Assembly (NCBI GenBank): GCA_017441925.1
Contig: JAFRUE010000007.1
Coordinates: 434,001-498,000, forward strand
From: Bacillota bacterium
GTDB lineage: Bacteria > Bacillota > Clostridia > Lachnospirales > Bianqueaceae
Length of the DNA stretch: 64,000 nt
Reading direction: 5' to 3'
The notes beneath the pieces were generated by a model. That model saw only the letters and a list, made by a program, of their open reading frames with translations, had not been told where the DNA came from and made no database searches. A program made the translations under genes and the position numbers. Position 1 is the first letter of the stretch. Every line of letters starts with the position of its first letter. Of this stretch, positions 1-64,000 are shown one piece after another.

Positions 1-579
1 GCCGATCTTGTCCTTGTATTCGGCCTTGAACTGGTTGGCCAGTTCCTTGAGATCCTCAGCGCTCAGCTCAACGTCGAGCTTAACGCCCTTGGCTTCTTTC
101 ATCTTATCGATGAGTTCCTCGAAGTACTTCTTGCCGACTTCCATAACGACGTCGGAGTACATCTGGATGAAACGGCGGTAGCAGTCCCATGCCCAGCGCG
201 GATTGCCGGACTTCTCAGCGATAACGTTAACGACTTCTTCGTTAAGACCAAGGTTCAGGATGGTATCCATCATACCCGGCATGGAAGCACGGGCGCCGGA
301 GCGGACGGAAACCAGCAGCGGATTCTCCAGATCGCCGAACTTCTTGCCGGTGATCTCCTCCATTTTGCCAATATACTCTTCGATCTGTCCGAAGATCTCG
401 TCATTGATCTCGCGGCCGTCTTCGTAATACTGCGTGCACGCTTCGGTCGTGATGGTGAAGCCCTGCGGTACAGGAAGGCCGATATTGGTCATTTCGGCCA
501 GATTCGCGCCTTTGCCGCCAAGAAGCTCACGCATGTTGGCATTGCCTTCAGTGAACAGATAGACCCATTTTTTACTCAT
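1..579 (-). CDS. ppdK: Pyruvate, phosphate dikinase, N-terminal part (cut by window edge)
   Basis: Interconverts pyruvate, ATP and phosphate with PEP, AMP and pyrophosphate in the cytoplasm. Only the first 193 codons are in the window; the frame is open to base 1. The N-terminus begins [13 protein letters not shown] and contains [21 protein letters not shown] and [15 protein letters not shown], which are characteristic of the ATP-grasp nucleotide-binding domain of PpdK. The start ATG (577-579) is preceded by AGGAGG with an 8-base spacer. It lies 54 bases after glyS on the same strand. The intervening hairpin (605-624, six base pairs) has no good U-tract, so read-through from glyS is likely. 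The truncation is due to the window edge. Confidence 0.95.
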
Positions 580-633
580 AAAATACCTCCTGGATTTATG
601 TCTAAAAGGACCGGATGATCCTTTACAGATCTC

Positions 634-2016
634 TTAGAAATGTTCCTTGAGAAACGCGGACAGCTCTGCGATCGGGATGCGCTTCTGCTCCATCGAATCG
701 CGCTCGCGGATCGTAACAGCCTGATCCTCCAGCGTGTCAAAATCGACAGTAATGCAGTACGGCGTACCGATCTCGTCCTGACGGCGGTAGCGCTTACCGA
801 TGCTTCCCGTATCGTCGTACTGCGCCGGGACAAGCGCGGAGACCATCTCGAAAAGCTCCTGCGCCTTGTCGTTCAGCTTCTTGGAAAGCGGAAGGACGGC
901 AGCCTTGACCGGAGCCAGCTCGTTGGAGAAATGCAGGACAGTCCTTACATCTCCGCCCTCCAGTGTCTCCTCGTCATAAGCCTCGCACAGGAAAGCGAGC
1001 GTTACACGGTCAGCGCCAAGCGACGGCTCAATGACGTAAGGCACATACTTCTCATTCGTAACAGGATCCAGATAGGACATATCCTCACCGGAATGCTCCT
1101 GATGACGGCCCAGATCGTAGTCCGTACGGTCTGCGATGCCCCAGAGCTCGCCCCATCCGAAGGGGAAGGTGTACTCGATATCGGTCGTCCCTTTGGAATA
1201 GAAAGCCCGCTCTTCCGCACTATGCTCGCGCAGACGGATATGATCCTCGTGGAGGCCCAGCCTCTTCAGCCAGTCCATTGCGAACTTCTTCCAGTATTCG
1301 TACCAGTCAAGATCCGTCCCCGGCTTGCAGAAGAATTCAAGCTCCATCTGCTCGAATTCGCGGGTGCGGAAAGTGAAGTTACCGGGTGTGATCTCGTTGC
1401 GGAAAGACTTGCCGATCTGGCCGATTCCGAACGGGATCTTGCGGCGGGACGTACGCTGGACATTCTTGAAATTGACGAAAATGCCCTGCGCGGTCTCGGG
1501 ACGTAGATAGACGACTGCCTTAGCGTCCTCGGTAACACCCTGGAACGTCTTGAACATCAGATTGAACTGACGGATCTTGGTGAAATCATGCTTACCGCAG
1601 TTGGGGCAGGCGATATTCTGCTCCTCGATGTACTGCTCCATTTCTTCATTGGTCCAGCCGTCGATCGGTCTCTCCGGAGCAAGTCCATGCTCCGTCATAT
1701 AGTCCTCGATCAGCTTGTCCGCGCGCCAGCGGGACTTGCAGGCCTTGCAGTCCATCAGCGGATCATCGAAATTGCCGACATGTCCGGTCGCGACCCAGGT
1801 CTCCGGGTTCATCAGAATGGCACTGTCCATGCCGACGTTATAAGGATTATGGCGGATAAAGGAATCCCACCATGCTTTCTTAACATTGTTCTTGAGCTCT
1901 ACGCCGAGAGGGCCGTAATCCCATGTATTGGCCAGTCCGCCGTAGATCTCGGAGCCGGCGTACATAAAACCGCGGGCCTTCGCAAGAGCAACGATCTTGT
2001 CCATTGAATCCGTCAT
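634..2016 (-). CDS. glyS: Glycyl-tRNA synthetase, single-chain class II type
   Basis: Charges tRNA-Gly. This is the homodimeric (archaeal/eukaryal-like) enzyme of about 460 residues used by many Clostridia, not the alpha/beta type. Visible signatures include [18 protein letters not shown] near the N-terminus, a class II core with [20 protein letters not shown], a zinc-finger-like CKACKSRW...CPNCGKHD insert, and a C-terminal anticodon-binding domain ending near [21 protein letters not shown] chose ATG at 2014-2016 (MTDSMDKI) because AGAGGAGAG lies at a normal distance; an upstream in-frame start would sit on the ribosome binding site. It has its own promoter at 2074-2102. The roughly 50-base leader is too short for a T-box. 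Confidence 0.96.
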
Positions 2017-2073
2017 GAAGTATTCTCTCCTCTGCAAACTTATAGCAAGTATATAACCTTCTTACAACCGATG

Positions 2074-2102
2074 AGTATAACAAAAACGGCAGTACCTGTC
2101 AA
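2074..2102 (-). promoter_or_regulatory. Sigma-A promoter of glyS
   Basis: On the minus strand TTGACA (2097-2102), a 17-base spacer and TATACT (2074-2079), placed about 60 bases before the glyS start. It separates glyS-ppdK from the recO operon upstream. An AT-rich inverted repeat with a short T-run lies between recO and this promoter and may act as a weak terminator. Confidence 0.8.
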
Positions 2103-2163
2103 TTCATTTTTTGCGATTAGTAAAACAAAATTATTAATTTTGCTTCGCATAAACGCAGGATTA

Positions 2164-2913
2164 TCAGCAGAAGCACTCCCGGATATAGCGCAGTGTCCTC
2201 GGTTCTCTCTGCAGGTACTGAATCAGGAAACGGGACACGAATTCAAAAAGCTCTCTGCGGATCTGCGGTTCTGCCTGGAATTTATAGAGAACCGTATCGT
2301 CCATGCTCAGGATATAGCGCATGGCATAAAGTGTCCCCGGCTGTATCCTGACCGCGTCCGCGAAGCGTCTGGCGCAGTCAGCGCACAGGAGTCCGCCCGC
2401 TTCCACGCTCAGGAATGCCGGATCCTCCGCTCTGTGTCCACTCGCCACACAGCGCTCCGTCTCAGGCCGTACTCCGGTCGACGCAAGCGCGCGCAGTACA
2501 AATGCCGAAGCCGTTGTCATCGGTGAGAGCGACGGTTCCGTGATCATTTGCAGCCCCCGCAGCAGGATCCGAAGCATTTCGTTGCATTCCTGCTCCTCGA
2601 CTGTAAGCTCGAGTGCTGTCTCCAGCATCCAGGAAGCCCATGCCATCTGTTCCGGGTCCTGTCGGATCGGATAGAACTGCTCGATCGGGACGGCTTCCTG
2701 CAGGATCCATCCCGATCTTGCGTGGTTCATCCAGAAATCACCGTAGGTAAAAATCTGTGTGGAGGAAGCGAGACGCGCGCCCTGCTTCTTGGCGCCTTTT
2801 GCGGACACATAAACACGTCCCTGATCCACGCAGATCAGAGTAAGTCTCTTGTCCTGTTCGCCCTGTACGGTCTCACGGGCGATAAGCCCGCGCACCTGCA
2901 TCGATGCCGCCAT
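2164..2913 (-). CDS. recO: DNA repair protein RecO
   Basis: Mediator of RecFOR recombination that loads RecA on SSB-coated single-stranded DNA. The 249-residue protein has the N-terminal OB-fold (QVRGLIARETVQGEQDKRLTLI) followed by the helical domain of the family. The usual four-cysteine zinc site is only partly kept: the first pair reads CVASGH, where the second cysteine is replaced, while CADC is intact. Start ATG at 2911-2913 follows AGGAGG with a 5-base spacer. It lies 28 bases after era in a repair/cell-wall operon. Family assignment is firm; whether zinc still binds is open. Confidence 0.9.
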   Translation of the reverse strand: MAASMQVRGLIARETVQGEQDKRLTLICVDQGRVYVSAKGAKKQGARLASSTQIFTYGDFWMNHARSGWILQEAVPIEQFYPIRQDPEQMAWASWMLETALELTVEEQECNEMLRILLRGLQMITEPSLSPMTTASAFVLRALASTGVRPETERCVASGHRAEDPAFLSVEAGGLLCADCARRFADAVRIQPGTLYAMRYILSMDDTVLYKFQAEPQIRRELFEFVSRFLIQYLQREPRTLRYIRECFC

Positions 2914-2941
2914 CTGGTCCTCCTGTTTTCAGTGTTGTCGC

Positions 2942-3823
2942 TCAGTCCTGTCTGCTATAGTTACGGACCGCGATCTCGCTGTCTCTCCAGCGTTCTTTAA
3001 CTTTGACCCAAAGCCGCAGATTCACATGGATCCCGAGCATTTTCTCGATCTCGACACGCGCCTGCGTCCCGATCTCTTTGATCGTCGCGCCGTGCTTACC
3101 GATTATGATCGGCTTGTGGGATTCCCGTTCGCAGATGATCGTCGCGTCGATATCGACGAGATTCTGTCTGGAACGTTCTTTGAATGAATCGATCACCACT
3201 GCGATGCCGTGCGGGATCTCGTGGCTCAGCACATATAGGGCTTTCTCGCGGATAAATTCCGCACAGAGGACTTTTTCCGGCTGATCTGTCACCATGTCCT
3301 CCGGGAAGAAATACTGTCCCTGCGGCAAATAATCAAAGATAACCTTGATAAGCTCTTTGACGTTGGTCCCGACAAATGCGGATACCGGCACGATCTCGTC
3401 AAAACAGCCCATCTCCTGATAGTTTCTGGCTGTCTCGGCCACTTTATCGATCGGGACGGAATCGATCTTGTTGATCACAAGGATCTTTTTCGCACGTGAG
3501 CGCTTTGCCATCGCGACAGCGGACAGATCGTCCTCATGAGGACGGCCGGATTCTACCATTACGATGGTCAGATCGATGCCGGACATCGCGTCCGTTACCT
3601 GCTCCATCATATGCTCGTCCAGCTTGTGCGCAGGCTTATGGATCCCCGGGGTATCCAGGAAAACCGCCTGTCCCTCTTCTGTCGTATAGATGCAGGTGAT
3701 CTTGTTGCGGGTCGTCTGCGGCTTATTGGATGTGATCGTAAGCTTCTGCCCGACGATCTTGTTAAGCAGTGTGCTTTTGCCGACGTTAGGCCGCCCGATA
3801 ACGGAAATAAAACCAGATTTCAT
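2942..3823 (-). CDS. era: GTPase Era
   Basis: Essential Ras-like GTPase that binds 16S rRNA near its 3' end and assists 30S maturation. The 293-residue protein has the P-loop GRPNVGKSTLLN at about residues 10-21, switch DTPGIHKPAHKLDE, the NKID base-recognition motif, and a C-terminal KH domain with KPIIIGKHGATIKEIG and LRLWVKVKERWRDSE. The start overlaps the stop of the upstream M16 peptidase gene by one base (TGATG), a sign of translational coupling. Length and all G motifs are standard. Confidence 0.97.
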   Translation of the reverse strand: MKSGFISVIGRPNVGKSTLLNKIVGQKLTITSNKPQTTRNKITCIYTTEEGQAVFLDTPGIHKPAHKLDEHMMEQVTDAMSGIDLTIVMVESGRPHEDDLSAVAMAKRSRAKKILVINKIDSVPIDKVAETARNYQEMGCFDEIVPVSAFVGTNVKELIKVIFDYLPQGQYFFPEDMVTDQPEKVLCAEFIREKALYVLSHEIPHGIAVVIDSFKERSRQNLVDIDATIICERESHKPIIIGKHGATIKEIGTQARVEIEKMLGIHVNLRLWVKVKERWRDSEIAVRNYSRQD

Positions 3824-6738
3824 CAGAATACCTCACAGACCGAATCAAAACGGTCTCTTTCTTTTTCGATCGCATTACGTGATCCGACAACACAGATGCA
3901 TCCGTTCTGCAGTGCTTCCCGGACCCGCGGAGCAAGCGCGCGGATGTCTTCTTTTGTCGTGGTAAGGATCTGGTCGCGTGCTTTCTGGATGTTCTCGTAT
4001 TTCTTGCCTGCTCTCGTACGGGAAATCCCAGATCCGATCCGCATGGAGGGCGTCATCGGAATATCCAGCATGCCGATCGTGCCGATGATATACTTCTCCA
4101 TATCTTCGTCACTGCAGTCAAAATTCTCCAGATAATCCGGAATCTCCTTATAGACGTCAAGTGTTGATGCCAGATTGGGGTCACGGTAGGATGAGCAGGT
4201 CAGTGTCCCTGAATCGTCAAACGTCATGAACGCTCCATAGGCTCCACCCTGTACACGCAGCCGGTTCCACAGGAAGCCAAGCCCGAGGATCTGCGATGCG
4301 ACGGTCATATGACCTATGAAATCACCCGAGTAGCGGCCGGCCTGAACAACAAACTGAACCTGTCCCGGTGTTTCCAGCGCTTCATTGACCTGCACGGTCT
4401 CAGGCCGGAAAGCTCCGTCATCTGCAACCGCAGGTTTATCGGGAAGTGCACGCGCCAGAAGGTCCTGCTGTCTGAGCAGCTCATCCCGCAGTGAGAGCGG
4501 ACATCCTCCGGAGAAAGAGACTGCTGCCTGTGATACGATCCGCTGTGCGGCCTGCTTAAGGCCAGCCGCGATTTCTTCTTTCTTCTCATCAAAATCATGC
4601 ACGGCAGACTGGACGAACCGCAGATATTCCAGACCGTACAGATATTGTGAATAAGCGCTTGCCTCTTTCAGCCCGGACATCGCCCGGCGTGCGGCAAAAC
4701 GGTGTCCGCTCTGAATGATGCTGTTCTGCATCATCGAATACTCGGAGTCCAGAAGCTCCTCAAGTCTCTCCCACTCATCGAAATGCGTATGAAGCAGGAT
4801 CTCGAGGACCAGTTCTCTGGCTGTCTCCGCTTCTTCCTGCTTGTACTTGAAGGCTACTGTAATCTCCGGCCACCACGTTCCATCGCGCTTCTCCATGATC
4901 TGCGGTGCGATCCGGAGTCCCCCTGTATGGATCCGGAACTGCTGATCAAGCTGCTGATACGTATAGCGGTCCGTGCTCAGGAATCCCCAGAGGCCCGAAA
5001 GAAGCGATGCATACAGCACGGTTTCTCCGGAAATCCCGCTGATGTCAAAATATACGCGTTCATACATAATTCCGCTCGTCTCTGCCGCCACATAGATCGT
5101 TGGACGGCCGCAAGGAATTGTTGTTTCCTCAGCATCGACGCGTTCCGCCTTTGGATTCAGGTCCGATACGGAGAGATGGGGAACAGGATGCTCCGTATCC
5201 TCCTCTCCCTGTTTCGCCTGATAAGCCAGAAGCTCCTGCGTCTGGCGGACCAACTGTTCTTTCTCCGCATCTGTCAGGCTGTCCTTATAAATACGCAGAG
5301 ATTCGGCCAGAGCTTCGTCCTGCTTCATGGCAAGATCCTGTTCGGGACGCATTGTTACGAAAGCCCAATGCCTGCTGCTGAGCAGATACCGGTCCAGCAG
5401 ATCCTCGAAGAATCCGTTCTCTGCTCCTTCCCGAAGTCCTTTGAAGATGTCGTCGGCATGAAAGAACGTAAACACATCCTCTCCGAACATCCAGGCATCC
5501 ATCAGGTTGCCGAGCAGGACCATCCCTGCCGGTGTCATGCCGAAATCCCTCTCCCGGATATAGAATTCCATGCTGTTGATCGCGGCAAGTTTCTGCTCCG
5601 GTGTTATCCCTTCTTTGCGGATCTTATTTATCGTTTTATCGACCAGGCTGCGGAACCGCTCCGCATCAGCCGCGTCAACGCCCTTTGCAGAGATGGAGAA
5701 GACCGTCTGGAAAAGCCTGCTCTGATAAGATCCGTAGACTTCTTTCGCAAAGCCGACCTTAAGGATCGCTTCTTTTAGCGGAGCACCTTCGTCCTCCAGC
5801 AGGATGCTGTCGAGGATCTGCAGTCCGACACTTTCCAGAGCGTTTCGTGGATGGACGACAGTCGCATAGGTAAAATAACCTTCTTCATCGGAATCTTCCT
5901 GTTCTGCGGATACCGAATACGGGATCTCGGCCGTACGCAGCTCATCAAAGAGCTTCTGCTCCGGCAGCAGGTTTTCACGGCTGTATCCGTCCCTTCGATC
6001 GAATTCTCTCAGGAACTCGTTGTCGATCCAGGCAAGTGTCTCCGCCATATCCATGTCACCGTACAGATAGATCCGGCTGTTGGATGGATGATAATACTGA
6101 TTATAGAAATCCAGGAAAGTCTCCCGCTGCAGGGTCGGGATCGCCTCCGGCCTGCCCCCTGACTCCTTGCCGTACGGAGTGTCCGGGAAAAGCAGCTTTG
6201 CAACTTCCGCGCCCATCAGAGAATCCGGTGACGAGAAATCGCCTTTCATCTCGTTGTAGACGACACCCTTGACCGTAATCGGATCCTGCAGAGAAGCCAT
6301 TTCATAATGCCAGCCTTCCTGCATCATGATCCGCGGATCCGTCAGGATATTCGGATGAAAGACCGCGTCCAGATAGACTTCCATCAGGTTGCGAAGGTCT
6401 TTTTCATTGGTGCTGGCAACAGGATAAGTCGTATGGTCACTGTATGTCAGAGCGTTCAGATACGTATTGACCGAGCCTTTTGCAAGCTCGATAAAGGGAT
6501 CCTGAATCGGGAAGCGTCTGGAGCCGCAAAGGACACTATGTTCCAGAATATGCGGGATACCGGAATCATCAGCCGGCGGAGTAATAAACGAGACGGCGAA
6601 AACTTTGTTCGCGTCGGACGGATTCTCCATGCAGACGATCTGCGCGCCGCTTTTATCATGTGTCAGAAGTGTCCCTCTGCACGCGAAATCCGGCAGATCC
6701 TCTTCCCGTAAAACGGTGTATCCCTTAACTTCTCTCAT
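3823..6738 (-). CDS. M16C zinc metallopeptidase (presequence-protease/PreP-like)
   Basis: Large (971 residues) insulinase-family peptidase with the inverted zinc motif HILEH at residues 63-67 and the following SVLCGSRRFP characteristic of the M16C/PreP branch. It is built as two M16-type halves plus the peptidase-M16C-associated region. No signal peptide is visible, so a cytoplasmic role in degrading short peptides is the likely inference; no substrate can be read from the sequence. The start ATG (6736-6738) is preceded by AGGAGGAG. It ends in a TGATG overlap with era and follows the PBP gene by about 50 bases. Genes of this type are common in Clostridia. Confidence 0.9.
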   Translation of the reverse strand: MREVKGYTVLREEDLPDFACRGTLLTHDKSGAQIVCMENPSDANKVFAVSFITPPADDSGIPHILEHSVLCGSRRFPIQDPFIELAKGSVNTYLNALTYSDHTTYPVASTNEKDLRNLMEVYLDAVFHPNILTDPRIMMQEGWHYEMASLQDPITVKGVVYNEMKGDFSSPDSLMGAEVAKLLFPDTPYGKESGGRPEAIPTLQRETFLDFYNQYYHPSNSRIYLYGDMDMAETLAWIDNEFLREFDRRDGYSRENLLPEQKLFDELRTAEIPYSVSAEQEDSDEEGYFTYATVVHPRNALESVGLQILDSILLEDEGAPLKEAILKVGFAKEVYGSYQSRLFQTVFSISAKGVDAADAERFRSLVDKTINKIRKEGITPEQKLAAINSMEFYIRERDFGMTPAGMVLLGNLMDAWMFGEDVFTFFHADDIFKGLREGAENGFFEDLLDRYLLSSRHWAFVTMRPEQDLAMKQDEALAESLRIYKDSLTDAEKEQLVRQTQELLAYQAKQGEEDTEHPVPHLSVSDLNPKAERVDAEETTIPCGRPTIYVAAETSGIMYERVYFDISGISGETVLYASLLSGLWGFLSTDRYTYQQLDQQFRIHTGGLRIAPQIMEKRDGTWWPEITVAFKYKQEEAETARELVLEILLHTHFDEWERLEELLDSEYSMMQNSIIQSGHRFAARRAMSGLKEASAYSQYLYGLEYLRFVQSAVHDFDEKKEEIAAGLKQAAQRIVSQAAVSFSGGCPLSLRDELLRQQDLLARALPDKPAVADDGAFRPETVQVNEALETPGQVQFVVQAGRYSGDFIGHMTVASQILGLGFLWNRLRVQGGAYGAFMTFDDSGTLTCSSYRDPNLASTLDVYKEIPDYLENFDCSDEDMEKYIIGTIGMLDIPMTPSMRIGSGISRTRAGKKYENIQKARDQILTTTKEDIRALAPRVREALQNGCICVVGSRNAIEKERDRFDSVCEVF

Positions 6739-6790
6739 GCATTCTCCTCCTGTCCTGTAATCTTTATATGCTTACCAAAACAACCGTTCC

Positions 6791-8224
6791 TTAATAGCCG
6801 TATGTCAGGATCCACTCGATCAGATCCCTGGCCAGATAGACTGCGTGATACTGTCCCCCTGATTCCTCCAGCAGAACGGTAACAGCGACTCTATGTCCGC
6901 TGCCCGCTTCAAAGAAACCGGTAAACCAGGTATGGTCGGTCTCTGTGGCATTTTCAGCCGTTCCGGTCTTTCCATACACCTGTGTATCCATATAGCTCAT
7001 GATATCCGCGGTACCGTATTCGCAGACGCCCTCCATCATTTCTGTGAGCCAGCTGGCTTCTTCCGAGTTCATAACAGGCTCCCGGCGGCCGTGCTCCATA
7101 TTCTCACGGATCGAACCGTCCGCGTTCCGGATATCCTCTACCAGCATATAATCCCGCACCCATCCGCCGTTTGCGATCGCGCAGGTGATACGGTTTAAGA
7201 GCAGCGGCGTCATTTCGATCTTTCCCTGGCCGATACCGGTCGCTGCAAGCTCTTCCAGATTGCTGTCCTCTCCCAGTCCGTATTCCGATACTGCTGTCGG
7301 CAGGACGAACGGAATCTTCTGACCAAAGCCCATATCGTCCATAATCTGGATCAGACTGTCTCTTCCCATCTTTACAGCAAGGGTTGAGAAAAAGGTATTG
7401 CAGGAATGCGCGAGCGCGTCGGAGATCGTAAGCTCTCCGTGGATCTCTCCATGGAAACATCTCATTCCGTATCCGTCGAATTCTTCATAACCTTCACAGG
7501 TATAGGTATAATCCGGATCATACCGGCTGCTGCGGTGCCAGGCAAGGCTCGTCAGCAGCTTAAACGTCGATCCGGGCGGATAAATTCCCATCGTAGCCCG
7601 GTTGAAGAAAGGCTGATCTTCGTCCTGTCTGAGGCTGTCCCAGTTGTCGAAGACCGAGTTCGGGTTATAGAACGGATTGGAGACCAGAGCAAGAAGCTCA
7701 CCGGTATCCGCCTCCGTAATGATCACGGCGCCTTTATAATCGCCCATTCCCTGATAGGCAGCATAAGAAAGCTCGGCATTGACAGTCGTATCGATATCAC
7801 AGCCCGCAAGCTTCTCGTTCGTCAGCCAGTATTTGGCCTGATCCTCCGCGGAAGCCGGCGACAGAAGATAGGAATTCATCACATCTTCCAGTCCGTCCTT
7901 GGAAGGCCCTGAATACCCGGTCACGGGGCCAAGAGCAGCTCCGTAAGGATATTCTCGTATATCATCCTCCTGAATAGCGAGCGAACGGCCTGCCCTATCC
8001 AGGATCCTCCCGCGGTAAAATCGCGCCTCGATCGCGGACAAACGCGGGTTGTAGGCATTGACCTGCATTTCGACGCTGTCCATGATGAGGATCTTCAGGA
8101 TCCAGACCGCGAGCAGCACATACGACACGATAAAGATTGCCTTCAGTACGCGCTCGGATTTCTTATGGCGCGACGTATAGACTTTAGGTATGTCCGTCTC
8201 TTTCGGCTTTCTGTTTTGCCGCAT
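6791..8224 (-). CDS. Class B penicillin-binding protein (PbpA/PBP2-like transpeptidase)
   Basis: Membrane-anchored peptidoglycan transpeptidase. There is one membrane segment at about residues 27-48 and a short N-terminal module (RGRILDRAGRSLA), followed by the transpeptidase domain with all three motifs: STFK at 219-222, SCN at 274-276 and KTGT at 419-422. At 477 residues it is shorter than typical PBP2 or FtsI and lacks PASTA repeats. ATG at 8222-8224 has AGGTGA seven bases upstream. The gene overlaps the end of the FtsW/RodA gene by 41 bases. This SEDS-plus-bPBP pairing indicates that the two form one glycosyltransferase/transpeptidase unit for elongation or division; which of the two cannot be decided here. 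Confidence 0.92.
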   Translation of the reverse strand: MRQNRKPKETDIPKVYTSRHKKSERVLKAIFIVSYVLLAVWILKILIMDSVEMQVNAYNPRLSAIEARFYRGRILDRAGRSLAIQEDDIREYPYGAALGPVTGYSGPSKDGLEDVMNSYLLSPASAEDQAKYWLTNEKLAGCDIDTTVNAELSYAAYQGMGDYKGAVIITEADTGELLALVSNPFYNPNSVFDNWDSLRQDEDQPFFNRATMGIYPPGSTFKLLTSLAWHRSSRYDPDYTYTCEGYEEFDGYGMRCFHGEIHGELTISDALAHSCNTFFSTLAVKMGRDSLIQIMDDMGFGQKIPFVLPTAVSEYGLGEDSNLEELAATGIGQGKIEMTPLLLNRITCAIANGGWVRDYMLVEDIRNADGSIRENMEHGRREPVMNSEEASWLTEMMEGVCEYGTADIMSYMDTQVYGKTGTAENATETDHTWFTGFFEAGSGHRVAVTVLLEESGGQYHAVYLARDLIEWILTYGY

Positions 8225-9560
8225 AGTCTCTCACCTGCCTTTCTGTCTGGCTCCGGCTGCGGAACAGTTCCTGTACGATTCCCATGATGATGAACGTGGA
8301 CAGGACCGACGTTCCGCCGTAGCTGATGAACGGCAGCGTAACGCCTGTAAGCGGCAGCAGCTTGATAACGCCGCCGATGATCAGACAGGTCTGTACGCTG
8401 ACCAGGATCGAACAGCCCATGGCAAGATCCCTGCGGAAACGGTTTTCATACCGGTTCACCAGGGTGAAGATCACGATAGCCATGAGCAGATAGATCATAA
8501 CGACCGCAAATCCGAAGATTCCTCCGAATTCTTCGCAGATCGCGGAGAAGATCATGTCGGTCCATACCGCGGGGATATAATATGGCATACCCTGATAGAA
8601 GCCGGTCCCGAAAAAGCGTCCCGCGGAGATCGCAAACAGCGACTGCGCGATCTGGTAGCCTCCGTTTTCGATATCCTGCCAGGGATTCAGCCATGTGTCG
8701 ACACGTACCTGCACGTGTCCTACAAAATGATAGGCCGCAAATCCGGCGCCGATAACAGCCGCGACGCCGGCAATCAGGATCCACTCCCGCTGCGTATAGT
8801 CATATGTCATGAGCAGGAAAAGCGTACAGAAGATCAGGATCATTCCGAGGTCGTTCTGTACGAGAAGCACGACTGAGAGGCCTGCGACGACCGCTCCTCC
8901 CGTCAGGATCGAACTGATCCGGTGACTCTTAACATACAGTGTCGCTATCATAAAGATCAGGACCGGTTTGATCAGTTCGGACGGCTGGAAGGTGATCCCG
9001 CGGATATCGACCCAGTTCAGAGAACCGTTCTCCGGCGAAGGGAAAATAAACGGCAGTACGACAAGTACAAAGCTGATGCCGGCATAGACCCACCACGGGA
9101 TCTTTTCGACCCATTTCCCCCGGAAGACATACATAAAGATATTCATGACCACGACACCGAGCGCCATCCACAGCACCTGTCTCTGACAGCTCGCGGGACG
9201 CAGTCTCCACAGCATCACGATACCGATGCTGACAAGCATAAGAATACAGTTCGTAAGGATCTTACTCGATCCGGTATGAAGCTTTGACATCGAGAATAAA
9301 AACAGCAAAAGAGCAGCATACGCGATGCCGAATGTCCGCAGGAGGAGCATGACTTTCTCCCCGCCTGCCTCGTGCATATAGATGATCGCAAATGCCTGCA
9401 GATTAAAGAGCAGTGTTGCGAACCGCTGGAGATTGCTTGCGGCCGTATACTCCCTGACTGTGATCTTTCTGCGCAGGATCGCGGTAAAACCGCACACCAG
9501 AAAGATCAGGATATATAAGATAAAAAGATACTTGGAGACTTTGACAAACAAAGAAGCCAT
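8184..9560 (-). CDS. FtsW/RodA/SpoVE family SEDS glycosyltransferase
   Basis: Polytopic peptidoglycan polymerase of about 458 residues with roughly ten membrane helices. The family signature region is GFYQGMPYYIPAVWTDMIF, followed near the C-terminus by LPLTGVTLPFISYGGTSVL. I chose ATG at 9558-9560 ([11 protein letters not shown]) because it overlaps the stop of the upstream U32 gene as TAATG and follows AAAGGAG; a longer reading would run into that gene. Its partner transpeptidase is encoded directly downstream with a 41-base overlap. Confidence 0.94.
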   Translation of the reverse strand: MASLFVKVSKYLFILYILIFLVCGFTAILRRKITVREYTAASNLQRFATLLFNLQAFAIIYMHEAGGEKVMLLLRTFGIAYAALLLFLFSMSKLHTGSSKILTNCILMLVSIGIVMLWRLRPASCQRQVLWMALGVVVMNIFMYVFRGKWVEKIPWWVYAGISFVLVVLPFIFPSPENGSLNWVDIRGITFQPSELIKPVLIFMIATLYVKSHRISSILTGGAVVAGLSVVLLVQNDLGMILIFCTLFLLMTYDYTQREWILIAGVAAVIGAGFAAYHFVGHVQVRVDTWLNPWQDIENGGYQIAQSLFAISAGRFFGTGFYQGMPYYIPAVWTDMIFSAICEEFGGIFGFAVVMIYLLMAIVIFTLVNRYENRFRRDLAMGCSILVSVQTCLIIGGVIKLLPLTGVTLPFISYGGTSVLSTFIIMGIVQELFRSRSQTERQVRDYAAKQKAERDGHT

Positions 9561-11941
9561 TACTCCGCTCCTTTCTCGAACCTTCCTTTCGTAGACGGAC
9601 GGTCCCAGACTGCCGGGGTGCCCGCTATTGCGTCCCTGATACCCTGAACCGCGGCAAGACACTCCTCGCCCGTCTCGTCAAGGAACATCAGGCGCAGACG
9701 TCCGGCCCTCACTCGGGCGATCCAACCGGGTCTGTCTGCAAGCCATAAAGCACGGTTCAGATATAACACATTATAACAGGAGACCGGATCTGTTTCAACC
9801 GGCCAGCGTTCGCCCTTCCGGTCGATCAGAAAATGTCCCCGGCCGTTGTGTCCGACTGGATCCTGTACGGTCATCATGACCGAGATCCTGCCATAGACGA
9901 TCAGCGAGCTCTCCGCGTCTTCCGGCATACGGGACAGTTCACGGCTGTCCATCTCCGGAGAAAGCGTGACACCGTCGAACTGCTGCCGCAGCAGTGTGTG
10001 GGAAGCGGCGTTTCCTGTCGGAATGCCAAAATCCATGTCTGCTTTTAGTCCTGCCGCTTTGACAGTATAAGCCTGTCCGAGCGAATGGACAAGTACTCTC
10101 CGGATCCCTGCGGCATTGTACTCGCAGAGTCTTGCGGCAATCCGTGTCAGATGATCATCATCTGTAAGATATGGGAGAGAAAGACAGATCTCTGTATCAG
10201 GATGTTTAATTCTTGCGAAATTCCGGACCTGCTCCGGTGTAAAATATTCCTGCCGCAGATAGATTCGGCCGACCACCGGATCTTTCAGTACGGCCTCTGC
10301 CTGCTCCGTGGTCTTCACAACAGCGTCGATCCGCTTATCCGCAATCGGACTGACCGGCGCCGGATCCATCTGATTCCTGAAATACGGATACAGCGTAAAC
10401 AGAGTGTCCGTATCCGTCATCCGACGTTCCGGGATGCTCTTACGGATCAGCTCCTCACAGGCTTCCCTGCGCAGAGCGTTGCCTGCGGATACCGGTACAA
10501 AGCAGTTCCCCTTTAGTTCTATCGTGAGATCCTCCGGACGTTCCAGTGCAAACGGTGTTTCGCCGAGCCGGGAGAATATCTTCCGGATGTCCGCCTCAGT
10601 GGCAGGCCGGGTCTCGGCTGACGCAATGATGCTCTCTCCGACAACCTGGACTGTTGCTGCCGGAAGGCTGATCGTGAGAACAGGTCTATCGCCTTCCCGG
10701 ATCTGTACATGCATTTTGACAGGTCTTTTGCGCACGGCAAAAGATCCTGTGATCTCGTCAGCCAGCGATTTACGGATCAGCAGACGGACCTCATGACCGG
10801 CCTCCGCAGAGATCCTGCGTTCCTCCCTGTTCTTATGTCCGGCGTTCAGATCCAATGAATAGCGGTCCTTATGCAGACCTTTTTCATATACAATAAAAGA
10901 AGGATACGGCTCTCTGCCGTTCCGGATCTCGATCGTGTCGCCCGGCTGAACGGCTGTATCCAGCTTCAGCACGGCCTTCCCGCGGGCTGCAGACATTACT
11001 GTCCCCGCATGGATCCCGGAATGTTTAGGGCTGTCCTCATAGATCATATTGTCCGTACGTCCGAACAGATATCCTTTGGAAAAGCCGCCCCGGTTAAACA
11101 GCAGCTGCAGCTCTTCCATATCTTCCGCCGACGGTTCGTATGTATTGCCGGTCAAGGCATAGTAATCCAATGCTTTGCGGTACAGCGATACCGTACCCTG
11201 AACATACTGCAGGCTCTTCAGCCTGCCTTCGATCTTAAGGGAATCGGCTTTGCTCTCTGCGATCTGTTTGATGTCTGCCAGGCCGCACATATCTTTCAGA
11301 TTCATGACGTGACGCGGATCCCGGTCCAGATCCGTCCCGTATGAGAGACGGCAGCTCTGTGCACAGCGTCCTCTGTTCCCACTGCGGCCGCCGATCATCG
11401 AACTCATCAGACACTGCCCCGAAACCGAATAACAGAGTGCACCGTGTACGAAGATCTCAGTTTCGATCCCGGCTTCCTCACGGATCCTGCGGGCAATATC
11501 GAGCGGGACCTCCCTGGCCAGAACAACGCGGGAGTAACCGGCCTCTTTAGCCCATCTGGCACCGTTTACCGTCCCGATCGTCATCTGCGTGCTCGCGGAG
11601 ATCGGTACTTCCGGGAACCTCGCATGCACATAGGCAGCCGCTCCGATATCCTGCATGATCAAACCGGAAACGCCAAGCGGAACAACAGCATCGACGAATC
11701 TTGTCATCTCGTCGAATTCCTGCGGTTTGATCATGATGTTAAGGGCCAGATAGGTCTGCGCTCCGCGAGGCGCGCAATACCCGACCAGCTCCCGTATCTC
11801 GTCGTTTGTAAAATTTACGGCACCGGCTCTTGCGCTGAACAGCGTCCCGCCGAAATAAACGGCATCTGCTCCGGCGTTCACGGCGCCTTTAGCGATCTCG
11901 AGACTGCCGGCTGGTGCCAGCAGCTCAGGAATCTTTCTCAT
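9560..11941 (-). CDS. Long U32 family protein with C-terminal DUF3656-type region (RlhA-like)
   Basis: A 793-residue member of peptidase family U32. The N-terminal half carries [26 protein letters not shown] and the full U32 signature [19 protein letters not shown], followed by further cysteines (GRCAQSC) that could hold an Fe-S cluster. The C-terminal half corresponds to the extension seen in RlhA/YdcP-type proteins. Known bacterial U32 proteins of this kind act in RNA hydroxylation (RlhA on 23S rRNA, TrhP on tRNA), so an RNA-modification role is more likely than proteolysis. It overlaps ruvB by ATGA and the SEDS gene by TAATG. A second, shorter U32 protein lies at 28984-30273. Confidence 0.88.
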
Positions 11942-13041
11942 TCTCCGTCCTTTCCGAAAAGGCCCATCTGATTGGGATCCTTCCCGTGTCTGCGGCTCGG
12001 CGCGGGTTCCTCTTCTGCATATGCGGCTGCTCCGGGCCTCAGCGATTTATGGAAATAATCTAGACTCTTGCGGGTAACCATGCGTCCGCGCGGTGTCCTC
12101 TGCAAGAATCCCTGCTGCATCAGATAAGGCTCGCAGACATCTTCGATCGTGCCGGAATCCTCTCCGATCGCAGCCGCAAGCGTCTCCAGTCCGACCGGCC
12201 CGCCGTTGAAAACGTCTATCAGCGTATTCATCAGTCTGTGGTCCAGTGTATCCAGACCGCAGGGATCGACCTTTAGCGCGTCAAGTGCGAGTTTTGCCGT
12301 CTCAAGTGTGATCTTACCGTCATATACTACGGTCGCAAAGTCGCGGACCCGCTTCAGCAGGCGGTTCGCCAGTCTCGGCGTACCGCGGCTGCGGCTCGCG
12401 ATCTCCTCCGCGCCTTCTTTTGTAATGTCAACGTCAAGCGTATGGGCAGAATGCGTAACGATCTGTCCCAGCTCCGCCGGCGTGTAGAATTCCATATGAT
12501 TGACCATGCCGAAACGGTCGCGGAGCGGCGCGGACAGAAGTCCGACACGCGTCGTCGCGCCGATCAGCGTGAACTTCGGCAGATCGATGCGAAGCGATTT
12601 TGCGGCTGCGCCTTTACCGATCATAATATCGATAACATAGTCTTCCATTGCCGGATACAGGATCTCCTCGACCTGCCGGTTCAGGCGATGGATCTCGTCG
12701 ATAAAGAGAATATCTCCTTCGGCAAGATTGTTCAGGACGGCGGCCATGTCGCCGGGTCTCTCGATCGCGGGACCGGTCGTCACACGGATATTGACGCCCA
12801 TCTCGTTAGCGATGATGCCGGCAAGCGTCGTTTTGCCGAGTCCCGGAGGGCCGTAGAAAAGTATGTGATCCAGCGGTTCGTGACGCATTTTCGCCGCCTT
12901 GATGAACACACTGAGATTGCGCTTGATCTCTTCCTGCCCGAAATAATCCTCAAAGGTACGGGGACGCAGGCTCTTCTCTGTCTCTTCTTCTTCCTGTCTG
13001 GACCGTGAATCGACGATCCGTTCCAAATCCTTGATCTCCAT
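11938..13041 (-). CDS. ruvB: Holliday junction branch migration helicase RuvB
   Basis: AAA+ hexameric motor that drives branch migration with RuvA. The 367-residue protein has Walker A GPPGLGKT at 64-71, Walker B with DEIHRLNR, sensor [17 protein letters not shown] and the C-terminal winged helix ending [21 protein letters not shown] at 13039-13041 follows AAGGAGG. It lies 12 bases after ruvA and its stop overlaps the following U32 gene start by four bases. Confidence 0.98.
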
Positions 13042-13053
13042 GCCGCGTCCTCC

Positions 13054-13659
13054 TTACATGATTGCCAGCTGCTTCAGCGCGTCCTTCAGGATCTGCTCAA
13101 CAGTCCGTCCCTCGGTATCGATACGCTGCAGTACCTGCATCGCTTCCGTACGCGAATAGCCAAGAGCTTCCATCGCTGCGGCAGCCTCTGCCGCAACACC
13201 TGTTCCGGAAGCAGCAGATGTAATTGCCACCGTATTACCGATATCCGAACGTTCAGGCATCCCGACCTTATCTTTCAGATCGAGAACGATCCGCTGTGCG
13301 GTCTTGGCGCCGATACCGGAAACCTTTGTCAGTGCTTTATAATCGCCGGAGGCGATCGCGAACTGCACTGCATCCGCTTCAAGCTGTGTCAGGATCGCAA
13401 GAGCGTACCGCGGACCTACGCCGTTAACGCCGATCAGCATCTTGAAGAGCTCCAGATCGCTCTTCCGGATGAATCCAAAGAGCTGTACGTCGTCCTGGCT
13501 GACTTTCAGATACGTATACAGTGTGATCTTATTACCGACACCGATACGCACAAGATCTTCCCGTACAGGCGTAAATACGCGGTAAGCCACCCCGTTCACA
13601 TCGACGACCGCGCTGGATGCTTCAATATCCGCAAGCAGTCCGCTAACATATGCAATCAT
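13054..13659 (-). CDS. ruvA: Holliday junction branch migration protein RuvA
   Basis: Junction-binding partner of RuvB; tetramers hold the four-way junction open. The 201-residue protein begins MIAYVSGLLADIEAS and has the OB domain, the helix-hairpin-helix region (LIGVNGVGPRYALAIL and LTKVSGIGAKTAQRIVLDLKDK) and the C-terminal RuvB-binding domain (AMEALGYSRTEAMQVL). Its start overlaps the end of the upstream cyclo-ligase gene as ATGA, so translation is coupled. Confidence 0.97.
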   Translation of the reverse strand: MIAYVSGLLADIEASSAVVDVNGVAYRVFTPVREDLVRIGVGNKITLYTYLKVSQDDVQLFGFIRKSDLELFKMLIGVNGVGPRYALAILTQLEADAVQFAIASGDYKALTKVSGIGAKTAQRIVLDLKDKVGMPERSDIGNTVAITSAASGTGVAAEAAAAMEALGYSRTEAMQVLQRIDTEGRTVEQILKDALKQLAIM

Positions 13660-14255
13660 GACTGTTCCCTCTCTGTCTCATTATTCTTGAACTGCCAGAT
13701 CCCAGCCTCCGTTACAAGGCCGTCCAGCGTCATATCCCATGGTTCCGCCGGGATCAATACTGCGGTCCGGCAGATGTTATAAGCCGCTCCGATATAAGCC
13801 GCGTCCGGGAATCTCTCTTTGTACCGATCGTAGAAACCGGCTCCGTATCCCAGGCGATGCCCCTTTGCGTCAAAAACAAGTCCCGGTGTCAGAATCAGAT
13901 CTCCTGCCTGCGGCGTGACCGGCATACAGTGCGCATCCGGCTCCTGTATACCGTAATGTCCCGGCACCAGATCCGATTCACTCTCAATGCGATAGAAATC
14001 CATGTATCCGCGTTTTCGGGTCCGCGGATAGGCAAGTTTTTTGCCTTTCTGCAGAAAATACCTTGCCCACATGCGCGTATCCGGCTCGCTGCCGAATCCG
14101 TCGTACATGAAGATCGTTTCGCTCTGTTCATACTGCGGGAGCATCAGAAGACTCCACAGGATGCCCTCTGAGGCATCCATCCGTTCCTCCTCCGTCATAG
14201 CGTCTCTGCGTATTCTGGCCTGGCGCCGCAGCTCGTTCTTATCTATTGCCGTCAT
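13656..14255 (-). CDS. 5-formyltetrahydrofolate cyclo-ligase
   Basis: Converts 5-formyl-THF and ATP to 5,10-methenyl-THF, recovering the folate pool. The 199-residue protein has the N-terminal basic helix KNELRRQARIRRDAM, then LILTPGLVFDAKGHRLGYGAGFYDRY, which is the conserved folate/ATP-binding signature. ATG at 14253-14255 is preceded by GGGGAG. It sits between the BaiN-like flavoprotein and ruvA in one operon and overlaps ruvA by four bases. The symbol (ygfA/fau/mthfs) varies between species, so none is assigned. Confidence 0.93.
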   Translation of the reverse strand: MTAIDKNELRRQARIRRDAMTEEERMDASEGILWSLLMLPQYEQSETIFMYDGFGSEPDTRMWARYFLQKGKKLAYPRTRKRGYMDFYRIESESDLVPGHYGIQEPDAHCMPVTPQAGDLILTPGLVFDAKGHRLGYGAGFYDRYKERFPDAAYIGAAYNICRTAVLIPAEPWDMTLDGLVTEAGIWQFKNNETEREQS

Positions 14256-14258
14256 CTT

Positions 14259-15470
14259 TTACTGCTCCCCGGACGCACTGCGTCCCGCAAGGATACCGGT
14301 CGCGACAGCCCACAGCAGATTGTATCCACCGCAGTCACCGTCTACGTCGACGGCCTCGCCGACGAAATAGCATCCCTTCTGGAGGCGTGACTGCATCGTC
14401 AGCGGATCGATCTCCTCAGCCGGCACACCGCCGACCGTGACCTGTGCGTCTCTCCAGCCTCCGTCACCGCTTACCGGGAACACCCACTCTCTTAACAGCC
14501 CCGACAACGCGCTGATCTGCCGTTTATTCATCTCGCCCGCCTTCATCTGCAGATTCAGTCCTGCTTCTTTGATCAGCGGAACGATCAGTCTTTTATTCAA
14601 TATGCCTGCGAACATCTCCGGAAGCGTCATGTAGGGGAAACGTCTGCAGCGCTCCTCAAGCATCGCGAAACATTCGCCGGCATTCATCCCCGGGAAAAGC
14701 ACGATCGAGACCGCAGCCTTTCTCCCCGGTTCAAGCGCCTCTCTGGAAAGATCCAGTATCGGCGGGCCGGACAGACCTTCTTCGGTAAAAAGGACCTCCC
14801 CAAAACGCTCGGCGATCTCCTTGCCATCTGATTTGAGGACCGCAAGCGCGTCCATCCTGCAGCCTGCAAGTGCCTTCAGATATGGACTTGTGCATTTCAG
14901 CCTGACAAGCGCGGGCCGCAGCGGACGTACTGTATGCCGAAGCTGTTTCGCGATCGGGATGATGTCTCCGTCTGCGCCGAACTGCGGCGAAGCTTTGCCC
15001 CCGACAGCAAGGATCAGTTTATCGAACGGACCGTACGATATACCGCCGGCACTGACCATCCATCCGCCCTTGCTGCGCCGGATCGTCTGCACGGGCGCCT
15101 CACAGCGGATCTGGATGCCAAGCCGTTCCGCCTCAACCCTCAGAGCGTCAAGCGCCGCGGAAGCCTGCAGCGACATCGGATAGATGCGGCCGTTCTCCGT
15201 CGTAAATCCCAGTCCCAGTCCGTCCCAGAAGGACAGCACCTGTTCCGGGACGACCTGTTCGAACACCTGCCGGATAAATGCCGGATCTCCGTGATAATGG
15301 GCCGGATCCGTATCTTCATTGGAAAGATTGCAGCGTCCGTTGCCCGTCGCGAGCAGTTTACGCCCGACACGGTTCATCTTCTCAAGCATCGTAACCTTCG
15401 CTCCTGACTGCGCCGCGGTAATGGCAGCAGCCAGCCCTGCCGGCCCGCCGCCGATGATCACGATCGTCAC
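14259..15470 (-). CDS. HI0933/BaiN family FAD-binding oxidoreductase
   Basis: Two-dinucleotide-binding flavoprotein of about 403 residues. The N-terminus VTIVIIGGGPAGLAAAITAA is the Rossmann FAD motif. GRKLLATGNGRCNLSNED and the C-terminal GEAVDVDGDCGGYNLLWAVATG are the diagnostic family motifs. BaiN from Clostridium scindens reduces bile-acid intermediates, but most relatives have no known substrate, so none is claimed here. I chose GTG at 15468-15470 because AAGGAGG lies eight bases upstream; a longer reading enters the promoter. First gene of the operon running down to recO. Confidence 0.88.
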   Translation of the reverse strand: MTIVIIGGGPAGLAAAITAAQSGAKVTMLEKMNRVGRKLLATGNGRCNLSNEDTDPAHYHGDPAFIRQVFEQVVPEQVLSFWDGLGLGFTTENGRIYPMSLQASAALDALRVEAERLGIQIRCEAPVQTIRRSKGGWMVSAGGISYGPFDKLILAVGGKASPQFGADGDIIPIAKQLRHTVRPLRPALVRLKCTSPYLKALAGCRMDALAVLKSDGKEIAERFGEVLFTEEGLSGPPILDLSREALEPGRKAAVSIVLFPGMNAGECFAMLEERCRRFPYMTLPEMFAGILNKRLIVPLIKEAGLNLQMKAGEMNKRQISALSGLLREWVFPVSGDGGWRDAQVTVGGVPAEEIDPLTMQSRLQKGCYFVGEAVDVDGDCGGYNLLWAVATGILAGRSASGEQ

Positions 15471-15510
15471 AGATCCCGCCTCCTTCCATGAACAGATGTT
15501 CGTCTCGTAT

Positions 15511-15539
15511 ACTATACCAAAAATCGCGTAAAAAAGCAA
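15511..15539 (-). promoter_or_regulatory. Promoter of the BaiN-ruvAB-era operon
   Basis: On the minus strand TTGCTT (15534-15539), 17 bases, TATAGT (15511-15516), 41 bases before the GTG start. The -35 box lies only eight bases from the -35 box of the divergent prfC promoter, so the two promoters may compete or share a regulator. Confidence 0.7.
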
Positions 15540-15547
15540 TGCTTTTC

Positions 15548-15576
15548 TTGCGTGAGGCGCTAAAGCATGCTATAAT
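15548..15576 (+). promoter_or_regulatory. Promoter of prfC
   Basis: TTGCGT (15548-15553), 17 bases, TATAAT (15571-15576) on the plus strand, about 50 bases before the TTG start of prfC. It is back-to-back with the minus-strand promoter at 15511-15539. Confidence 0.75.
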
Positions 15577-15628
15577 GGAGCGCGTGCGCGGCTCATATCC
15601 GCGGTCCGCGCAGGAAGGAAGGTTTATT

Positions 15629-17236
15629 TTGGCAATTGATATCAGACAGGATATAGAGAAACGCCGGACATTCGCGATCATTTCACACCCGGATGCCGGT
15701 AAGACCACTCTCACGGAGAAGTTCCTCCTCTACGGCGGCGCGATCCAGCTGGCCGGCGCTGTTAAAGGCAAGGCTGCCGCGCGTCACGCGGTCTCCGACT
15801 GGATGGAGATCGAGAAGCAGCGTGGTATCTCCGTCACTTCTTCCGTCATGCAGTTCAACTATGACGGATACTGCATCAACATTCTGGATACCCCGGGACA
15901 TGAGGATTTCTCCGAGGATACCTACCGTACGCTGATGGCAGCCGATTCCGCTGTCATGGTCATCGACGGCTCCAAAGGCGTCGAGGCTCAGACCCGCAAG
16001 CTCTTTAAGGTCTGTGTCATGCGGCACATTCCGGTCTTCACATTCATCAACAAGATGGATCGTGAGGCACGCAACCCCTTTGATCTGATGGATGAGATCG
16101 AGACAGAGCTTGGCATCCATACCTATCCGATGAACTGGCCGATCGGTTCCGGCAAAAGCTTCAAGGGCGTATATGACCGAGAGAAACAGGAGATCATCTT
16201 CTTCACATCGCACGGCGGCGCGCACAAAGCCGAAAGCACCGAAGTCGACCTCGGCGATCCCAATCTCGATGAAATGATCGGCGCAGAAGCCCATCAGACG
16301 CTGAGCGACGATATTGAGCTGCTCGACGGCGCAAATTATGAATTCGACGTCAAAGAAGTCGAACACGGCAATCTCTCGCCCGTTTTCTTCGGATCCGCGC
16401 TGACCAATTTCGGCGTAGAACCCTTTCTGAAAGAATTCCTGCGGCTTACGCCTCCTCCGCTTGCGCGTGAGACCTCTGACCACGAGACCGTCGATCCGTT
16501 CAATCCGCACTTCTCCGCGTTTGTCTTTAAGATCCAGGCGAATATGAATAAAGCGCACCGTGACAGGATCGCGTTCATGCGGATCTGTTCGGGACGCTTT
16601 GATAAAGACATGGAAGTCGTGCACCAGCAGGGCAACCGCAGGATGCGCCTCTCCCAACCGCAGCAGCTGATGGCGCAGGACCGCACGGTCATTCAGGAAG
16701 CCTATGCCGGCGACATCATCGGAGTCTTTGATCCGGGCATCTTCTCGATCGGCGATACGGTTTGTGATCCCGCTGAACACTGGCGTTTTACGGGAATTCC
16801 GACCTTCGCTCCGGAGCATTTCGCCCATCTGCGGCAGCTTGACACGTTGAAACGCAAGCAGTTCTTGAAAGGAACCACACAGATTGCCCAGGAAGGCGCG
16901 ATCCAGATGTTCCAGGATCCCGGCCGAGGCATGGAAGAGATCATCGTCGGCGTTGTCGGTCCTCTGCAGTTTGATGTTCTCAAGTACCGTCTGAATACAG
17001 AGTACAATATCGAAGTCCGTCTTGAAGAGATGCCTCAGGAATACATCCGCTGGATCACCAGCAAAACGGATCCCGAATCGCCTCCGAGCCTCTATCTGAC
17101 GACAGACGCCCGGCTGATCCAAGATTTCTCCGGCAAATATATGATCATCTACTCTCATGAATGGAGTCTGCAGATGCTAAAAGACCGCAATCCCGGTCTC
17201 GAGCTGGCGGAATTTGGAGAGAGTAAGACACTATAA
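15629..17236 (+). CDS. prfC: Peptide chain release factor 3
   Basis: Translational GTPase that recycles RF1/RF2 after peptide release. The 535-residue protein starts AIDIRQDIEKRRTFAIISHP, with P-loop SHPDAGKTTLTEK, switch II DTPGHEDFSEDTYRTL, NKMD and the EF-G-like domains through VGVVGPLQFDVLKYRL. I place the start at TTG 15629-15631 because AAGGAAGG is six bases upstream and the length then equals the usual ~530 residues; upstream in-frame codons would enter the promoter. It is monocistronic, followed at once by a strong terminator. Confidence 0.96.
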   Translation: MAIDIRQDIEKRRTFAIISHPDAGKTTLTEKFLLYGGAIQLAGAVKGKAAARHAVSDWMEIEKQRGISVTSSVMQFNYDGYCINILDTPGHEDFSEDTYRTLMAADSAVMVIDGSKGVEAQTRKLFKVCVMRHIPVFTFINKMDREARNPFDLMDEIETELGIHTYPMNWPIGSGKSFKGVYDREKQEIIFFTSHGGAHKAESTEVDLGDPNLDEMIGAEAHQTLSDDIELLDGANYEFDVKEVEHGNLSPVFFGSALTNFGVEPFLKEFLRLTPPPLARETSDHETVDPFNPHFSAFVFKIQANMNKAHRDRIAFMRICSGRFDKDMEVVHQQGNRRMRLSQPQQLMAQDRTVIQEAYAGDIIGVFDPGIFSIGDTVCDPAEHWRFTGIPTFAPEHFAHLRQLDTLKRKQFLKGTTQIAQEGAIQMFQDPGRGMEEIIVGVVGPLQFDVLKYRLNTEYNIEVRLEEMPQEYIRWITSKTDPESPPSLYLTTDARLIQDFSGKYMIIYSHEWSLQMLKDRNPGLELAEFGESKTL

Positions 17237-17239
17237 TTC

Positions 17240-17302
17240 AAAGATTCAGGCCTGCATCGAATGCCTTTAAAACGAGCATGAGATGCAGGCCTGAATCTTT
17301 TT
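17240..17302 (+). terminator. Rho-independent terminator of prfC
   Basis: A perfect 19-bp stem (17240-17258 with 17282-17300), a 23-base loop and a U-tract at 17298-17302. It begins four bases after the prfC stop. Being symmetric, it may also stop transcripts of the minus-strand gene at 17356. Confidence 0.88.
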
Positions 17303-17355
17303 ATGCTAACTTACGTAATTAACGGTGGTTGTTGTAAGCCAGTAGTTTTCCTTGT

Positions 17356-18249
17356 TTATGAGATTTCAAATTCTTGTGATAGGTAGGATGTTTCTCTATT
17401 TCCTTCTGGGTTAATACTGACGATAAATAGATATCGGCCTTTGGGTAGTGAGCCATACATCCATTCCCAGTTATAGTCTTTTTCGGTAGATTCGCCTATA
17501 TTCAGAGTAAATGCTATAGCATTAAATCCTACATTTGGAATGATGTATTCCAGTCCAATCCACTGTCCGCTCTCGTCGAGTTTATAAATAATATAATATT
17601 CTCCATATATATATTTCTTATTCGACAAATTCGTGAATGTACATGTACATCCTTTACTTGTTATCGACGAAAGTGAAATGGAAACATCCTCAAGCGAGTT
17701 CAGTTTATAATCCAAATGCGGATCCCTGTTATCTGTATACGGAACGCCGAATCCCTCATCCAGGAAAAACAGGTACCTGATCAGTTCTGTATATCCTTCC
17801 TTCTCTTGCTGATTATATTGATATTTCATATTGATCGCGACAGAAGGGCTGTACCTGTACTCAATCGTTATAATTGATTGTATCTCATCTACCGCATTCG
17901 ACACTTCTTCTCTGTCATCATTTGTGATCCCTTTAAGATCATACTTGTCTAAAATCTCTGTAATATCCTTAAAAACATCCTTATCAACTATAAAAACTCG
18001 GTTCAGTGCAACACCATCTTCAGGATGGATATTTCGGACAGTAACTTCTATCTGATCCTGATCATTTCTGACAACTTTTATAGAATGCCCGGTCCGTTCG
18101 GAATTACATGAGATGCTGACGATCTCGTCTTCATTCACCATTCCCGGTCCATCAAGGAGCCATGTGGGCAGTACGAATTTCCAGAACAGAAATCCTGCTA
18201 TCACAAGGATAATCAAGACTATCAGGACCCATTTCATCCAGTTTTTCAT
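17356..18249 (-). CDS. Membrane-anchored protein with C-terminal bacterial Ig-like domain
   Basis: Unrecognised 297-residue protein. One N-terminal membrane helix (about residues 5-27, WVLIVLIILVIAGFLFW) is followed by an extracellular part. The last ~110 residues (CTFTNLSNKKYIYGEYYIIY, then YNWEWMYGSLPKGRYLFIV) resemble the Big_14-type Ig-like domain found on secreted Firmicutes proteins. That assignment is from pattern memory and is moderate. ATG at 18247-18249 follows GGGAGG. Codon use is visibly more AT-rich than in neighbours. It likely shares a transcript with the P-loop gene 49 bases upstream. No function can be assigned. Confidence 0.7.
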   Translation of the reverse strand: MKNWMKWVLIVLIILVIAGFLFWKFVLPTWLLDGPGMVNEDEIVSISCNSERTGHSIKVVRNDQDQIEVTVRNIHPEDGVALNRVFIVDKDVFKDITEILDKYDLKGITNDDREEVSNAVDEIQSIITIEYRYSPSVAINMKYQYNQQEKEGYTELIRYLFFLDEGFGVPYTDNRDPHLDYKLNSLEDVSISLSSITSKGCTCTFTNLSNKKYIYGEYYIIYKLDESGQWIGLEYIIPNVGFNAIAFTLNIGESTEKDYNWEWMYGSLPKGRYLFIVSINPEGNRETSYLSQEFEIS

Positions 18250-18298
18250 TACGGCCTCCCTTATCTTTGAAAGTCATCGTATTGGATAAGCTGATTAA

Positions 18299-18850
18299 TC
18301 ATAGCTCAAAAGTCTTTTTAATCAGCCATGCGACTTCTTCCGCGGATTTGTTGGAATTTTCGATTCTTAGATAGGGTTCAAAAGGAATTTCACCTTCGTA
18401 ACTTACACATCGGTGATTCTGATCATCTTTGATCAATCGCTGATTGGATATGGCAATATCCCGCTTGGAAGGTTTGTGTTTCAGACGATTTTCCGTTGCA
18501 TTTCTTTCAAGGCGGATCTCCTGGGGAGCAATCAACTCAACATAATAGAATTCTGTCCCAGAAGGAGCAAAGATCTCTTTCACGTGTTCCAGATATTCCC
18601 AATCAGAAGGCATATCAAAAGCCATCAGATAAGTAAAAATCATTCCATATTGGTTGGATGCAGCAAAGTTGCGGAAAATCACTTCGCGCAAGTCGTTAAT
18701 TGTTTTACCATCAAAGGTTCCAAAAATCTCGAGTACTGGTTCTATCATATGATGATTATGAAAAAGCCGTAATTCAGTGATTTTGGCAAGTTCCTGACCG
18801 ACTGTCATCTTCCCTACTGCCGCATCTCCCAATAGAAAAACGAATTTCAT
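18299..18850 (-). CDS. P-loop kinase-like protein (AAA_33/shikimate-kinase-like fold)
   Basis: Small (183 residues) P-loop NTPase with Walker A GDAAVGKMT at residues 8-16 and a possible lid segment RLERNATENRLKHKPSKRD. This architecture is that of small-molecule kinases, not DNA-acting ATPases. No specific substrate is visible. ATG at 18848-18850 is preceded by AGGAG at seven bases. Base composition is AT-richer than the surrounding operons, as in the next gene, which suggests that the pair was acquired together. Weak promoter candidate: TTGCGC, 17 bases, TACAAA, overlapping the terminator at 18880-18909. Confidence 0.65.
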   Translation of the reverse strand: MKFVFLLGDAAVGKMTVGQELAKITELRLFHNHHMIEPVLEIFGTFDGKTINDLREVIFRNFAASNQYGMIFTYLMAFDMPSDWEYLEHVKEIFAPSGTEFYYVELIAPQEIRLERNATENRLKHKPSKRDIAISNQRLIKDDQNHRCVSYEGEIPFEPYLRIENSNKSAEEVAWLIKKTFEL

Positions 18851-18879
18851 GATTAAACTCCTGTTTTGTACCGATGTAA

Positions 18880-18909
18880 AAGAGGCTGCGCAAAATCACG
18901 CAGCCTCTT
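18880..18909 (-). terminator. Terminator after the pta-ackA-amidohydrolase operon
   Basis: An 11-bp perfect stem (18880-18890 with 18899-18909), an 8-base loop and a minus-strand T-run (CTTTTA). It lies eight bases after the amidohydrolase stop codon. Confidence 0.85.
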
Positions 18910-18916
18910 ATTTGCT

Positions 18917-19687
18917 TCAGAGCTCCTTATGCAGGATTAATCTCTCTGCATTCTTTTGGAAAATATTCTCCATCTCCTCGTCAGTAATCTTCTCGAAGAG
19001 TACGGCCTCTACATACATTCCAGGATTGCAGATCGGATAATCCGTCCCAAAGAGGAAACGCTCGCTGCCGAGTTTTTTTACTCCATGACGAAGCATTCCA
19101 TAACGGAACATTCCCGTGCCGGAGAGATCCAGATTTACGTTTGGATGACGCTCCAGACGCGTCAGATTCTCAATGTAATCCTTGCCGTCCCGCGGATGCG
19201 CTACGATGATCGAAAGCTTCGGATACTTGTTCATAAATGCTTCCAGATCCTCGTCCGTACTCGGGTGGACATTCACGGTCATTCCCTTCTCCTCAGCCAG
19301 ATGGAAGACCTCCTCCAGCCTTGGATCCGCATAGGATCTCCAGTTCATGAAATATGGTACCAGCTCGCCGATCAGCTTAACGCCGCGGCTAGCCATGTAC
19401 TCGATCTCTTCGCAGGATTCCTTAGAGAAATTCGGATGAATATGAAATCCGGGAGTATAGGTTTCCGGGAATTTCTCCCAGATCGTGAGAGCATGCCGGT
19501 TCATTTCCTGAACCTGACTCCACTCGGAGCCGTCGATGTGACGGATCACGGACCCGCAGAAATGCTCGATCCCGCTGCGCGCCATATCGTCGGCGAAATA
19601 ATCCATGTCCGTAATGAACTCACCGTAAGCACCGGTCCGCTCCAGCTCATTCAGAAACGGATGTGTATGCGCATCGATGATCTTCAT
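18917..19687 (-). CDS. Amidohydrolase family metal-dependent hydrolase (Amidohydro_2-like)
   Basis: A 256-residue TIM-barrel hydrolase: DAHTHP near residue 5 supplies the HxH metal site, with HIHP, VNVHPS and VAHPRDG in the strands and GTDYPI near the C-terminus (catalytic Asp on the last strand). The substrate is not evident; relatives include decarboxylases and lactonases. ATG at 19685-19687 has no clear Shine-Dalgarno but lies seven bases after ackA, so translation probably depends on ackA. Downstream is a strong terminator, so this is the last gene of the pta-ackA transcript. Confidence 0.85.
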   Translation of the reverse strand: MKIIDAHTHPFLNELERTGAYGEFITDMDYFADDMARSGIEHFCGSVIRHIDGSEWSQVQEMNRHALTIWEKFPETYTPGFHIHPNFSKESCEEIEYMASRGVKLIGELVPYFMNWRSYADPRLEEVFHLAEEKGMTVNVHPSTDEDLEAFMNKYPKLSIIVAHPRDGKDYIENLTRLERHPNVNLDLSGTGMFRYGMLRHGVKKLGSERFLFGTDYPICNPGMYVEAVLFEKITDEEMENIFQKNAERLILHKEL

Positions 19688-19693
19688 GACGTT

Positions 19694-20887
19694 TTAGCCG
19701 ACAAGCTCCATCGTGTCGCGCGCGATCATGAGTTCCTCGTTGGTCGGGATCAGGAATACGCTGACCTTGGAATCATCTGTGGAGATCAGAGCCTCGGTAC
19801 CGCGGACAGCATTACGCTTGTCGCAGATCTTAACACCCATGAATTCCAGATAAGAGCAGATCTCCTTGCGGACGGCGGCGTTATTCTCGCCAAGACCGGC
19901 CGTGAAAGCGATCGCGTCGATGCCGTTCATCGCTGCGGCATAGGCGCCGATGAACTTGGCCACACGGTATACAAAAGCGTCATTCGCGCGCTTTGCACCG
20001 GCTTTGCCTTCCTTCTGGCCCGCCTCGATGTCGCGGAAATCGCTGGAGATACCGGACAGACCCAGTACGCCCGACTGCTTGTTCAGGACGTCCATCATCT
20101 GGTCGATATTCATATGCTCCTTGCCCATCAGGTAGGAAAGGATCGCAGGATCCATGTCGCCGCTGCGGGTACCCATGATCAGGCCTTCCAGAGGTGTCAG
20201 ACCCATGGAGGTGTCAACGGACTTGCCGTGGTCTACAGCACAGACGCTCGCGCCGTTGCCCAGATGGCAGACGACCGTGCGGATCTCCTCGGGCTTCTTG
20301 CCCATCAGAGCCGCAACACGCTCGGATACGTAACGATGGCTGGTGCCGTGGAAACCATAACGGCGGACGCCGTACTGCTCATAATACTTGTAAGGAATCG
20401 CATACAGGAAAGCTTTTTCCGGCATGGTCTGATGGAAAGCCGTATCAAACACAGCGACCATCGGGGTGCCGGGCATCAGCTTCTGGCAGGCGCGGATACC
20501 GATCAGGTTCGCCGGATTGTGCAGCGGAGCCAGATCAGAGCACTCCTCGATCGCCTTGATGACGTCTTCGTTGATCAGAACGGAGCTGTTGAATTTCTCT
20601 CCGCCATGGACTACACGGTGGCCGACAGCCGTGATCTCGGACATGTCCTTGATCACGCCGTATTCGGGATTGGTCAGGGCGCCGATAACAAGCTCGACAG
20701 CCTTGTTGTGGTCCGGCATAGCCTCTTCGATAACGACCGTGTCCTTACCGGCCGGGGTATGCTTCAGACGTCCGTCAATACCGATTCTCTCGGCAAGGCC
20801 CTTGGCCTCTACAGCCTCGGTCTCCATGTCGATCAGCTGATATTTAAGGGAAGAGCTTCCGCAGTTGATAACAAGTACTTTTTTCAT
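19694..20887 (-). CDS. ackA: Acetate kinase
   Basis: Makes ATP and acetate from acetyl phosphate in fermentative metabolism. 397 residues, the usual length. Motifs: [20 protein letters not shown] at the N-terminus, [59 protein letters not shown] and [16 protein letters not shown] follows AAAGGAG. It is 15 bases downstream of pta in the classic pta-ackA order. Confidence 0.98.
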
Positions 20888-20902
20888 AACGCTTCTCCTT
20901 TA

Positions 20903-21907
20903 TTATTTCTTGGCGGCCTGTGCCTGTACGGCAGTGATCGCGACAACACCGACGATATCCTCGGCAGAGCATCCGCGGGACAGATCGTTGATAGGAGCCG
21001 CAACGCCTTGTGTGATAGGACCGTAAGCTTCAGCCTTGGCCAGTCTCTGCGCCAGCTTGTAGCCAATATTGCCGGCGTCAAGGTTCGGGAACATCAGAAC
21101 ATTGGCATGGCCTGCTACGTCGGATCCGGGAGCCTTGGAAGCGCCGACGGAAGGAACGATGGCCGCGTCGAGCTGCAGTTCGCCGTCCAGCTTGATCTCG
21201 GGATACTTCTCCTTCGCGATCGCGGTAGCCTCAAGGACCTTGTCGACCAGCGCGTGCTTGGCACTGCCCTTGGTGGAATGAGACAGCATCGCGACGATGG
21301 GCTCTTCCTGAACCAGAAGCGCGAAGGAATCAGCAGAAGACTTGGCGATAGCAGCCAGTTCCTCCGGATTCGGATCCTGTACCAGACCGGAATCGGCAAA
21401 GATGAAAGCTCCGTTTGCGCCGTATTCGCAGTTCGGAACTACGATGACGAAGAAAGCGGATACAAGCATTGTTCCCGGAGCGGTCTTGATGATCTGCAGC
21501 GCGGGACGCAGCGTGTTGGCTGTAGAATGGCAGGCACCGGATACAACACCGTCAGCCTCGCCCATCTTAACCATCATGCAGGCAAAATACATATAGTCGC
21601 CCAGGATCAGAGATTTAGCCTGATCATAGGTCATACCCTTCTTCTGACGAAGCTCGACGAGCTTCTGGATATATCCTTCGGTCTTGTCGCTGGTAGCGGG
21701 ATCAATGAAGGTAGCGCCGGTCAGATCCAGTCCTTCTCCGTACTTGGCAACTTCCTCGGGGGATCCGACGATCACAAGGTTGGCGATGCCCTCCTTCAGA
21801 ACCGTGGCCGCGGCCTCAAACGTACGGCGGTCCATAGACTCCGGCAGTACGATGGTCTTTTTGTCCTGTTTCGCTCTTGCTTTGACACTGTCCAAAAAAG
21901 CACTCAT
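20903..21907 (-). CDS. pta: Phosphate acetyltransferase
   Basis: Converts acetyl-CoA and phosphate to acetyl phosphate for AckA. The 334-residue protein is the short single-domain type, with FIDPATSDKTEGYIQKLVEL, DGVVSGACHSTANTLRPALQ and VAGHANVLMFPNLDAGNIGYK. I take ATG at 21905-21907 (MSAFLDSVKAR), since AAAGGAAG is nine bases upstream; a TTG eight codons earlier overlaps that site. Transcribed from the promoter at 21953-21981. Confidence 0.96.
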   Translation of the reverse strand: MSAFLDSVKARAKQDKKTIVLPESMDRRTFEAAATVLKEGIANLVIVGSPEEVAKYGEGLDLTGATFIDPATSDKTEGYIQKLVELRQKKGMTYDQAKSLILGDYMYFACMMVKMGEADGVVSGACHSTANTLRPALQIIKTAPGTMLVSAFFVIVVPNCEYGANGAFIFADSGLVQDPNPEELAAIAKSSADSFALLVQEEPIVAMLSHSTKGSAKHALVDKVLEATAIAKEKYPEIKLDGELQLDAAIVPSVGASKAPGSDVAGHANVLMFPNLDAGNIGYKLAQRLAKAEAYGPITQGVAAPINDLSRGCSAEDIVGVVAITAVQAQAAKK

Positions 21908-21952
21908 TTCGATATTCTTCCTTTCTGACAATAATCTGAACTCACAACCTTA

Positions 21953-21981
21953 ATTATAATCCAAAAAAGAAAATGTGACAA
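21953..21981 (-). promoter_or_regulatory. Promoter of pta-ackA
   Basis: Minus strand TTGTCA (21976-21981), 17 bases, TATAAT (21953-21958), about 46 bases before the pta start. The divergent plus-strand promoter begins ten bases away. Confidence 0.8.
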
Positions 21982-21991
21982 GGTCTTTTTA

Positions 21992-22020
21992 TGGACAAAT
22001 CCGTCCCGATTCGATATAAT
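21992..22020 (+). promoter_or_regulatory. Promoter of the DUF6062-type gene
   Basis: TGGACA (21992-21997), 17 bases, TATAAT (22015-22020) on the plus strand, 28 bases before the start codon. It is paired head-to-head with the pta promoter. Confidence 0.75.
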
Positions 22021-22048
22021 AAGAAAAAACGATCAGGAGAACTCTGCT

Positions 22049-22783
22049 ATGAAAGAAGAGATCTATACCATACCCGTAATGGACGGCATGCAGGCCGGTA
22101 CCGAATGTCCTTTCTGCGCGATGCTGCAGAAGCTTGAGTCCGACAGCATCGGCTTTGTGCTGAGCCCTTCCTATATGGAGGAAGATGTCCGCGGCGCGAC
22201 CAATGAACAGGGATTCTGCAAGTCCCATCTGCGCATGCTCTATGAAAAAGGCAATTCTCTCGGCCTCGCGCTGATGATGCATTCCCATCTGAAGCACCGT
22301 ATCTCCCAGCTTGACGAGCTTTCGGACGGACCTGTCAAAAAAGGCTGGTTCTCCAAGAAACAGGCTGAAGGTTCCGAGAGTGCTGCTCTGCGCGATAAAT
22401 GGAACAGTTCCTGTTTCATTTGCGACAGGATGAACGGTTTCTTCCGTCACTATCTTGCCACGTATTTCTATCTGTGGAAGAAAGATCCCGCCTTCCAGGA
22501 TGTCTTTAAGAACGGCAAAGGCTACTGTCTGGATCACTATCTGATGCTGCTCGACTCTGCCGCCAATTACCTGAGCGGGGCTTCACTGGAAGAATTCCTC
22601 TCCGTCCTTAAAACCCAGGAAAAAGAAAATCTGAACCGCGTGGCTGATGAGCTCGAATGGTTCACTCTCAAATTCGATTACCGCTATACGGACAAGCCCT
22701 GGGGCAACAGCAAAGACGCCCTGCCGCGTACGATCCTTAAGGTGAACGGACAGTTTGTGGATAAAGGAAAAGCCCAGAGCTGA
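22049..22783 (+). CDS. DUF6062-type cysteine-rich protein of unknown function
   Basis: A 244-residue cytoplasmic protein starting MKEEIYTIPVMDGMQAGTECPFC. It has two repeats of a CxxC followed by a Cys/His pair: CPFC with GFCKSHLRML, then CFIC with GYCLDHYLMLL. That duplicated pattern suggests two metal sites, perhaps Zn or Fe-S. It matches what I recall of family DUF6062, common in Lachnospiraceae and of unknown function. ATG follows AGGAG at nine bases. It has its own promoter and a terminator at 22833, so it is monocistronic. Confidence 0.75.
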   Translation: MKEEIYTIPVMDGMQAGTECPFCAMLQKLESDSIGFVLSPSYMEEDVRGATNEQGFCKSHLRMLYEKGNSLGLALMMHSHLKHRISQLDELSDGPVKKGWFSKKQAEGSESAALRDKWNSSCFICDRMNGFFRHYLATYFYLWKKDPAFQDVFKNGKGYCLDHYLMLLDSAANYLSGASLEEFLSVLKTQEKENLNRVADELEWFTLKFDYRYTDKPWGNSKDALPRTILKVNGQFVDKGKAQS

Positions 22784-22832
22784 GGCGTTTGCAAGCTTAG
22801 GGCTGAGGTGTTTTCGGTTAAGCTGACACACG

Positions 22833-22887
22833 AAGGACTTCCGACCGGCTGCACGATATGCGGCTATCGAATCGGAAGTCCTTTTTG
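22833..22887 (+). terminator. Terminator of the DUF6062-type gene
   Basis: A 12-bp perfect stem (22833-22844 with 22872-22883) followed by a T-run (22882-22886). The 27-base loop contains a small secondary hairpin. It lies 50 bases after the stop codon. Confidence 0.82.
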
Positions 22888-23226
22888 CGTAGCGGTTTTC
22901 ATTTTGATGTCTTCATGAGCTGTCCAGCAGAAAGAGCCTCTCTTTTAGGGTATTATTCTGCTTCTTGTGTTCATTTCCGCAGAAAAGCGTTCGTTTTTCT
23001 TTTGTTTTTCTGCTTTTACTCACTGATTTTCTTTGTTGGGAGCTGGTTTCACGCGCTTTTGATCCTGAAATGATCCGGACGAAGGCGCCAAATGCAGAAA
23101 AACGTTTCGATTATGAGTCTATTTCTGCCAGTAGTCTTTTTCCGGATCAAACGGGACGGATCTGCAGCGCAGCTGATTGATTCTGAATTCAGCCAAGTAC
23201 AGCTTATCCGAAATGTGACCTATTGT
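22888..23226. other. Intergenic stretch without a supported gene
   Basis: About 340 bases, T-rich on the plus strand. Open frames here lack ribosome binding sites and resemble no family I know. Two similar short segments, GCAGAAAAGCGTTCG and GCAGAAAAACGTTTCG, occur near 22979 and 23094. No terminator for the minus-strand lipoprotein gene is evident. I see nothing else that can be named. Confidence 0.5.
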
Positions 23227-24594
23227 TTAAACGATCGCCTCTCCATTTATATAGAGATGATAGCCGTTTGCAGTGATCTGTGAAGTGTCTCCAGTAAAGG
23301 AAGTTACATACGAGTCGGCCGTCAGGATCCACGAACTGTCCGCGTCGAGAACGACATTTACCTCTCCGGTTTCCCCTTCCGGATTGATTGCACCGGTATA
23401 ATCGGAAGCCGTCAGATTCAGCGTCAGCGAGGAAATATCGTCAACCGTTATGACGCCATCGAGAGTCTGGCTCGCCGCGTTAAATGTACAGTCGCTTCCG
23501 TTCGAGCCATCCTTTCCCCAACGTCCTGCAGAGACGATCAGCAGATTCTCATCCTCTGAGATCAAATCGACATCTCCCAGATTGATGACGGAATCGGTAT
23601 TTGTACAGTAGAACATGGCACCGTTTAAAGATGTCATGCTGCCCCCTGTCATTGTAAAGACCGAAGTCCCAACGCTTGCGTCCCCGGAAGCGCTCTGGTA
23701 TAGCAATACATTTGCATGCACACTGCCTTCCTTTGTGGACTGGTCATTCCCCGTCAGGTCGCAATCGATTAGTGTGACGGAGTTTTTCCCTTCGATAATG
23801 ACTCCGCGTGATTGTTCAGACACGAGAATCGCGTTTTTCACCAGTATGTCCGCTGTGCTGTAAACGGCCGGACAGCCGCTTTTCCCTTTGGATGTATACG
23901 TACCGCCGTCGACCTCGAGATATCCGCCGCCGCGGTCGGAACGGATGGCAGCCTTGCTCGCGCTGGTAACCGTCAAATTGCTTGCATAAAGTGTCCCGCC
24001 GCCGGCGACCTGGATCCCGCCTGCACCTCCGCCGCTAACGGTAACCGTGGAATCAGAGATGTAAACTGTCCCTTCATCATATGCGAACACACCGGTCGCG
24101 TTCTCCGCGTCTGCGTTGATCTCGCAATCTGTAAGGGTCAGCGTCGCCTGATCATAGACGCGAACCGCCGCATTGATGCCGTAGAAACTCGAACCGTCCG
24201 CGCTGGAGGCTCCTCCGGCTGTTTTATTCAGAATACTGCCTGTAACACTCGCCGTTACTGTCCCCGAGGCTTCCAGAACGCTTTGATCTTCCTCTGATGC
24301 TGTATAAGTGCCGCCCAGAAGACTGTCCCCATCTGTAAGCTGAACCGCATCCATCTGTATGGAATGATCGTAAGATTCTGCATCTTCAGGTATACTCTCC
24401 GGTAAGATTTCTACATTGCTGTCTTCAGCAGCATCTGCTGTCTGTTCAATGGTTTCCGCCGTAGATTCAATGCTTTCTGTTGTTTCCATACCGGATTCGC
24501 TATCGGTAATGCTTATATTCTCTTTCTGCTTTGAACAGGCTGAAAACGCAAGCATAAAGCTCAGCAAAAAGCATAAAATGATTTTCTTTTTCAT
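23227..24594 (-). CDS. Secreted lipoprotein with predicted right-handed beta-helix
   Basis: A 455-residue exported lipoprotein: MKKKIILCFLLSFMLAFSAC is a signal peptide with a lipobox ending at Cys20 (FSAC). An acidic, Ser/Thr/Glu-rich linker (about 25-80) follows, then ~350 residues of irregular repeats of the form 'T-L-T-x-C-x-I-x', 'V-Y-I-S-D-S-T-V-T-V-S-G-G' and 'L-Y-A-S-N-L-T-V', typical of parallel beta-helix proteins. GGG clusters mark turns. Ligand or partner is unknown; surface adhesion or polysaccharide binding is conjecture. ATG at 24592-24594 follows AAAGGAG at eight bases. Confidence 0.75.
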   Translation of the reverse strand: MKKKIILCFLLSFMLAFSACSKQKENISITDSESGMETTESIESTAETIEQTADAAEDSNVEILPESIPEDAESYDHSIQMDAVQLTDGDSLLGGTYTASEEDQSVLEASGTVTASVTGSILNKTAGGASSADGSSFYGINAAVRVYDQATLTLTDCEINADAENATGVFAYDEGTVYISDSTVTVSGGGAGGIQVAGGGTLYASNLTVTSASKAAIRSDRGGGYLEVDGGTYTSKGKSGCPAVYSTADILVKNAILVSEQSRGVIIEGKNSVTLIDCDLTGNDQSTKEGSVHANVLLYQSASGDASVGTSVFTMTGGSMTSLNGAMFYCTNTDSVINLGDVDLISEDENLLIVSAGRWGKDGSNGSDCTFNAASQTLDGVITVDDISSLTLNLTASDYTGAINPEGETGEVNVVLDADSSWILTADSYVTSFTGDTSQITANGYHLYINGEAIV

Positions 24595-24676
24595 AATGTA
24601 TTCTCCTTTCATCCCTGAACTACGTCTTTATCTGTCCGGGGTAAAACCAGAATACAGTATAATGCTGAAAACAATC

Positions 24677-24916
24677 TTAAATTTCTATAATATCATACAG
24701 ATCCATCCGCGGAATTTGAACAATTGCCCGTCCGTTCACCCATTTGAAATCCAGTTTTTCTCCACCCGGTCGACGGATCAGGGCGGCAGGCTTTCTTTCT
24801 GCCGCTATGGAGAGTGTGATATCGAGCACCGGCGGGATACAGTCCTCCGTGGCTGTTTCCCGGCTGGAATGGGATCCGTTCGCATTGACAAGCTGAATGA
24901 ACCGTTTCCCGTCCTT
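24677..24916 (-). pseudogene. Remnant of a glycoside hydrolase C-terminus
   Basis: Between the lipoprotein and the glycosidase a frame open from 24916 to the stop at 24677 reads KDGKRFIQLVNANGSHSSRE, later VLDITLSIAAERKPAALIRR, and ends IPRMDLYDIIEI. 'LVN...G' followed by 'vpPv.di.i...', a 'kW.nGra.vqiPrmdlydii' tail is the pattern of the C-terminal beta domain of several large glycosidases (fucosidase- or beta-galactosidase-like). There is no start codon with a ribosome site, and an in-frame stop lies directly before it. I read it as the decayed 3' end of a lost gene. The specific family is not certain. Confidence 0.5.
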
Positions 24917-24958
24917 TCATTTTGTTCTCTCCCGTATCTAAGGCTGCTCAGATCTGCT

Positions 24959-26620
24959 TCAGTGATCCAGTATGAACAGCAGGATAAATGCCGCAGACCA
25001 ATGGTAATCCGTGATAGCATGCATTTTGATCCGGTAATCCGGTACGGGCGGCTGTGTGCCTTTGCGCCGCATAGACCATGGTATCGTTTTCACTTCCGGA
25101 TCATAGAATTCGAAAACCGATCCGGTCTCATCAAATACCTTCCGGACGGCTGTTAGCGTCCTGCGGCACAGTTCTTCGGCTTCAGCTGTATAACCATATT
25201 TCCGCAGGCCCTGCATGATCATATAATTGTAGTTAAGCCAGACCGGACCGCGCCACATGTCGGATCCGTACGCAGGATCATCCAGTGAAATACTCGGAAC
25301 AGGCATTTCCGACCAGAACCTGTCCGGATCGGTCAGTACCGAAACAAGCCGCACTGCCCTCTCTTCCGTACAGATGCCGGCAAAAAGTGGCAGGAAACTC
25401 GCACAGGTCATGACGCCGGTGAGCTTTCCGGAAAATGTCCTGTCGCAGTATATGCCTTTCTCTTCATCCCACAGAAACTCATTGATCCGCTCAGCGATAG
25501 AGTCAGCTAGATTTCTGTACTTTTCCGCAGATGTTGTATCTCCGAGAATTTCATAGATCTCCGCCATGCACCGGCAATCGTGGACCATGAACGTCGACGA
25601 ATCGATCGCATCGAGCATTTCAGTTACATCGAACCGCGGTGAATTGTCCATGCCGCTCTCATCGCAATGGCAAGTCTCCTGCAGGAAATCCATCTTCCAC
25701 TCAAGCAGTCCGTTATGATTCCTGTCCCGATTCTTCAGGAACCAGTTCAGATAGCCGGAAATTGCGGGAGCCGCCTCTCGCAGGAACGAAAGGCTTCCTG
25801 ATCTGCGGTAGACTTCAAGAGCTGCCCACGCGATGACCTGCGGCTGTGTGATTTTTGAGACCTTACGGCTGCTTTCCATCATATGCGGGATGAAACCGTC
25901 TTTCCGCTGGCATCGGAGTACAGCCAGGATGGATTCTTCCGCCAGAGGCGGTTTATACTGTGCGAATGCGATGGCATGGAACATCGAGTCCCACAGCCAT
26001 ACATGACGGTGCGGGAGGCGGTCCGGCGTCGTGGAACGGCACCCGAAACCGTTCTGCGGTGAGTAAACATTGACTTTACTAATACTCAGTATTTTATAAT
26101 ACAGCTTTTCCAGATCCGGATCCGGACATGGAGGCAGTTCCCGGTAATAAGCCAGCTTCCGCTCCAGCAACGCCTCAATATCCATCTCAAGTCCGATCTG
26201 TGCTAAACGCAAAGCCTCTCTACGTGTCATTGTTCTGCAGAGAGCAAACCGTTCCCCCTCAATACGCAGTGCATACCAGGAATGTCCGCTGTGCAGGACT
26301 TCCACTCCGCCAAATGGCTTAGCAGCCGCATGATTATCCCCGAAGAGTTCAGGACGCGCCGTGCTTTGCCCGATCACTGTATTCTTATCAGCAAAAACCA
26401 ACAGAGATCTCTCCGTCCTGATCGCATCGGAAAGGACAAATTCGATTTTATCATTCTCAGCGTCCAGATGAAGCGTTGCTGTTCCTGTCCTGTCATCAAA
26501 ACGGACAGTCACCGGTCCCGGCATCGTCATCCCGATGAAATCCTCATCATGTGAGTTCTCTCCGTCTATTCCGCTGAATCCGAAAAGAGTCCCGTAACCA
26601 TAATGATCCGGCAGATTCAT
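24959..26620 (-). CDS. Glycosidase with (alpha/alpha)6-barrel (MGH1/GH63/trehalase-like)
   Basis: A 553-residue cytoplasmic glycosidase. An N-terminal beta-rich region of about 150 residues is followed by a helical barrel with RHVWLWDSMFHAIAFAQY, DGFIPHMMESS, KMDFLQETCHCDESGMDNSP and GPVWLNYNYMIMQGLRKYGY. These are the motifs of the mannosylglycerate-hydrolase-like (MGH1), GH63 and GH37 group; acidic residues in LWDS and ESGMDNSP are candidates for catalysis. Substrate unknown. Its start overlaps the end of the metallophosphoesterase gene as ATGA. Last intact gene of the long operon from mtaB. No signal peptide. Confidence 0.82.
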   Translation of the reverse strand: MNLPDHYGYGTLFGFSGIDGENSHDEDFIGMTMPGPVTVRFDDRTGTATLHLDAENDKIEFVLSDAIRTERSLLVFADKNTVIGQSTARPELFGDNHAAAKPFGGVEVLHSGHSWYALRIEGERFALCRTMTRREALRLAQIGLEMDIEALLERKLAYYRELPPCPDPDLEKLYYKILSISKVNVYSPQNGFGCRSTTPDRLPHRHVWLWDSMFHAIAFAQYKPPLAEESILAVLRCQRKDGFIPHMMESSRKVSKITQPQVIAWAALEVYRRSGSLSFLREAAPAISGYLNWFLKNRDRNHNGLLEWKMDFLQETCHCDESGMDNSPRFDVTEMLDAIDSSTFMVHDCRCMAEIYEILGDTTSAEKYRNLADSIAERINEFLWDEEKGIYCDRTFSGKLTGVMTCASFLPLFAGICTEERAVRLVSVLTDPDRFWSEMPVPSISLDDPAYGSDMWRGPVWLNYNYMIMQGLRKYGYTAEAEELCRRTLTAVRKVFDETGSVFEFYDPEVKTIPWSMRRKGTQPPVPDYRIKMHAITDYHWSAAFILLFILDH

Positions 26621-27834
26621 AGTCCTACCTCCACAAACAGTTTCCTGCTCTTTTTGCCGAAAGCGTTCTCCGCCTCAACCGTAACGCTGTTCTGATCCCC
26701 ATGAAACGGCAGGGAGGCAGAGTAACGGCAGATATCATTCTTATACCAGTAATGATGCTGGACCGTTTTCTGTTCCAGGATCTGTCCCCTTCTGTCCATC
26801 AAATATACTCTATATAAGAAAACCGGATCCAATAGACCTCCAATAGCCGCAGGAAAAGAGACCGTATTAACACTTTCAGACGTCTCAACCGACGCTTGAG
26901 CTCCTTCCGGAAATACCGGCGGCCGGCTCATCGACTCGATTGATTCATAAGTTCTTGACAGCCTTTTCCTGTCCACAGGCGCGGGCAGTTCTATCCTGCA
27001 TAGTTCCTCTCCGGAAGTGAAATCCATCCCGATAAGCAGCAGATCTCCTTCCTCATCCGCTTCAACGACCCAGCCCTGCGCAATCTGTTCAAATCCGTCC
27101 GGATGGACCGTACGCTCGCCGTCCACTGTGAATTCAGCATAGCTCATGGCGCCTGTTCCGACTGTCGTAAAATCCTTCTGCACAACGGACCGCGGATCAT
27201 TCAGCGGATAATGAGAATGTCCGGAGAAATGCACAATCTGCGGATATTTCCGCAGGATCTCATTGAAGAAGTCCATTCCCCATCCGTCAAACTCACTGCT
27301 CCCGTAAACAGTCCCTTTTACATGCTCATGCTGAAATACAAATACAGGTCTGTCCGGAGCCTTCCGGATAGCCTCGCGGATATTATCATCGAGCCACTGA
27401 GCCTGTTTTTCCGTATAGTATACTCCTGTCTCGTCACAGGTCGAGATCCCGATAAAGTGAAACCCGTTCCGGATAATGTGGAAATCCGTATCTTTCCCGG
27501 TAAGATTCTTATAATAAGCAAGCCCGGTCTTTACACATTCCCGTCCGAACTCCCAGTTGTCATGGTTCTTCGCGATCACAGCATAAGAACTGTCCTGTGC
27601 GGATCCGCACAGGACAGTCTGCCAGAAGGCGTCATACTGTTCTTTTGTCCCGTTATTCGTCGAGTCCCCGACGAAAATATACGCGTCGAGATTCTGGTAG
27701 TCCGATTCTGCCGCATAGTTCCGGCAGTACCTGAACATGTCCTTTAGCCTGTCCAGTTTAGGACAATCCGGTCCTTCAATATGCAGATCGGAACTGACGA
27801 TAAACCGCAGGACCTGTTTAAAATCACTTTTCAT
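26617..27834 (-). CDS. Calcineurin-like metallophosphoesterase
   Basis: A 405-residue protein with the two-metal phosphoesterase motifs in order: SSDLHIEG (DxH), VGDSTNNG (GD), AKNHDNWE (the usual GNHD Gly-Asn replaced by KN), FQHEHV and SGHSHYPLND (GHxH). A C-terminal beta region of ~120 residues follows. The metal set looks functional. Substrate unknown. No signal peptide is seen. It overlaps the serine hydrolase gene by 11 bases and the glycosidase gene by four, so the three are translationally coupled and probably act together, perhaps on a phosphorylated glycan. Confidence 0.85.
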   Translation of the reverse strand: MKSDFKQVLRFIVSSDLHIEGPDCPKLDRLKDMFRYCRNYAAESDYQNLDAYIFVGDSTNNGTKEQYDAFWQTVLCGSAQDSSYAVIAKNHDNWEFGRECVKTGLAYYKNLTGKDTDFHIIRNGFHFIGISTCDETGVYYTEKQAQWLDDNIREAIRKAPDRPVFVFQHEHVKGTVYGSSEFDGWGMDFFNEILRKYPQIVHFSGHSHYPLNDPRSVVQKDFTTVGTGAMSYAEFTVDGERTVHPDGFEQIAQGWVVEADEEGDLLLIGMDFTSGEELCRIELPAPVDRKRLSRTYESIESMSRPPVFPEGAQASVETSESVNTVSFPAAIGGLLDPVFLYRVYLMDRRGQILEQKTVQHHYWYKNDICRYSASLPFHGDQNSVTVEAENAFGKKSRKLFVEVGL

Positions 27835-28981
27835 TTCTGTCCCAGACGATTTTCTTCATATCGGCGCGGATCTTCTGCGTCGGATCCGGGAACCCGAGCC
27901 GCTGGACCATCGAAACAAATGTCATTCCGGTCTCCGGATCGTTACGGAACGTTGTGCCGAGCCAGCCGTTCCATCCGTATTCACCTTTATGCAGGATTTC
28001 ATCGTGGTCATCTTCCGGATCCGTACATACCATGATCAGATGATCATATGTGAACCCCGGATGATTGGAATATACACTGCGGAAGCTCTGCGTAAGCTCT
28101 GCAGTCAGATGCGGTGTCAGCAGTTCCTTAATTGTCTCTTCCTTGAGCAGCCTGCCGTCCTCACATACTCCGCCGGCAAGCAGCATCTGCCCGAACCTGG
28201 CATAGTCATCCACCGTTGAACAGAGACCCGCTCCGCCCGCGTAATAAGCAGGATCTTCCCACATATAGTGCGGAACTCCGAGATGAGATCCGTAATAAGT
28301 TTTAAATCCCTCCGGACCGGTCCAGTAGGCTTCAGCAAGGCGGTCCTGCTTCTCCTCCGGCACATAGAAATCCGTATCGTTAAGCTGCAGCGGATCGAAC
28401 AGTTCTTTTTTAAGAAACTCGCGGAAAGTCATGCCGCTCACCACCTCTACGATCGCAGCGAGCACGTCCGCGCTGACGCCGTACAGCCATCTCGTGCCGG
28501 GTTCAAAAGCCAGAGGACACTCTGCGAACATTGCAGCGACCTGCTGTGTCGTGAATGGATTCGCTTCATCGAGATTTGCGATAACTCTGTTAAAAACCTC
28601 CGTGACCGCTTTCCCTGCAGGAGACGTGCCTCCGTCATATGTCAGGCCGGACGTCATATTATACAGATGGGATATACGCATTTCCCGCTTGTCCGGACGG
28701 TCATATGTCGGCAGATATTCACAGACGCGCTTATCGAAATCGATCCTGCCCTGTTCCCACAGCTTCATGACGGCAAAAGACGTGACCGGTTTCGTCATGG
28801 AGTAGATCCGTGCGATCGTATCCCGGCCGAACGGAATACTCTTCCTGACATTCCGCCAGCCTGCCTGCGCGTATCCGATCTCCCTGCCGTTCTGCAGGAT
28901 CAGGAAATTCACACCGGCAGCCTGCTTTGAATCGACCACATTCTGTAATACTTTCTGCATTCTCTGACTGATTTCGTTCAT
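27824..28981 (-). CDS. Serine hydrolase of the beta-lactamase/EstB family
   Basis: A 385-residue penicillin-binding-protein-like serine hydrolase. SMTK at residues 61-64 is the SxxK nucleophile motif, and LYNMTSGLTY gives the tyrosine motif. No signal peptide is visible, which favours a cytoplasmic esterase over a secreted beta-lactamase. ATG at 28979-28981 is preceded by GAGAAAGG. It lies just after the U32/TrhP-like gene. It heads the accessory tail of the operon, followed by a metallophosphoesterase and a glycosidase. Confidence 0.87.
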   Translation of the reverse strand: MNEISQRMQKVLQNVVDSKQAAGVNFLILQNGREIGYAQAGWRNVRKSIPFGRDTIARIYSMTKPVTSFAVMKLWEQGRIDFDKRVCEYLPTYDRPDKREMRISHLYNMTSGLTYDGGTSPAGKAVTEVFNRVIANLDEANPFTTQQVAAMFAECPLAFEPGTRWLYGVSADVLAAIVEVVSGMTFREFLKKELFDPLQLNDTDFYVPEEKQDRLAEAYWTGPEGFKTYYGSHLGVPHYMWEDPAYYAGGAGLCSTVDDYARFGQMLLAGGVCEDGRLLKEETIKELLTPHLTAELTQSFRSVYSNHPGFTYDHLIMVCTDPEDDHDEILHKGEYGWNGWLGTTFRNDPETGMTFVSMVQRLGFPDPTQKIRADMKKIVWDRNEK

Positions 28982-28983
28982 GA

Positions 28984-30273
28984 TTATGCCTTTCTCATAA
29001 ATATGGTACCGTCCGGCACAGGATCTGCCGGTGCGGGAACCAGAATCAGCTGCATTGCATGGTTAGCGCTCTCCTGACGTGTCCCGTCCATTGCCCGGAT
29101 CTCTCTGACAGGATAGGACGTCAGCTCTCCGAGCGGATTCAGGACCGTCAGTGTCTCGCCTTCCGTAAACTTGCCTCTCTGCTCCAGAACCATCCACCCG
29201 TCTGAAGGATCCAGTCCGGAAACAGCCAGTTCATCAGGACCCGCGTCCCGTATCTTCTTAGCCGCGAAGACCATTTCTTTCTCGTAATCACTGCTTCCGT
29301 AGACCTGTTCTTCCGGGCCGGGCTTACCGAAATAGAAGCCTGTCGTATATCCGCGGTGGCTCACCATGCCGAGCAGAGACAGATAATAAGGCTTTTTCTT
29401 CTCATAGAGTTCAGGATCGGTAAAATAGTCGTCAATAGCCTCACGGTACGCTTTTGCAGTCATCGCAACGTACAGAGGGGTTTTCATGCGTCCTTCGATC
29501 TTGAAGCTCGCGATTCCGCAGGACACAAGCTCCGGAATGTGCCCGATCATGCAGAGATCCTTCGAATTAAAGAAATACGTCGCTCCGTCTTCTTCGACAA
29601 CGGGAAAATACTCGCCTGGCCGCGTCTCTTCCATCAGACGGTACTGCCAGCGGCAGGGATGCACACACTCGCCGAGATTTGCGTCTTTCCCGGTCATATA
29701 GTTGCTGAGCAGACAGCGTCCGGATATCGAGATACACATCGCGCCGTGTACGAATGTCTCGAGCTCCAGATCCTCAGGCGTATTCCTTCGGATCTGCGCC
29801 AGCTCTTCCAGAGAACATTCCCTCGCCGCAACGATGCGCCTCGCGCCCTGCTGATGCCAGAATTCCATCGTCGCAGAATTGGTCGCGGAGGCCTGTGTGG
29901 ACAGATGCAGCGCCATATCCGGGATCACTTTTCTCGCCATCGCGAAAATGCCTGCATCCGCTACGATAAGCGCGTCCGCCCCGGCAGCTTCCAGTTCTCT
30001 CAGATACTCCGGCAATCCTTCGAAATGCTCCTCATGCGCAATGATATTGACAGTCACATGGACCTTAACGTTATGAGCATGTGCGTACGCAATCCCTTCC
30101 CGCAGGTCGTCCATTGTGAAATTCCTGGCTTTGGCCCGGAGGCCGTATTCAGGACCGCCTAAGTAGACTGCATCAGCTCCGTACAGGACAGCAGTCCTTA
30201 AGGCTTCTGGCCCACCTGCCGGGACCAGCAGCTCCGGTTTCTTCCCTTCCGGGATCTTTTTATCAGAATTCAT
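28984..30273 (-). CDS. U32 family protein, TrhP-like (tRNA U34 hydroxylation)
   Basis: A 429-residue U32 protein starting with LLVPAGGPEALRTAVLYGADAVYLGG and carrying the complete U32 signature ETFVHGAMCISISGRCLLS, followed by ECVHPCRW; the cysteines may form an Fe-S site. In Bacillus and E. coli the U32 proteins TrhP (YrrN/YrrO, YegQ) are needed for 5-hydroxyuridine at tRNA position 34. Here it directly follows a TrmR-like methyltransferase that would methylate that group, which supports this role. ATG follows AAAGGATG. The start overlaps the methyltransferase stop as ATGA. Confidence 0.88.
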   Translation of the reverse strand: MNSDKKIPEGKKPELLVPAGGPEALRTAVLYGADAVYLGGPEYGLRAKARNFTMDDLREGIAYAHAHNVKVHVTVNIIAHEEHFEGLPEYLRELEAAGADALIVADAGIFAMARKVIPDMALHLSTQASATNSATMEFWHQQGARRIVAARECSLEELAQIRRNTPEDLELETFVHGAMCISISGRCLLSNYMTGKDANLGECVHPCRWQYRLMEETRPGEYFPVVEEDGATYFFNSKDLCMIGHIPELVSCGIASFKIEGRMKTPLYVAMTAKAYREAIDDYFTDPELYEKKKPYYLSLLGMVSHRGYTTGFYFGKPGPEEQVYGSSDYEKEMVFAAKKIRDAGPDELAVSGLDPSDGWMVLEQRGKFTEGETLTVLNPLGELTSYPVREIRAMDGTRQESANHAMQLILVPAPADPVPDGTIFMRKA

Positions 30274-30962
30274 AGTGCATCCTTTCCGTTATCCGTCTTG
30301 CGGACCGCGATCAGTACGCCGTCCCCGACCGGCAGCAAAGCCGACTGATATGCTTGATCCGCCAGCACTTCCGTGAGGAAATCCCGCATTCTCTGATGGA
30401 TCGTCCGCTGTCTGCGCGGGATCTCATACCGGTCCATAGCGACAAGACCTCCGTGCAGCACATTATCGCAGAAAACGACCGCGCCCGGTGACAGTTTGTC
30501 CCGGATCTCTTCCCAAAAAAGCGCGTACTGTCCCATTCCGGCATCTATCAGCACAAAATCATACGGTCCGGTAAGTTCCGGTATAATACCCTGCGCCGCC
30601 CCTTCATGCAGACGGATCATGCCTGTGAAAGGCGCCAGGTGTATCCTGGCTTCCCGGATCATGACAGGATTCCGCTCGATCGTATCGATCTGTCCGCCTT
30701 GCGGCAGGAACTGGCTCATATAGACCGCCGAGAAGCCGTATGCCGTCCCGATCTCCAGGATCCGGCCGGGCTTACGGATCTCGAGCATTGTCCCGAGCAG
30801 ATTCTTTGTTTCTTCAGACAAAACAGGGACGCCGTCTGCCAGACTGTGCTCAAGTGCCGGCGAGGCAGCGTCCTCTGTATAGGGAGTGATCTCCCGGATA
30901 AAATTCAGCAGATACTCTTCTCCCACAGACTGCGGGAGTTCATCACTATTCCGATAATCCAT
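30270..30962 (-). CDS. trmR: O-methyltransferase, TrmR-like (tRNA 5-hydroxyuridine methyltransferase)
   Basis: Class I SAM-dependent methyltransferase of about 230 residues. SAM site RILEIGTAYGFSAVYMS, then IDTIERNPVM, DFVLIDAGMGQY (metal-linked acidic residue) and CDNVLHGGLV, followed by the basic PRRQRTI. It resembles B. subtilis YrrM/TrmR, which makes 5-methoxyuridine at tRNA position 34. I prefer ATG at 30960-30962, just after mltG, although its ribosome site is weak; a longer reading would overlap mltG by about 90 bases. Order mltG-trmR-U32 is the same as in Bacillus (yrrL-yrrM-yrrN). Confidence 0.88.
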   Translation of the reverse strand: MDYRNSDELPQSVGEEYLLNFIREITPYTEDAASPALEHSLADGVPVLSEETKNLLGTMLEIRKPGRILEIGTAYGFSAVYMSQFLPQGGQIDTIERNPVMIREARIHLAPFTGMIRLHEGAAQGIIPELTGPYDFVLIDAGMGQYALFWEEIRDKLSPGAVVFCDNVLHGGLVAMDRYEIPRRQRTIHQRMRDFLTEVLADQAYQSALLPVGDGVLIAVRKTDNGKDAL

Positions 30963-30966
30963 TTTG

Positions 30967-32067
30967 TCAGCTCTGTGAAGACAGATATTCCTCGTGCTCC
31001 TGCTCTGTCCTGGAGAAATGCCTTGCACCGTTCTGATTATTGTAATCGATCTCATAGTACAGATAATCCGTATCTTCCGGATACAGAACAGCCTTGATCG
31101 CGTCGATGGACGGATTGGAGATCGGTCCCGGCGGGAACCCGGGATTCAGATACGTGTTGTACCGGGAAACATAACTCCAATCGCCTTCCGTTACGCTCGT
31201 GATGTTGTCTTCACTGCGGTGCTGCGCGTACAGGACCGTAGAAGGCATGTTCCAGAAAGAGAGCTCTTCCCGGTAATTATGCATTCTGTTGAGCAGCATG
31301 GACGCAAAAGTCCCGTAATCTGTCTTAAGAGCACATTCTTCCTGTACTACAGAAGCCATGATCAGGATCTCATCAAGTGTATAGCCGCTCTCGGAAATCT
31401 TCTGCTGCAGAGAACCTGTATAAGCAGTCAGAAAATCATCCAGAAAGACTTTGACAACGCTTGTCGCGCTGGAATCCTTAATAATATGGTAGGTGCCCGG
31501 CATCAGATATCCTTCCAGAATATAACGGCGGTCATCGGAAGCGTCGATCTCGCGGACAAGCTGGATATCGTAAGCCGTCATATTGCAGGCTTTCTTGAAA
31601 TCAGACGCACTGCAGATATCGTTCTCCTCAAGCTGCTCCGCAATCTCATCGACTGTAGATCCGGCAATCAGATGGAACGGTACGACATCGGACTGTGCAC
31701 CTTCCTTAAGGATCGCAAGAATATCCTCTACGGATGATCCTTCGTCAATATAATACACACCGTATTTGAAATCCGAAGCGCCGGACATCCTGGCCTTGAC
31801 CATAAACTCATAGGTATCCTTCAGCAATCCGCGCTTTACGAGCAGCTCCGCGATATCACGTCCTGTCGCATTCTTGGGAACGTCAATAGAAATCGTACGT
31901 GCCTCCGGGTTCTTGGCGGCATACGGATCGGCTTTCATAAAATGATATCCCGCACTGTATGCCGTAGTAAAGATCAGAGCGATCAGGATCACGATCCCGG
32001 CTGCCGTAATGATTTTTTTCAGATTCCTGGCAATCCACGCAATGAAGCGGTTAAATAACTCAATCAT
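30967..32067 (-). CDS. mltG: Endolytic murein transglycosylase MltG
   Basis: Cleaves nascent peptidoglycan strands at the membrane. The 366-residue protein has an N-terminal membrane helix at about residues 17-38, a LysM-like middle region (ISIDVPKNATGRDIAELLVKRG) and the YceG domain with EILIMASVVQEECALKTDYG, whose glutamates include the catalytic residue, then STVLYAQHR and the C-terminal NPGFPPGPISNPSIDAIKA. ATG is preceded by GGAGAGAG. It lies between RNase J and trmR. Confidence 0.93.
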   Translation of the reverse strand: MIELFNRFIAWIARNLKKIITAAGIVILIALIFTTAYSAGYHFMKADPYAAKNPEARTISIDVPKNATGRDIAELLVKRGLLKDTYEFMVKARMSGASDFKYGVYYIDEGSSVEDILAILKEGAQSDVVPFHLIAGSTVDEIAEQLEENDICSASDFKKACNMTAYDIQLVREIDASDDRRYILEGYLMPGTYHIIKDSSATSVVKVFLDDFLTAYTGSLQQKISESGYTLDEILIMASVVQEECALKTDYGTFASMLLNRMHNYREELSFWNMPSTVLYAQHRSEDNITSVTEGDWSYVSRYNTYLNPGFPPGPISNPSIDAIKAVLYPEDTDYLYYEIDYNNQNGARHFSRTEQEHEEYLSSQS

Positions 32068-32115
32068 TATATATCTCTCTCCAAATATATCATTCAGAAT
32101 GATGGAACAGCGTAC

Positions 32116-33786
32116 TTAATGAACTTCGGTAATGATCGGGAGGATCATCGGACTTCTCTTTGTCTCTCTCCACAGATACTCCCTCATACTGTCGCGGATC
32201 TCGGTCTTAATGCTGCCCCAGTCGCTGATATTGCGGTGACGGCAGTTATTAAAGACGTCCAGAACGATACGCCGGCATCCTTCGAGCAGGATCTCGGATT
32301 CGCGGACATAGACAAATCCGCGCGAAACAATATCCGGGCCGGCTTCGATCAGTCCTGTACCGTGCTTCAGCGTCAGAACGATGACCAGAAGTCCGTTCTC
32401 CGCCAGAAGTTTGCGGTCTCTTAGAACGATATTGCCGACATCGCCGACTCCCAGACCGTCGACAAGGATATCCTCCATTTCGATATGGTCTGCGATCTTG
32501 CCCTCCACCTTATCAAGCTCCAGAACGTCTCCGACACTCATCATGAAGATCCTGTCGTTCGGCTGTCCCATTGCACGAATCAGGTCACTGTGCGCCTGCA
32601 GATGTTTGTATTCACCGTGTACAGGAATAAAATACCGCGGACGGATCAGTCCGAAGATGAGCTTCAGCTCTTCCTGAGAAGCGTGTCCGGAAACGTGCGC
32701 GTTCTCGTATACGACTTCCGCATTGCGCTTCATGAGTTCATTGATAACGTTAGTGACCATCTTCTCGTTACCGGGAACCGGCTTGGAGCTGAAGATCACC
32801 TTATCACCCGGTTTGATCTGCACATAACGGTGCTCGCCGGAAGCCATTCTGGCAAGAGCCGACAGCGGCTCGCCCTGGCTTCCTGTCGTGATGATGACGA
32901 TCTCATTGTCCGGATAATCGTTGACGTCACCCACATCGATCAGAAGATCCTCCGGGATCTCCAGATAGCCGATATTCAGCGCGGTCTGCACGACATTGAT
33001 CATGCTCCGGCCCATAACGACGACCTTACGGCCGTGGTCCCGGGCAGCATTCATGATCTGCTGCACACGGTCAACGTTGGAAGCGAACGTTGCTACAATA
33101 ATACGCGAATCCCCTGCCCGGTCAAAGATATCAAGGAACGTCTTGCCGACGGTCCTCTCCGACATCGTGTATCCGGGACGTTCTGCGTTCGTAGAGTCCG
33201 ACATCAGCGCCAGAACGCCTTTCTCGCCAAGCTCCGCGAACCGCGGAAGATTGATCATATCTCCGTGGATCGGTGTATAATCAACCTTGAAATCGCCTGT
33301 ATGGAAGATCACGCCGACCGGCGTTGTGATCGCAAGCGCGACCGAATCTCCGATACTGTGATTGGTCCGTATGAATTCGATCTTAAAACAGCCTAATGTG
33401 ACCTCATCACCCGTCTTAACACGGGTAAGGGCGGCTCCCGACACATTGCTCTCTTCCAGCTTGTTCTCCACAAGCGCCAGTGTAAGCGAGGTTCCGAACA
33501 CCGGCACATGGAACTCGCGCAGGAAAAACGGCAGCGCGCCGATATGGTCTTCATGACCGTGCGTCAGCACGACACCGACGATCTTATCGTTATTCTGCCT
33601 CAGATAGTCAAAATTCGGTATGATAAGATCGATGCCCAGCATATCATTCCCCGGGAAAGCGACACCGCAGTCGACAACGAGGATCTGTTCGTCACATTCG
33701 ATCAGCGTCATATTGGATCCGATTCTGTCCAGTCCGCCGATCGGGATGATCTTTACTTTTTTACGTTTTCTGCCTCGCTCAGCCAA
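32116..33786 (-). CDS. rnj: Ribonuclease J
   Basis: Metallo-beta-lactamase/beta-CASP ribonuclease with 5'-exonuclease and endonuclease activity, central to mRNA decay and rRNA maturation in Firmicutes. The 556-residue protein has the zinc motif HGHEDHIG at 76-83, DSTNAERPG, the beta-CASP region (TTGSQGEPLSALARMA) and AHVSGHASQEELKL. The start is TTG at 33784-33786; AAGGAG lies about 13 bases upstream, which is long. It follows the DUF1292 gene by eight bases. Whether it is J1 or J2 cannot be told; only one copy is in the window. Confidence 0.95.
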   Translation of the reverse strand: MAERGRKRKKVKIIPIGGLDRIGSNMTLIECDEQILVVDCGVAFPGNDMLGIDLIIPNFDYLRQNNDKIVGVVLTHGHEDHIGALPFFLREFHVPVFGTSLTLALVENKLEESNVSGAALTRVKTGDEVTLGCFKIEFIRTNHSIGDSVALAITTPVGVIFHTGDFKVDYTPIHGDMINLPRFAELGEKGVLALMSDSTNAERPGYTMSERTVGKTFLDIFDRAGDSRIIVATFASNVDRVQQIMNAARDHGRKVVVMGRSMINVVQTALNIGYLEIPEDLLIDVGDVNDYPDNEIVIITTGSQGEPLSALARMASGEHRYVQIKPGDKVIFSSKPVPGNEKMVTNVINELMKRNAEVVYENAHVSGHASQEELKLIFGLIRPRYFIPVHGEYKHLQAHSDLIRAMGQPNDRIFMMSVGDVLELDKVEGKIADHIEMEDILVDGLGVGDVGNIVLRDRKLLAENGLLVIVLTLKHGTGLIEAGPDIVSRGFVYVRESEILLEGCRRIVLDVFNNCRHRNISDWGSIKTEIRDSMREYLWRETKRSPMILPIITEVH

Positions 33787-33794
33787 TTTAACTG

Positions 33795-34157
33795 TTATTC
33801 TCCTTCCGTTTCCTCCAGATCATAACGATCTGAATCCATAAAGAGCTGAACAGCCTTCTGATACTCTTCATCGCTCATCGCGCTGGTAATATACAGCTTG
33901 TCGGTATCGTTCTCTATGACCGTAAACTCTGAAATCTTACGGTCACAAGACCTGAACAGAAATGCCGTATCAGAATACTCTTCGTCTTCCTCATCATCCG
34001 GATCCTCAAGTTCAGGATCCGTGCCCTCATCTTCAGAATCCGCCGGACTGATCAGGAGATAGGTCACCCCGTCCGATTCCTGCATATCTTCAAGAACGAA
34101 ATCGCTCTTGGTATCACTCACTTCGTCATATAAAGTGATGATCTTTTCTTCATCCAT
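33795..34157 (-). CDS. DUF1292 family acidic protein (YrzB-like)
   Basis: A 120-residue acidic protein. The N-terminus MDEEKIITLYDEVSDTKSDF and the mid-section YLLISPADSEDE are the DUF1292 pattern; an Asp/Glu-rich stretch (DPELEDPDDEEDEEYSD) interrupts it. Function unknown; the family is found with ruvX and ireB in most Firmicutes. ATG follows GGAGG at eight bases and overlaps the ruvX end by eight bases. Confidence 0.9.
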   Translation of the reverse strand: MDEEKIITLYDEVSDTKSDFVLEDMQESDGVTYLLISPADSEDEGTDPELEDPDDEEDEEYSDTAFLFRSCDRKISEFTVIENDTDKLYITSAMSDEEYQKAVQLFMDSDRYDLEETEGE

Positions 34158-34593
34158 CCGTATTACCTCCGGCCTTCTTCGCGTCCAGATATCCCTGCAG
34201 GATATAGGCCGCGGCCATATTGTCTACGATCTTCTTGCGCTTATGCCGGTCATATCCCATCTCGAGGAGCGGACGCTCCGAAGCCACGGTGCTCAGCCGC
34301 TCATCCCAGAGAATAACTTCGACCTGGTACAGGTCACGCTCCAGCCTCTTTTTGAACGCAAGTGTTTTTTCCGCTCTCTCGCCGAGCGAATTGTCCATAT
34401 TTTTCGGATATCCGAGAACGACCGTATGAACGCCGTTCTCATCCGCCAGCTGACGGATCCTGCGGACCGTCTGCTTCAGCGCGATCTCATCATCCCGGAC
34501 GACTGTCTCAACGGGAAAAGCGATACTGCCGGTCTCATCGCTGATCGCGATCCCGACCGTACGGGAACCGTAATCCAGCCCGATAATCCTCAA
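34150..34593 (-). CDS. ruvX: RuvX/YqgF family RNase H-fold nuclease
   Basis: Putative Holliday junction resolvase or pre-16S rRNA nuclease. The 147-residue protein has MRIIGLDYGSRTVGIAISDE with the first catalytic Asp, VVLGYPKNMDNSLGERAEK, EVILWDERLSTVAS (second acidic position) and the C-terminal KIVDNMAAAYILQGYLD. The start is TTG at 34591-34593 with GGGAGG six bases upstream. It overlaps the IreB stop by four bases (TTGA). Confidence 0.95.
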   Translation of the reverse strand: MRIIGLDYGSRTVGIAISDETGSIAFPVETVVRDDEIALKQTVRRIRQLADENGVHTVVLGYPKNMDNSLGERAEKTLAFKKRLERDLYQVEVILWDERLSTVASERPLLEMGYDRHKRKKIVDNMAAAYILQGYLDAKKAGGNTDG

Positions 34594-34865
34594 GAACGGC
34601 CTCCCTTATCCAGTTTATACTGGGAAATGTAGCTGCCGATCAGCTCCTCCAGGATCTCGTCTCTTGTAAAGTGCGCGATACGGCTGCGCGCGTTGTCATA
34701 GCTCGTGATATACGTGGGATCATCCGACAGAATATATCCTACCATCTGATTTACAGGATTATAGCCTTTTTTCTGCAAAGCACGGTAGACGCCTTCAAGC
34801 GCCTCGTGTACGGATTCTTTTTCATCTTCGACGATCTTGAAATATCTGGTATTTTTCTCAGCCAA
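34590..34865 (-). CDS. ireB: IreB family regulatory phosphoprotein (DUF965)
   Basis: A 91-residue protein, AEKNTRYFKIVEDEKESVHE at the N-terminus, then GYNPVNQMVGYILSDDPTYITSYDNARSRI, the hallmark of the IreB family. In Enterococcus IreB is phosphorylated by the IreK kinase and affects cephalosporin resistance. The start is TTG at 34863-34865: AGGAGG is eight bases upstream, while a nearer GTG lies inside that site. It overlaps mtaB by eight bases and ruvX by four. Confidence 0.94.
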   Translation of the reverse strand: MAEKNTRYFKIVEDEKESVHEALEGVYRALQKKGYNPVNQMVGYILSDDPTYITSYDNARSRIAHFTRDEILEELIGSYISQYKLDKGGRS

Positions 34866-36174
34866 TTTCCACACCTCCTGTAAAACAAACCTCTTCTCCG
34901 GACGCTGTCTGCGTGCGGTCGATACCGTTCAGTCTGACACGCACCAGCGTATTGGGAGATAAAGTATCCCTCGGATCTGTTACCACGGTCCTGAGATATT
35001 CTCTCGTATAACCCTCCATGCGTCCGGTATCTCCGGTCTCAAGCAGCATTTCTCTGACCGTACCGAGATACCTCTCGGCATTACGCTCCGCTGTCTCTCT
35101 CGCCTTGGCGATCGCGAGGCGGCTGCGCTCATGCTTGACTTCTTCGGGAATCTGATCTGTCCTCCTCGCCGCGCCTGTACCGGGTCTCCTCGAATACTTG
35201 AAGACATGTACACGATTAAAAGCGGCCTTGCCGATAAAATCGAGAGACTGTCTGAAATCCTCTTCCGTCTCTCCGGGGAATCCGACGATCAGATCCGTCG
35301 TAAAGCCTGTATCCGGATCCACCTCACGCAGCATATGCATTGCCTCGAGGTATTCCTCCGGAGTGTAGTGCCTGTTCATCTCCCGCAGGACCTTCCCGGA
35401 ACCGCTCTGCAGCGACAGATGAAAATGCATGCACAGTCTGTCTGTCTGTGAGATCTTTGTCACAAAATCTCTGGTAACGATGCCGGGCTCCAGAGAACTC
35501 AGCCTGATCCTGAAATCTCCCGGAATCTCCGACAGCTTCAGTATCAGGTCTCCCAGTGAGCCGTTCTCCTCAGGATCCGGGAAAGTACCCTTCCTCCCGT
35601 ATGAGCTCACATGGATCCCCGTCAGTACGATCTCATGATATCCGTCCCGGACAAGTCTCTCCGTCTCCTCCACGCATTCCTGTACCGGTCTGCTCTTAAG
35701 AGGACCGCGGACAAACGGAATGATGCAGTAAGTGCAGAACTGACGGCAGCCGTCCTGTATCTTCAGAACAGCACGCGTCCTGTCCTGGATCTGCTCCTGT
35801 GTCCGGACGGGACAGTCACAGACCGGAAGCGGTCGGTCCTTAAGCCTTTCCTTTACGATCTCGGGGATCCGCATTTTATCGGCATTACCGATGTACAGAT
35901 CAACGACACCGTCGGGGAGCGCTCCGGGCGACTCATCCGCATAACATCCGGCAGCGATGATCAGAGCATCCGGAGAAAGCCTGCGCGCACGGTGCAGGAT
36001 CTGGCGGGATTTTTTCGCCGCGATCTGCGTCACGGTACAGGTATTCACTACATAAACATCTGCCTGTTCCTCGAACGGTACGATCAGTGCACCGTCCGCA
36101 GCAAACATCTGCTGTATCTTCTCCGTCTCGTAACTGTTAACTTTACAGCCCAATGTATAGAATGCTGCTCTCAC
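34858..36174 (-). CDS. mtaB: tRNA t6A37 methylthiotransferase MtaB
   Basis: Radical SAM enzyme that converts t6A to ms2t6A at tRNA position 37. The 438-residue protein has the N-terminal UPF0004 domain with Cys10, Cys46 and Cys77 for the auxiliary [4Fe-4S] cluster, the radical SAM motif CRQFCTYC (Cys143, 147, 150) and a C-terminal TRAM-like region. GTG start at 36172-36174 with GGTGAG six bases upstream. First gene of the long operon down to 24959, with its own promoter at 36200-36228. Confidence 0.94.
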   Translation of the reverse strand: MRAAFYTLGCKVNSYETEKIQQMFAADGALIVPFEEQADVYVVNTCTVTQIAAKKSRQILHRARRLSPDALIIAAGCYADESPGALPDGVVDLYIGNADKMRIPEIVKERLKDRPLPVCDCPVRTQEQIQDRTRAVLKIQDGCRQFCTYCIIPFVRGPLKSRPVQECVEETERLVRDGYHEIVLTGIHVSSYGRKGTFPDPEENGSLGDLILKLSEIPGDFRIRLSSLEPGIVTRDFVTKISQTDRLCMHFHLSLQSGSGKVLREMNRHYTPEEYLEAMHMLREVDPDTGFTTDLIVGFPGETEEDFRQSLDFIGKAAFNRVHVFKYSRRPGTGAARRTDQIPEEVKHERSRLAIAKARETAERNAERYLGTVREMLLETGDTGRMEGYTREYLRTVVTDPRDTLSPNTLVRVRLNGIDRTQTASGEEVCFTGGVEIG

Positions 36175-36199
36175 TTCGTTCTCACCGCTTCCAAGTCGT

Positions 36200-36228
36200 A
36201 TTATAGACTATAATATCGCAATTATCAA
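36200..36228 (-). promoter_or_regulatory. Promoter of the mtaB-to-glycosidase operon
   Basis: Minus strand TTGATA (36223-36228), 17 bases, TATAAT (36200-36205), 26 bases before the GTG of mtaB. It would drive an operon of about 11 kb unless internal promoters exist; I saw none that is convincing. Confidence 0.8.
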
Positions 36229-36249
36229 TGACTATAAGAAAAATTTTTA

Positions 36250-36278
36250 TTGACAATTCTGTAAAAAATCGCTAATAT
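36250..36278 (+). promoter_or_regulatory. Promoter of the HPr-like gene
   Basis: TTGACA (36250-36255), 17 bases, TAATAT (36273-36278) on the plus strand, about 57 bases before the start codon; head-to-head with the mtaB promoter. Confidence 0.78.
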
Positions 36279-36334
36279 AGGGAACTGTTTCCAAAAAAAA
36301 CATCAAATAACGGATATAAGGAGGTATAAATCTG

Positions 36335-36580
36335 ATGAAAACCGTATCCGTTCTGCTCAATACGATCGATAAGGTCCGCAGTTTCGTGACGGTCGCGGCT
36401 TCTTATCGAGGCGAACTCGACCTGAAAAGCGGCCGTTATACTGTCGACGCCAAGTCCATCATGGGCATATTCAGCCTTGATCTGTCCCGTCCTATGGACC
36501 TGATCCTGCATGAAGACACAGACGATCCGGAGTTTTTTGAGGCTCTTAAGCCCTATCTTTACAAGCCGGATAAATCATAA
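36335..36580 (+). CDS. HPr-like protein lacking the active-site histidine
   Basis: An 81-residue HPr fold. The end of the conserved regulatory region, DAKSIMGIFSLDL, matches HPr including the Ser46 position. The segment that should read GLHARPA is TIDKVRS, so the phosphorylated His15 is absent. It therefore cannot carry phosphate in the PTS. A regulatory or binding role is likely, as for other HPr-like paralogues in Clostridia. ATG is preceded by AAGGAGG at ten bases. Monocistronic with its own promoter and the terminator at 36738. Confidence 0.85.
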   Translation: MKTVSVLLNTIDKVRSFVTVAASYRGELDLKSGRYTVDAKSIMGIFSLDLSRPMDLILHEDTDDPEFFEALKPYLYKPDKS

Positions 36581-36737
36581 TTCCCGGGTTAATTCTCCGG
36601 CATTTTAATGAATCAAACAAGAATATCCTCTGGAATAATCACATTAATAATTCATTAAATCTCTTATCGCAAAGTTTACAATTGAATATTTTTCTTTGTT
36701 TTATTGTTATTGTCGAAATATTTACTGAATTTTCTTA

Positions 36738-36783
36738 AACAGGCTTCCTTCTGCCGCATGCCGGCCGGAGGAAGCCTGTTTTT
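36738..36783. terminator. Bidirectional terminator between the HPr-like gene and aspS
   Basis: A perfect 12-bp stem (36738-36749 with 36769-36780), a 19-base GC-rich loop, and five T on the plus strand. On the minus strand it lies 25 bases after the aspS stop and is followed by TTTAAG. The 157 bases between the HPr-like gene and this hairpin are AT-rich and hold nothing I can identify. Confidence 0.82.
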
Positions 36784-36807
36784 GTCTGCCGATTAACTTG
36801 TTCAGGT

Positions 36808-38595
36808 TCAGTCTTTCGTGATCCGGAGGCAAAGCTCTTCCAGCTGCTTATCGTCTACCACAGACGGTGCTTCGCTCATCAGATCGGATGCGTCTTTGAC
36901 CTTGGGGAACGCGATGACGTCACGGATACTGTCCGTTCCGGCAAGCAGCATGATCATGCGGTCAAGTCCGAAAGCCAGTCCGCCGTGCGGAGGCGCGCCG
37001 TAATCAAATGCCTCCAGGAAGAAGCCGAATCTCTCCTTGGCGGATTCAGGGGTGAATCCGAGCGCTTCAAAGACCTTCTCCTGTATATCGCTGCGGTGAA
37101 TACGGATGCTTCCGCCGCCCATCTCTACACCGTCAAGGACCATATCATATGCCTTGGCGCGGACTCTTGCAGGATCCGAGAACAGATACTGCATGTCTTC
37201 TTCATACGGCATTGTAAACGGATGATGCATGGCCATATAACGCCCTTCTTCCTCGCTGTATTCGAACATCGGGAAGTCTACGACCCAAAGGAGCTCGTGG
37301 CGGTCCGGATCGATCAGGCCGAGCTCTCTGCCAAGCTGCAGTCTTACATTACCGAGAGCATTAGATACAACACCCTTTTTATCGGCACAGAATAGGATCA
37401 GATCGCCCTTCTCCGCGTCTACGGCGCTTGTGAGCTCAGCAAGCTTCTCTTCGCTCAGGAACTTTGCGATCGGGCTCTTGACCGTACCGTCCTCAAGCAG
37501 CGCGATCCAGGCAAGGCCCTTTGCCTTGAAGAGTTTCGCCGTTTCTGTCAGAGCATCGATCTTCTTGCGCGGCATAGCGGCTTGTCCCTTAACGGTCAGG
37601 CAGCGGACCACTCCGCCTGAAGCTACAGTATTCTCAAAGACGCCAAAACCGCTGCCGGCAGCATGTTCTGTTACGTCCTTGATCTGCATATCAAAGCGGA
37701 GATCCGGTTTGTCGGAGCCGTACAGATCCATCGCGTCCTGCCATGTCATACGGCGCAGCGGCAGTGTGTTCTCCCAGCCGGCGATCTCGTGGAAGACTTC
37801 CACGATCATCCGCTCGGCAAGATCCATAACATCATCCTGCTCGACAAAAGACATCTCGATATCGACCTGAGTGAACTCGGGCTGTCTGTCCGCGCGCAGG
37901 TCTTCGTCGCGGAGGCACTTGGCCATCTGATAATAACGGTCCATTCCGCCGATCATCAGAAGCTGCTTATAAAGCTGCGGAGACTGCGGCAGCGCGTAGA
38001 AAGATCCCGGATGCACACGGCTCGGTACCAGATAGTCTCTTGCGCCTTCCGGAGTGCTCTTGCAAAGCAGCGGCGTCTCGATCTCCGTGAATTCTTCATG
38101 GTTCAGGAAAGTGCGGAGCGCCGTAACGATCTTATGGCGCAGGAAGAGATAATGCTGGATCTTAGGACGGCGCAGGTCCAGATAACGGTATTTCAGACGC
38201 AGATCTTCTCTTGTGTCGACCTCGTCCAGGATCTGGAAAGGTGTCGTCTTAGCGGAAGAAAGAATATGAATATCTTCCGCAGCGATCTCTACAGCGCCTG
38301 TCGCAAGCTTCTCGTTAACAGCACCTTCTCTGGCCTGTACGGTACCAGAAAGCGCAATTACATATTCTGAACGCAGGGATGCTGCTTTCTCAAAGACGGC
38401 CGGATCCGCGGTCTCCTGGGAAAGCACTGCCTGTACGATACCCTTTTTGTCGCGGATATCGATAAAGATCAGGCTTCCTTTATTACGTGCTCTCTGCACC
38501 CAGCCCATGACTGTGATTTTCTGTCCGATATGCTCGGGTCTGACCTCTCCACAGTAAAGAGAACGTTTCATTCCGTTCAGTGATTCTTCTGTCAT
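36808..38595 (-). CDS. aspS: Aspartyl-tRNA synthetase
   Basis: Class II synthetase of about 595 residues. N-terminal OB anticodon domain (VMGWVQRARNKGSLIFIDIRDKKG), then motif 2 FRDEDLRADRQPEFTQVD, the bacterial GAD insertion, and motif 3 GLAFGLDRMIMLLAG. Start ATG at 38593-38595 overlaps the hisS stop as ATGA, which I favour over neighbouring in-frame ATGs despite a long distance to GGAG. Ends shortly before the terminator at 36738. Confidence 0.95.
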   Translation of the reverse strand: MTEESLNGMKRSLYCGEVRPEHIGQKITVMGWVQRARNKGSLIFIDIRDKKGIVQAVLSQETADPAVFEKAASLRSEYVIALSGTVQAREGAVNEKLATGAVEIAAEDIHILSSAKTTPFQILDEVDTREDLRLKYRYLDLRRPKIQHYLFLRHKIVTALRTFLNHEEFTEIETPLLCKSTPEGARDYLVPSRVHPGSFYALPQSPQLYKQLLMIGGMDRYYQMAKCLRDEDLRADRQPEFTQVDIEMSFVEQDDVMDLAERMIVEVFHEIAGWENTLPLRRMTWQDAMDLYGSDKPDLRFDMQIKDVTEHAAGSGFGVFENTVASGGVVRCLTVKGQAAMPRKKIDALTETAKLFKAKGLAWIALLEDGTVKSPIAKFLSEEKLAELTSAVDAEKGDLILFCADKKGVVSNALGNVRLQLGRELGLIDPDRHELLWVVDFPMFEYSEEEGRYMAMHHPFTMPYEEDMQYLFSDPARVRAKAYDMVLDGVEMGGGSIRIHRSDIQEKVFEALGFTPESAKERFGFFLEAFDYGAPPHGGLAFGLDRMIMLLAGTDSIRDVIAFPKVKDASDLMSEAPSVVDDKQLEELCLRITKD

Positions 38596-39851
38596 TTCAG
38601 TAACGCGCTCCATTCCTCTAGATTCCGGAACGAGATCTCTCTGGTCTCGCCGGTTGCCATCTCTTTAAGGGCAGCTTTACCGCCCGCAAGCTCATCTTCG
38701 CCAAGAACCATCGTATACCGTGCGTTCTTCTTGTTGGCATACTTCATCTGTGCTTTCACACTGCGTCCGGACAGATCGTTCTCCGCGGAAATTCCCAGAC
38801 TGCGCAGTCTGTAAGTCAGTACGGAAGCTTCTCTGGCTGCTTCGTCACCGCGGTTCGCGATATATACGAAGAGCGGATCCGGCTGCGGCACTTCGACTCC
38901 CGCTGCTTCCATAGACATCAGGATACGGCCAATACCTGTCCCGAAACCGACCGCAGGAACCGGGTCGCCTCCGAGTTCCTCGATCAGGTGGTCATAACGT
39001 CCGCCGCCGATAACGGTGCTCTGCGCGCCGATGTCGCCGCAGATGCACTCGAATACAGTCCTTGTGTAGTAATCCAGTCCGCGTACAATGCCGGGATCCA
39101 CGATGTACGGGATATCCATGGCCGTAAGCAGATCTTTGACCTTGTCAAAATGCGCCTGGCAGTCATCGCACAGGAAGTCCAGCATGGACGGAGCGCCGGC
39201 TACGATCTCTTTGCAGGTCGGCACCTTGCAGTCCAGGATCCTTAAGGGATTACGGGAAAGACGTTCCTGACAGTCTTCGCAGAGACCGTCTTTGTATTTG
39301 TTCAGATATGCCGTCAGATTCTCGTTGTAAACCTTGCGGCACTCAGGGCATCCGAGAGAATTGATATGCAGGCCGACGTTCTTCAGTCCGAGACGTTTAA
39401 GCAGCGAATATGCAACGGAGATCACTTCTGCATCCGCATAAGGCGATTCCGCTCCGTAGAGTTCCACACCGAACTGCGTGAACTGTCTCTCACGGCCTGC
39501 CTGCGGCTTCTCATAGCGGAAGCAGGGAGTGATGTAATACAGTCTCGTCGGCTGAGGATCGGCGTACAGATTATGCTCCAGATAAGCACGGGCCGCTCCG
39601 GCTGTGCCCTCCGGCTTAAGAGTGATGCTGCGTTTTCCTTTGTCTTCAAAGGTGTACATCTCTTTCTGAACGATATCGGTCGTATCGCCTACGCCGCGCT
39701 GAAAGAGTTCTGTATGTTCGAACATCGGTGTGCGGATCTCTCCGTAATGCCATGCTTTCATCAGAGAAGCGATCTCTGACTCAACATAGTGCCACCGATC
39801 CATCTGAGCGCCGTAGATGTCCCCTGTTCCTCTGGGAGCCTGCGTAATCAT
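38592..39851 (-). CDS. hisS: Histidyl-tRNA synthetase
   Basis: Class II synthetase, 419 residues. PRGTGDIYGAQ at the N-terminus (motif 1 region), TLKPEGTAGAARAYLEH, FRYEKPQAGRERQFTQFG (motif 2), the histidine-binding GLDYYTRTVFE, and GGRYDHLIEELGG. A cysteine-rich stretch (CPECRKVYNENL, CEDCQERL) resembles the knuckle of Firmicutes enzymes. ATG follows AAGGAGG. The hisS-aspS order is typical. No T-box is recognisable in the 110-base leader. Confidence 0.96.
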   Translation of the reverse strand: MITQAPRGTGDIYGAQMDRWHYVESEIASLMKAWHYGEIRTPMFEHTELFQRGVGDTTDIVQKEMYTFEDKGKRSITLKPEGTAGAARAYLEHNLYADPQPTRLYYITPCFRYEKPQAGRERQFTQFGVELYGAESPYADAEVISVAYSLLKRLGLKNVGLHINSLGCPECRKVYNENLTAYLNKYKDGLCEDCQERLSRNPLRILDCKVPTCKEIVAGAPSMLDFLCDDCQAHFDKVKDLLTAMDIPYIVDPGIVRGLDYYTRTVFECICGDIGAQSTVIGGGRYDHLIEELGGDPVPAVGFGTGIGRILMSMEAAGVEVPQPDPLFVYIANRGDEAAREASVLTYRLRSLGISAENDLSGRSVKAQMKYANKKNARYTMVLGEDELAGGKAALKEMATGETREISFRNLEEWSALLK

Positions 39852-39884
39852 GGGAAGTCCTCCTTAAAATCTGATTCCTCTGTC

Positions 39885-39913
39885 TTTACAAAACCGTCCG
39901 TTTCGTCTACAAT
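39885..39913 (+). promoter_or_regulatory. Promoter of the DUF4364 gene
   Basis: TTTACA (39885-39890), 17 bases, TACAAT (39908-39913) on the plus strand, about 50 bases before the start. The opposite-strand hisS promoter must lie in the same 110 bases but no clear match was found. Confidence 0.6.
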
Positions 39914-39962
39914 ATCTGTACAGGATTTTTCTTGTTAATCTCTGACTACAGGAAGCAGCGAA

Positions 39963-40490
39963 ATGGATACTCAGCAAAACGATTTTACCTTAAATAAACT
40001 GATCTTGCTCTATGTGATCCGGGAGAAAGGCCTGATCAGCCGTCCGGATCTGTCGGATTATGTGATCTATCATAAATACATGGATTATTTCCAGATGGAT
40101 CAGCTTCTCTCCGAACTGGAAGCGTCCCGGCTGATCCTCTCATCCGAGAGCGACCGCCAGATCCGCTACAGTATTACCCGTCAGGGAAGCGAAACTCTGG
40201 ATCTCTTCCAGCTCCGGATCCCGCACAGCACACGGCGCGAGATCCTGGAGTACGCGGAGATCGACGCGATCGAACGCTCCTCCACGATGGGACTTGATGT
40301 CTCTCTGGAGCAGGAGTCCGACGGACGTTATGCCGTCACCTGCTATGTCCGGGATTACGATACGCACCTGTTTGAACTGGTCTTTCACGTCAGTTCACAA
40401 GAGGAAGCCGCCGAGATCCGCAGGCGCTGGCTCGAACGCGGCCTTGTGCTCTACCGTAATCTCATGAACGGTCTGAACTCTGATTCGTGA
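39963..40490 (+). CDS. DUF4364 family winged-helix protein
   Basis: A 175-residue protein of family DUF4364. The first ~75 residues (NKLILLYVIREKGLISRPDL, then QMDQLLSELEASRLI and YSITRQGSETLDLF) form a winged helix-turn-helix like that of PadR-type regulators. The remainder is alpha/beta and could bind a ligand. Its target is unknown; hisS-aspS and engB are the neighbours. The 3' end overlaps that of the convergent engB gene by 29 bases, so no terminator can lie between them. Confidence 0.85.
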   Translation: MDTQQNDFTLNKLILLYVIREKGLISRPDLSDYVIYHKYMDYFQMDQLLSELEASRLILSSESDRQIRYSITRQGSETLDLFQLRIPHSTRREILEYAEIDAIERSSTMGLDVSLEQESDGRYAVTCYVRDYDTHLFELVFHVSSQEEAAEIRRRWLERGLVLYRNLMNGLNSDS

Positions 40491-41058
40491 TCAGATCCCA
40501 GACCTCATCCCTGCCCGCTTTCGTCTCTGACGAGAACGGGATCAGCAGTTCATCCTGCCGCAGATCCAGGCCTTTCCGTATGACGGAAAGGCTTTTTTGC
40601 TGCTGCATCCGGCTGAGCTTGTCCGCCTTGGTCGCGATCACGACCGGACTGTAGCCGCAGCTCCGGATAAAATCCAGCATCATCTGATCATTGCCGGAAG
40701 GTTCTCTGCGGATATCGACCAGCAGAAAGAGCTTGAGGATCTCACGTCCAGACCGGAGATACTTATCCGTCACTTTTGAAAAACGCTCCTGCTCAGCCTT
40801 TCCAGCCGCCGCATATCCGTACCCGGGAAGATCAACGAACATCCATGTATTTTCCACGGAATAGAAGTTAACTGTCACTGTCTTACCCGGTGAAGAACTG
40901 ACGCGAGCCATCTTCTTCCGGTTCAGCAGACAGTTGATGAGTGAAGATTTACCGACATTTGATTTGCCGGCAAAAACCACTTCCGGCAGCTTCTGCTCCG
41001 GGATCTGCCGGGGTACCGCACAGACCGAAGCCAGCGTCACGTTATGGATCTCCATCAT
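40462..41058 (-). CDS. engB: Ribosome biogenesis GTPase EngB (YsxC/YihA)
   Basis: Small GTPase for late 50S assembly; 198 residues. P-loop GKSNVGKSSLINCLLNRK at about 31-48, switch region SSSPGKTVTVNFYSV, DLPGYGYA and TKADKLSRMQQQ. The start ATG at 41056-41058 overlaps the lon stop as ATGA (a second ATG follows at once). Last gene of the tig-clpP-clpX-lon-engB cluster, an order shared by many Clostridia. Confidence 0.96.
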   Translation of the reverse strand: MMEIHNVTLASVCAVPRQIPEQKLPEVVFAGKSNVGKSSLINCLLNRKKMARVSSSPGKTVTVNFYSVENTWMFVDLPGYGYAAAGKAEQERFSKVTDKYLRSGREILKLFLLVDIRREPSGNDQMMLDFIRSCGYSPVVIATKADKLSRMQQQKSLSVIRKGLDLRQDELLIPFSSETKAGRDEVWDLITNQSSDRS

Positions 41059-43412
41059 GCTTCGGTACTCTTCCCGCCGCGGAAACCGATCACGACATTC
41101 TCGAGGATCGTGTCGATATGCGTCACAAACCGGATCTTCATGTCTTTTGTCACATGTTCCGGCAGCTTCTCCACGTCCTCGCGGTTCAGCTCCGGCACAT
41201 AGACTTCCATAAGACCTTTCTCACGGGCCGCAAGCAGCTTCTCCTTGAGGCCGCCGATCGGAAGCACGCGTCCGCGTAGGCTCAGTTCGCCAGTCATCGC
41301 GATATCGCTGCGGACCTTCAGTCCGGAAAGCGCGGAATACATCGCTGTCGCCATCGTGACGCCAGCGCTTGGGCCGTCCTTTGGAACCGCTCCGGCCGGA
41401 ATATGGATGTGCAGGTCATGTTCTTTGTAGAACTGAGCATCCTTCCCATCGATTGGATATCCGCGGACCACGCTGAGCGCGATCTGAGCGGATTCTTTCA
41501 TAACGCCGCCCATCTGTCCGGTCATCTCCAGATGTCCGCTGCCGGTAAGGACCGCGGTCTCGATCGTAAGAACTTCTCCGCCGAGCGCTGTCCAGGCAAG
41601 GCCGTTGACCACACCTGCCTCCGGATCCCGCTTCTCGGAATCCTCGATGATCGGCGGATCTTCCATCAGAGATGCGAGATTCTTCTCTGTCACCCGGATA
41701 CCGTTCTCGCCTCTTTCAACGATCGCAACGGAAGCTTTGCGGCAAAGTGATCCAAGCAGACGCTCGAGCTCACGTACACCGGCTTCCCGCGTATATTCCG
41801 TAATGATCCTGCTGATAACAGGTCTTGTGATCTTCATCTGCGCTGCTTTCAGTCCGTAAGCCGCGCGCTGTCTCGGCAGCAGATATTTCATGGCGATCTC
41901 GAGCTTCTCCTCGCGGGAATAGCTCTCCATCTCGATGATCTCCATTCTGTCGACGAGCGGCAGCGGGATCCCTTCAAGCGTATTCGCGGTCGTAATGAAG
42001 AACACGTCAGAAAGATCGACCGGCAGCTCCAGATAGGTATCGCGGAAAGCTGAATTCAGCGAGTTATCGAGCACCTCCAGCAATGCCGCTGTCGGATCTC
42101 CCCTCAGGTCTGAAGCCATCTTGTCCACTTCGTCAAGCAGCATGACCGGATTGGCCTGCTTTGCCTGGATCAGAGCATTTACGATACGTCCCGGCATCGC
42201 GCCGACATACGTCCTGCGGTGTCCACGGATCTCTGCCTCATCACGCACGCCACCGAGCGACACCCGTACGAACGGACGGTCCAGCGATTCCGCAATTGAC
42301 GACGCTACGGAAGTCTTGCCGATTCCCGGAGGGCCTACAAGGCAAAGCACCGGACACGGTAGATCTGCTTTCAGCTTGCGCGCCGCAGCAAACTCCACAA
42401 CACGGTCTTTCACGCGTTTCATGCCGTAATGTGCTTCATCGAGACCTTTCCGCACCGAAACTGTGTCCGCGTTCTGAACAGCCTTGTCCGTCCACGGGAC
42501 CGACGCGACTCTCTCCAGATAGTCTTCGATCAGGCCGTACTCCGGAGACATCGGCTGCATATTCTCAAGCCGTTTCTGCTCAAGACGGATCTTGTCCGTG
42601 ACGTCCTTGGGGACTTTCGGATTCTGCAGAAGCTCTGCGATCCTCGGATCCGTATCATCAGAACCCGGCTCGTCGCCAAGCTCTCTGTGAATAATCTCAA
42701 GCTCTTCCCGCAGGAAGCTTTCTTTCTGGATATCGCGCATCTCGCGGCCGACCTGCTGCTGCAGCGTCCTGCGCATCTCTGAGATTTTCTTCTCACGATC
42801 GATCCTCGCAAGGATCTTGCCTGCACGGATCTGCGGATCTGTCTCCAGATAGAGATCCATGCGGCTGAACTCGGATTCGGGGAGATTCGCAGCGATCACA
42901 TCCGCCACCGCTCCCATCTCGTTCAGATGAGATGCAACATACAGCGCATGCGGGACCACATCGGCACTCTGCGCGTATTCGCGGAAAGCTTCTTTAAGCA
43001 TCCGGCACATCGCGATCTCGGTGTCTGTGTCATACACAGTCTCCTCGATCGGGATGGCTTCTGCTTCATAATACGGCTTATGCGTATCAAAACGAAGCAA
43101 ACGGTACCGTCTCCCGACAAGGCCCAGGACACGGACATCCTTCTGCTCCTTGAACACTTTCTCGATTTTCATGGAAACAACGATGTCCCACAGATCGTCC
43201 ATCTCGGGATTCTCGATCGTTTCGTTCTTCTGAATTCCAAGAAAGACCATCGTGCCGAAAGACATCGCACGCTCCATCGCCCGCAGCGACTGCGGACGGA
43301 ACACTTCAAAATTGACATTCTGCCCGGGGTATACGACAAATCCCCGAATCGGCAGGATCGGCAGCTTCAGAGCATCTGCCGGGATAGGTTCTCTTCTTTG
43401 CTTTTCTTCCAT
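41055..43412 (-). CDS. lon: ATP-dependent protease Lon
   Basis: LonA-type protease of about 785 residues: N-terminal substrate domain ([20 protein letters not shown]), coiled linker, AAA+ module with GPPGIGKTS and [14 protein letters not shown], and the Ser-Lys protease domain with [13 protein letters not shown] and the lysine in [14 protein letters not shown] place the start at ATG 43410-43412 (MEEKQRREP), although GGAAAG is about 13 bases away. A GTG 20 codons earlier lies inside clpX and would add residues that do not fit the family. Confidence 0.94.
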
Positions 43413-43455
43413 ATACGGCTCTGTTCTTTCCGGAAAAAGCTTATCGGAATCGCAC

Positions 43456-44757
43456 TCAGGCGGTCTGTTCACTCTCCGCCTGCTTCATTCTGCGGCGATC
43501 CTTCTTTGAAGTAATGCCTTCAATGATCTGCGCTTTTTCCTGCTTCAGTACGACGTTCCTGGTGATGACACAGCGTTCTGCTCTGTCCATCGAAGGAATC
43601 TCGTACATAACGTCTTCCATAACCCCTTCGATGATCGCCTTAAGCCCGCGTGCTCCGGTATTGCGAAGCAGGGCTTCATGCGCGATCTCCGTCAGCGCGT
43701 CGTCCTCAAATGTAAGCTCCACGCCATCCATGGCAAGGAGCGACTGATACTGTTTTACAAGCGAATTCTTAGGCTCAGTAAGGATCCTGACGAGCGCTTC
43801 TTCGCTCAGGTCCTGCAGCGTGACCATAACGGGCAGACGGCCGACAAACTCGGGAATCAGGCCGAATTTAAGCAGATCTCTGGGCTCGAGAAGCTTCAGG
43901 ATATCCGCTTCGTCGACCTTGGAATCGTTCTTTGCGAGGAAACCCATCGTCTTCTCATTGGTCCGCGCTTTGATGATCTTATCCATGCCGTCAAAAGCTC
44001 CGCCGCAGATGAACAGGATATTCGTCGTATCGATCTGAATGAATTCCTGCTGCGGGTGTTTGCGTCCGCCCTGTGGAGGTACGGAAGCGACCGTGCTCTC
44101 CAGGATCTTAAGCAGCGCCTGCTGCACGCCTTCGCCGCTGACATCGCGGGTGATCGAAGGATTCTCGGACTTGCGGGCGATCTTGTCGATCTCATCGATA
44201 TAGATAATGCCGAGCTCCGCTCTCTCGATATCATAATCGGCCGCCTGGATCAGCTTCAGCAGGATATTCTCCACATCCTCGCCGACATAGCCCGCTTCCG
44301 TCAGAGACGTCGCGTCAGCGATCGCGAACGGAACGTTGATGATCTTCGCAAGGGTCTGCGCAAGATAGGTCTTGCCGCTTCCGGTCGGTCCCAGCATGAC
44401 GATATTGCTCTTCTGCAGCTCAACGTCATCCGTCACCATACCGGCACGTTTGGCGAAAACTCTCTTGTAATGATTGTATACGGCTACGGAAAGAGCCTTC
44501 TTGGCGCTCTCCTGACCGATTACGTACTCATCCAGAAAAGACTTGATCTCCTTGGGCGTCATGAAATTCGGAGCAGCGCCGTGATCGACAGCCGGCTCTT
44601 CCGCCGCCATCTCTTTGGTCATGATGTCGGAGCACAATGCAATACACTGATCACAGATATATACACCGTTGCCCGCGACCATTCTCTTGACCTGATCCGA
44701 ACTCCTGCCGCAGAAGGAGCAGATGACTTTCTTCCTTGAATCTGTCTTGCCTGCCAT
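43456..44757 (-). CDS. clpX: ATP-dependent Clp protease ATP-binding subunit ClpX
   Basis: AAA+ unfoldase for ClpP, 433 residues. The N-terminal zinc domain has CSFC (Cys13, 16) and CDQC (Cys35, 38). Walker A GPTGSGKT, Walker [11 protein letters not shown], the ClpP-binding IGF-type loop region and the sensor-2 segment [10 protein letters not shown] follow. ATG is preceded by AAAGGAC. Located 39 bases after clpP. Confidence 0.97.
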
Positions 44758-44796
44758 ACTCTGTTGATTGTCCTTTCCTGATTAAGGTATCTTGTG

Positions 44797-45396
44797 TCAG
44801 GGCTTCGTGATGATGGAATCCACGATACCGTACGCAACGGCTTCCTCTGCCGTCATCCAGTTGTCCCTCTCGGTATCCTGCTCAATAACGGAAATATCCT
44901 TGCCGGTATTCTCGCTCAGGATCTGGTTCATGCGCTTCTTGATCCTGGCGATATGCTCCGCCTGGATCTTGATATCTGTAGCCTGTCCCTGCATACCGCC
45001 GCTCGGCTGATGGATCATGACCTCCGCGTTCGGAAGAATATATCTCTTGCCCTTGGCTCCGCCCGCCAGCAGGAAAGCGCCCATGCTCGCAGCCATGCCT
45101 ACACAGTACGTCGCAACATCCGCATGCACCATCTGCATCGTGTCATAGATACCCATACCGTCGCTGATGGATCCGCCCGGGCTGTTGATATAGAAAGCGA
45201 TATCCTTGTCTCTGTCCACGGAATCGAGATACAGAAGCTGTGCGATCACAAGGCTCGCAGTCGTGCTGTTCACCTCTTCCGACAGGAAGATGATCCTATC
45301 CTGCAGAAGTCTGGAATAGATATCGTAGCTGCGCTCGCCGCGGCTTGACTGCTCGATAACATAGGGAATGGAAAGAACATTCTTGAAATTATCCAT
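44797..45396 (-). CDS. clpP: ATP-dependent Clp protease proteolytic subunit ClpP
   Basis: Serine protease that forms the ClpXP chamber; 199 residues. [23 protein letters not shown] at the N-terminus, [17 protein letters not shown], the nucleophile in [10 protein letters not shown] (Ser104) and the histidine in [10 protein letters not shown] (His129), shifted by about seven relative to E. coli. ATG at 45394-45396 has AAGGAGG seven bases upstream; the GTG just before it is a poorer choice. Confidence 0.97.
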
Positions 45397-45475
45397 CACT
45401 TGGCCTCCTTATAATAGTCAACAGGACTGGGCGCACGCGCTCAGTCCCGGATGATTCACTAATCAGATGATTGCT

Positions 45476-46756
45476 TTATGCTTCTTTGGACTCCGCAACC
45501 AGAAGCTCTTCAGCCTTTCTGGTCTTCAGTTCATCCTTCATACGGTCCTTCTCCGCCTCAGAGATCGTCGCGGTGAGCTTGTCCTTCTCCATCTTGTACA
45601 TGTCTGCAAGACGTTCGATCTCCTTGTCCACATCCTCGTCTGTTACTTCCAGACCCTCGGCCTTAACGATCGCGTCAAGCACGAGTGAATTCTTGATGGA
45701 AGTCTCAGCGTCCGGACGGACATTCGCGCGAAGAGCTGCGATATTGGAACCGGTCATCTGAAGGTACTGATCCATGGAAATTCCCTGATACTGCAGATTG
45801 TTGGCGAAATTCTGGATCATGCTGTCCGTCTGCTCGTCAATCATTGCCTCGGGAATGTCCATCACAGCGTTCTCTACTGCCTTCTTCAGAAGCTCAGCGG
45901 TGCGCTTGTCATCAGCTGCCTTCTGACGGCTGTCAAGAAGCTTCTTCTGGATGTCGTTCTTGTACTCTTCCAGAGTCTCAAATTCGGAATAATCCTTTGC
46001 GTAATCATCGTCCAGGACCGGGAGCTCCTTGACCTGGATCTTGTGCAGAACGACCTTGAAAGTCGCTGCCTTGCCGGCAAGCTTCTCCTGGTAGTTCTCC
46101 GGGAAAGTTACATTAACGTCGAATGCGTCATCGATATTGTGTCCGACGATCTGCTCCTCGAATGTATCAACGAAACTGTGGCTGCCGAGCACCAGCTTGT
46201 AGTTCTCGGACTTGCCGCCGTCAAAAGCCTCTCCGTCAACATATCCGTCAAAATCGATCGTAACGGTATCTCCGTCAGCGGCTGCGCGGTCTGTCACGTC
46301 TACCAGGCGGGAATTCCTGTCGGCTTCCTGCTTCAGCTGATCCATGACATCATCCTCGGTAACAGCGATGGTCTCCTTCTCGGCGACCAGGCCCTTGTAC
46401 TCGCCAAGGGTAACCTCAGGACGGACAGCCAGCGTCGCCTTAACGACAACGGGCTCGCCCTTCGTAATCGTATCCAGTTCGATCTGCGGACGTGAAACAG
46501 CGTCAACCTCAAGCTCGTCAAGCGCTTTTGTATACAGATCCGGAAGTACGTCGTTTACGGCATCCTCATAGAAAACCTCTTCGCCGTAGTAACGCTCGAC
46601 CATCTTAAGGGGAGCTTTACCTTTACGGAAACCGGGAATCGCGATCTGATTCTTCTGCTTGTTATATACACGTGCGATCGCCTTATTGAAATCCTCCGGG
46701 CTTACCTCCATCGTAATCCGGACCATATTATGCTCGAGCTTTTCCAACTGACTCAT
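45476..46756 (-). CDS. tig: Trigger factor
   Basis: Ribosome-bound chaperone and prolyl isomerase, 426 residues. The ribosome-binding signature GFRKGKAPLKMVERYYGEEV lies in the N-terminal domain, then the FKBP-type PPIase domain (VTIDFDGYVDGEAFDGGKSE) and the long helical C-terminal domain. AGGAGG precedes the ATG. First gene of the proteostasis cluster, with the promoter at 46821-46849. Confidence 0.96.
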   Translation of the reverse strand: MSQLEKLEHNMVRITMEVSPEDFNKAIARVYNKQKNQIAIPGFRKGKAPLKMVERYYGEEVFYEDAVNDVLPDLYTKALDELEVDAVSRPQIELDTITKGEPVVVKATLAVRPEVTLGEYKGLVAEKETIAVTEDDVMDQLKQEADRNSRLVDVTDRAAADGDTVTIDFDGYVDGEAFDGGKSENYKLVLGSHSFVDTFEEQIVGHNIDDAFDVNVTFPENYQEKLAGKAATFKVVLHKIQVKELPVLDDDYAKDYSEFETLEEYKNDIQKKLLDSRQKAADDKRTAELLKKAVENAVMDIPEAMIDEQTDSMIQNFANNLQYQGISMDQYLQMTGSNIAALRANVRPDAETSIKNSLVLDAIVKAEGLEVTDEDVDKEIERLADMYKMEKDKLTATISEAEKDRMKDELKTRKAEELLVAESKEA

Positions 46757-46820
46757 TGTGGTATCCTCCTGAAAATATCTTGACGTATTTCTATTATCTG
46801 CACAACACGTCCATCATAGT

Positions 46821-46849
46821 ATTATATAGGCTTATTCCCTTTAAGTCAA
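46821..46849 (-). promoter_or_regulatory. Promoter of tig-clpP-clpX-lon-engB
   Basis: Minus strand TTGACT (46844-46849), 17 bases, TATAAT (46821-46826), about 65 bases before tig. I see no CIRCE inverted repeat or CtsR-like direct repeat next to it, so heat-shock control is not evident. Confidence 0.82.
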
Positions 46850-46867
46850 GCCTTTTTTATGAAATCA

Positions 46868-47788
46868 TCAGGACCTGTTCCACGGATCCTGTCCGTTCGT
46901 CTCTTCCGGAGCCGCAAATTCCTCCATCAGGCGTTGTGTCCTCTGAATGGAGACCTGTTCCTGATTGATCAGATAGACAGTCGCCGCGATCGAGATCAGG
47001 AAATTCGGAAGATTCCCGATCACTCCAAGCAGTCCCGAAGTAATGCAAAGGAGTACCGGACGGGCCGCCAGCACATAGAACGAAGATGTCAGCGTCTGAA
47101 GGATCAGTGTGAACAGCGAGTTGATCACGACACAGGTCAGGATCAGTGTGACTGCCCTGCCGGCGCGGCATCGGATGACGGACGCGGCATACTTTAGCGC
47201 CGCTATACCTTTATAGGGACGAATTGAAGCGGCTGAGACCGAATAATAGTACTGGATCGTCCAGTAGGCGGCAACGATCGCAAGCGCCAGCATCATCAGC
47301 AGGAAGAAACCGAAAGAAACCAGCAGGAATATCATGAATAGCGTCGCGGCAAGTCCGAGAAGATACAGCAGCGAAACGACAAGTGCCTGCGGCCATGCCT
47401 TTACGGAATCAACAGCAAGACGCCCTGCGGACGGGAGCTCGGCTGATTTCTGCAGCCATTTATCTGTGAAAAGACTAGCCGCCACATTGGTCAGGACATA
47501 GATCAGCGCGAAAAGGACCTGCGTGCCGTACATCATAAAAAGCGGCTGTATGATGTCCTTCCTTGACAGAATATCTGCATTGCCCTCCTGCAGCATCTTA
47601 AGCAGTTCTGTCATCGGGACACGCATGGAAAGCGCCTGCAGTACAATACCGGTTGGCAGGAAAACAGCCAGTGCAAAGAGCAGCCAGATTCCCAGATTCT
47701 CGAACAGGATCCTGCCGGAGATCCCGAGGATCTGCCCTGTCGAAAACTCGGTCTTGCCGATCTCCGTTGAAACTTCCTCTCTTGTCAT
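46868..47788 (-). CDS. Integral membrane protein of unknown function
   Basis: A 306-residue protein with about six membrane helices (for example LGIWLLFALAVFLPTGIVL, LVVSLLYLLGLAATLFMIFL, VTLILTCVVINSLFTLIL). A short hydrophilic N-terminus precedes them, and the C-terminus QRLMEEFAAPEETNGQ is polar. It resembles YciC/DUF975-like membrane proteins in layout, without a motif I can name. Start ATG at 47786-47788 forms TGATG with the hemZ stop, so it is coupled to hemZ. Confidence 0.75.
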   Translation of the reverse strand: MTREEVSTEIGKTEFSTGQILGISGRILFENLGIWLLFALAVFLPTGIVLQALSMRVPMTELLKMLQEGNADILSRKDIIQPLFMMYGTQVLFALIYVLTNVAASLFTDKWLQKSAELPSAGRLAVDSVKAWPQALVVSLLYLLGLAATLFMIFLLVSFGFFLLMMLALAIVAAYWTIQYYYSVSAASIRPYKGIAALKYAASVIRCRAGRAVTLILTCVVINSLFTLILQTLTSSFYVLAARPVLLCITSGLLGVIGNLPNFLISIAATVYLINQEQVSIQRTQRLMEEFAAPEETNGQDPWNRS

Positions 47789-49251
47789 CAATTGCCGAAC
47801 CCCCTTCTTTTGCGTTCGATCATCTCATCCAGCCGGGTGATGTAATCTCCCGCGTTCTTGACATTACTGATCCTGTCGATCCTATCGCGCGCCGGATCAT
47901 AGACCTTGCTGACAGAACCCGCTCCCATGGCGCAGATATTCTGCTTTTCTTCCATGATCTCGATATTGTACATGCATTCCTTGCCGGGAGTGCAATAACC
48001 CGTATTCTCAAAATTCCCGGCCATGTTCTTCTGACGGTACAGGTAATACGGACGCATCCCGAGAACGGCGGCTGTTTCCTGTCCAAGTGTCAGCATCTGC
48101 TCGATCTCTCCCGCAGAAGCGTCTGAATACAGTCCTGTCTCTTTAAGCCGTGAAGACCGTTTGATGGCAAGCGAATGGACAGTCAGACTGTCCGGCGCGA
48201 GCTCACGGATCTTCCTGACAGTATATTCCACATCCCGGACCGTTTCACCGGGGAGTCCCATGATCAGATCCATATTGATATTATCAAAGCCGGCTGTTCT
48301 CGCCATTTCATAGGCATGGATCACGTCTTCCACCGAATGGCGCCTGCCGATCCGATCGAGTGTCTTCTGATTCATGGTCTGCGGATTGACAGAGATCCGG
48401 CTGATACCGTGTCCGGACAGTACCTTCAGCTTATCCATAGTGATCGTATCCGGACGTCCGGCTTCCACTGTTGTCTCCGGGATCCTGTCAAAATGAAACG
48501 CCCGATCGGCTTCTGTAAGCACCCTGTCCATCTGTTCTGCCGATAAGGACGTCGGTGTGCCCCCGCCCATATACAGGCTCGTGATCCGACGGCCTGCCGC
48601 AAGCTCTCCGCATGCCCTGATCTCCCGGATCAGCGCGTCCACATAGCGGTCCATCAGATCGCCGAGCATATGATAATCATAGGATACAAAAGAACAGTAC
48701 GCACATCGTGTCGGGCAGAACGGAATGCCGATGTAGATCGCCCATTCCCTGCCGTCCCGCTCATCCGCGGTAAGCAGTTCTATCTCTCTGACCGCCGTGT
48801 CCAGAAGCAGTTCCGTCTTTGCCGGAGAAAGGCTGTATTCGTCCCTCAGGATCTGCTTTGCCTCTGTCCTGTCCCTTCCTGTTTCCAAAATCGATACGGC
48901 CAGCTTGACCGGCTTTACGCCCGTCAGAATCCCCCAGGGCAGCGCACGATCCGTCCATTCGGACAACAAGGCATATAAGCCCTGCTTCATCCTGTTTTTA
49001 AGCGGATCTCCGCCCGCGAAAACCATCTGCGGTATCCCGTCGTTGGAACAGGTCAGGAGAAGCTTTCTGTCAGCGGACGGTTCTTCTCTTTTCCCGTACA
49101 GTCTCCAGCATGCCTCGGCATACACAAAAAGATATTCCGGATCCTCCTCTCGGATCTCTGCTTCCGGAAAGAATTCTTTTGTCAGCATACTGAGTTCATA
49201 CCGGCGGGATTCGGTCATCTCCTCTCCGCCGACCGCAAACGATCTTACCAT
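47788..49251 (-). CDS. hemZ: Coproporphyrinogen III dehydrogenase-like radical SAM protein HemZ
   Basis: A 487-residue radical SAM enzyme of the HemN family. An N-terminal ~165-residue extension (typical of HemZ) precedes AIYIGIPFCPTRCAYCSFVS, whose CxxxCxxC is at Cys179, 183 and 186. Then GGGTPTSLSAEQ, EAGRPDTIT and ISVNPQTMNQKTLDRIGRRH. HemZ proteins of anaerobes may act in tetrapyrrole synthesis or in other reactions; no other heme gene lies in the window. ATG follows GGAGG at four bases. It overlaps the MBL gene by seven bases. Confidence 0.9.
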   Translation of the reverse strand: MVRSFAVGGEEMTESRRYELSMLTKEFFPEAEIREEDPEYLFVYAEACWRLYGKREEPSADRKLLLTCSNDGIPQMVFAGGDPLKNRMKQGLYALLSEWTDRALPWGILTGVKPVKLAVSILETGRDRTEAKQILRDEYSLSPAKTELLLDTAVREIELLTADERDGREWAIYIGIPFCPTRCAYCSFVSYDYHMLGDLMDRYVDALIREIRACGELAAGRRITSLYMGGGTPTSLSAEQMDRVLTEADRAFHFDRIPETTVEAGRPDTITMDKLKVLSGHGISRISVNPQTMNQKTLDRIGRRHSVEDVIHAYEMARTAGFDNINMDLIMGLPGETVRDVEYTVRKIRELAPDSLTVHSLAIKRSSRLKETGLYSDASAGEIEQMLTLGQETAAVLGMRPYYLYRQKNMAGNFENTGYCTPGKECMYNIEIMEEKQNICAMGAGSVSKVYDPARDRIDRISNVKNAGDYITRLDEMIERKRRGFGN

Positions 49252-49901
49252 AATGCCTCCGGGTCATGTGTCAGATAATAATTGGTCCGTCTCTCAATGC
49301 CTACCGAGGTCGGTTCTCCGTGTCCGGGATAGACTTTTATATCGTCCGGAAGCGGCAGGATCTTCTTTCGGATCCCATCGCACAAGCCTTTCGTATCACC
49401 TTTATAGAGGTCCGTCCTCCCGATGCTCCCTCTGAACAGATTGTCTCCGGTAAAAATCACTTTATTCTCTGCATCATACAGGCACATTCCTGCACGGGTA
49501 TGATGAGCGATCATACGTGCCTCAAACGCGATCGTACCGATCCGGACTATCTCTCCGTCTTTCACGAATCGGCCGTGCGTCTGCAGGATCCGCATAAAAG
49601 CTTCCCGTTTCCCTGTGTCCCAGAGCGAGCCCTGACGGCTGCTCTCAGCAAGGTATCCGACTTCTTCCTCCGGGAAATATACAGGAACGTCATATGCTGT
49701 ACATATCGCAGAAACGTCTCCGTAATGGTCCTGATGGCCATGTGTGACCAGGATCGCGTCCGGCCTAAAGGACTGTCTCTCCAGAAAAGGCAGGACCTGC
49801 CCGTCCGCGTCGCCGGGATCGATCAGGATCCTTGTGCTGTCCTGCTCAACCATATAGCAATTCGTCTGGTAGGCTCCGACTTCCACTCTGCGGATCTTCA
49901 T
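49245..49901 (-). CDS. MBL-fold metallohydrolase (glyoxalase II-like)
   Basis: A 218-residue metallo-beta-lactamase fold protein with the two-metal motif HGHQDHYGD at 54-62, a later HHTRAGMCLY and the C-terminal VYPGHGEPTSVG. This is the set seen in YcbL/glyoxalase II-like hydrolases; a thioester substrate is plausible but unproven. ATG at 49899-49901 follows GGGAGAG. It sits between dtd and hemZ with one base and a seven-base overlap on either side. Confidence 0.87.
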   Translation of the reverse strand: MKIRRVEVGAYQTNCYMVEQDSTRILIDPGDADGQVLPFLERQSFRPDAILVTHGHQDHYGDVSAICTAYDVPVYFPEEEVGYLAESSRQGSLWDTGKREAFMRILQTHGRFVKDGEIVRIGTIAFEARMIAHHTRAGMCLYDAENKVIFTGDNLFRGSIGRTDLYKGDTKGLCDGIRKKILPLPDDIKVYPGHGEPTSVGIERRTNYYLTHDPEALW

Positions 49902-49902
49902 G

Positions 49903-50349
49903 TCAGAAAGCTCTCCCGCTGTCGATGAGCAGTGTCACCGGCCCATCATTCACCTGTGTGATCTGCATATCCGTCTGGAATACGCCAAAAGCACAGCTCC
50001 CGGCGGCTTGGGCCATCTGCTCGAATCTTGCGAACATTTCTCTCGCAGCTGCCGCCGGCGCTCCGAACGAATAGCTGGGTCTGCGTCCTGTCCTGCAGTC
50101 TCCGTAAAGCGTGAAATTCGGGATCCACAGGATCTCTCCGCCGATATCGGCGACAGACAGATTCATTTTGCCGGCGTCATCCTCAAAGACACGCAGTCCC
50201 CTGACCTTGTCGATCATATACTGAAATTCCTTGTCTGTGTCTTCCGGACCGAATCCGATATAAACAGCAAGTCCCTTTCCGATACTCGAAAAAGGGACTC
50301 CTTCAGACAATAGGGATGCTTCTTTAACTCTCTGCACTACAGCTCTCAT
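49903..50349 (-). CDS. dtd: D-aminoacyl-tRNA deacylase
   Basis: Removes D-amino acids (and glycine mischarged on tRNA-Ala) from tRNA. 148 residues: MRAVVQRVKEASLL at the N-terminus, GLAVYIGFGPEDT, and the active-site motifs NFTLYGDCRTGRRPSYSFGA (family usual SQFTLYGD) and VNDGPVTLLIDS with the cross-subunit Gly-Pro. ATG follows GGGAGG. It lies 18 bases after the RelA/SpoT gene, an arrangement found widely in Firmicutes. Confidence 0.95.
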   Translation of the reverse strand: MRAVVQRVKEASLLSEGVPFSSIGKGLAVYIGFGPEDTDKEFQYMIDKVRGLRVFEDDAGKMNLSVADIGGEILWIPNFTLYGDCRTGRRPSYSFGAPAAAAREMFARFEQMAQAAGSCAFGVFQTDMQITQVNDGPVTLLIDSGRAF

Positions 50350-50367
50350 GAGGGCCTCCCGATACTG

Positions 50368-52629
50368 TTATTTGGATGTACGGATCACGTCTCTTACTCC
50401 GCGGATCTGCATCAGACGGTTGGACAGCGCCTCAAGCTGCTCCTTGGAGGAAATCTCAAGTGTGATATTGAATGTATCGAGCATATGATCCTTGCTGACT
50501 CTTCCGTCCAGGTACTGGATGGAAAGGCCGGCATCGTTGATCGCCTGATTGATCTCGACAAGAACGCCATTGCGCTCTTCGGTAATGACCTGCACAGAAC
50601 TCTGGAACTTCATGCCCTCAGCCGTATTGACTTCCCAGTCCGCATCGATCAGACGCATGCGCTCCTCAGCCGGCAGATACATCATATTGATACAGTCATT
50701 GCGGTGAATCGTAACACCTCGTCCACGTGTGATGAATCCGACGATCTCATCACCCGGGACCGGATTGCAGCACCGTCCGAAACGCACCGCCAGATCATGC
50801 AGGCCTTTTACGATGATGGCTCCGCCGTTCCTGCGCCGCGCAGACTGTGAAGAAGACGCTTCGGCAGCCTTCTCCGATACCAGATGCAGGATATCATCGT
50901 TGGTCATGCTGCCCAGATGCTCTTTGCGGTACTCTTCATACAGACGGTTGACGATCTGGCCTTCCTTCACGCCGCCGTGACCGATCGCGGCCGTCAGATT
51001 GTCCCAGTCCTGGAATCCGTACTTCTTAAGCACGGTATCCATCCATTCGGGCTTAAGCAGCTCCGGGAAAGCCGGTAGTCCGTGGCTCTTGCAATATTTC
51101 TCCATCAGTTCGCGTCCGCGGGCGATATTCTCCTGCTTGGATTCTTTCTTGAACCACTGATTGATCTTGTTGCGGGCCTGTGTCGTCTTGACGACGTTGA
51201 GCCAGTCCTGACTGGGACCTTTGCTGTTCTGTGAAGTGATGATCTCGACCTGCTCGCCGTTGCGCAGCTGGTAATCCAGCGTTACAAGGCGGCCGTCCAC
51301 GCGCGCGCCGACCATCTTGTTGCCGACGGCACTATGGATCTGATAGGCAAAATCGATGGGCGTCGATCCGGCCGGCAGCTCGATGACGTCGCCTTTGGGC
51401 GAGAATACGAATACAGAATCCTGGAAAGCGTCCAGATCCTGTTTGATCGTGCTGACAAATTCCTTATTGTCCTGCAGATTGTTCTGCCACTCCAGGATCT
51501 TCTGGAGCCAGACCATCTTCTCCTCTTCCGCACGTTTGCTGATATTGCCGTTCGCGTCTTCTTTGTACTTCCAGTGTGCGGCAATACCGTACTGTGCGAC
51601 GCGGTGCATCTCCCAGGTACGGATCTGCACTTCAAAAGGCTCTCCCGTCGGTCCGATCAGCGTCGTATGCAGACTCTGATACATGTTGGACTTGGGCATC
51701 GCGATGTAATCCTTGAAACGCCCCGGAACAGGTGTATACAGGTCATGGATGATGCCAAGGGCTCCGTAGCAGTCCTTTACGGAATCTACGATCGCGCGCA
51801 CAGCGAACAGATCATAGATCTGATCCAGTGTCTTGCCCTTGTTGACCATCTTTTTGTAAATGCTGAAGAAATGCTTCGGACGGCCTTCTACCGCCGCCTC
51901 GATGCCTCCCTCGTGAAGCTTCTGTTTCAGATAGGAACAGATCCCCGCGATGATCTCTTCACGGTCTTCCCGCTTGCGGTTGATCTGATGTGTCAGGAGC
52001 TCGTAAGCTTCCGGATCGAGATACTTAAGAGACAGATCCTCCAGACCGATCTTGATCTTTGAAATACCGAGCCGGTTCGCGATCGGCGCATAGATATCGA
52101 GCGTCTCACGGGCCTTCTCCAGCTGTTTCTCTTTGCTCTTGTATTCCAGTGTCTGAAGATTGTGCAGACGGTCGGCAAGCTTGATAACGATGACGCGGAT
52201 ATCCTTGGCCATCGCCATGAACATCTTGCGGTAATTCTCCGCCTGGATGTCTTCTTTATCTGTGGAAGTATAGGTCAGGGTCTTCAGTTTGGTAACACCC
52301 TCTACGAGCGCTACGACATCGTCGCCGAAAAGGCCCCGGATCTCTTCCGATGTTACCTTGGTATCCTCCAGTACGTCATGCAGAAGGCCGGCCTCGATCG
52401 TCTCAAGATCCATTTCCAGATCAGCCAGCGTGATCGCCACATGAAGCGGATGTATGATATAGGGCTCGCCGGACTGACGCAGCTGCCCGCTGTGCGCATC
52501 ATCCGCGGTCTTGTAAGCCAGCCTGACTTTGTCCAGATTGGACACCGGATGATACTCGCGGATCTTATCCATCATCGTGTGATACAGTTTCTCTGTATCT
52601 ACTGTCGCGAATTTCAGATCGTCTTCCAT
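50368..52629 (-). CDS. relA: Bifunctional (p)ppGpp synthetase/hydrolase (Rel)
   Basis: Stringent-response enzyme of about 753 residues. The HD hydrolase domain has EPYIIHPLHVA and GLLHDVLEDT (HD at 84-85), both intact. The synthetase region includes KPKHFFSIYKKM-type and YQSLHTTLIGP segments; then the TGS domain (VFSPKGDVIELPAGSTPIDF) and a C-terminal ACT domain (SVQVITEERNGVLVEINQ). ATG at 52627-52629 has AGGGAG seven bases upstream. Promoter at 52698-52726, with a hairpin directly after it. Confidence 0.97.
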   Translation of the reverse strand: MEDDLKFATVDTEKLYHTMMDKIREYHPVSNLDKVRLAYKTADDAHSGQLRQSGEPYIIHPLHVAITLADLEMDLETIEAGLLHDVLEDTKVTSEEIRGLFGDDVVALVEGVTKLKTLTYTSTDKEDIQAENYRKMFMAMAKDIRVIVIKLADRLHNLQTLEYKSKEKQLEKARETLDIYAPIANRLGISKIKIGLEDLSLKYLDPEAYELLTHQINRKREDREEIIAGICSYLKQKLHEGGIEAAVEGRPKHFFSIYKKMVNKGKTLDQIYDLFAVRAIVDSVKDCYGALGIIHDLYTPVPGRFKDYIAMPKSNMYQSLHTTLIGPTGEPFEVQIRTWEMHRVAQYGIAAHWKYKEDANGNISKRAEEEKMVWLQKILEWQNNLQDNKEFVSTIKQDLDAFQDSVFVFSPKGDVIELPAGSTPIDFAYQIHSAVGNKMVGARVDGRLVTLDYQLRNGEQVEIITSQNSKGPSQDWLNVVKTTQARNKINQWFKKESKQENIARGRELMEKYCKSHGLPAFPELLKPEWMDTVLKKYGFQDWDNLTAAIGHGGVKEGQIVNRLYEEYRKEHLGSMTNDDILHLVSEKAAEASSSQSARRRNGGAIIVKGLHDLAVRFGRCCNPVPGDEIVGFITRGRGVTIHRNDCINMMYLPAEERMRLIDADWEVNTAEGMKFQSSVQVITEERNGVLVEINQAINDAGLSIQYLDGRVSKDHMLDTFNITLEISSKEQLEALSNRLMQIRGVRDVIRTSK

Positions 52630-52659
52630 AGAGCCACTCCCTTCCTGCCGTGATAATGA

Positions 52660-52693
52660 AATAAAAACAAGACCATCCATAATGCATGGATGG
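52660..52693 (-). terminator. Hairpin with T-run in the relA leader
   Basis: An 8-bp perfect stem (52673-52680 with 52686-52693), a 5-base loop and minus-strand TCTTGTTTTTAT. It can terminate transcripts coming from apt and the GDPD gene. The predicted start of the relA promoter falls in the 5' arm, so it could also form in a shortened form on relA mRNA. Confidence 0.7.
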
Positions 52694-52697
52694 CCCT

Positions 52698-52726
52698 ATT
52701 ATAAGTCTTTTTTCTCCGGATTTCAA
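52698..52726 (-). promoter_or_regulatory. Promoter of relA-dtd-MBL-hemZ
   Basis: Minus strand TTGAAA (52721-52726, overlapping the stop codon of the GDPD gene), 17 bases, TATAAT (52698-52703). The start would be near 52691. Confidence 0.75.
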
Positions 52727-53565
52727 CTCTTTGGAATAAACTGTTCAAAAATCGCGGTACATCTGTCGTCTTTGACGGCCTGATACTGCGTTTCATCCGT
52801 TACCGTCCAGTCGAGTTCCCAGACGCGGAACATCCTGCGGCAAACCCGAAGCATCAGATTCTTCCGTTCCGGGAAATGATACGCGATGAAATCCGGTCTA
52901 GTCCAGAAATTCGTCAGGAGATTGCGCAGCATGAAATCCACTGCTGCCGGCTGCTCGTAATTGTTGTTCTTATGCATGTACATGAGCAGCTGACCGCGTA
53001 CGATCTCCGGATGATTACGGCGCAGCACTGCTATTACGCGGGGATCAAAGCATTCGATACAGTACTTCCCTTTATACCCTGAAAGCGCTGCACACACGCG
53101 TTCCGTCAGTTCTTCTATATTGTAGCGGACCGGCTTGATCTCGACAAGAAGCGGGACTCTGCCTTTTACGCACGAAAGCACTTCGTCAAATGTCGGGATC
53201 GATTCATTCGTCCCCTGGAGCTTAAGACTGCGTAGCTCGGTGAGAGTCATTTCCTCGACTTTGCCGGCGAATTTAGTCATGCGGACAGTATCATGATCAT
53301 GGATCACGACCAGTTCCTTGTCCTTGGTCATATGAACGTCAAGCTCTATGCCAAAGCCGTGTTCAGCCGCGCGGCGGAAAGCTGCCAGCGAATTCTCCGG
53401 TATCCCGGCCTTCGCGTCATGCAGACCCCTGTGCGCGTAATCGACAGCTGAAAGGTCTGCGATCTCCTTCTCATGCTCTGTCCCCGGACGGATGAACCAA
53501 GAGAACAGAGTCGAGGCTAATGCCGCGGCTGCAGCTGTCTTACGGAAAAAATGCCGGTCTTTCAT
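52723..53565 (-). CDS. Glycerophosphodiester phosphodiesterase
   Basis: A 280-residue GDPD-family TIM barrel. AHRGLHDAKAGIPENSLAAF carries the HRG motif, followed by GIELDVHMTKDKELVVIHD with the metal-binding Glu/Asp and the second catalytic His. A hydrophobic N-terminal segment (about 10-25, AAAAALASTLFSWFI) suggests membrane attachment or export. It would hydrolyse glycerophosphodiesters from lipids or teichoic acids. The ribosome site before ATG 53563-53565 is poor. It lies 12 bases after apt. Confidence 0.9.
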   Translation of the reverse strand: MKDRHFFRKTAAAAALASTLFSWFIRPGTEHEKEIADLSAVDYAHRGLHDAKAGIPENSLAAFRRAAEHGFGIELDVHMTKDKELVVIHDHDTVRMTKFAGKVEEMTLTELRSLKLQGTNESIPTFDEVLSCVKGRVPLLVEIKPVRYNIEELTERVCAALSGYKGKYCIECFDPRVIAVLRRNHPEIVRGQLLMYMHKNNNYEQPAAVDFMLRNLLTNFWTRPDFIAYHFPERKNLMLRVCRRMFRVWELDWTVTDETQYQAVKDDRCTAIFEQFIPKS

Positions 53566-53577
53566 ATCTGCAGAAGG

Positions 53578-54099
53578 TTATTCGCCTTCATACTGGACCA
53601 GAGTGCGGACCTCGTAATCCTTAAGCCTCTCTCTGCCGCCAAGATCCGTCAGTTCTACCACGAAAGTGAATCCGACGACCTTGGCTCCGGTCTGTTCGAT
53701 CAGCTTGATGATCGCTTCCGCCGTTCCGCCTGTTGCAAGCAGATCATCGGCAACCAGGACCTTCTGTCCGGGCTTCAGAGCATCCTTGTGAAGTTCCAGT
53801 GTCGCGGTGCCGTATTCAAGGTCATATTCCTGGGAATATACGGCAGCGGGAAGCTTTCCGGGCTTTCTGACAGGTACGAAGCCCTTGTGCTCAGCAAATG
53901 CAAGCGGCACACCGAAAATAAAACCGCGGGACTCCGGTCCGACGATTACGTCGTAATCGATATCCTTGATGGCTTCCTGCAGCTGACAGATCGACTCGTG
54001 AAGTCCGTCGGGATCCTGCAGGATCGTCGTAATATCACGGAACATAATGCCCTTTTTGGGGAAATCGGGAACGGTCCTGACCAGTTTTTTGAGATCCAT
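53578..54099 (-). CDS. apt: Adenine phosphoribosyltransferase
   Basis: Salvages adenine to AMP. The 173-residue protein has the PRPP motif VLVADDLLATGGTAEA, the upstream DVIVGPESRGFIFGVPLA, and the N-terminal VRTVPDFPKKGIMFRDITT. I use ATG at 54097-54099; a TTG two codons earlier is a poorer start. AGAGAGG is eight bases upstream. Promoter at 54138-54166. Confidence 0.97.
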   Translation of the reverse strand: MDLKKLVRTVPDFPKKGIMFRDITTILQDPDGLHESICQLQEAIKDIDYDVIVGPESRGFIFGVPLAFAEHKGFVPVRKPGKLPAAVYSQEYDLEYGTATLELHKDALKPGQKVLVADDLLATGGTAEAIIKLIEQTGAKVVGFTFVVELTDLGGRERLKDYEVRTLVQYEGE

Positions 54100-54137
54100 A
54101 TTCAATACCTCTCTTTCGCACGTTTGGATATATGATT

Positions 54138-54166
54138 ATTATAGCACAAAATCATTCATTTTTCAA
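54138..54166 (-). promoter_or_regulatory. Promoter of apt
   Basis: Minus strand TTGAAA (54161-54166, inside the end of recJ), 17 bases, TATAAT (54138-54143), about 40 bases before apt. Confidence 0.78.
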
Positions 54167-55889
54167 CGGAAGGACGCATATGAGAAACATTGATCTGCAG
54201 CCGCATCCTCCCCCGGTATACGTTCCAGCCGACATGGTAGCAGATGTCTATTTTAACAGGCTTTTCAAGCGTTCCATCAAAGAAAAGACGCTCCCAGACC
54301 GCTTCGGACGCCGCTTCCGCAATACACTCATGAAGAGCCTCGATCCTGAACGTCACGGTCTCATAGATTTCACCGTCTTTATAAAAGAAAAGATTAGCGG
54401 CTTTCTTCCGGGTACCCATCCAACGGACACGCTGAAGCTCCAGACCTTTATCCGCAAACATCGGATCCGCATTGCCTGTCCCGAACGGTTCAAGCTGTGC
54501 CACGATATCGGCGGTATGCGCGTTCGCATAGTGAAGCGGCATCGCCATATCGATCATTACGACCGGTCTGAGATCCTCTTCTGTCAGACGCGAATTCGCG
54601 TTAAGCCTCTCCCGCAGCTCTCCGATACGGGATTCCTCCATGGATAAGCCGGCAGCCATCGGATGTCCGCCATAACGGCTGAAGCAATCCTGTACCGCGT
54701 TCATCTCCGCGAACATGTCATAAGCAGGGATCGATCGGCCCGAGCCCTTCACTTCACTGCCTGTTCCGGTCAATACAAATACAGGCTTACAGTATTTCTC
54801 CCGGATCTTGCCGGCCACAAGTCCCGCAAGACTCTCGTGAAGCTCCGGCAGATGGATCACCTGGACTGTCTGATCTTCCTGCGCGGCATAGACAGCCATG
54901 GCCTTTTCCACGCCTTCGTCCGTCAGCTTCTGACGCTCTCTGTTCAATTCGTACAGCTTCTTGGCAGCTGTCTCTGCTTTGACCGGATCCTGAGACAGCA
55001 TTACAGAAATATAATTCTGCTGGCTGTCCAGTCTGCCTCCGGAATTGATCATCGGTCCGATAATAAAGCCGAACGCGTAGACGTCAAGCTTCTCACTGCT
55101 TCCCTGACGCATGAGCGCCTGGATCGAAGCCGGCGGGTGCGCATTAAAACGGCGGAGTCCCTGATAGACGATCTTGCGGTTCTCGCCGATCAGTTTCATA
55201 ACATCGCAGACAGTACCAAGCGCCGCATACCCGATCCAGTCCGGATCTTCCGGCATCCCGACAGCCTGCATCAAAGCCCTGGCTGTCTGATAGGCAACAC
55301 CTGCCCCGCACAGATCGCTGAATCCGTACGGATCCGTCTTCTGATGCGGATTGACGACAACATTCGCGGCCGGGAGCTTCTCCTCGCCGTCCTCTTGTGC
55401 AATCGCGTGGTGATCCGTGATGATCAGAGGTATGCCAAGCCTTACAGCGGTCTCGGCAGCTTCAAACTCCCGTATCCCGTTGTCACAGGTGATGATCAGC
55501 CCGTCTCCTCTCCTCACACAGTCTTCGACCATATAAGGACGCATCCCGTAACCGTCTTCCACACGGTCCGGGATCCGCACATGCACAGAAGCTCCTGCTC
55601 TTGTAAGGGCATGATAAAGAATCGTCGAAGAAGTCATTCCGTCGACGTCATAGTCCCCGATCACAGTAATGGTCCTGCCCTGCGCAATCGTTTCCCGGAT
55701 CAGCCGGACAGCCTCCGGCATGCCTTTCATCGTCATCGGATCACGCAAAGGACCCTCTCTGTCAATATAATCAGGAGCACCGTCAGGATCTGTCCTGTTC
55801 GCTATCACTTTAGCGAGGATCGGATCCAGACGGTATCTCTCCTGTATTTCTTTATAACTGCTGCTGCAGATTCTCCAGTTTTCTTTCAA
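54156..55889 (-). CDS. recJ: Single-stranded-DNA-specific exonuclease RecJ
   Basis: 5'-3' exonuclease of recombination and mismatch repair, 577 residues. DHH-family motifs: ITVIGDYDVDGMTSS, then ITCDNG, LIITDHHAIA, CGAGVAYQTARAL and MINSGGRLDS; the DHHA1 region includes RYGGHPMAAGLSME. The start appears to be TTG at 55887-55889 (KENWRICSSSYKEIQ follows). No clear Shine-Dalgarno precedes it, but the gene begins five bases after secDF, so it may rely on coupling. The next in-frame ATG would remove conserved sequence. Confidence 0.93.
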   Translation of the reverse strand: MKENWRICSSSYKEIQERYRLDPILAKVIANRTDPDGAPDYIDREGPLRDPMTMKGMPEAVRLIRETIAQGRTITVIGDYDVDGMTSSTILYHALTRAGASVHVRIPDRVEDGYGMRPYMVEDCVRRGDGLIITCDNGIREFEAAETAVRLGIPLIITDHHAIAQEDGEEKLPAANVVVNPHQKTDPYGFSDLCGAGVAYQTARALMQAVGMPEDPDWIGYAALGTVCDVMKLIGENRKIVYQGLRRFNAHPPASIQALMRQGSSEKLDVYAFGFIIGPMINSGGRLDSQQNYISVMLSQDPVKAETAAKKLYELNRERQKLTDEGVEKAMAVYAAQEDQTVQVIHLPELHESLAGLVAGKIREKYCKPVFVLTGTGSEVKGSGRSIPAYDMFAEMNAVQDCFSRYGGHPMAAGLSMEESRIGELRERLNANSRLTEEDLRPVVMIDMAMPLHYANAHTADIVAQLEPFGTGNADPMFADKGLELQRVRWMGTRKKAANLFFYKDGEIYETVTFRIEALHECIAEAASEAVWERLFFDGTLEKPVKIDICYHVGWNVYRGRMRLQINVSHMRPSVEK

Positions 55890-55894
55890 GATTA

Positions 55895-58255
55895 TTATGC
55901 GGCACGCTTAGCCTGGCGTCCGCCTTTCATAAGCGCCCAGACCGGACCTGCGATCACAAGTGATGAATAGGTGCCCGCAATGAAGCCGGCAAGAAGCGGG
56001 AAGGCAAACCAGCGGATACTGTCGACGCCGAGGATAAAGAGCATCATGACCATCAGGATCGTTGTAATCGATGTAGACAATGAACGTCCCATAGTCTGCT
56101 TGATACTGTCGTTGACCAGCTGCGCCGTCTGGTTTGCACGGTACAGATGCTGGTTCTCGCGTACACGGTCGAATACGACGATCGTATTATTGATCGAGTA
56201 GCCGACGATCGTAAGGATCGCTGCGATGAAGTTGGAGTTGACCGGTACACGGAAGACCGCATAGACCGCGATAACGATGATGACGTCATGCAGCAGCGCG
56301 ATAATAGAGCTCAGGCCGAAGCGCCAGTCATGGAAGCGGATCGTGATATAGATCAGCATCAGAAGCGCTGCGACAAGCGTGGAAACGACAGAAGATGACT
56401 TCATCTCGCCGCTGATCATCGGGCTGATCGAGGACTGGGAAACCAGATTGCTTCCGTCAGGATCCAGGCCGAACTCAACAGCGATCTTGTCATAGAGCTC
56501 ATCCATCTTTGTGGTATCCATCTCTTTGACCTTGATCTGGACATGGTTCTCCTGTCCGGCTCCGCTTACAGACTGCACCATCGGATTGGTATCACCGCTG
56601 ATCTCCTTGACGATCCCGGTCAGCTTGTCGTTGTCATACTCCTGCTCCATATTGATCTGCATCATGGATCCGCCCTTGAAATCGATATCCAGGTTCATGC
56701 CCTTGAACAGGATGAAGCCCAGACCGATGACAGCGATACAGGCCGGAATGACAAGCCAGAGCTTCGTCTTCTCAATAATACGGACAGCCTTGACCTTGCG
56801 GAAGAAATCGGCAGATCTGTAGAGTCCGGTTTTATCCGGCAGGACAGCCGTGATATTCTTAAGGATCAGGTTGGACAGGACCAGCGCGGTAAACATGGAC
56901 AGGACAATACCAAGCGCCAGTGTCAGCGCAAAGCCTTTTACGGTACCGGTGCCCAGGAACCACAAGACACCTGCCGCGATCAGCGTTGTAACGTTACCGT
57001 CGATAATGGCGGACAGAGACTTACGGTAGCCCGAAGCAACCGCGGCCTCAATACGGCGGCCGACAGCCAGCTCCTCATTTACACGGGAATAGATAACTAC
57101 ATTCGCGTCGACAGCCATACCGATGGACAGCAGGATACCTGCGATACCGGGCAGCGTCAGCGTGACGTTGAACAGATTCAGCAGAAGGATCTCCGCGGAA
57201 ATATAGAAGATCAGAGAGATGCTCGCTACAACGCCGGGCACTCTGTAGATGATGATCATGAAGATCAGGACCAGGATGAAGCCGATCAGACCGGCCTTCA
57301 GGCTGGTGGAAAGAGCATCACGGCCGAGCGTAGCGCCAACACTGTTGTGCTCGATGTCTTTCAGTTCGACAGGAAGCGCGCCTCCGCGGATATCGGAAGC
57401 AAGCTGCTTGGCCTCATCCGCGCCGGCCATACCGGTAATGACCGCAACACCGTCATTGATCACAGCGTTTACAGTAGGAATGCTGACGATCGTTTCATCC
57501 AGACGGATCGCGATCTGCTTGTTGAGATAACGCTCCGTTGCGTCAGTGAATTTGTCTTTGCCGGAAGAAGTCAGCGCCAGGCGCACATAATCTTCCGCCA
57601 TACTGGTCTGAGAGACCTGACCGTGCTGTGCGGTCGCGTCAGCAACGTCATCGCCGACCAGAACGATCTCGGCCAGTCCCTGATCGATAGCCTTCTGCAG
57701 GATCTCAGAAGCAGCTTCAGGGAAATAATAAAAACTCGAGCCGGGGTTCGAAAGATACTGAACGACCATATCGCGGACCGTTTCCTTGCTGTAGGTCGAG
57801 TCTCCGGACTGCTCCATATCGGCAAGGACTTCTTCTGTCAGGGTATCGACATATTCATCCGTCAATCCGGCAGAAACCAGACTGTTCCAGTCAAGGCCGA
57901 CAAAGGTCAGCATCGCGGTCTTGCCGATCTGCTTTACAGCTTCATTCGCGTCTGAAACACCGGGAATCTCGACACGGATACGGTTCGTTCCGTCCTGGAA
58001 GCTTGACGCTTCCGTATAGCCGAGCGCAGACAGACGGTTATTGATGATCGCACGCGCGCCGTCCATCTGATTCTGCGTCGGATTGTCCTCTGCGGCCTGA
58101 TAGGTGATGCTGACGCCGCCGGCAAGGTCAAGGCCCAGATGGATATTCTTCATACCGACTCTGGCATTGTCGAGCCCGATAAAAGCAAACAGTGACGCAC
58201 ATGCTATGACTGCCGCGACCAGCAGCAGGATCAGCACATTTTTCATTCTCTTCAT
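55895..58255 (-). CDS. secDF: Protein translocase subunit SecDF (fused SecD and SecF)
   Basis: Membrane motor that helps SecYEG export using the proton or sodium gradient; 786 residues with about 12 membrane helices. The SecD half begins with a membrane helix at 8-28, then GLDLAGGVSITYQ, a periplasmic-type domain and GMAVDANVVIYSRVNEEL. The SecF half has FKGMNLDIDFKGGSMMQI and YSINNTIVVFDRVRENQHL. Fusion is usual in Firmicutes. ATG is preceded by GGAGGAAG. Promoter at 58318-58347. Confidence 0.96.
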   Translation of the reverse strand: MKRMKNVLILLLVAAVIACASLFAFIGLDNARVGMKNIHLGLDLAGGVSITYQAAEDNPTQNQMDGARAIINNRLSALGYTEASSFQDGTNRIRVEIPGVSDANEAVKQIGKTAMLTFVGLDWNSLVSAGLTDEYVDTLTEEVLADMEQSGDSTYSKETVRDMVVQYLSNPGSSFYYFPEAASEILQKAIDQGLAEIVLVGDDVADATAQHGQVSQTSMAEDYVRLALTSSGKDKFTDATERYLNKQIAIRLDETIVSIPTVNAVINDGVAVITGMAGADEAKQLASDIRGGALPVELKDIEHNSVGATLGRDALSTSLKAGLIGFILVLIFMIIIYRVPGVVASISLIFYISAEILLLNLFNVTLTLPGIAGILLSIGMAVDANVVIYSRVNEELAVGRRIEAAVASGYRKSLSAIIDGNVTTLIAAGVLWFLGTGTVKGFALTLALGIVLSMFTALVLSNLILKNITAVLPDKTGLYRSADFFRKVKAVRIIEKTKLWLVIPACIAVIGLGFILFKGMNLDIDFKGGSMMQINMEQEYDNDKLTGIVKEISGDTNPMVQSVSGAGQENHVQIKVKEMDTTKMDELYDKIAVEFGLDPDGSNLVSQSSISPMISGEMKSSSVVSTLVAALLMLIYITIRFHDWRFGLSSIIALLHDVIIVIAVYAVFRVPVNSNFIAAILTIVGYSINNTIVVFDRVRENQHLYRANQTAQLVNDSIKQTMGRSLSTSITTILMVMMLFILGVDSIRWFAFPLLAGFIAGTYSSLVIAGPVWALMKGGRQAKRAA

Positions 58256-58317
58256 TTACAGTAACTTCCTCCGGATTGATAATGGATATTCTATCTCAGT
58301 TCAAAAACACGTTATGA

Positions 58318-58347
58318 ATTATACTCTTATGTATTGGTGCCTGTCAA
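58318..58347 (-). promoter_or_regulatory. Promoter of secDF-recJ
   Basis: Minus strand TTGACA (58342-58347), 18 bases, TATAAT (58318-58323), about 63 bases before secDF. Confidence 0.8.
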
Positions 58348-58369
58348 GAAGCGCATCGGCATCTGCGGC

Positions 58370-59614
58370 TCAATTGCCGTAAAGGAGCCTATCCGCCAAA
58401 GCGTCAAATTCCGCAGAACTCTTGCTGCTCAGGATCGTGACCTGTCCCTTGTGATCCGTTCCGCGCATGATCCCGGCCTCCGCAAGCTGTCTTCTGAGCT
58501 CTCTGGCCGTTCCTTCGCTGCCGTCGTAGATCGTTACGGATCCTCCGGCAGCTTTGCGGATCGCATCTGACAGGAACGGATAATGCGTACATCCGAGTAC
58601 AATGGAATCAGCCGGCAGATACGGTCCAAGCAGGTCAGCAAGGAAACTGTCGAGTTCATCCCCTTCCAGAACGCCGCGTTCCACGAATTCCATCAGCCCC
58701 TGGCTCGGCACTTTGAGAATTCTTGCTTCACGGCTGTAGGTATCCATCAAAGCCGCGAATTTATTCTCCTGCAGGGTCATCGGTGTTGCCATGACAAGGA
58801 TCCGTCCTCCGGCAGAGTTAAGGACCGCAGGCTTTAAAGCCGGTTCAACGCCGATAACAGGCATATAATCGTATTGTTCGCGCAGACGGTTGATGCAGAC
58901 GCTCGTCGCCGTATTGCAGGCAACAGCGATCGCCTTAACTCCCCGCTCCACCAGATATGCCACATTTTCAAAGCAGTATCTCTGCACATCCTCCGGCGTC
59001 TTGGTGCCGTACGGTGCGTGCAGTATATCGCCTCGGTACAGAAAATCCTCAGCCGGCATCAGACGTATCATTTCTTTCAGGACACTTAATCCGCCAAGAC
59101 CGGAATCGACGATCCCGACCGGCGCGTCGGCATTCTGTGAGAAAGTGATATCCTGGAAGTTGAAAAGCTTCTTCTCCAGGATCCTTGCGGCCTGTTCCAG
59201 TCCCTCCTGATCCTCCGGACGGAACCGACCTGTCTCAAAACTGTCCAGATCGAGGACTCCCATCACCCGTCCGTTCCGGTTATGCAGCGGAATCACGATC
59301 TCGGAATTGGAGGCAGCGTCACAGGCGATATGCCCCGGGAACGCATGTACATCCTCAACACGGATCGTCTGATCCTGCTGCCAGGCTGTTCCGCAGACGC
59401 CTTTGCCCTTCGCGATCATCGTGCAGGCGGGTTTGCCCTGAAACGGTCCGAGGGCCAGCTCACTGCCCCGTACGAGATAGAATCCTGCCCAGTTCAGAGC
59501 AGACAGATTCTGATAGATCAAAGCGGATGCGTTCGACAGACCGGTCTCCACAGGCTCGGTCACGTCGATCAGCATATCGAGGGATGCTAATAACTCTTTA
59601 TAGTTATCCGGCAA
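58370..59614 (-). CDS. murI: Fusion: free methionine-(R)-sulfoxide reductase GAF domain + glutamate racemase
   Basis: Two enzymes in one chain of about 414 residues. Residues ~1-150 are the fRMsr-type GAF domain: NWAGFYLV, LGPFQGKPAC, GVCGTAW, FPGHIACDAASNSEIV, GVLDLDS. The three cysteines keep the spacing (10 and 24 residues) of the E. coli enzyme. From ~164 glutamate racemase begins (APVGIVDSGLGGLSVL) with both catalytic cysteines, ACNTAT (~Cys233) and GCTHYPF (~Cys342). The racemase supplies D-glutamate for peptidoglycan; the reductase would repair free Met-R-SO. I prefer TTG at 59612-59614, with AAAGGGTG six bases upstream; the ATG at 59633-59635 sits directly on the tRNA terminator and has no ribosome site. 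Confidence 0.9.
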   Translation of the reverse strand: MPDNYKELLASLDMLIDVTEPVETGLSNASALIYQNLSALNWAGFYLVRGSELALGPFQGKPACTMIAKGKGVCGTAWQQDQTIRVEDVHAFPGHIACDAASNSEIVIPLHNRNGRVMGVLDLDSFETGRFRPEDQEGLEQAARILEKKLFNFQDITFSQNADAPVGIVDSGLGGLSVLKEMIRLMPAEDFLYRGDILHAPYGTKTPEDVQRYCFENVAYLVERGVKAIAVACNTATSVCINRLREQYDYMPVIGVEPALKPAVLNSAGGRILVMATPMTLQENKFAALMDTYSREARILKVPSQGLMEFVERGVLEGDELDSFLADLLGPYLPADSIVLGCTHYPFLSDAIRKAAGGSVTIYDGSEGTARELRRQLAEAGIMRGTDHKGQVTILSSKSSAEFDALADRLLYGN

Positions 59615-59637
59615 TGTTTTCACCCTTTCTGTCATAA

Positions 59638-59666
59638 AAAAACGGTGCTGCAATACAGCGGCACCG
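59638..59666 (-). terminator. Terminator of the tRNA operon
   Basis: Minus strand CGGTGC / GCACCG stem with a 12-base loop and seven T. It ends about 23 bases before the racemase fusion start, for which I found no other promoter, so that gene may depend on read-through. Confidence 0.7.
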
Positions 59667-59675
59667 CGTGAGTTA

Positions 59676-59747
59676 AGCGCGAGACGGGATTCGGACCCGC
59701 GACCCTCGCCTTGGCAAGGCGATGCTCTACCCCTGAGCCACTCGCGC
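59676..59747 (-). tRNA. tRNA-Gly (GCC)
   Basis: Complete cloverleaf of 72 bases without CCA. Acceptor GCGCGAG pairs CTCGCGC, discriminator U. The anticodon stem-loop has GCC within TTGCCAA. The T-loop reads TCCGAAT instead of TTCGAAT, so position 55, normally pseudouridine, is C. Confidence 0.92.
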
Positions 59748-59751
59748 ATAG

Positions 59752-59825
59752 TAGCGGAGGACAGATTTGAACTGCCGACACCGCGGGTATGAACCGCGTG
59801 CTCTCGCCAGCTGAGCTACTCCGCC
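59752..59825 (-). tRNA. tRNA-Met (CAT), elongator-like
   Basis: 74 bases without CCA. Acceptor GGCGGAG pairs CTCCGCT with a G-U at the end. The anticodon arm is CGCGG TTCATAC CCGCG. It lacks the C1-A72 mismatch and the three G-C pairs of initiators and resembles the B. subtilis elongator tRNA-Met. Confidence 0.9.
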
Positions 59826-59856
59826 AAACAATAGATCTGATCTGTTCTCAGGATCA

Positions 59857-59872
59857 CTCGCCAGGAGAACAG

Positions 59873-59873
<1 letters not shown>
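59857..59873 (-). other. Hairpin in the spacer between two tRNAs (59836-59873)
   Basis: Between tRNA-Asp and tRNA-Met the spacer forms an 8-bp perfect stem (CTGTTCTC with GAGAACAG) around a 15-base loop. It has no T-run, so it is more likely an RNase processing or spacing element than a terminator. Confidence 0.45.
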
Positions 59874-59946
<73 letters not shown>

Positions 59947-59947
59947 A

Positions 59948-60021
59948 TGGGCCCTCAGGGACTCGAACCCGGGACCGACCGGTTATGAGCCGGCTGCTCT
60001 GACCAACTGAGCTAAAGGCCC
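59948..60021 (-). tRNA. tRNA with CAT anticodon, probably tRNA-Ile2 (lysidine-type)
   Basis: 74 bases without CCA. Acceptor GGGCCTT pairs AGGGCCC (one G-U). The anticodon loop is CTCATAA. The body (GCTCAGTTGGTCAGAGCAG, then CCGGCTCATAACCGG) resembles Ile2 tRNAs more than the elongator tRNA-Met in the same cluster, so C34 is probably changed to lysidine by TilS. One T-stem pair (C-U) is mismatched. Met identity cannot be excluded. Confidence 0.8.
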
Positions 60022-60027
60022 CTAGAA

Positions 60028-60099
60028 TGACCCCCAGGAGAATCGAACTCCTGTTTTCGCCGTGAGAGGGCGACGTCTTAGCCGCTTGACCAGGGGGCC
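60028..60099 (-). tRNA. tRNA-Glu (CTC)
   Basis: 72 bases without CCA. Acceptor GGCCCCC pairs GGGGGTC, discriminator A. The anticodon loop contains CTC (CCTCTCACG region), the rarer Glu isoacceptor; the usual TTC form is not in the window. First gene of the tRNA operon. Confidence 0.92.
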
Positions 60100-60106
60100 A
60101 TATGCA

Positions 60107-60128
60107 GACGTAACCGGGCCCGTCTGCG
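60107..60128 (-). other. Leader hairpin of the tRNA operon
   Basis: GCAGACG and CGTCTGC form a 7-bp stem between the promoter and tRNA-Glu, with no T-run. It may set the boundary for 5' leader removal. Confidence 0.45.
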
Positions 60129-60140
60129 AATGCAAGGGTT

Positions 60141-60169
60141 ATTATACTCTAATAAAATGAATCTGTCAA
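60141..60169 (-). promoter_or_regulatory. Consensus promoter of the tRNA operon
   Basis: Minus strand TTGACA (60164-60169), 17 bases, TATAAT (60141-60146): a perfect sigma-A consensus, 42 bases before tRNA-Glu, as expected for a highly expressed stable-RNA operon. Confidence 0.92.
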
Positions 60170-60222
60170 CCCTGTTTTCAGAAAAAATATGATCGAAATC
60201 TGATTTTATACAGCTGCCGCGG

Positions 60223-60411
60223 TCAGCTGTTCTCTCCTGTCTGCTCTTCCTGCTGTGCCTGCTGCTCTTTTTTCAACTGAGCCTTGCGGTCAATAGCGGA
60301 AATTGCATAGATCACCAGTGCGATCGCTCCGAGCACGAAGAAAATGCCAAGCATGCCTGTGCCCATGATTTCAAGTGATTTCAAAACAGCTGCCTGATCC
60401 AGTAAAATCAT
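60223..60411 (-). CDS. Sodium-pump decarboxylase gamma subunit (OadG-like)
   Basis: A 62-residue single-span membrane protein: helix at about 18-40 (GTGMLGIFFVLGAIALVIYAI), then a charged Lys/Glu/Gln tail (RKAQLKKEQQAQQEEQTGEN). This is the layout of OadG/MmdC small subunits, which hold the membrane complex together. It follows the beta subunit by 34 bases. Sequence alone is weak evidence at this size; the partner gene makes the call. A 7-bp hairpin without T-run (60210-60230) overlaps its stop. Confidence 0.8.
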   Translation of the reverse strand: MILLDQAAVLKSLEIMGTGMLGIFFVLGAIALVIYAISAIDRKAQLKKEQQAQQEEQTGENS

Positions 60412-60445
60412 TCTGTCTGCTCCTTTCCGTAATACCGTGCCGTCC

Positions 60446-61579
60446 TCAGTGCATAAAGAACTGGAGGATCATACCGCCGGCGACAACAGACGCGATCTGT
60501 CCGGAGACATTCGCGCTGACCGCTTCCATCAGCAGATGGTTGGTCTTGTCTTCCGAAACCGCAAGCTTCTCGACAACGCGTGCCGACATCGGAAACGCGG
60601 AGATACCGGCTGCGCCGATCATCGGGTTGATTTTCTTCTTGCTGAAGAGATTCAGCAGCTTGGCAAACATTACGCCGCCGATCGTATCGAACACGAACGC
60701 CGCAAGGCCGATGACCATGATCAGAAGCGTCTGCCAGGTCACGAACTGCGCTGCTTTCATATTATACGCGACGGTGATTCCGAGAAGCAACGTTATGATA
60801 TTCGTAAATTCATGCTGCGCAGTCTCGGACAGGTTGTCCAGTACTTTGCACTCCCTCAGGAGGTTGCCGAACATCAGGGATCCGACCAGGCCGATCGACA
60901 TCGGCGCGACCATACCCGCGATCAGCGTAACGACGATCGGAAAAAGGATCCTGGTCGTACGGCTGACAGGTCTTGCCGCGACATGTTCCATATGGATGCC
61001 CCGCTCTTTCTTCGTCGTGATCATCTTGATGACCGCCGGCTGGATGATCGGGACAAGCGCCATATACGAATAGGCGACAACTGCGATCGGTCCCATGTAG
61101 TTTGAATTCAGCACCTGGGATACCAGAATGGATGTCGGTCCGTCCGCCGCGCCGATAATTCCGATGGACGCCGCGTCCTTCAGATCGAATCCGAGCAGCG
61201 TCGCAACAGAGAGCGCCGCAAAAATACCGAACTGCGCTGCCGCGCCAAACAGGAACATCTTGGGATTCGAGATGAGCGGTCCGAAATCGATCATCGCTCC
61301 GATACCGATGAACAACAGGATCGGCATAGCCTCCGCCGCTCCGATACCGACAGTGTAGAGCCACTCAATGATACCGCCAGCCTCGATATTACCGGCCATC
61401 ATCTGGTTCAGCACGCCGGAATTCGGCAGGTTGACCAAAATCGCGCCGAATCCCATCGGCAGGAGAAGCGCCGGTTCCAGCTGTTTCTTGATCGCCAGCC
61501 AGATCAGCAGTCCTCCGACACAGTACATTACGATCTGCTGCCAGGTCACACTAAGGAATCCTTCAATCAGAAATGCCAT
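60446..61579 (-). CDS. Na+-translocating decarboxylase beta subunit (OadB/GcdB/MmdB family)
   Basis: Membrane carboxyl-biotin decarboxylase that exports Na+ while releasing CO2; about 377 residues with roughly ten helices. Family motifs include GAILVNLPNSG near the N-terminus, FIGIGAMIDFGPLISNPKMF, GIIGAADGPTSILVS (conserved Asp) and NPMIGAAGISAFPMSARVV. I chose ATG at 61577-61579 since GGAGG is five bases upstream. No alpha (carboxyltransferase) or biotin carrier gene is adjacent, so the substrate (oxaloacetate, methylmalonyl-CoA, glutaconyl-CoA) is open. Preceded by a riboswitch-like leader. Confidence 0.93.
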   Translation of the reverse strand: MAFLIEGFLSVTWQQIVMYCVGGLLIWLAIKKQLEPALLLPMGFGAILVNLPNSGVLNQMMAGNIEAGGIIEWLYTVGIGAAEAMPILLFIGIGAMIDFGPLISNPKMFLFGAAAQFGIFAALSVATLLGFDLKDAASIGIIGAADGPTSILVSQVLNSNYMGPIAVVAYSYMALVPIIQPAVIKMITTKKERGIHMEHVAARPVSRTTRILFPIVVTLIAGMVAPMSIGLVGSLMFGNLLRECKVLDNLSETAQHEFTNIITLLLGITVAYNMKAAQFVTWQTLLIMVIGLAAFVFDTIGGVMFAKLLNLFSKKKINPMIGAAGISAFPMSARVVEKLAVSEDKTNHLLMEAVSANVSGQIASVVAGGMILQFFMH

Positions 61580-61614
61580 AATTGCCTCCAATTAAATGAG
61601 TTATGCGATATGGA

Positions 61615-61648
61615 TAAAAAAGGCCCGTATCGCGTGCTACGATACAGG
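61615..61648 (-). terminator. Intrinsic terminator in the oadB-type leader
   Basis: Minus strand 9-bp stem CCTGTATCG / CGATACGGG (61640-61648 with 61624-61632, one G-U), a 7-base loop, then CCTTTTTTAT. It is located about 35 bases before the beta-subunit start, inside the transcript, so it is an attenuator. Its 5' arm is also part of the aptamer closing stem. Confidence 0.85.
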
Positions 61649-61735
61649 TCTTGTCTTTTCATGTTAAACCAGAAGCGATAAACGCGACGGTTGTTGATTT
61701 AACAGCATTTGCATGCTGACTACTCCCCTGAAATC
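61641..61735 (-). promoter_or_regulatory. Riboswitch-like leader, yybP-ykoY (Mn2+)-type candidate, upstream of the Na+ pump
   Basis: The minus-strand RNA contains GGGGAGUAGUC (61718-61728) and AGACAAGACCUGUAUC (61641-61656). These resemble the two conserved strands of the yybP-ykoY aptamer (GGGGAGUAGC and GCAAGACCUUU). They can close stem P1 (GAUUUCAGG with CCUGUAUC, with small mismatches) and the inner GUC/GAC pairing. Between them are hairpin AGCAU-GCAA-AUGCU and stem GUUAAA/UUUAAC. P1 formation would use the terminator's 5' arm, so ligand binding should switch genes ON. A Na+-sensing RNA is an alternative, given the target. Family membership is from memory of the consensus. Confidence 0.6.
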
Positions 61736-61740
61736 AATTT

Positions 61741-61770
61741 ATTATATCTCATTTCAAGCGGAAAAGTCAA
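61741..61770 (-). promoter_or_regulatory. Promoter of the Na+-pump leader
   Basis: Minus strand TTGACT (61765-61770), 18 bases, TATAAT (61741-61746). Transcription would start near 61734, right at the 5' strand of the aptamer P1 stem. Confidence 0.8.
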
Positions 61771-61786
61771 CTCCAAATTCTGAAAA

Positions 61787-62332
61787 TCAATCATGTTTTT
61801 GCAAAATCGATGCAAGAGGGCCTCGCAGGCGCAGATACAGGATCTCGGCAAGCAGGATCTTGACTGCATCTCCGGGAAGGAACGGAAGCACACAGTAACG
61901 CAGACTGTATCCGACTGTATTTCCTGTCAGGATGATGAACCAGATTGTACCGAACAGATAGCATACGAGCACGGCAATGAACATCGCCAGGAACAGCAGG
62001 ACTCTGCGCTTCCGGAAATGCCGGACCGCGATCCCGTCCAACACTGCTGTAAATAGATAACCGATCGCGTATCCGCCCGTCATTCCGAAAAGGACTCCGA
62101 GTCCGCCTTTGAATCCGGCCATGACCGGAATGCCGGCAGCCGCAAGCAGCAGATAGATCAGAACGCTCACTCCTCCGTATACCGGGCCTAAGAGTAAACC
62201 GGAAAGATGGACCGCGAACAATGCGAGATTGATCGGTATGAACGGCAGATCGATCTTAAGCTGTGAACACACGGCGATCAGTGCCGTGAATAATGCCGTC
62301 AGGATCATGTAAACAGTGGTTTTTCTCTTCAT
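61787..62332 (-). CDS. bioY: Biotin transporter BioY (ECF S-component)
   Basis: A 181-residue membrane protein with about six helices. Typical BioY features: LPFIPINLALFAVHLSGLLLG, the region GIPVMAGFKGGLGVLFGMTGGYAIGYL, and the C-terminal VLPFLPGDAVKILLAEIL. It imports biotin alone or with a shared ECF module, which is not encoded here. Biotin is the cofactor of the Na+-pumping decarboxylase whose beta subunit is the next gene. ATG follows AAGGAG. Promoter at 62367-62395, with a palindrome downstream of it. Confidence 0.94.
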   Translation of the reverse strand: MKRKTTVYMILTALFTALIAVCSQLKIDLPFIPINLALFAVHLSGLLLGPVYGGVSVLIYLLLAAAGIPVMAGFKGGLGVLFGMTGGYAIGYLFTAVLDGIAVRHFRKRRVLLFLAMFIAVLVCYLFGTIWFIILTGNTVGYSLRYCVLPFLPGDAVKILLAEILYLRLRGPLASILQKHD

Positions 62333-62347
62333 TCTGTATTCTCCTTA

Positions 62348-62361
62348 TGTCTGTTCAGACA
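62348..62361. promoter_or_regulatory. Perfect 14-bp palindrome at the bioY transcription start (operator candidate)
   Basis: TGTCTGTTCAGACA, a perfect inverted repeat, begins six bases past the -10 box and so covers the expected start site. It does not match the BirA or BioR operators I know. A repressor site or an mRNA hairpin just before the ribosome site are the two possibilities. Confidence 0.5.
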
Positions 62362-62366
62362 AGGAC

Positions 62367-62395
62367 AGTTTATCCTCTTCTTCCGCGGACGTCAA
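62367..62395 (-). promoter_or_regulatory. Promoter of bioY
   Basis: Minus strand TTGACG (62390-62395), 17 bases, TAAACT (62367-62372), about 35 bases before the bioY start. Confidence 0.7.
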
Positions 62396-62466
62396 GAAAA
62401 GAAAAGCGAATAAGGTTTACATATCCTGCGGGTCCGGAAAATAAAATCCGACTGTCTGTCAGGCAC

Positions 62467-62496
62467 AAAAAAGGGACGCCTCAGCAGGTGTCCCTT
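62467..62496 (-). terminator. Terminator after the HAD phosphatase gene
   Basis: Minus strand stem AAGGGAC-A-CCT / AGG-C-GTCCCTT around GCTG, followed by TTTTTTG. Located about 30 bases after the stop codon at 62525; it separates the operon from bioY. Confidence 0.85.
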
Positions 62497-62524
62497 CTGA
62501 TTCAGATCAGTCTGAACAGCTTGA

Positions 62525-63331
62525 TCAGTCCCTCTCAAGCTCGCCGATATTCTTCACGACCATCGTCGGACGTACGTCGGATGCGGCAAGATCTTCCGGT
62601 GTTGTTTCACCGGACATGACAAGGATCGATGTCACATTGTTCTTTGTGCCAAGCGCGATATCCGTGTACAGCCTGTCGCCGACCGCGGCCATGCGGCTTC
62701 TCGGGATCCCCGTATGATCCTCCAGGATCTCCAGGACTTCCTCATGCGGCTTACCGGTAAAACGCGGCTTCACACCTGTCGACATCGTGATCAGAGCGCA
62801 CATCGCGCCGGAATCCGGCATAAACCCGTATTCCGTCGGACAGTTGATGTCCTCGTGTGTGCTCAGGAATTCCGCACCGCTGCGCAGGAAATGGCACGCG
62901 CGTTCCAGTTTGTGATAGGTCAGCGTCGTGTCAAAGCCAAGCAGCACGATATCCGGGATCTTCACTTTCCAATCCTCGGGCATCGACTCCTCCGGTCCGT
63001 CCTCTACCAGCGGAATGCCTGCTTTACGGAAGCTCTCCTCAAGATCCGGCGTCCCGACAAGATAGACCGACTGACCGGCCCGGTGCGTTTTTAGGAAATG
63101 GATCATGACATCGCCGGAAGTCACGATATCCTCCCGTGTCGCATGGATCCCCATGCCGTTCAGGCGTTTCACATAGGTCTCCGGCGAGCGGGACGAATTA
63201 TTGGTGAAGAAAATGTATTTCTTCCCGTGTTCCCGGCAGCGTTCCAGGAACGGAAGCGTCTCCGGGAACAGATTGTTTCCCAGGTAGATCGTTCCGTCCA
63301 TATCCAGTACATATAATTCGATATCTGTCAT
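62525..63331 (-). CDS. HAD-IIA family phosphatase (NagD-like)
   Basis: A 268-residue HAD hydrolase. Motif I LDMDGTIYLGN (Asp10 and Asp12 region), motif II FTNNSSRSPE, the C2 cap, and motif IV AVGDRLYTDIALG. It should dephosphorylate a small phosphate ester; the subfamily includes NagD and 4-nitrophenyl/phosphoglycolate phosphatases. The start overlaps the DUF1667 stop as ATGA. In this neighbourhood glycerol phosphate metabolism is a reasonable but unproven link. Confidence 0.9.
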   Translation of the reverse strand: MTDIELYVLDMDGTIYLGNNLFPETLPFLERCREHGKKYIFFTNNSSRSPETYVKRLNGMGIHATREDIVTSGDVMIHFLKTHRAGQSVYLVGTPDLEESFRKAGIPLVEDGPEESMPEDWKVKIPDIVLLGFDTTLTYHKLERACHFLRSGAEFLSTHEDINCPTEYGFMPDSGAMCALITMSTGVKPRFTGKPHEEVLEILEDHTGIPRSRMAAVGDRLYTDIALGTKNNVTSILVMSGETTPEDLAASDVRPTMVVKNIGELERD

Positions 63332-63684
63332 GCGCGTGCGTTCTGAGTGGCAACGATATTGTTGCCCTCTCCGTCGATATCCGCGATCAGTACGTCCCCG
63401 ATCTGCACCGGAGGCATAATGGTGGTATCATGTATCTTCTGCATAAATTCAGGAATACGGTTCCTGGAAACTGCATTGTCGGACTTGACCGGCAGTACGC
63501 CGCCGTCCGTAAGACCGATCGTCGTCGTGATCACACGGCGGGGATCCGTCACTTCCTGACGGGCATACACGTCTCCGCGAGCGCAGGTGTTTCCCTTAAC
63601 GCTAAGGATCTTGCCGTCCTCCATCGTTACGGTAACATGGCATCCCATCGGGCATGTCGTACAGATGATCTCTCTCTGCTCCAT
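63328..63684 (-). CDS. DUF1667 family cysteine-rich protein
   Basis: A 118-residue protein with Cys8, Cys11, Cys15 and Cys34 (IICTTCPMGCHVTV, GNTCARGDVY), a pattern suited to an Fe-S or zinc site, then DPRRVITTTIGL. DUF1667 proteins usually accompany GlpA-like FAD dehydrogenases and another FAD oxidoreductase in anaerobic glycerol-3-phosphate operons, as here. Role unknown, perhaps electron transfer. ATG follows GGAGGTG, and the upstream gene ends three bases before. Confidence 0.92.
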   Translation of the reverse strand: MEQREIICTTCPMGCHVTVTMEDGKILSVKGNTCARGDVYARQEVTDPRRVITTTIGLTDGGVLPVKSDNAVSRNRIPEFMQKIHDTTIMPPVQIGDVLIADIDGEGNNIVATQNARA

Positions 63685-63687
63685 GTC

Positions 63688-64000
63688 TTACACCTCCTCA
63701 ATCTCAACGGTAAGCGTCCGGCCGGTATTCTCGGCAAGGATCTTATCCGTCAGGACAACCGTCTCCATCTCGCCGGGCGCGACACGCGGACGGCGTTTGG
63801 ACAGCAGAACTGTCCCTTCGTCGTTCTTGACATTGACCTTAACCGCCTTATGAACGTCCGTAACACGGAAGAAGACCGTGGTCTTCTCCGCCGCGCTGAT
63901 GCGCTGCGGCAGAGTGTAGCGCACACCGTTTCCGGGTTTTACGGAAATGTGAGCTGTATCTTCCGCGCCTTCCTTCAGATACCTTGCGGCGCCTTGTCCG
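63688..64000 (-). CDS. FAD-dependent oxidoreductase, C-terminal part (cut by window edge)
   Basis: The open frame continues past base 64000; only about 104 C-terminal residues are visible. They begin GQGAARYLKEGAEDTAHISV and end AENTGRTLTVEIEEV. The first part resembles the 'AG..AA.Y' helix that closes a pyridine nucleotide-disulfide oxidoreductase domain. The rest is a beta-rich tail. Position before DUF1667 supports the GlpA/oxidoreductase operon type. An internal GTG near 63924 is not the true start because the coding pattern runs through it. Confidence 0.75.
   Translation of the reverse strand, partial: GQGAARYLKEGAEDTAHISVKPGNGVRYTLPQRISAAEKTTVFFRVTDVHKAVKVNVKNDEGTVLLSKRRPRVAPGEMETVVLTDKILAENTGRTLTVEIEEV

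Follow-up and report, generated by a model that had tools for sequence, protein, structure and literature searches.

The minus strand of the analyzed stretch of 64,000 nucleotides (hereafter the window) carries a single gene in which a free methionine-(R)-sulfoxide reductase of the GAF type (fRMsr) is joined to a glutamate racemase (MurI). The fusion was confirmed to be real, and it is conserved within a single small group of uncultured bacteria resembling Clostridia. The best explanation, to which we give a probability of roughly two in three, is a bifunctional enzyme whose two domains work essentially independently; both the activities and the independence of the domains are what we infer from the sequences. 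The product would consist of two complete enzymes in one polypeptide with a short linker between them: the N-terminal fRMsr would use its cysteines to reduce free L-methionine-(R)-sulfoxide, and the C-terminal cofactor-independent glutamate racemase would make D-glutamate for peptidoglycan. The gene has the following features (window coordinates):

58370..59635 (-): fusion gene fRMsr-MurI, 421 aa plus stop; alternative starts GTG 59623 and TTG 59614
59162..59611 (-): fRMsr GAF domain, residues ~9-158
59423-59425 (-): fRMsr Cys71
59393-59395 (-): fRMsr Cys81
59321-59323 (-): fRMsr Cys105
59126..59161 (-): inter-domain linker, residues ~159-170, varying between relatives
58373..59125 (-): glutamate racemase (MurI) domain, residues ~171-421
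58916-58918 (-): MurI catalytic Cys240
58589-58591 (-): MurI catalytic Cys349

The stretch 59749..58370 (-) is a single open frame, and translation from the ATG at 59635 gives 421 aa with no internal stop. The 5' end given in the earlier note corresponds to an in-frame TTG at 59614 (residue 8), which is preceded by a Shine-Dalgarno-like AGAAAGG; the choice among the candidate starts at 59635, 59623 and 59614 leaves both domains unaffected. Neither in the genome of the window (G000) nor in that of its closest fused relative (G002) was an ATG, GTG or TTG present from 25 codons before to 14 codons after the junction, which makes a separate MurI translated from near this point unlikely.

The N-terminal half has a GAF fold of the YebR/fRMsr kind. 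The Pfam GAF model matched residues 47-154 with 45.6 bits, above its cut-off, a phmmer search of residues ~9-158 against solved structures retrieved E. coli YebR (1vhm, E 1e-42), S. aureus fRMsr (3ksf) and similar GAF proteins, and a Foldseek comparison of the N-terminal half of the AF2 model with 3ksf gave a TM of 0.95 and an rmsd of 1.1. Cysteines 71, 81 and 105 are spaced 10/24, matching the fRMsr family, as the earlier note had read from the DNA, and we take them to be the equivalents of Cys84, Cys94 and Cys118 of the E. coli fRMsr; they were invariant in all four fused proteins, and across 102 aligned fRMsr rows C71 was conserved in 101 and both C81 and C105 in every row. Also present, and conserved in 102 of the 102 rows, were W49, Y53, E112, D129 and D131, presumably the Trp, Tyr, Glu, Asp and Asp of the substrate site. 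Shared with fRMsr/MsrC proteins (E. coli YebR, S. aureus 3KSF) are thus the GAF fold, ~50-60% identity, the three-cysteine spacing and the substrate-site residues; the difference lies in the glutamate racemase attached C-terminally, while the other fRMsrs examined here stand alone.

The C-terminal half is a complete MurI with both catalytic cysteines, again in agreement with the initial reading. The NCBIfam glutamate racemase model TIGR00067 covered residues 173-413 with 180 bits (cut-off 146.65), Pfam Asp_Glu_race scored 58.7 bits (above cut-off), and phmmer with residues ~170-417 retrieved bacterial MurI among the solved structures. The two-domain MurI fold was recovered in the AF2 model, with a Foldseek TM of 0.89 to 5hj7. 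Cys240 lies in the motif ACNTAT and Cys349 in GCTHYP, both being kept in all covering rows, and the half has D177, S178, D203, C240, T242, E264, C349, T350 and H351, which hardly vary across 46 rows; in the B. subtilis MurI the two catalytic bases are Cys74 and Cys185 (PMC8142540). A chance overlap of open reading frames was ruled out, the family models exceeding their cut-offs. The half has in common with MurI/RacE (M. tuberculosis 5HJ7, B. subtilis 1ZUW) the fold, the TIGR00067 assignment, the catalytic cysteines and the Asp/Glu/His residues, and differs from them in bearing a 160-aa N-terminal enzyme domain. The N-terminal extension of the E. coli MurI is only a short one.

In the family set of 19 genomes, the fused frame without stops was present in four, of which three (G000, G001 and G002) belong to one genus and the fourth (G005) to a second genus, with identities to the window protein of 60% (G001), 83% (G002) and 57% (G005). 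In a further member of the second genus (G009) the gene neighbourhood is the same, but the contig breaks off within the MurI half. The G001 record (JAFRZL010000030.1) is a metagenome-assembled genome from goat omasum. Each fused genome gave a single MurI match and a single fRMsr match, both inside the fusion. The surroundings of the gene in the window are as follows:

59676..60100 (-): tRNA cluster (Gly, Met, Asp, Met, Glu), directly upstream of the fusion
59643..59666 (-): hairpin, followed by T7 (59636-59642), a probable terminator of the upstream tRNA cluster
55895..58255 (-): SecDF as a single chain, the downstream neighbour of the fusion
54156-55889 (-): recJ, after secDF

The upstream tRNA-Gly was common to all four fused genomes, and the downstream secDF-recJ order was conserved in all of them. 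The T-run after the hairpin abuts the first ATG (59635) of the fusion gene; the same layout was found in G002, while it was shifted in G001 and G005. With the layout of G000 and G002, the fusion gene may rely on read-through from the tRNA promoter. SecD and SecF form one chain of 786-813 aa in G000, G001, G002, G005 and G009 (e.g., L189, 7314-9676), making secDF another case of gene fusion at this locus; in the sister genus g2 (G003, G007) they are encoded by separate adjacent genes. A gene for a PHP-domain protein is located between the fusion and secDF in G002, G005 and G009 (L052, 7899-8747; L050, 10067-10939); it is absent from the window (58256-58369), and G001 has an unrelated 367-aa gene instead.

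No other fusion was found in about 1,650 genomes drawn from the order, class and phylum and from two other classes. In a scan of contigs from 84,980 genomes, the G001 record was the only fused one among the best 80 matches listed, and a first genome-contig scan yielded nothing. None of the plasmid and phage records covered 80% of the fusion protein, and the single relative among viral contigs matched the fRMsr half only, with no fusion. Several long frames were considered as further fusions and rejected: among the MurI candidates in G038, G047 and G056, L202 and L203 were MurI of normal size and the 447-codon frame in L204 was an unremarkable upstream read-through, and, of the fRMsr candidates in G013 and G016 (frames of 313-347 codons), the former was an ordinary fRMsr in a long frame and the fRMsr of the latter was identical. 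A fusion of glutamate racemase with a methionine sulfoxide reductase or GAF domain was not described in the open literature searched, within which the protein is apparently undescribed; the earlier note likewise did not know it as a described protein. The novelty is in the domain combination, both component enzymes being already known. The known Msr fusions (PilB MsrA-MsrB of Neisseria and archaeal MsrAB) also have a methionine sulfoxide reductase joined to another enzyme, but in them it is combined with redox or repair domains, whereas the present protein pairs an Msr of the free-methionine type with an enzyme of cell-wall precursor synthesis.

The alternatives to a bifunctional enzyme with independently working domains differ in what they make of the join and of its two halves. 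The assemblies are drafts, at least one of them metagenome-assembled, and an assembly or sequencing artefact might in principle have joined two adjacent genes; however, the identical join recurred in four assemblies at 57-83% identity, with the same neighbours and without stops, and such an artefact can practically be dismissed. The single chain proposed in the earlier note has therefore held up: no frameshift separates the halves, the frame being intact in G000, G001, G002 and G005, and relatives from two genera are fused, while in genera g2, g3 and g5 of the same family the fRMsr and MurI genes are separate and located on different contigs. The dN/dS ratio between G000 and G002 was ~0.08 for the fRMsr half and ~0.06 for the MurI half, with synonymous changes partly saturated; by this measure, both halves are under purifying selection. 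That one half is a passenger which has lost its activity is very improbable given this selection, the retention of all catalytic residues and the lack of a second copy of either enzyme in the fused genomes.

More weight was given to a possible coupling between the halves. The AF2 model of the full chain had a mean pLDDT of 93.1, dipping at the linker to a mean of 64 over residues 161-170, and a pTM of 0.79, which suggests some degree of preferred domain arrangement; in the input alignment, MurI-only rows had their first ~12 residues misplaced, with the confidence visibly unaffected. A conserved inter-domain contact or a linker specific to the fusion was looked for in the fused proteins and not detected: the linker identity was 13-40% outside the closest pair (G000/G002), and the fixed residues specific to the fusion and rare in stand-alone homologues were limited to Q218 and G32, i.e., one per half. 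Unfused control clades of similar divergence had 0-3 lineage-specific residues, the exception being the remote sister-genus MurI with 33 such residues, which is a different MurI type. The variable linker and the lack of excess in fusion-specific residues over the unfused controls give no sign of an evolved inter-domain switch and favor the bifunctional reading with independent domains, in which it would have been the adjacency of the genes and their co-expression, and not an evolved regulatory contact, that fixed the fusion. This argument is drawn from an absent signal in four or five sequences, and a regulatory contact could use residues that are already conserved.

The same results weakened the proposal of the earlier note that the fRMsr half could protect or gate the racemase, or report the redox state to the D-glutamate supply. 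In a specific form, this half would hold the cysteines of the racemase in the reduced state, or would switch the racemase activity through its own disulfide state, so that the supply of D-glutamate would track the redox conditions. Such a role is in line with the requirement of MurI for two cysteine thiols (PMC8142540), the S-CoAlation of MurI in oxidised S. aureus cells (PMC5989533), the inclusion of B. anthracis racE-1 in the disulfide-stress regulon of Spx (PMC3831629) and the reported induction of Msr enzymes by wall antibiotics in S. aureus (PMC4334518); in addition, the fusion sets the ratio of redox enzyme to racemase at 1:1. It is nevertheless unlikely, given that the substrate of fRMsr is the free R-isomer of methionine sulfoxide and not protein thiols (PMC6210582, PMC6211008), that neither the linker nor the fusion-specific residues bear a trace of it, and that the cysteine CoAlated in the S. 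aureus MurI (CPYG) is replaced by alanine here (APYG). Taken more broadly, as a coupling of oxidation or of free methionine sulfoxide to the D-glutamate supply via the racemase cysteines, whether by protecting or by switching, the idea is still rather doubtful. Alternatively, the GAF half might bind methionine-(R)-sulfoxide or methionine and tune the racemase allosterically, like signalling GAF domains. The retained substrate-site residues of the GAF fold, the pTM value and the fact that MurI enzymes are known as allosteric targets (PMC8142540) speak for such ligand sensing, but with all of its catalytic cysteines kept the half looks like an enzyme and not like a bare sensor, and no fusion-specific conservation was found, so that we regard it as quite improbable.

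Natural fusions often mark a functional link, and through the pairing found here an essential step of cell-wall synthesis, which is also a drug target, would be tied to the repair of oxidised free methionine. If the redox half did guard or switch the racemase, an early step of peptidoglycan precursor synthesis would be redox-controlled, and such direct control could be tested on one protein and on its separated halves. If the halves have no more than a promoter and a chain in common, the gene is a neat example of fusion in one lineage.

The two halves have different affiliations. The N-terminal half is similar to the fRMsr of the family at large and of other Clostridia, and in the fRMsr tree the fused halves formed one clade (support 85) among Clostridia fRMsrs, with weak deep branches. 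The MurI half had about 44-52% identity to a MurI type scattered across other families and classes and only 31-38% to the MurI of the sister genera; in the MurI tree, the fused rows together with G009 formed one clade (support 99) within that other-family type. Since the N-terminal half is family-like and the C-terminal half is unlike the sister-genus MurI, a murI that was either foreign or differentially retained probably landed behind an fRMsr gene beside the tRNA-Gly locus, after which the two adjacent genes would have been joined in frame. In g2 and g5, murI is located between ddl and DUF1934, and in the fused genomes ddl adjoins DUF1934; the order ddl-murI-DUF1934 is seen in L059 and L062, and ddl-DUF1934 in L194, L198 and L088. 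An origin of the fusion through loss of murI from a ddl-murI-DUF1934 operon was dropped as a firm claim, because ddl also stands beside DUF1934 in the unfused G004 (g3). The genome of the window also encodes a D-amino-acid-transaminase-like protein (L199, 1393-2235; TIGR01121, 221 bits, below the cut-off of 277), which could be another source of D-glutamate, and the fused MurI may not be the sole one. Overall, this one family contains at least three sequence types of murI, located in three different parts of the genome, suggesting that this cell-wall gene was repeatedly replaced or differentially lost.

Follow-up and report, generated by a model that had tools for sequence, protein, structure and literature searches.

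A divergent yybP-ykoY-type leader, probably a manganese-responsive ON switch, precedes a stand-alone OadB gene

Which ion is sensed by a riboswitch-like leader that stands before a gene of the sodium-pumping decarboxylase type? The question arises from a leader in the window, i.e., the whole 64,000-nucleotide stretch of DNA analysed here. The first-pass annotation had described it as an ON switch with yybP-ykoY-like conserved strands before a Na+-pumping decarboxylase, with Na+ or a related ion as a conceivable ligand. The present study suggests that this leader is probably a divergent member of the yybP-ykoY (Mn2+) lineage, acting as a transcriptional ON switch, with Mn2+ as the most likely ligand, before a stand-alone OadB that probably moves cations.

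Encoded on the minus strand (61736-61616, ~120 nt), the leader ends in an intrinsic terminator (Table 1). A near-consensus promoter is located directly 5′ of it, and the transcription start was placed just before P1. The two yybP-ykoY-like strands were indeed present on the minus strand, GGGGAGUAG at 61728-61720 and ACAAGACC at 61654-61647. Folded in isolation, the aptamer has a minimum free energy (MFE) structure (-21.1 kcal/mol) equal to the consensus derived by hand from relatives, namely P1, P2, P3, and a short helix flanking L1. Once the 3′ end is included, the terminator takes its place in the MFE fold, using CCUGUAUCG; this terminator has 10 bp and a 5-nt loop (-13.7 kcal/mol), followed by 6 U. 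Since it starts at exactly the CC that closes P1, aptamer and terminator are mutually exclusive. Both the sharing of the 3′ strand of the closing stem and the ON-switch logic proposed at first pass are thus borne out by the folds with and without the 3′ end. The window leader has P1, P2, and P3 but no P4, and hence lacks the four-way junction P1-P4. The leader at locus L008 has all four helices, and spirochaete members have P4 without P2; P2 and P4 are optional helices, variable across the lineage.

Table 1. Features of the leader and of the controlled unit (window coordinates).
Feature	Position	Strand	Basis or remark
Promoter -35, TTGACT	61765..61770	-	11/12 consensus including -10, spacer 18; consensus only
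Promoter -10, TATAAT	61741..61746	-	consensus match
P1 5′ strand (GAU-UU-CAGG)	61727..61735	-	partner 61648-61641; covaries in relatives
GGGGAGUAG, P1 end and L1 5′ strand, yybP-ykoY hallmark	61720..61728	-	
P2 hairpin (AGCAU GCAA AUGCU)	61704..61717	-	MFE fold
P3.1 5′ strand, GUUAAAUCA	61695..61703	-	partner 61671-61663
L3 bulge, ACAACC	61689..61694	-	alignment A1
P3.2 hairpin	61672..61688	-	weak in window, stronger in relatives
P3.1 3′ strand, UGGUUUAAC	61663..61671	-	covariation and MFE fold
GACAAGACC, L1 3′ strand and start of P1 3′ strand	61647..61655	-	alignment A1
P1 3′ strand, CCUGUAUC, common to terminator 5′ arm (the switch)	61641..61648	-	
Intrinsic terminator	61616..61648	-	stem 61648-61624, U6 tail 61621-61616
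SD of oadB, GGAGG	61589-61585	-	between terminator and ATG
Stand-alone oadB	60446..61579	-	PF03977 3.7e-150; TIGR01109; 377 aa from ATG 61579-61577
OAD gamma-like ORF, downstream of oadB	60223..60411	-	62 aa; PF04277 1.8e-07

A strict two-part sequence pattern matched once in the 2.7-Mb genome, with no match for the reversed control, and was present in 4 of 19 genomes of the family. A stricter version with GACAAGACC matched 6 of the order's 392 genomes (reversed control, 0). When any linker was allowed, a scan of 84,980 species genomes gave 25 stretches of the same leader class, which is distributed over Clostridia, Halanaerobiales, Synergistaceae, and many Spirochaetota. As the scan used CAACARC, the conservation of this motif in the resulting alignment (A1) is partly by construction, and protein-centred (OadB) searches were run to avoid this bias. 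The invariance of GGGGAGUAG in A1 likewise follows from how the scan was built; in the covariance-model matches this strand reads [AG]GGGAGUA[AG].

The alignment of homologous leaders, proposed with the first-pass annotation, revealed clear covariation. Among 26 distinct relatives, standard pairs occupied 89.5% of the pair cells, and two-sided changes were observed in 14 of 21 pairs. The two-sided cells numbered 104, compared with 39.9 in shuffles and ≤31 in slid controls; pairing fell to ≤46.2% when the partner was slid by one to three columns. Two-sided changes affected 3 of the 4 counted pairs of P2 and 6 of the 9 pairs of P3.1, the latter being 96.6% paired. A set of 95 members collected by covariance model, in an alignment that leans to structure, was 91.1% paired, with 453 two-sided cells against 149 in shuffles. 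Furthermore, in 25 of the 26 relatives the P1 3′ strand also served as the 5′ arm of a terminator, beginning at the P1 CC. Chance overlap with a terminator was ruled out by a random-position control (79/1040, 7.6%). When P1 strands were swapped between members, a terminator was still found in 77 of 227 cases, and thus the CCU start itself contributes.

No riboswitch was detected by Rfam in the window, nor in the leader when scanned with permissive filters, and the leader gave no match to the yybP-ykoY model RF00080 even at E≤10, let alone at its gathering cut-off of 45 bits. Leaders of the same OadB clade came much closer to this model. L008 scored 43.8 bits (E 2.4e-10) and L108 33.2 bits (E 3.8e-7) in whole-genome searches, both below the cut-off, and further OadB leaders scored 41.8, 39.8, 35.0, and 29.8 bits (E 2.8e-6 or better, per-genome search). 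The cut-off was reached in none of the 105 genomes searched, which were chosen for matches to our covariance model R1 (see below) or for OadB genes, pointing to a gap in Rfam. The covariance-model check suggested at first pass therefore gave a divided answer: the window leader itself was matched neither by RF00080 nor by Na+-I (DUF1646) at E≤10 with permissive filters, whereas its sister leaders matched RF00080 below the cut-off.

R1 was built from the 26 members of A1, and 86 of 293 genomes of the class contained matches to it. The genes behind these matches encode MntP (PF02659), TerC (PF03741), GDT1/UPF0016 (PF01169), CaCA exchangers, and P-type ATPases, all of which are known clientele of the Mn2+ riboswitch. 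The Lactococcus lactis switch, for instance, precedes the P-type ATPase gene yoaB (PMC9190785). A1 aligns L008 with the window leader and thereby gives homology to RF00080 via intermediates. Because A1 contains L008 and R1 retrieves leaders of MntP, TerC, and GDT1 genes, the window leader falls into the yybP-ykoY lineage through intermediates. It also carries the L1 signature GGGGAGUAG...CAAGACC and an N-C-A in L3 with the invariant A (A41/A48).

Some other genes of the lineage speak against Mn2+, as they are not obvious Mn2+ exporters, namely a CitMHS/ArsB-like permease, a carboxyl transferase, and flotillin. Unexpectedly, a flotillin/SPFH gene (PF01145, PF15975) follows a second yybP-ykoY-like leader of the window's genome (L001:1529-1628; G000:C8:213974-214073, minus; R1 28.9 bits, RF00080 17 bits), the 3′ strand of which is terminator-like. 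At L044:1501-1593 (minus), an R1-type leader with L3 ACAGCC stands before a carboxyl transferase gene (PF01039), the catalytic-subunit type of biotin-dependent Na+ pumps or carboxylases. In the spirochaete loci L015, L016, L024, and L028, a CitMHS/ArsB-type permease (PF03600) takes the place of OadB behind this type of leader, and in the Clostridia loci L086, L087, L089, L092, and L097, R1-type leaders precede genes of LolD/MacB-type ABC-transporter ATPases. L043 holds a tandem pair of R1-type leaders (1501-1599 and 1645-1739) before a P-type ATPase gene.

The gene behind the window leader belongs to the OadB family; it encodes a beta subunit standing alone, accompanied by a small gamma-like ORF, and is not part of a Na+-pumping decarboxylase operon as first annotated. 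OadA (PF02436) and a biotin carrier are absent at the window locus, which thus does not encode a full decarboxylase complex. A complete operon (carboxyltransferase, gamma, biotin carrier, OadB, and OadA) lies elsewhere in the genome without a riboswitch (L150, G000:C4:651836-656500); its OadB is the second one of the genome, with OadA and biotin carrier at G000:C4:651836-654378. The protein-centred search found 24 OadB genes in the 19 family genomes. The leader precedes OadB in all seven stand-alone loci (no OadA, no biotin carrier neighbour) and in none of the 17 canonical loci (OadA and biotin carrier adjoining), with p = 2.9e-6 if loci were independent, but the loci are related. Another 44 loci of this OadB clade came from the order, none with OadA or biotin-carrier genes in the stretch compared; 20 of them had an R1 match, leaving about half of the order's stand-alone genes without the leader. 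In phylogeny, a 100/100 branch has the riboswitch-linked OadB proteins of both Bacillota and Spirochaetota together on one side, the canonical sample being from one family only. Directly upstream of the riboswitch-oadB unit lies bioY (biotin transporter; window 61787-62332, minus), an arrangement shared with sister genome L006, even though no biotin subunit accompanies the stand-alone OadB. On its downstream side, the oadB unit is followed by a cluster of five tRNA genes (window 59676-60099, minus).

We compared the protein with Salmonella OadB (PDB 6iva; PMC7274780), counting window residues from TTG 61591. The stand-alone clade keeps E40, D203, Y229, N373, G377, S382, R389, and N412 wherever the sequence is complete, and the Na+ ligands D203, S382, and N412 correspond to D150, S331, and N361 in the window protein. 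R304 and N311 are reported to be essential for decarboxylation in Salmonella OAD (PMC7274780); the window protein instead has N253 and H260, and the clade has N, S, T, K, or R at position 304 and H, N, K, or G at position 311. N311 is invariant in 15 canonical OadB proteins. R304 is replaced by Gln in four canonical OadB too, and hence R304 variation alone is weak evidence. In addition, a membrane Glu (E87, window position) occurs in 22 of 22 stand-alone OadB, versus Gly/Asp in canonical OadB. Judged by these residues, the protein under the switch resembles an OadB that has left biotin chemistry but would still be a cation transporter. We predict that it transports cations in a metal-responsive manner and possibly exports Mn2+. 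Against Mn2+ transport, all tested Na+ ligands are intact and, to our knowledge, no OadB protein is known to carry Mn2+.

As to the ligand, L3 of solved aptamers reads UCA41AUUC (L. lactis) and ACA48UACU (Xanthomonas oryzae) (PMC6754395); this A binds Mn2+ via its N7, and Mn2+-specific docking is lost when the A is mutated (PMC6754395, PMC9190785). The window L3, ACAACC, keeps the discriminating A as its third base (A61692), the counterpart of A41/A48 by alignment A1, and the X. oryzae Mn2+ aptamer likewise has an ACA-type L3 (L3 sequences from PMC6754395). Speaking against Mn2+, the window subgroup departs from the solved Mn2+ loops beyond this A: its L3 is ACARCC and mostly 6 nt long, whereas theirs have 7 nt. 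Across the class, L3 is mostly ACAUAC in MntP leaders and of all kinds in P-type ATPase leaders, and TerC leaders have ACAACC, ACAAUC, or ACAUAC, four of them starting with ACAACC as in the window. Within the window's family and order, the L3 before OadB orthologues reads ACAACC, ACAGCA, ACAUCC, ACAUUC, or CGUCAGUAC, the last, a textbook L3, being found before orthologues L131, L200, L215-L217, and L219. The idea that ACARCC marks a new ligand class was rejected, as TerC leaders share ACARCC and orthologous OadB leaders have CGUCAGUAC or ACAUCC. Since textbook Mn2+ loops precede the same gene in close relatives and TerC leaders have the window loop, Mn2+ is the most economical ligand. From the leader sequences, Mn2+ rather than Na+ is the likely ligand.

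Alternatively, an ACARCC subgroup with the yybP-ykoY fold could have changed its ligand to Na+, or to a cation linked to Na+ cycling, and switch on a Na+ transporter. Such a subgroup, which would be the first yybP-ykoY fold to sense a monovalent ion and control a Na+ transporter, would suit an OadB that keeps all Na+ ligands and the other targets of the pattern-selected set (Na+/Ca2+ exchanger-type CaCA and CitMHS/ArsB-type permeases). Oxaloacetate decarboxylase genes are known targets of Na+-I riboswitches (PMC9337991), and L3 after the discriminating A does differ from that of MntP leaders (ACAUAC) of the same class. We nevertheless consider a Na+ ligand unlikely, as four TerC leaders have the identical L3 ACAACC, orthologous OadB genes are preceded by L3 of the textbook CGUCAGUAC and ACAUCC types, and the discriminating A and L1 are unchanged. 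Moreover, yybP-ykoY sites bind a dehydrated divalent metal via several phosphates and are unlikely to suit Na+ (PMC6754395, PMC9190785). The Na+-I model had no match at gathering score in 40 OadB loci. The Na+ suggestion of the first-pass annotation thus gives way to a family that grades into textbook Mn2+ riboswitches.

That another divalent ion (Mg2+, Ca2+, Cd2+, or Fe2+) is the physiological ligand appears quite unlikely. Lineage targets include P-type ATPases and CaCA exchangers able to carry Ca2+, and variation in P3.2/L3 could relax selectivity, but the MntP, TerC, and GDT1 targets point to Mn2+, and in solved relatives the retained A confers, through its N7, a preference for Mn2+ (PMC6754395). 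It is barely credible that the element merely terminates bioY read-through or acts as a constitutive attenuator, its resemblance to yybP-ykoY being due to chance. The terminator is strong and placed between bioY and oadB; however, there is a separate promoter between bioY and the leader, the covariation of the aptamer across phyla contradicts such a view, and the leader tracks the gene (7/7 versus 0/17 loci).

The sequence evidence covers the promoter, the covarying aptamer, the terminator overlap, and the gene association. For the Mn2+ switch that we favor, these elements suggest the following mechanism. At low ligand levels, strand 61648-61639 would pair into the terminator, and transcription would stop before oadB. 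With ligand, L1 and L3 would dock around the metal, presumably Mn2+, and stabilize P1. P1 would then hold the shared strand so that the terminator cannot form, allowing transcription of oadB and the small gamma-like ORF. Cation movement under metal stress is the most likely role of the stand-alone OadB. It might export Mn2+ itself, coupled to Na+ or H+, or it might sustain the Na+ gradient needed by Na+/metal exchangers. No such leader was found at the genome's own MntP gene; one may therefore speculate that the stand-alone OadB is the switch-controlled Mn2+-response gene of this organism.

The literature searched, covering few subscription journals and thus leaving priority uncertain, held no yybP-ykoY switch before OadB, and as far as this search goes the stand-alone OadB is a target family new to the Mn2+ riboswitch lineage. 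For stand-alone OadB genes, annotated in databases as subunits of a Na+-pumping decarboxylase, the association offers a concrete function that can be tested. Its occurrence before lone OadB genes in many gut Clostridia and spirochaetes suggests a role of the orphan subunit in metal-ion balance. Should stand-alone OadB export Mn2+ or support metal efflux, many annotations in these organisms would be misleading.

The switch resembles the Na+-I riboswitch in being an ON switch, which in some species also stands before oxaloacetate decarboxylase genes (PMC9337991), but Na+-I has a two-hairpin architecture with conserved bases at the P1 bottom and in the P2 loop, which the window leader does not match. 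The controlled protein shares its family (TIGR01109) and the Na+ ligand residues with the OadB of PDB 6iva, from which it differs in forming a separate clade, in having no OadA or biotin carrier, in not conserving R304 and N311, and in the gain of E87. With the yybP-ykoY riboswitch, the window leader shares L1 (GGGGAGUAG/CAAGACC), the P1-P2-P3 layout, the discriminating A of L3, and a P1 strand common to the terminator (ON); target families are held in common, and sister leaders match it with E down to 2.4e-10. In contrast to that riboswitch, the window form lacks P4, has a short P3.2 and an ACARCC L3, scores below Rfam detection, and has a stand-alone OadB as its target.
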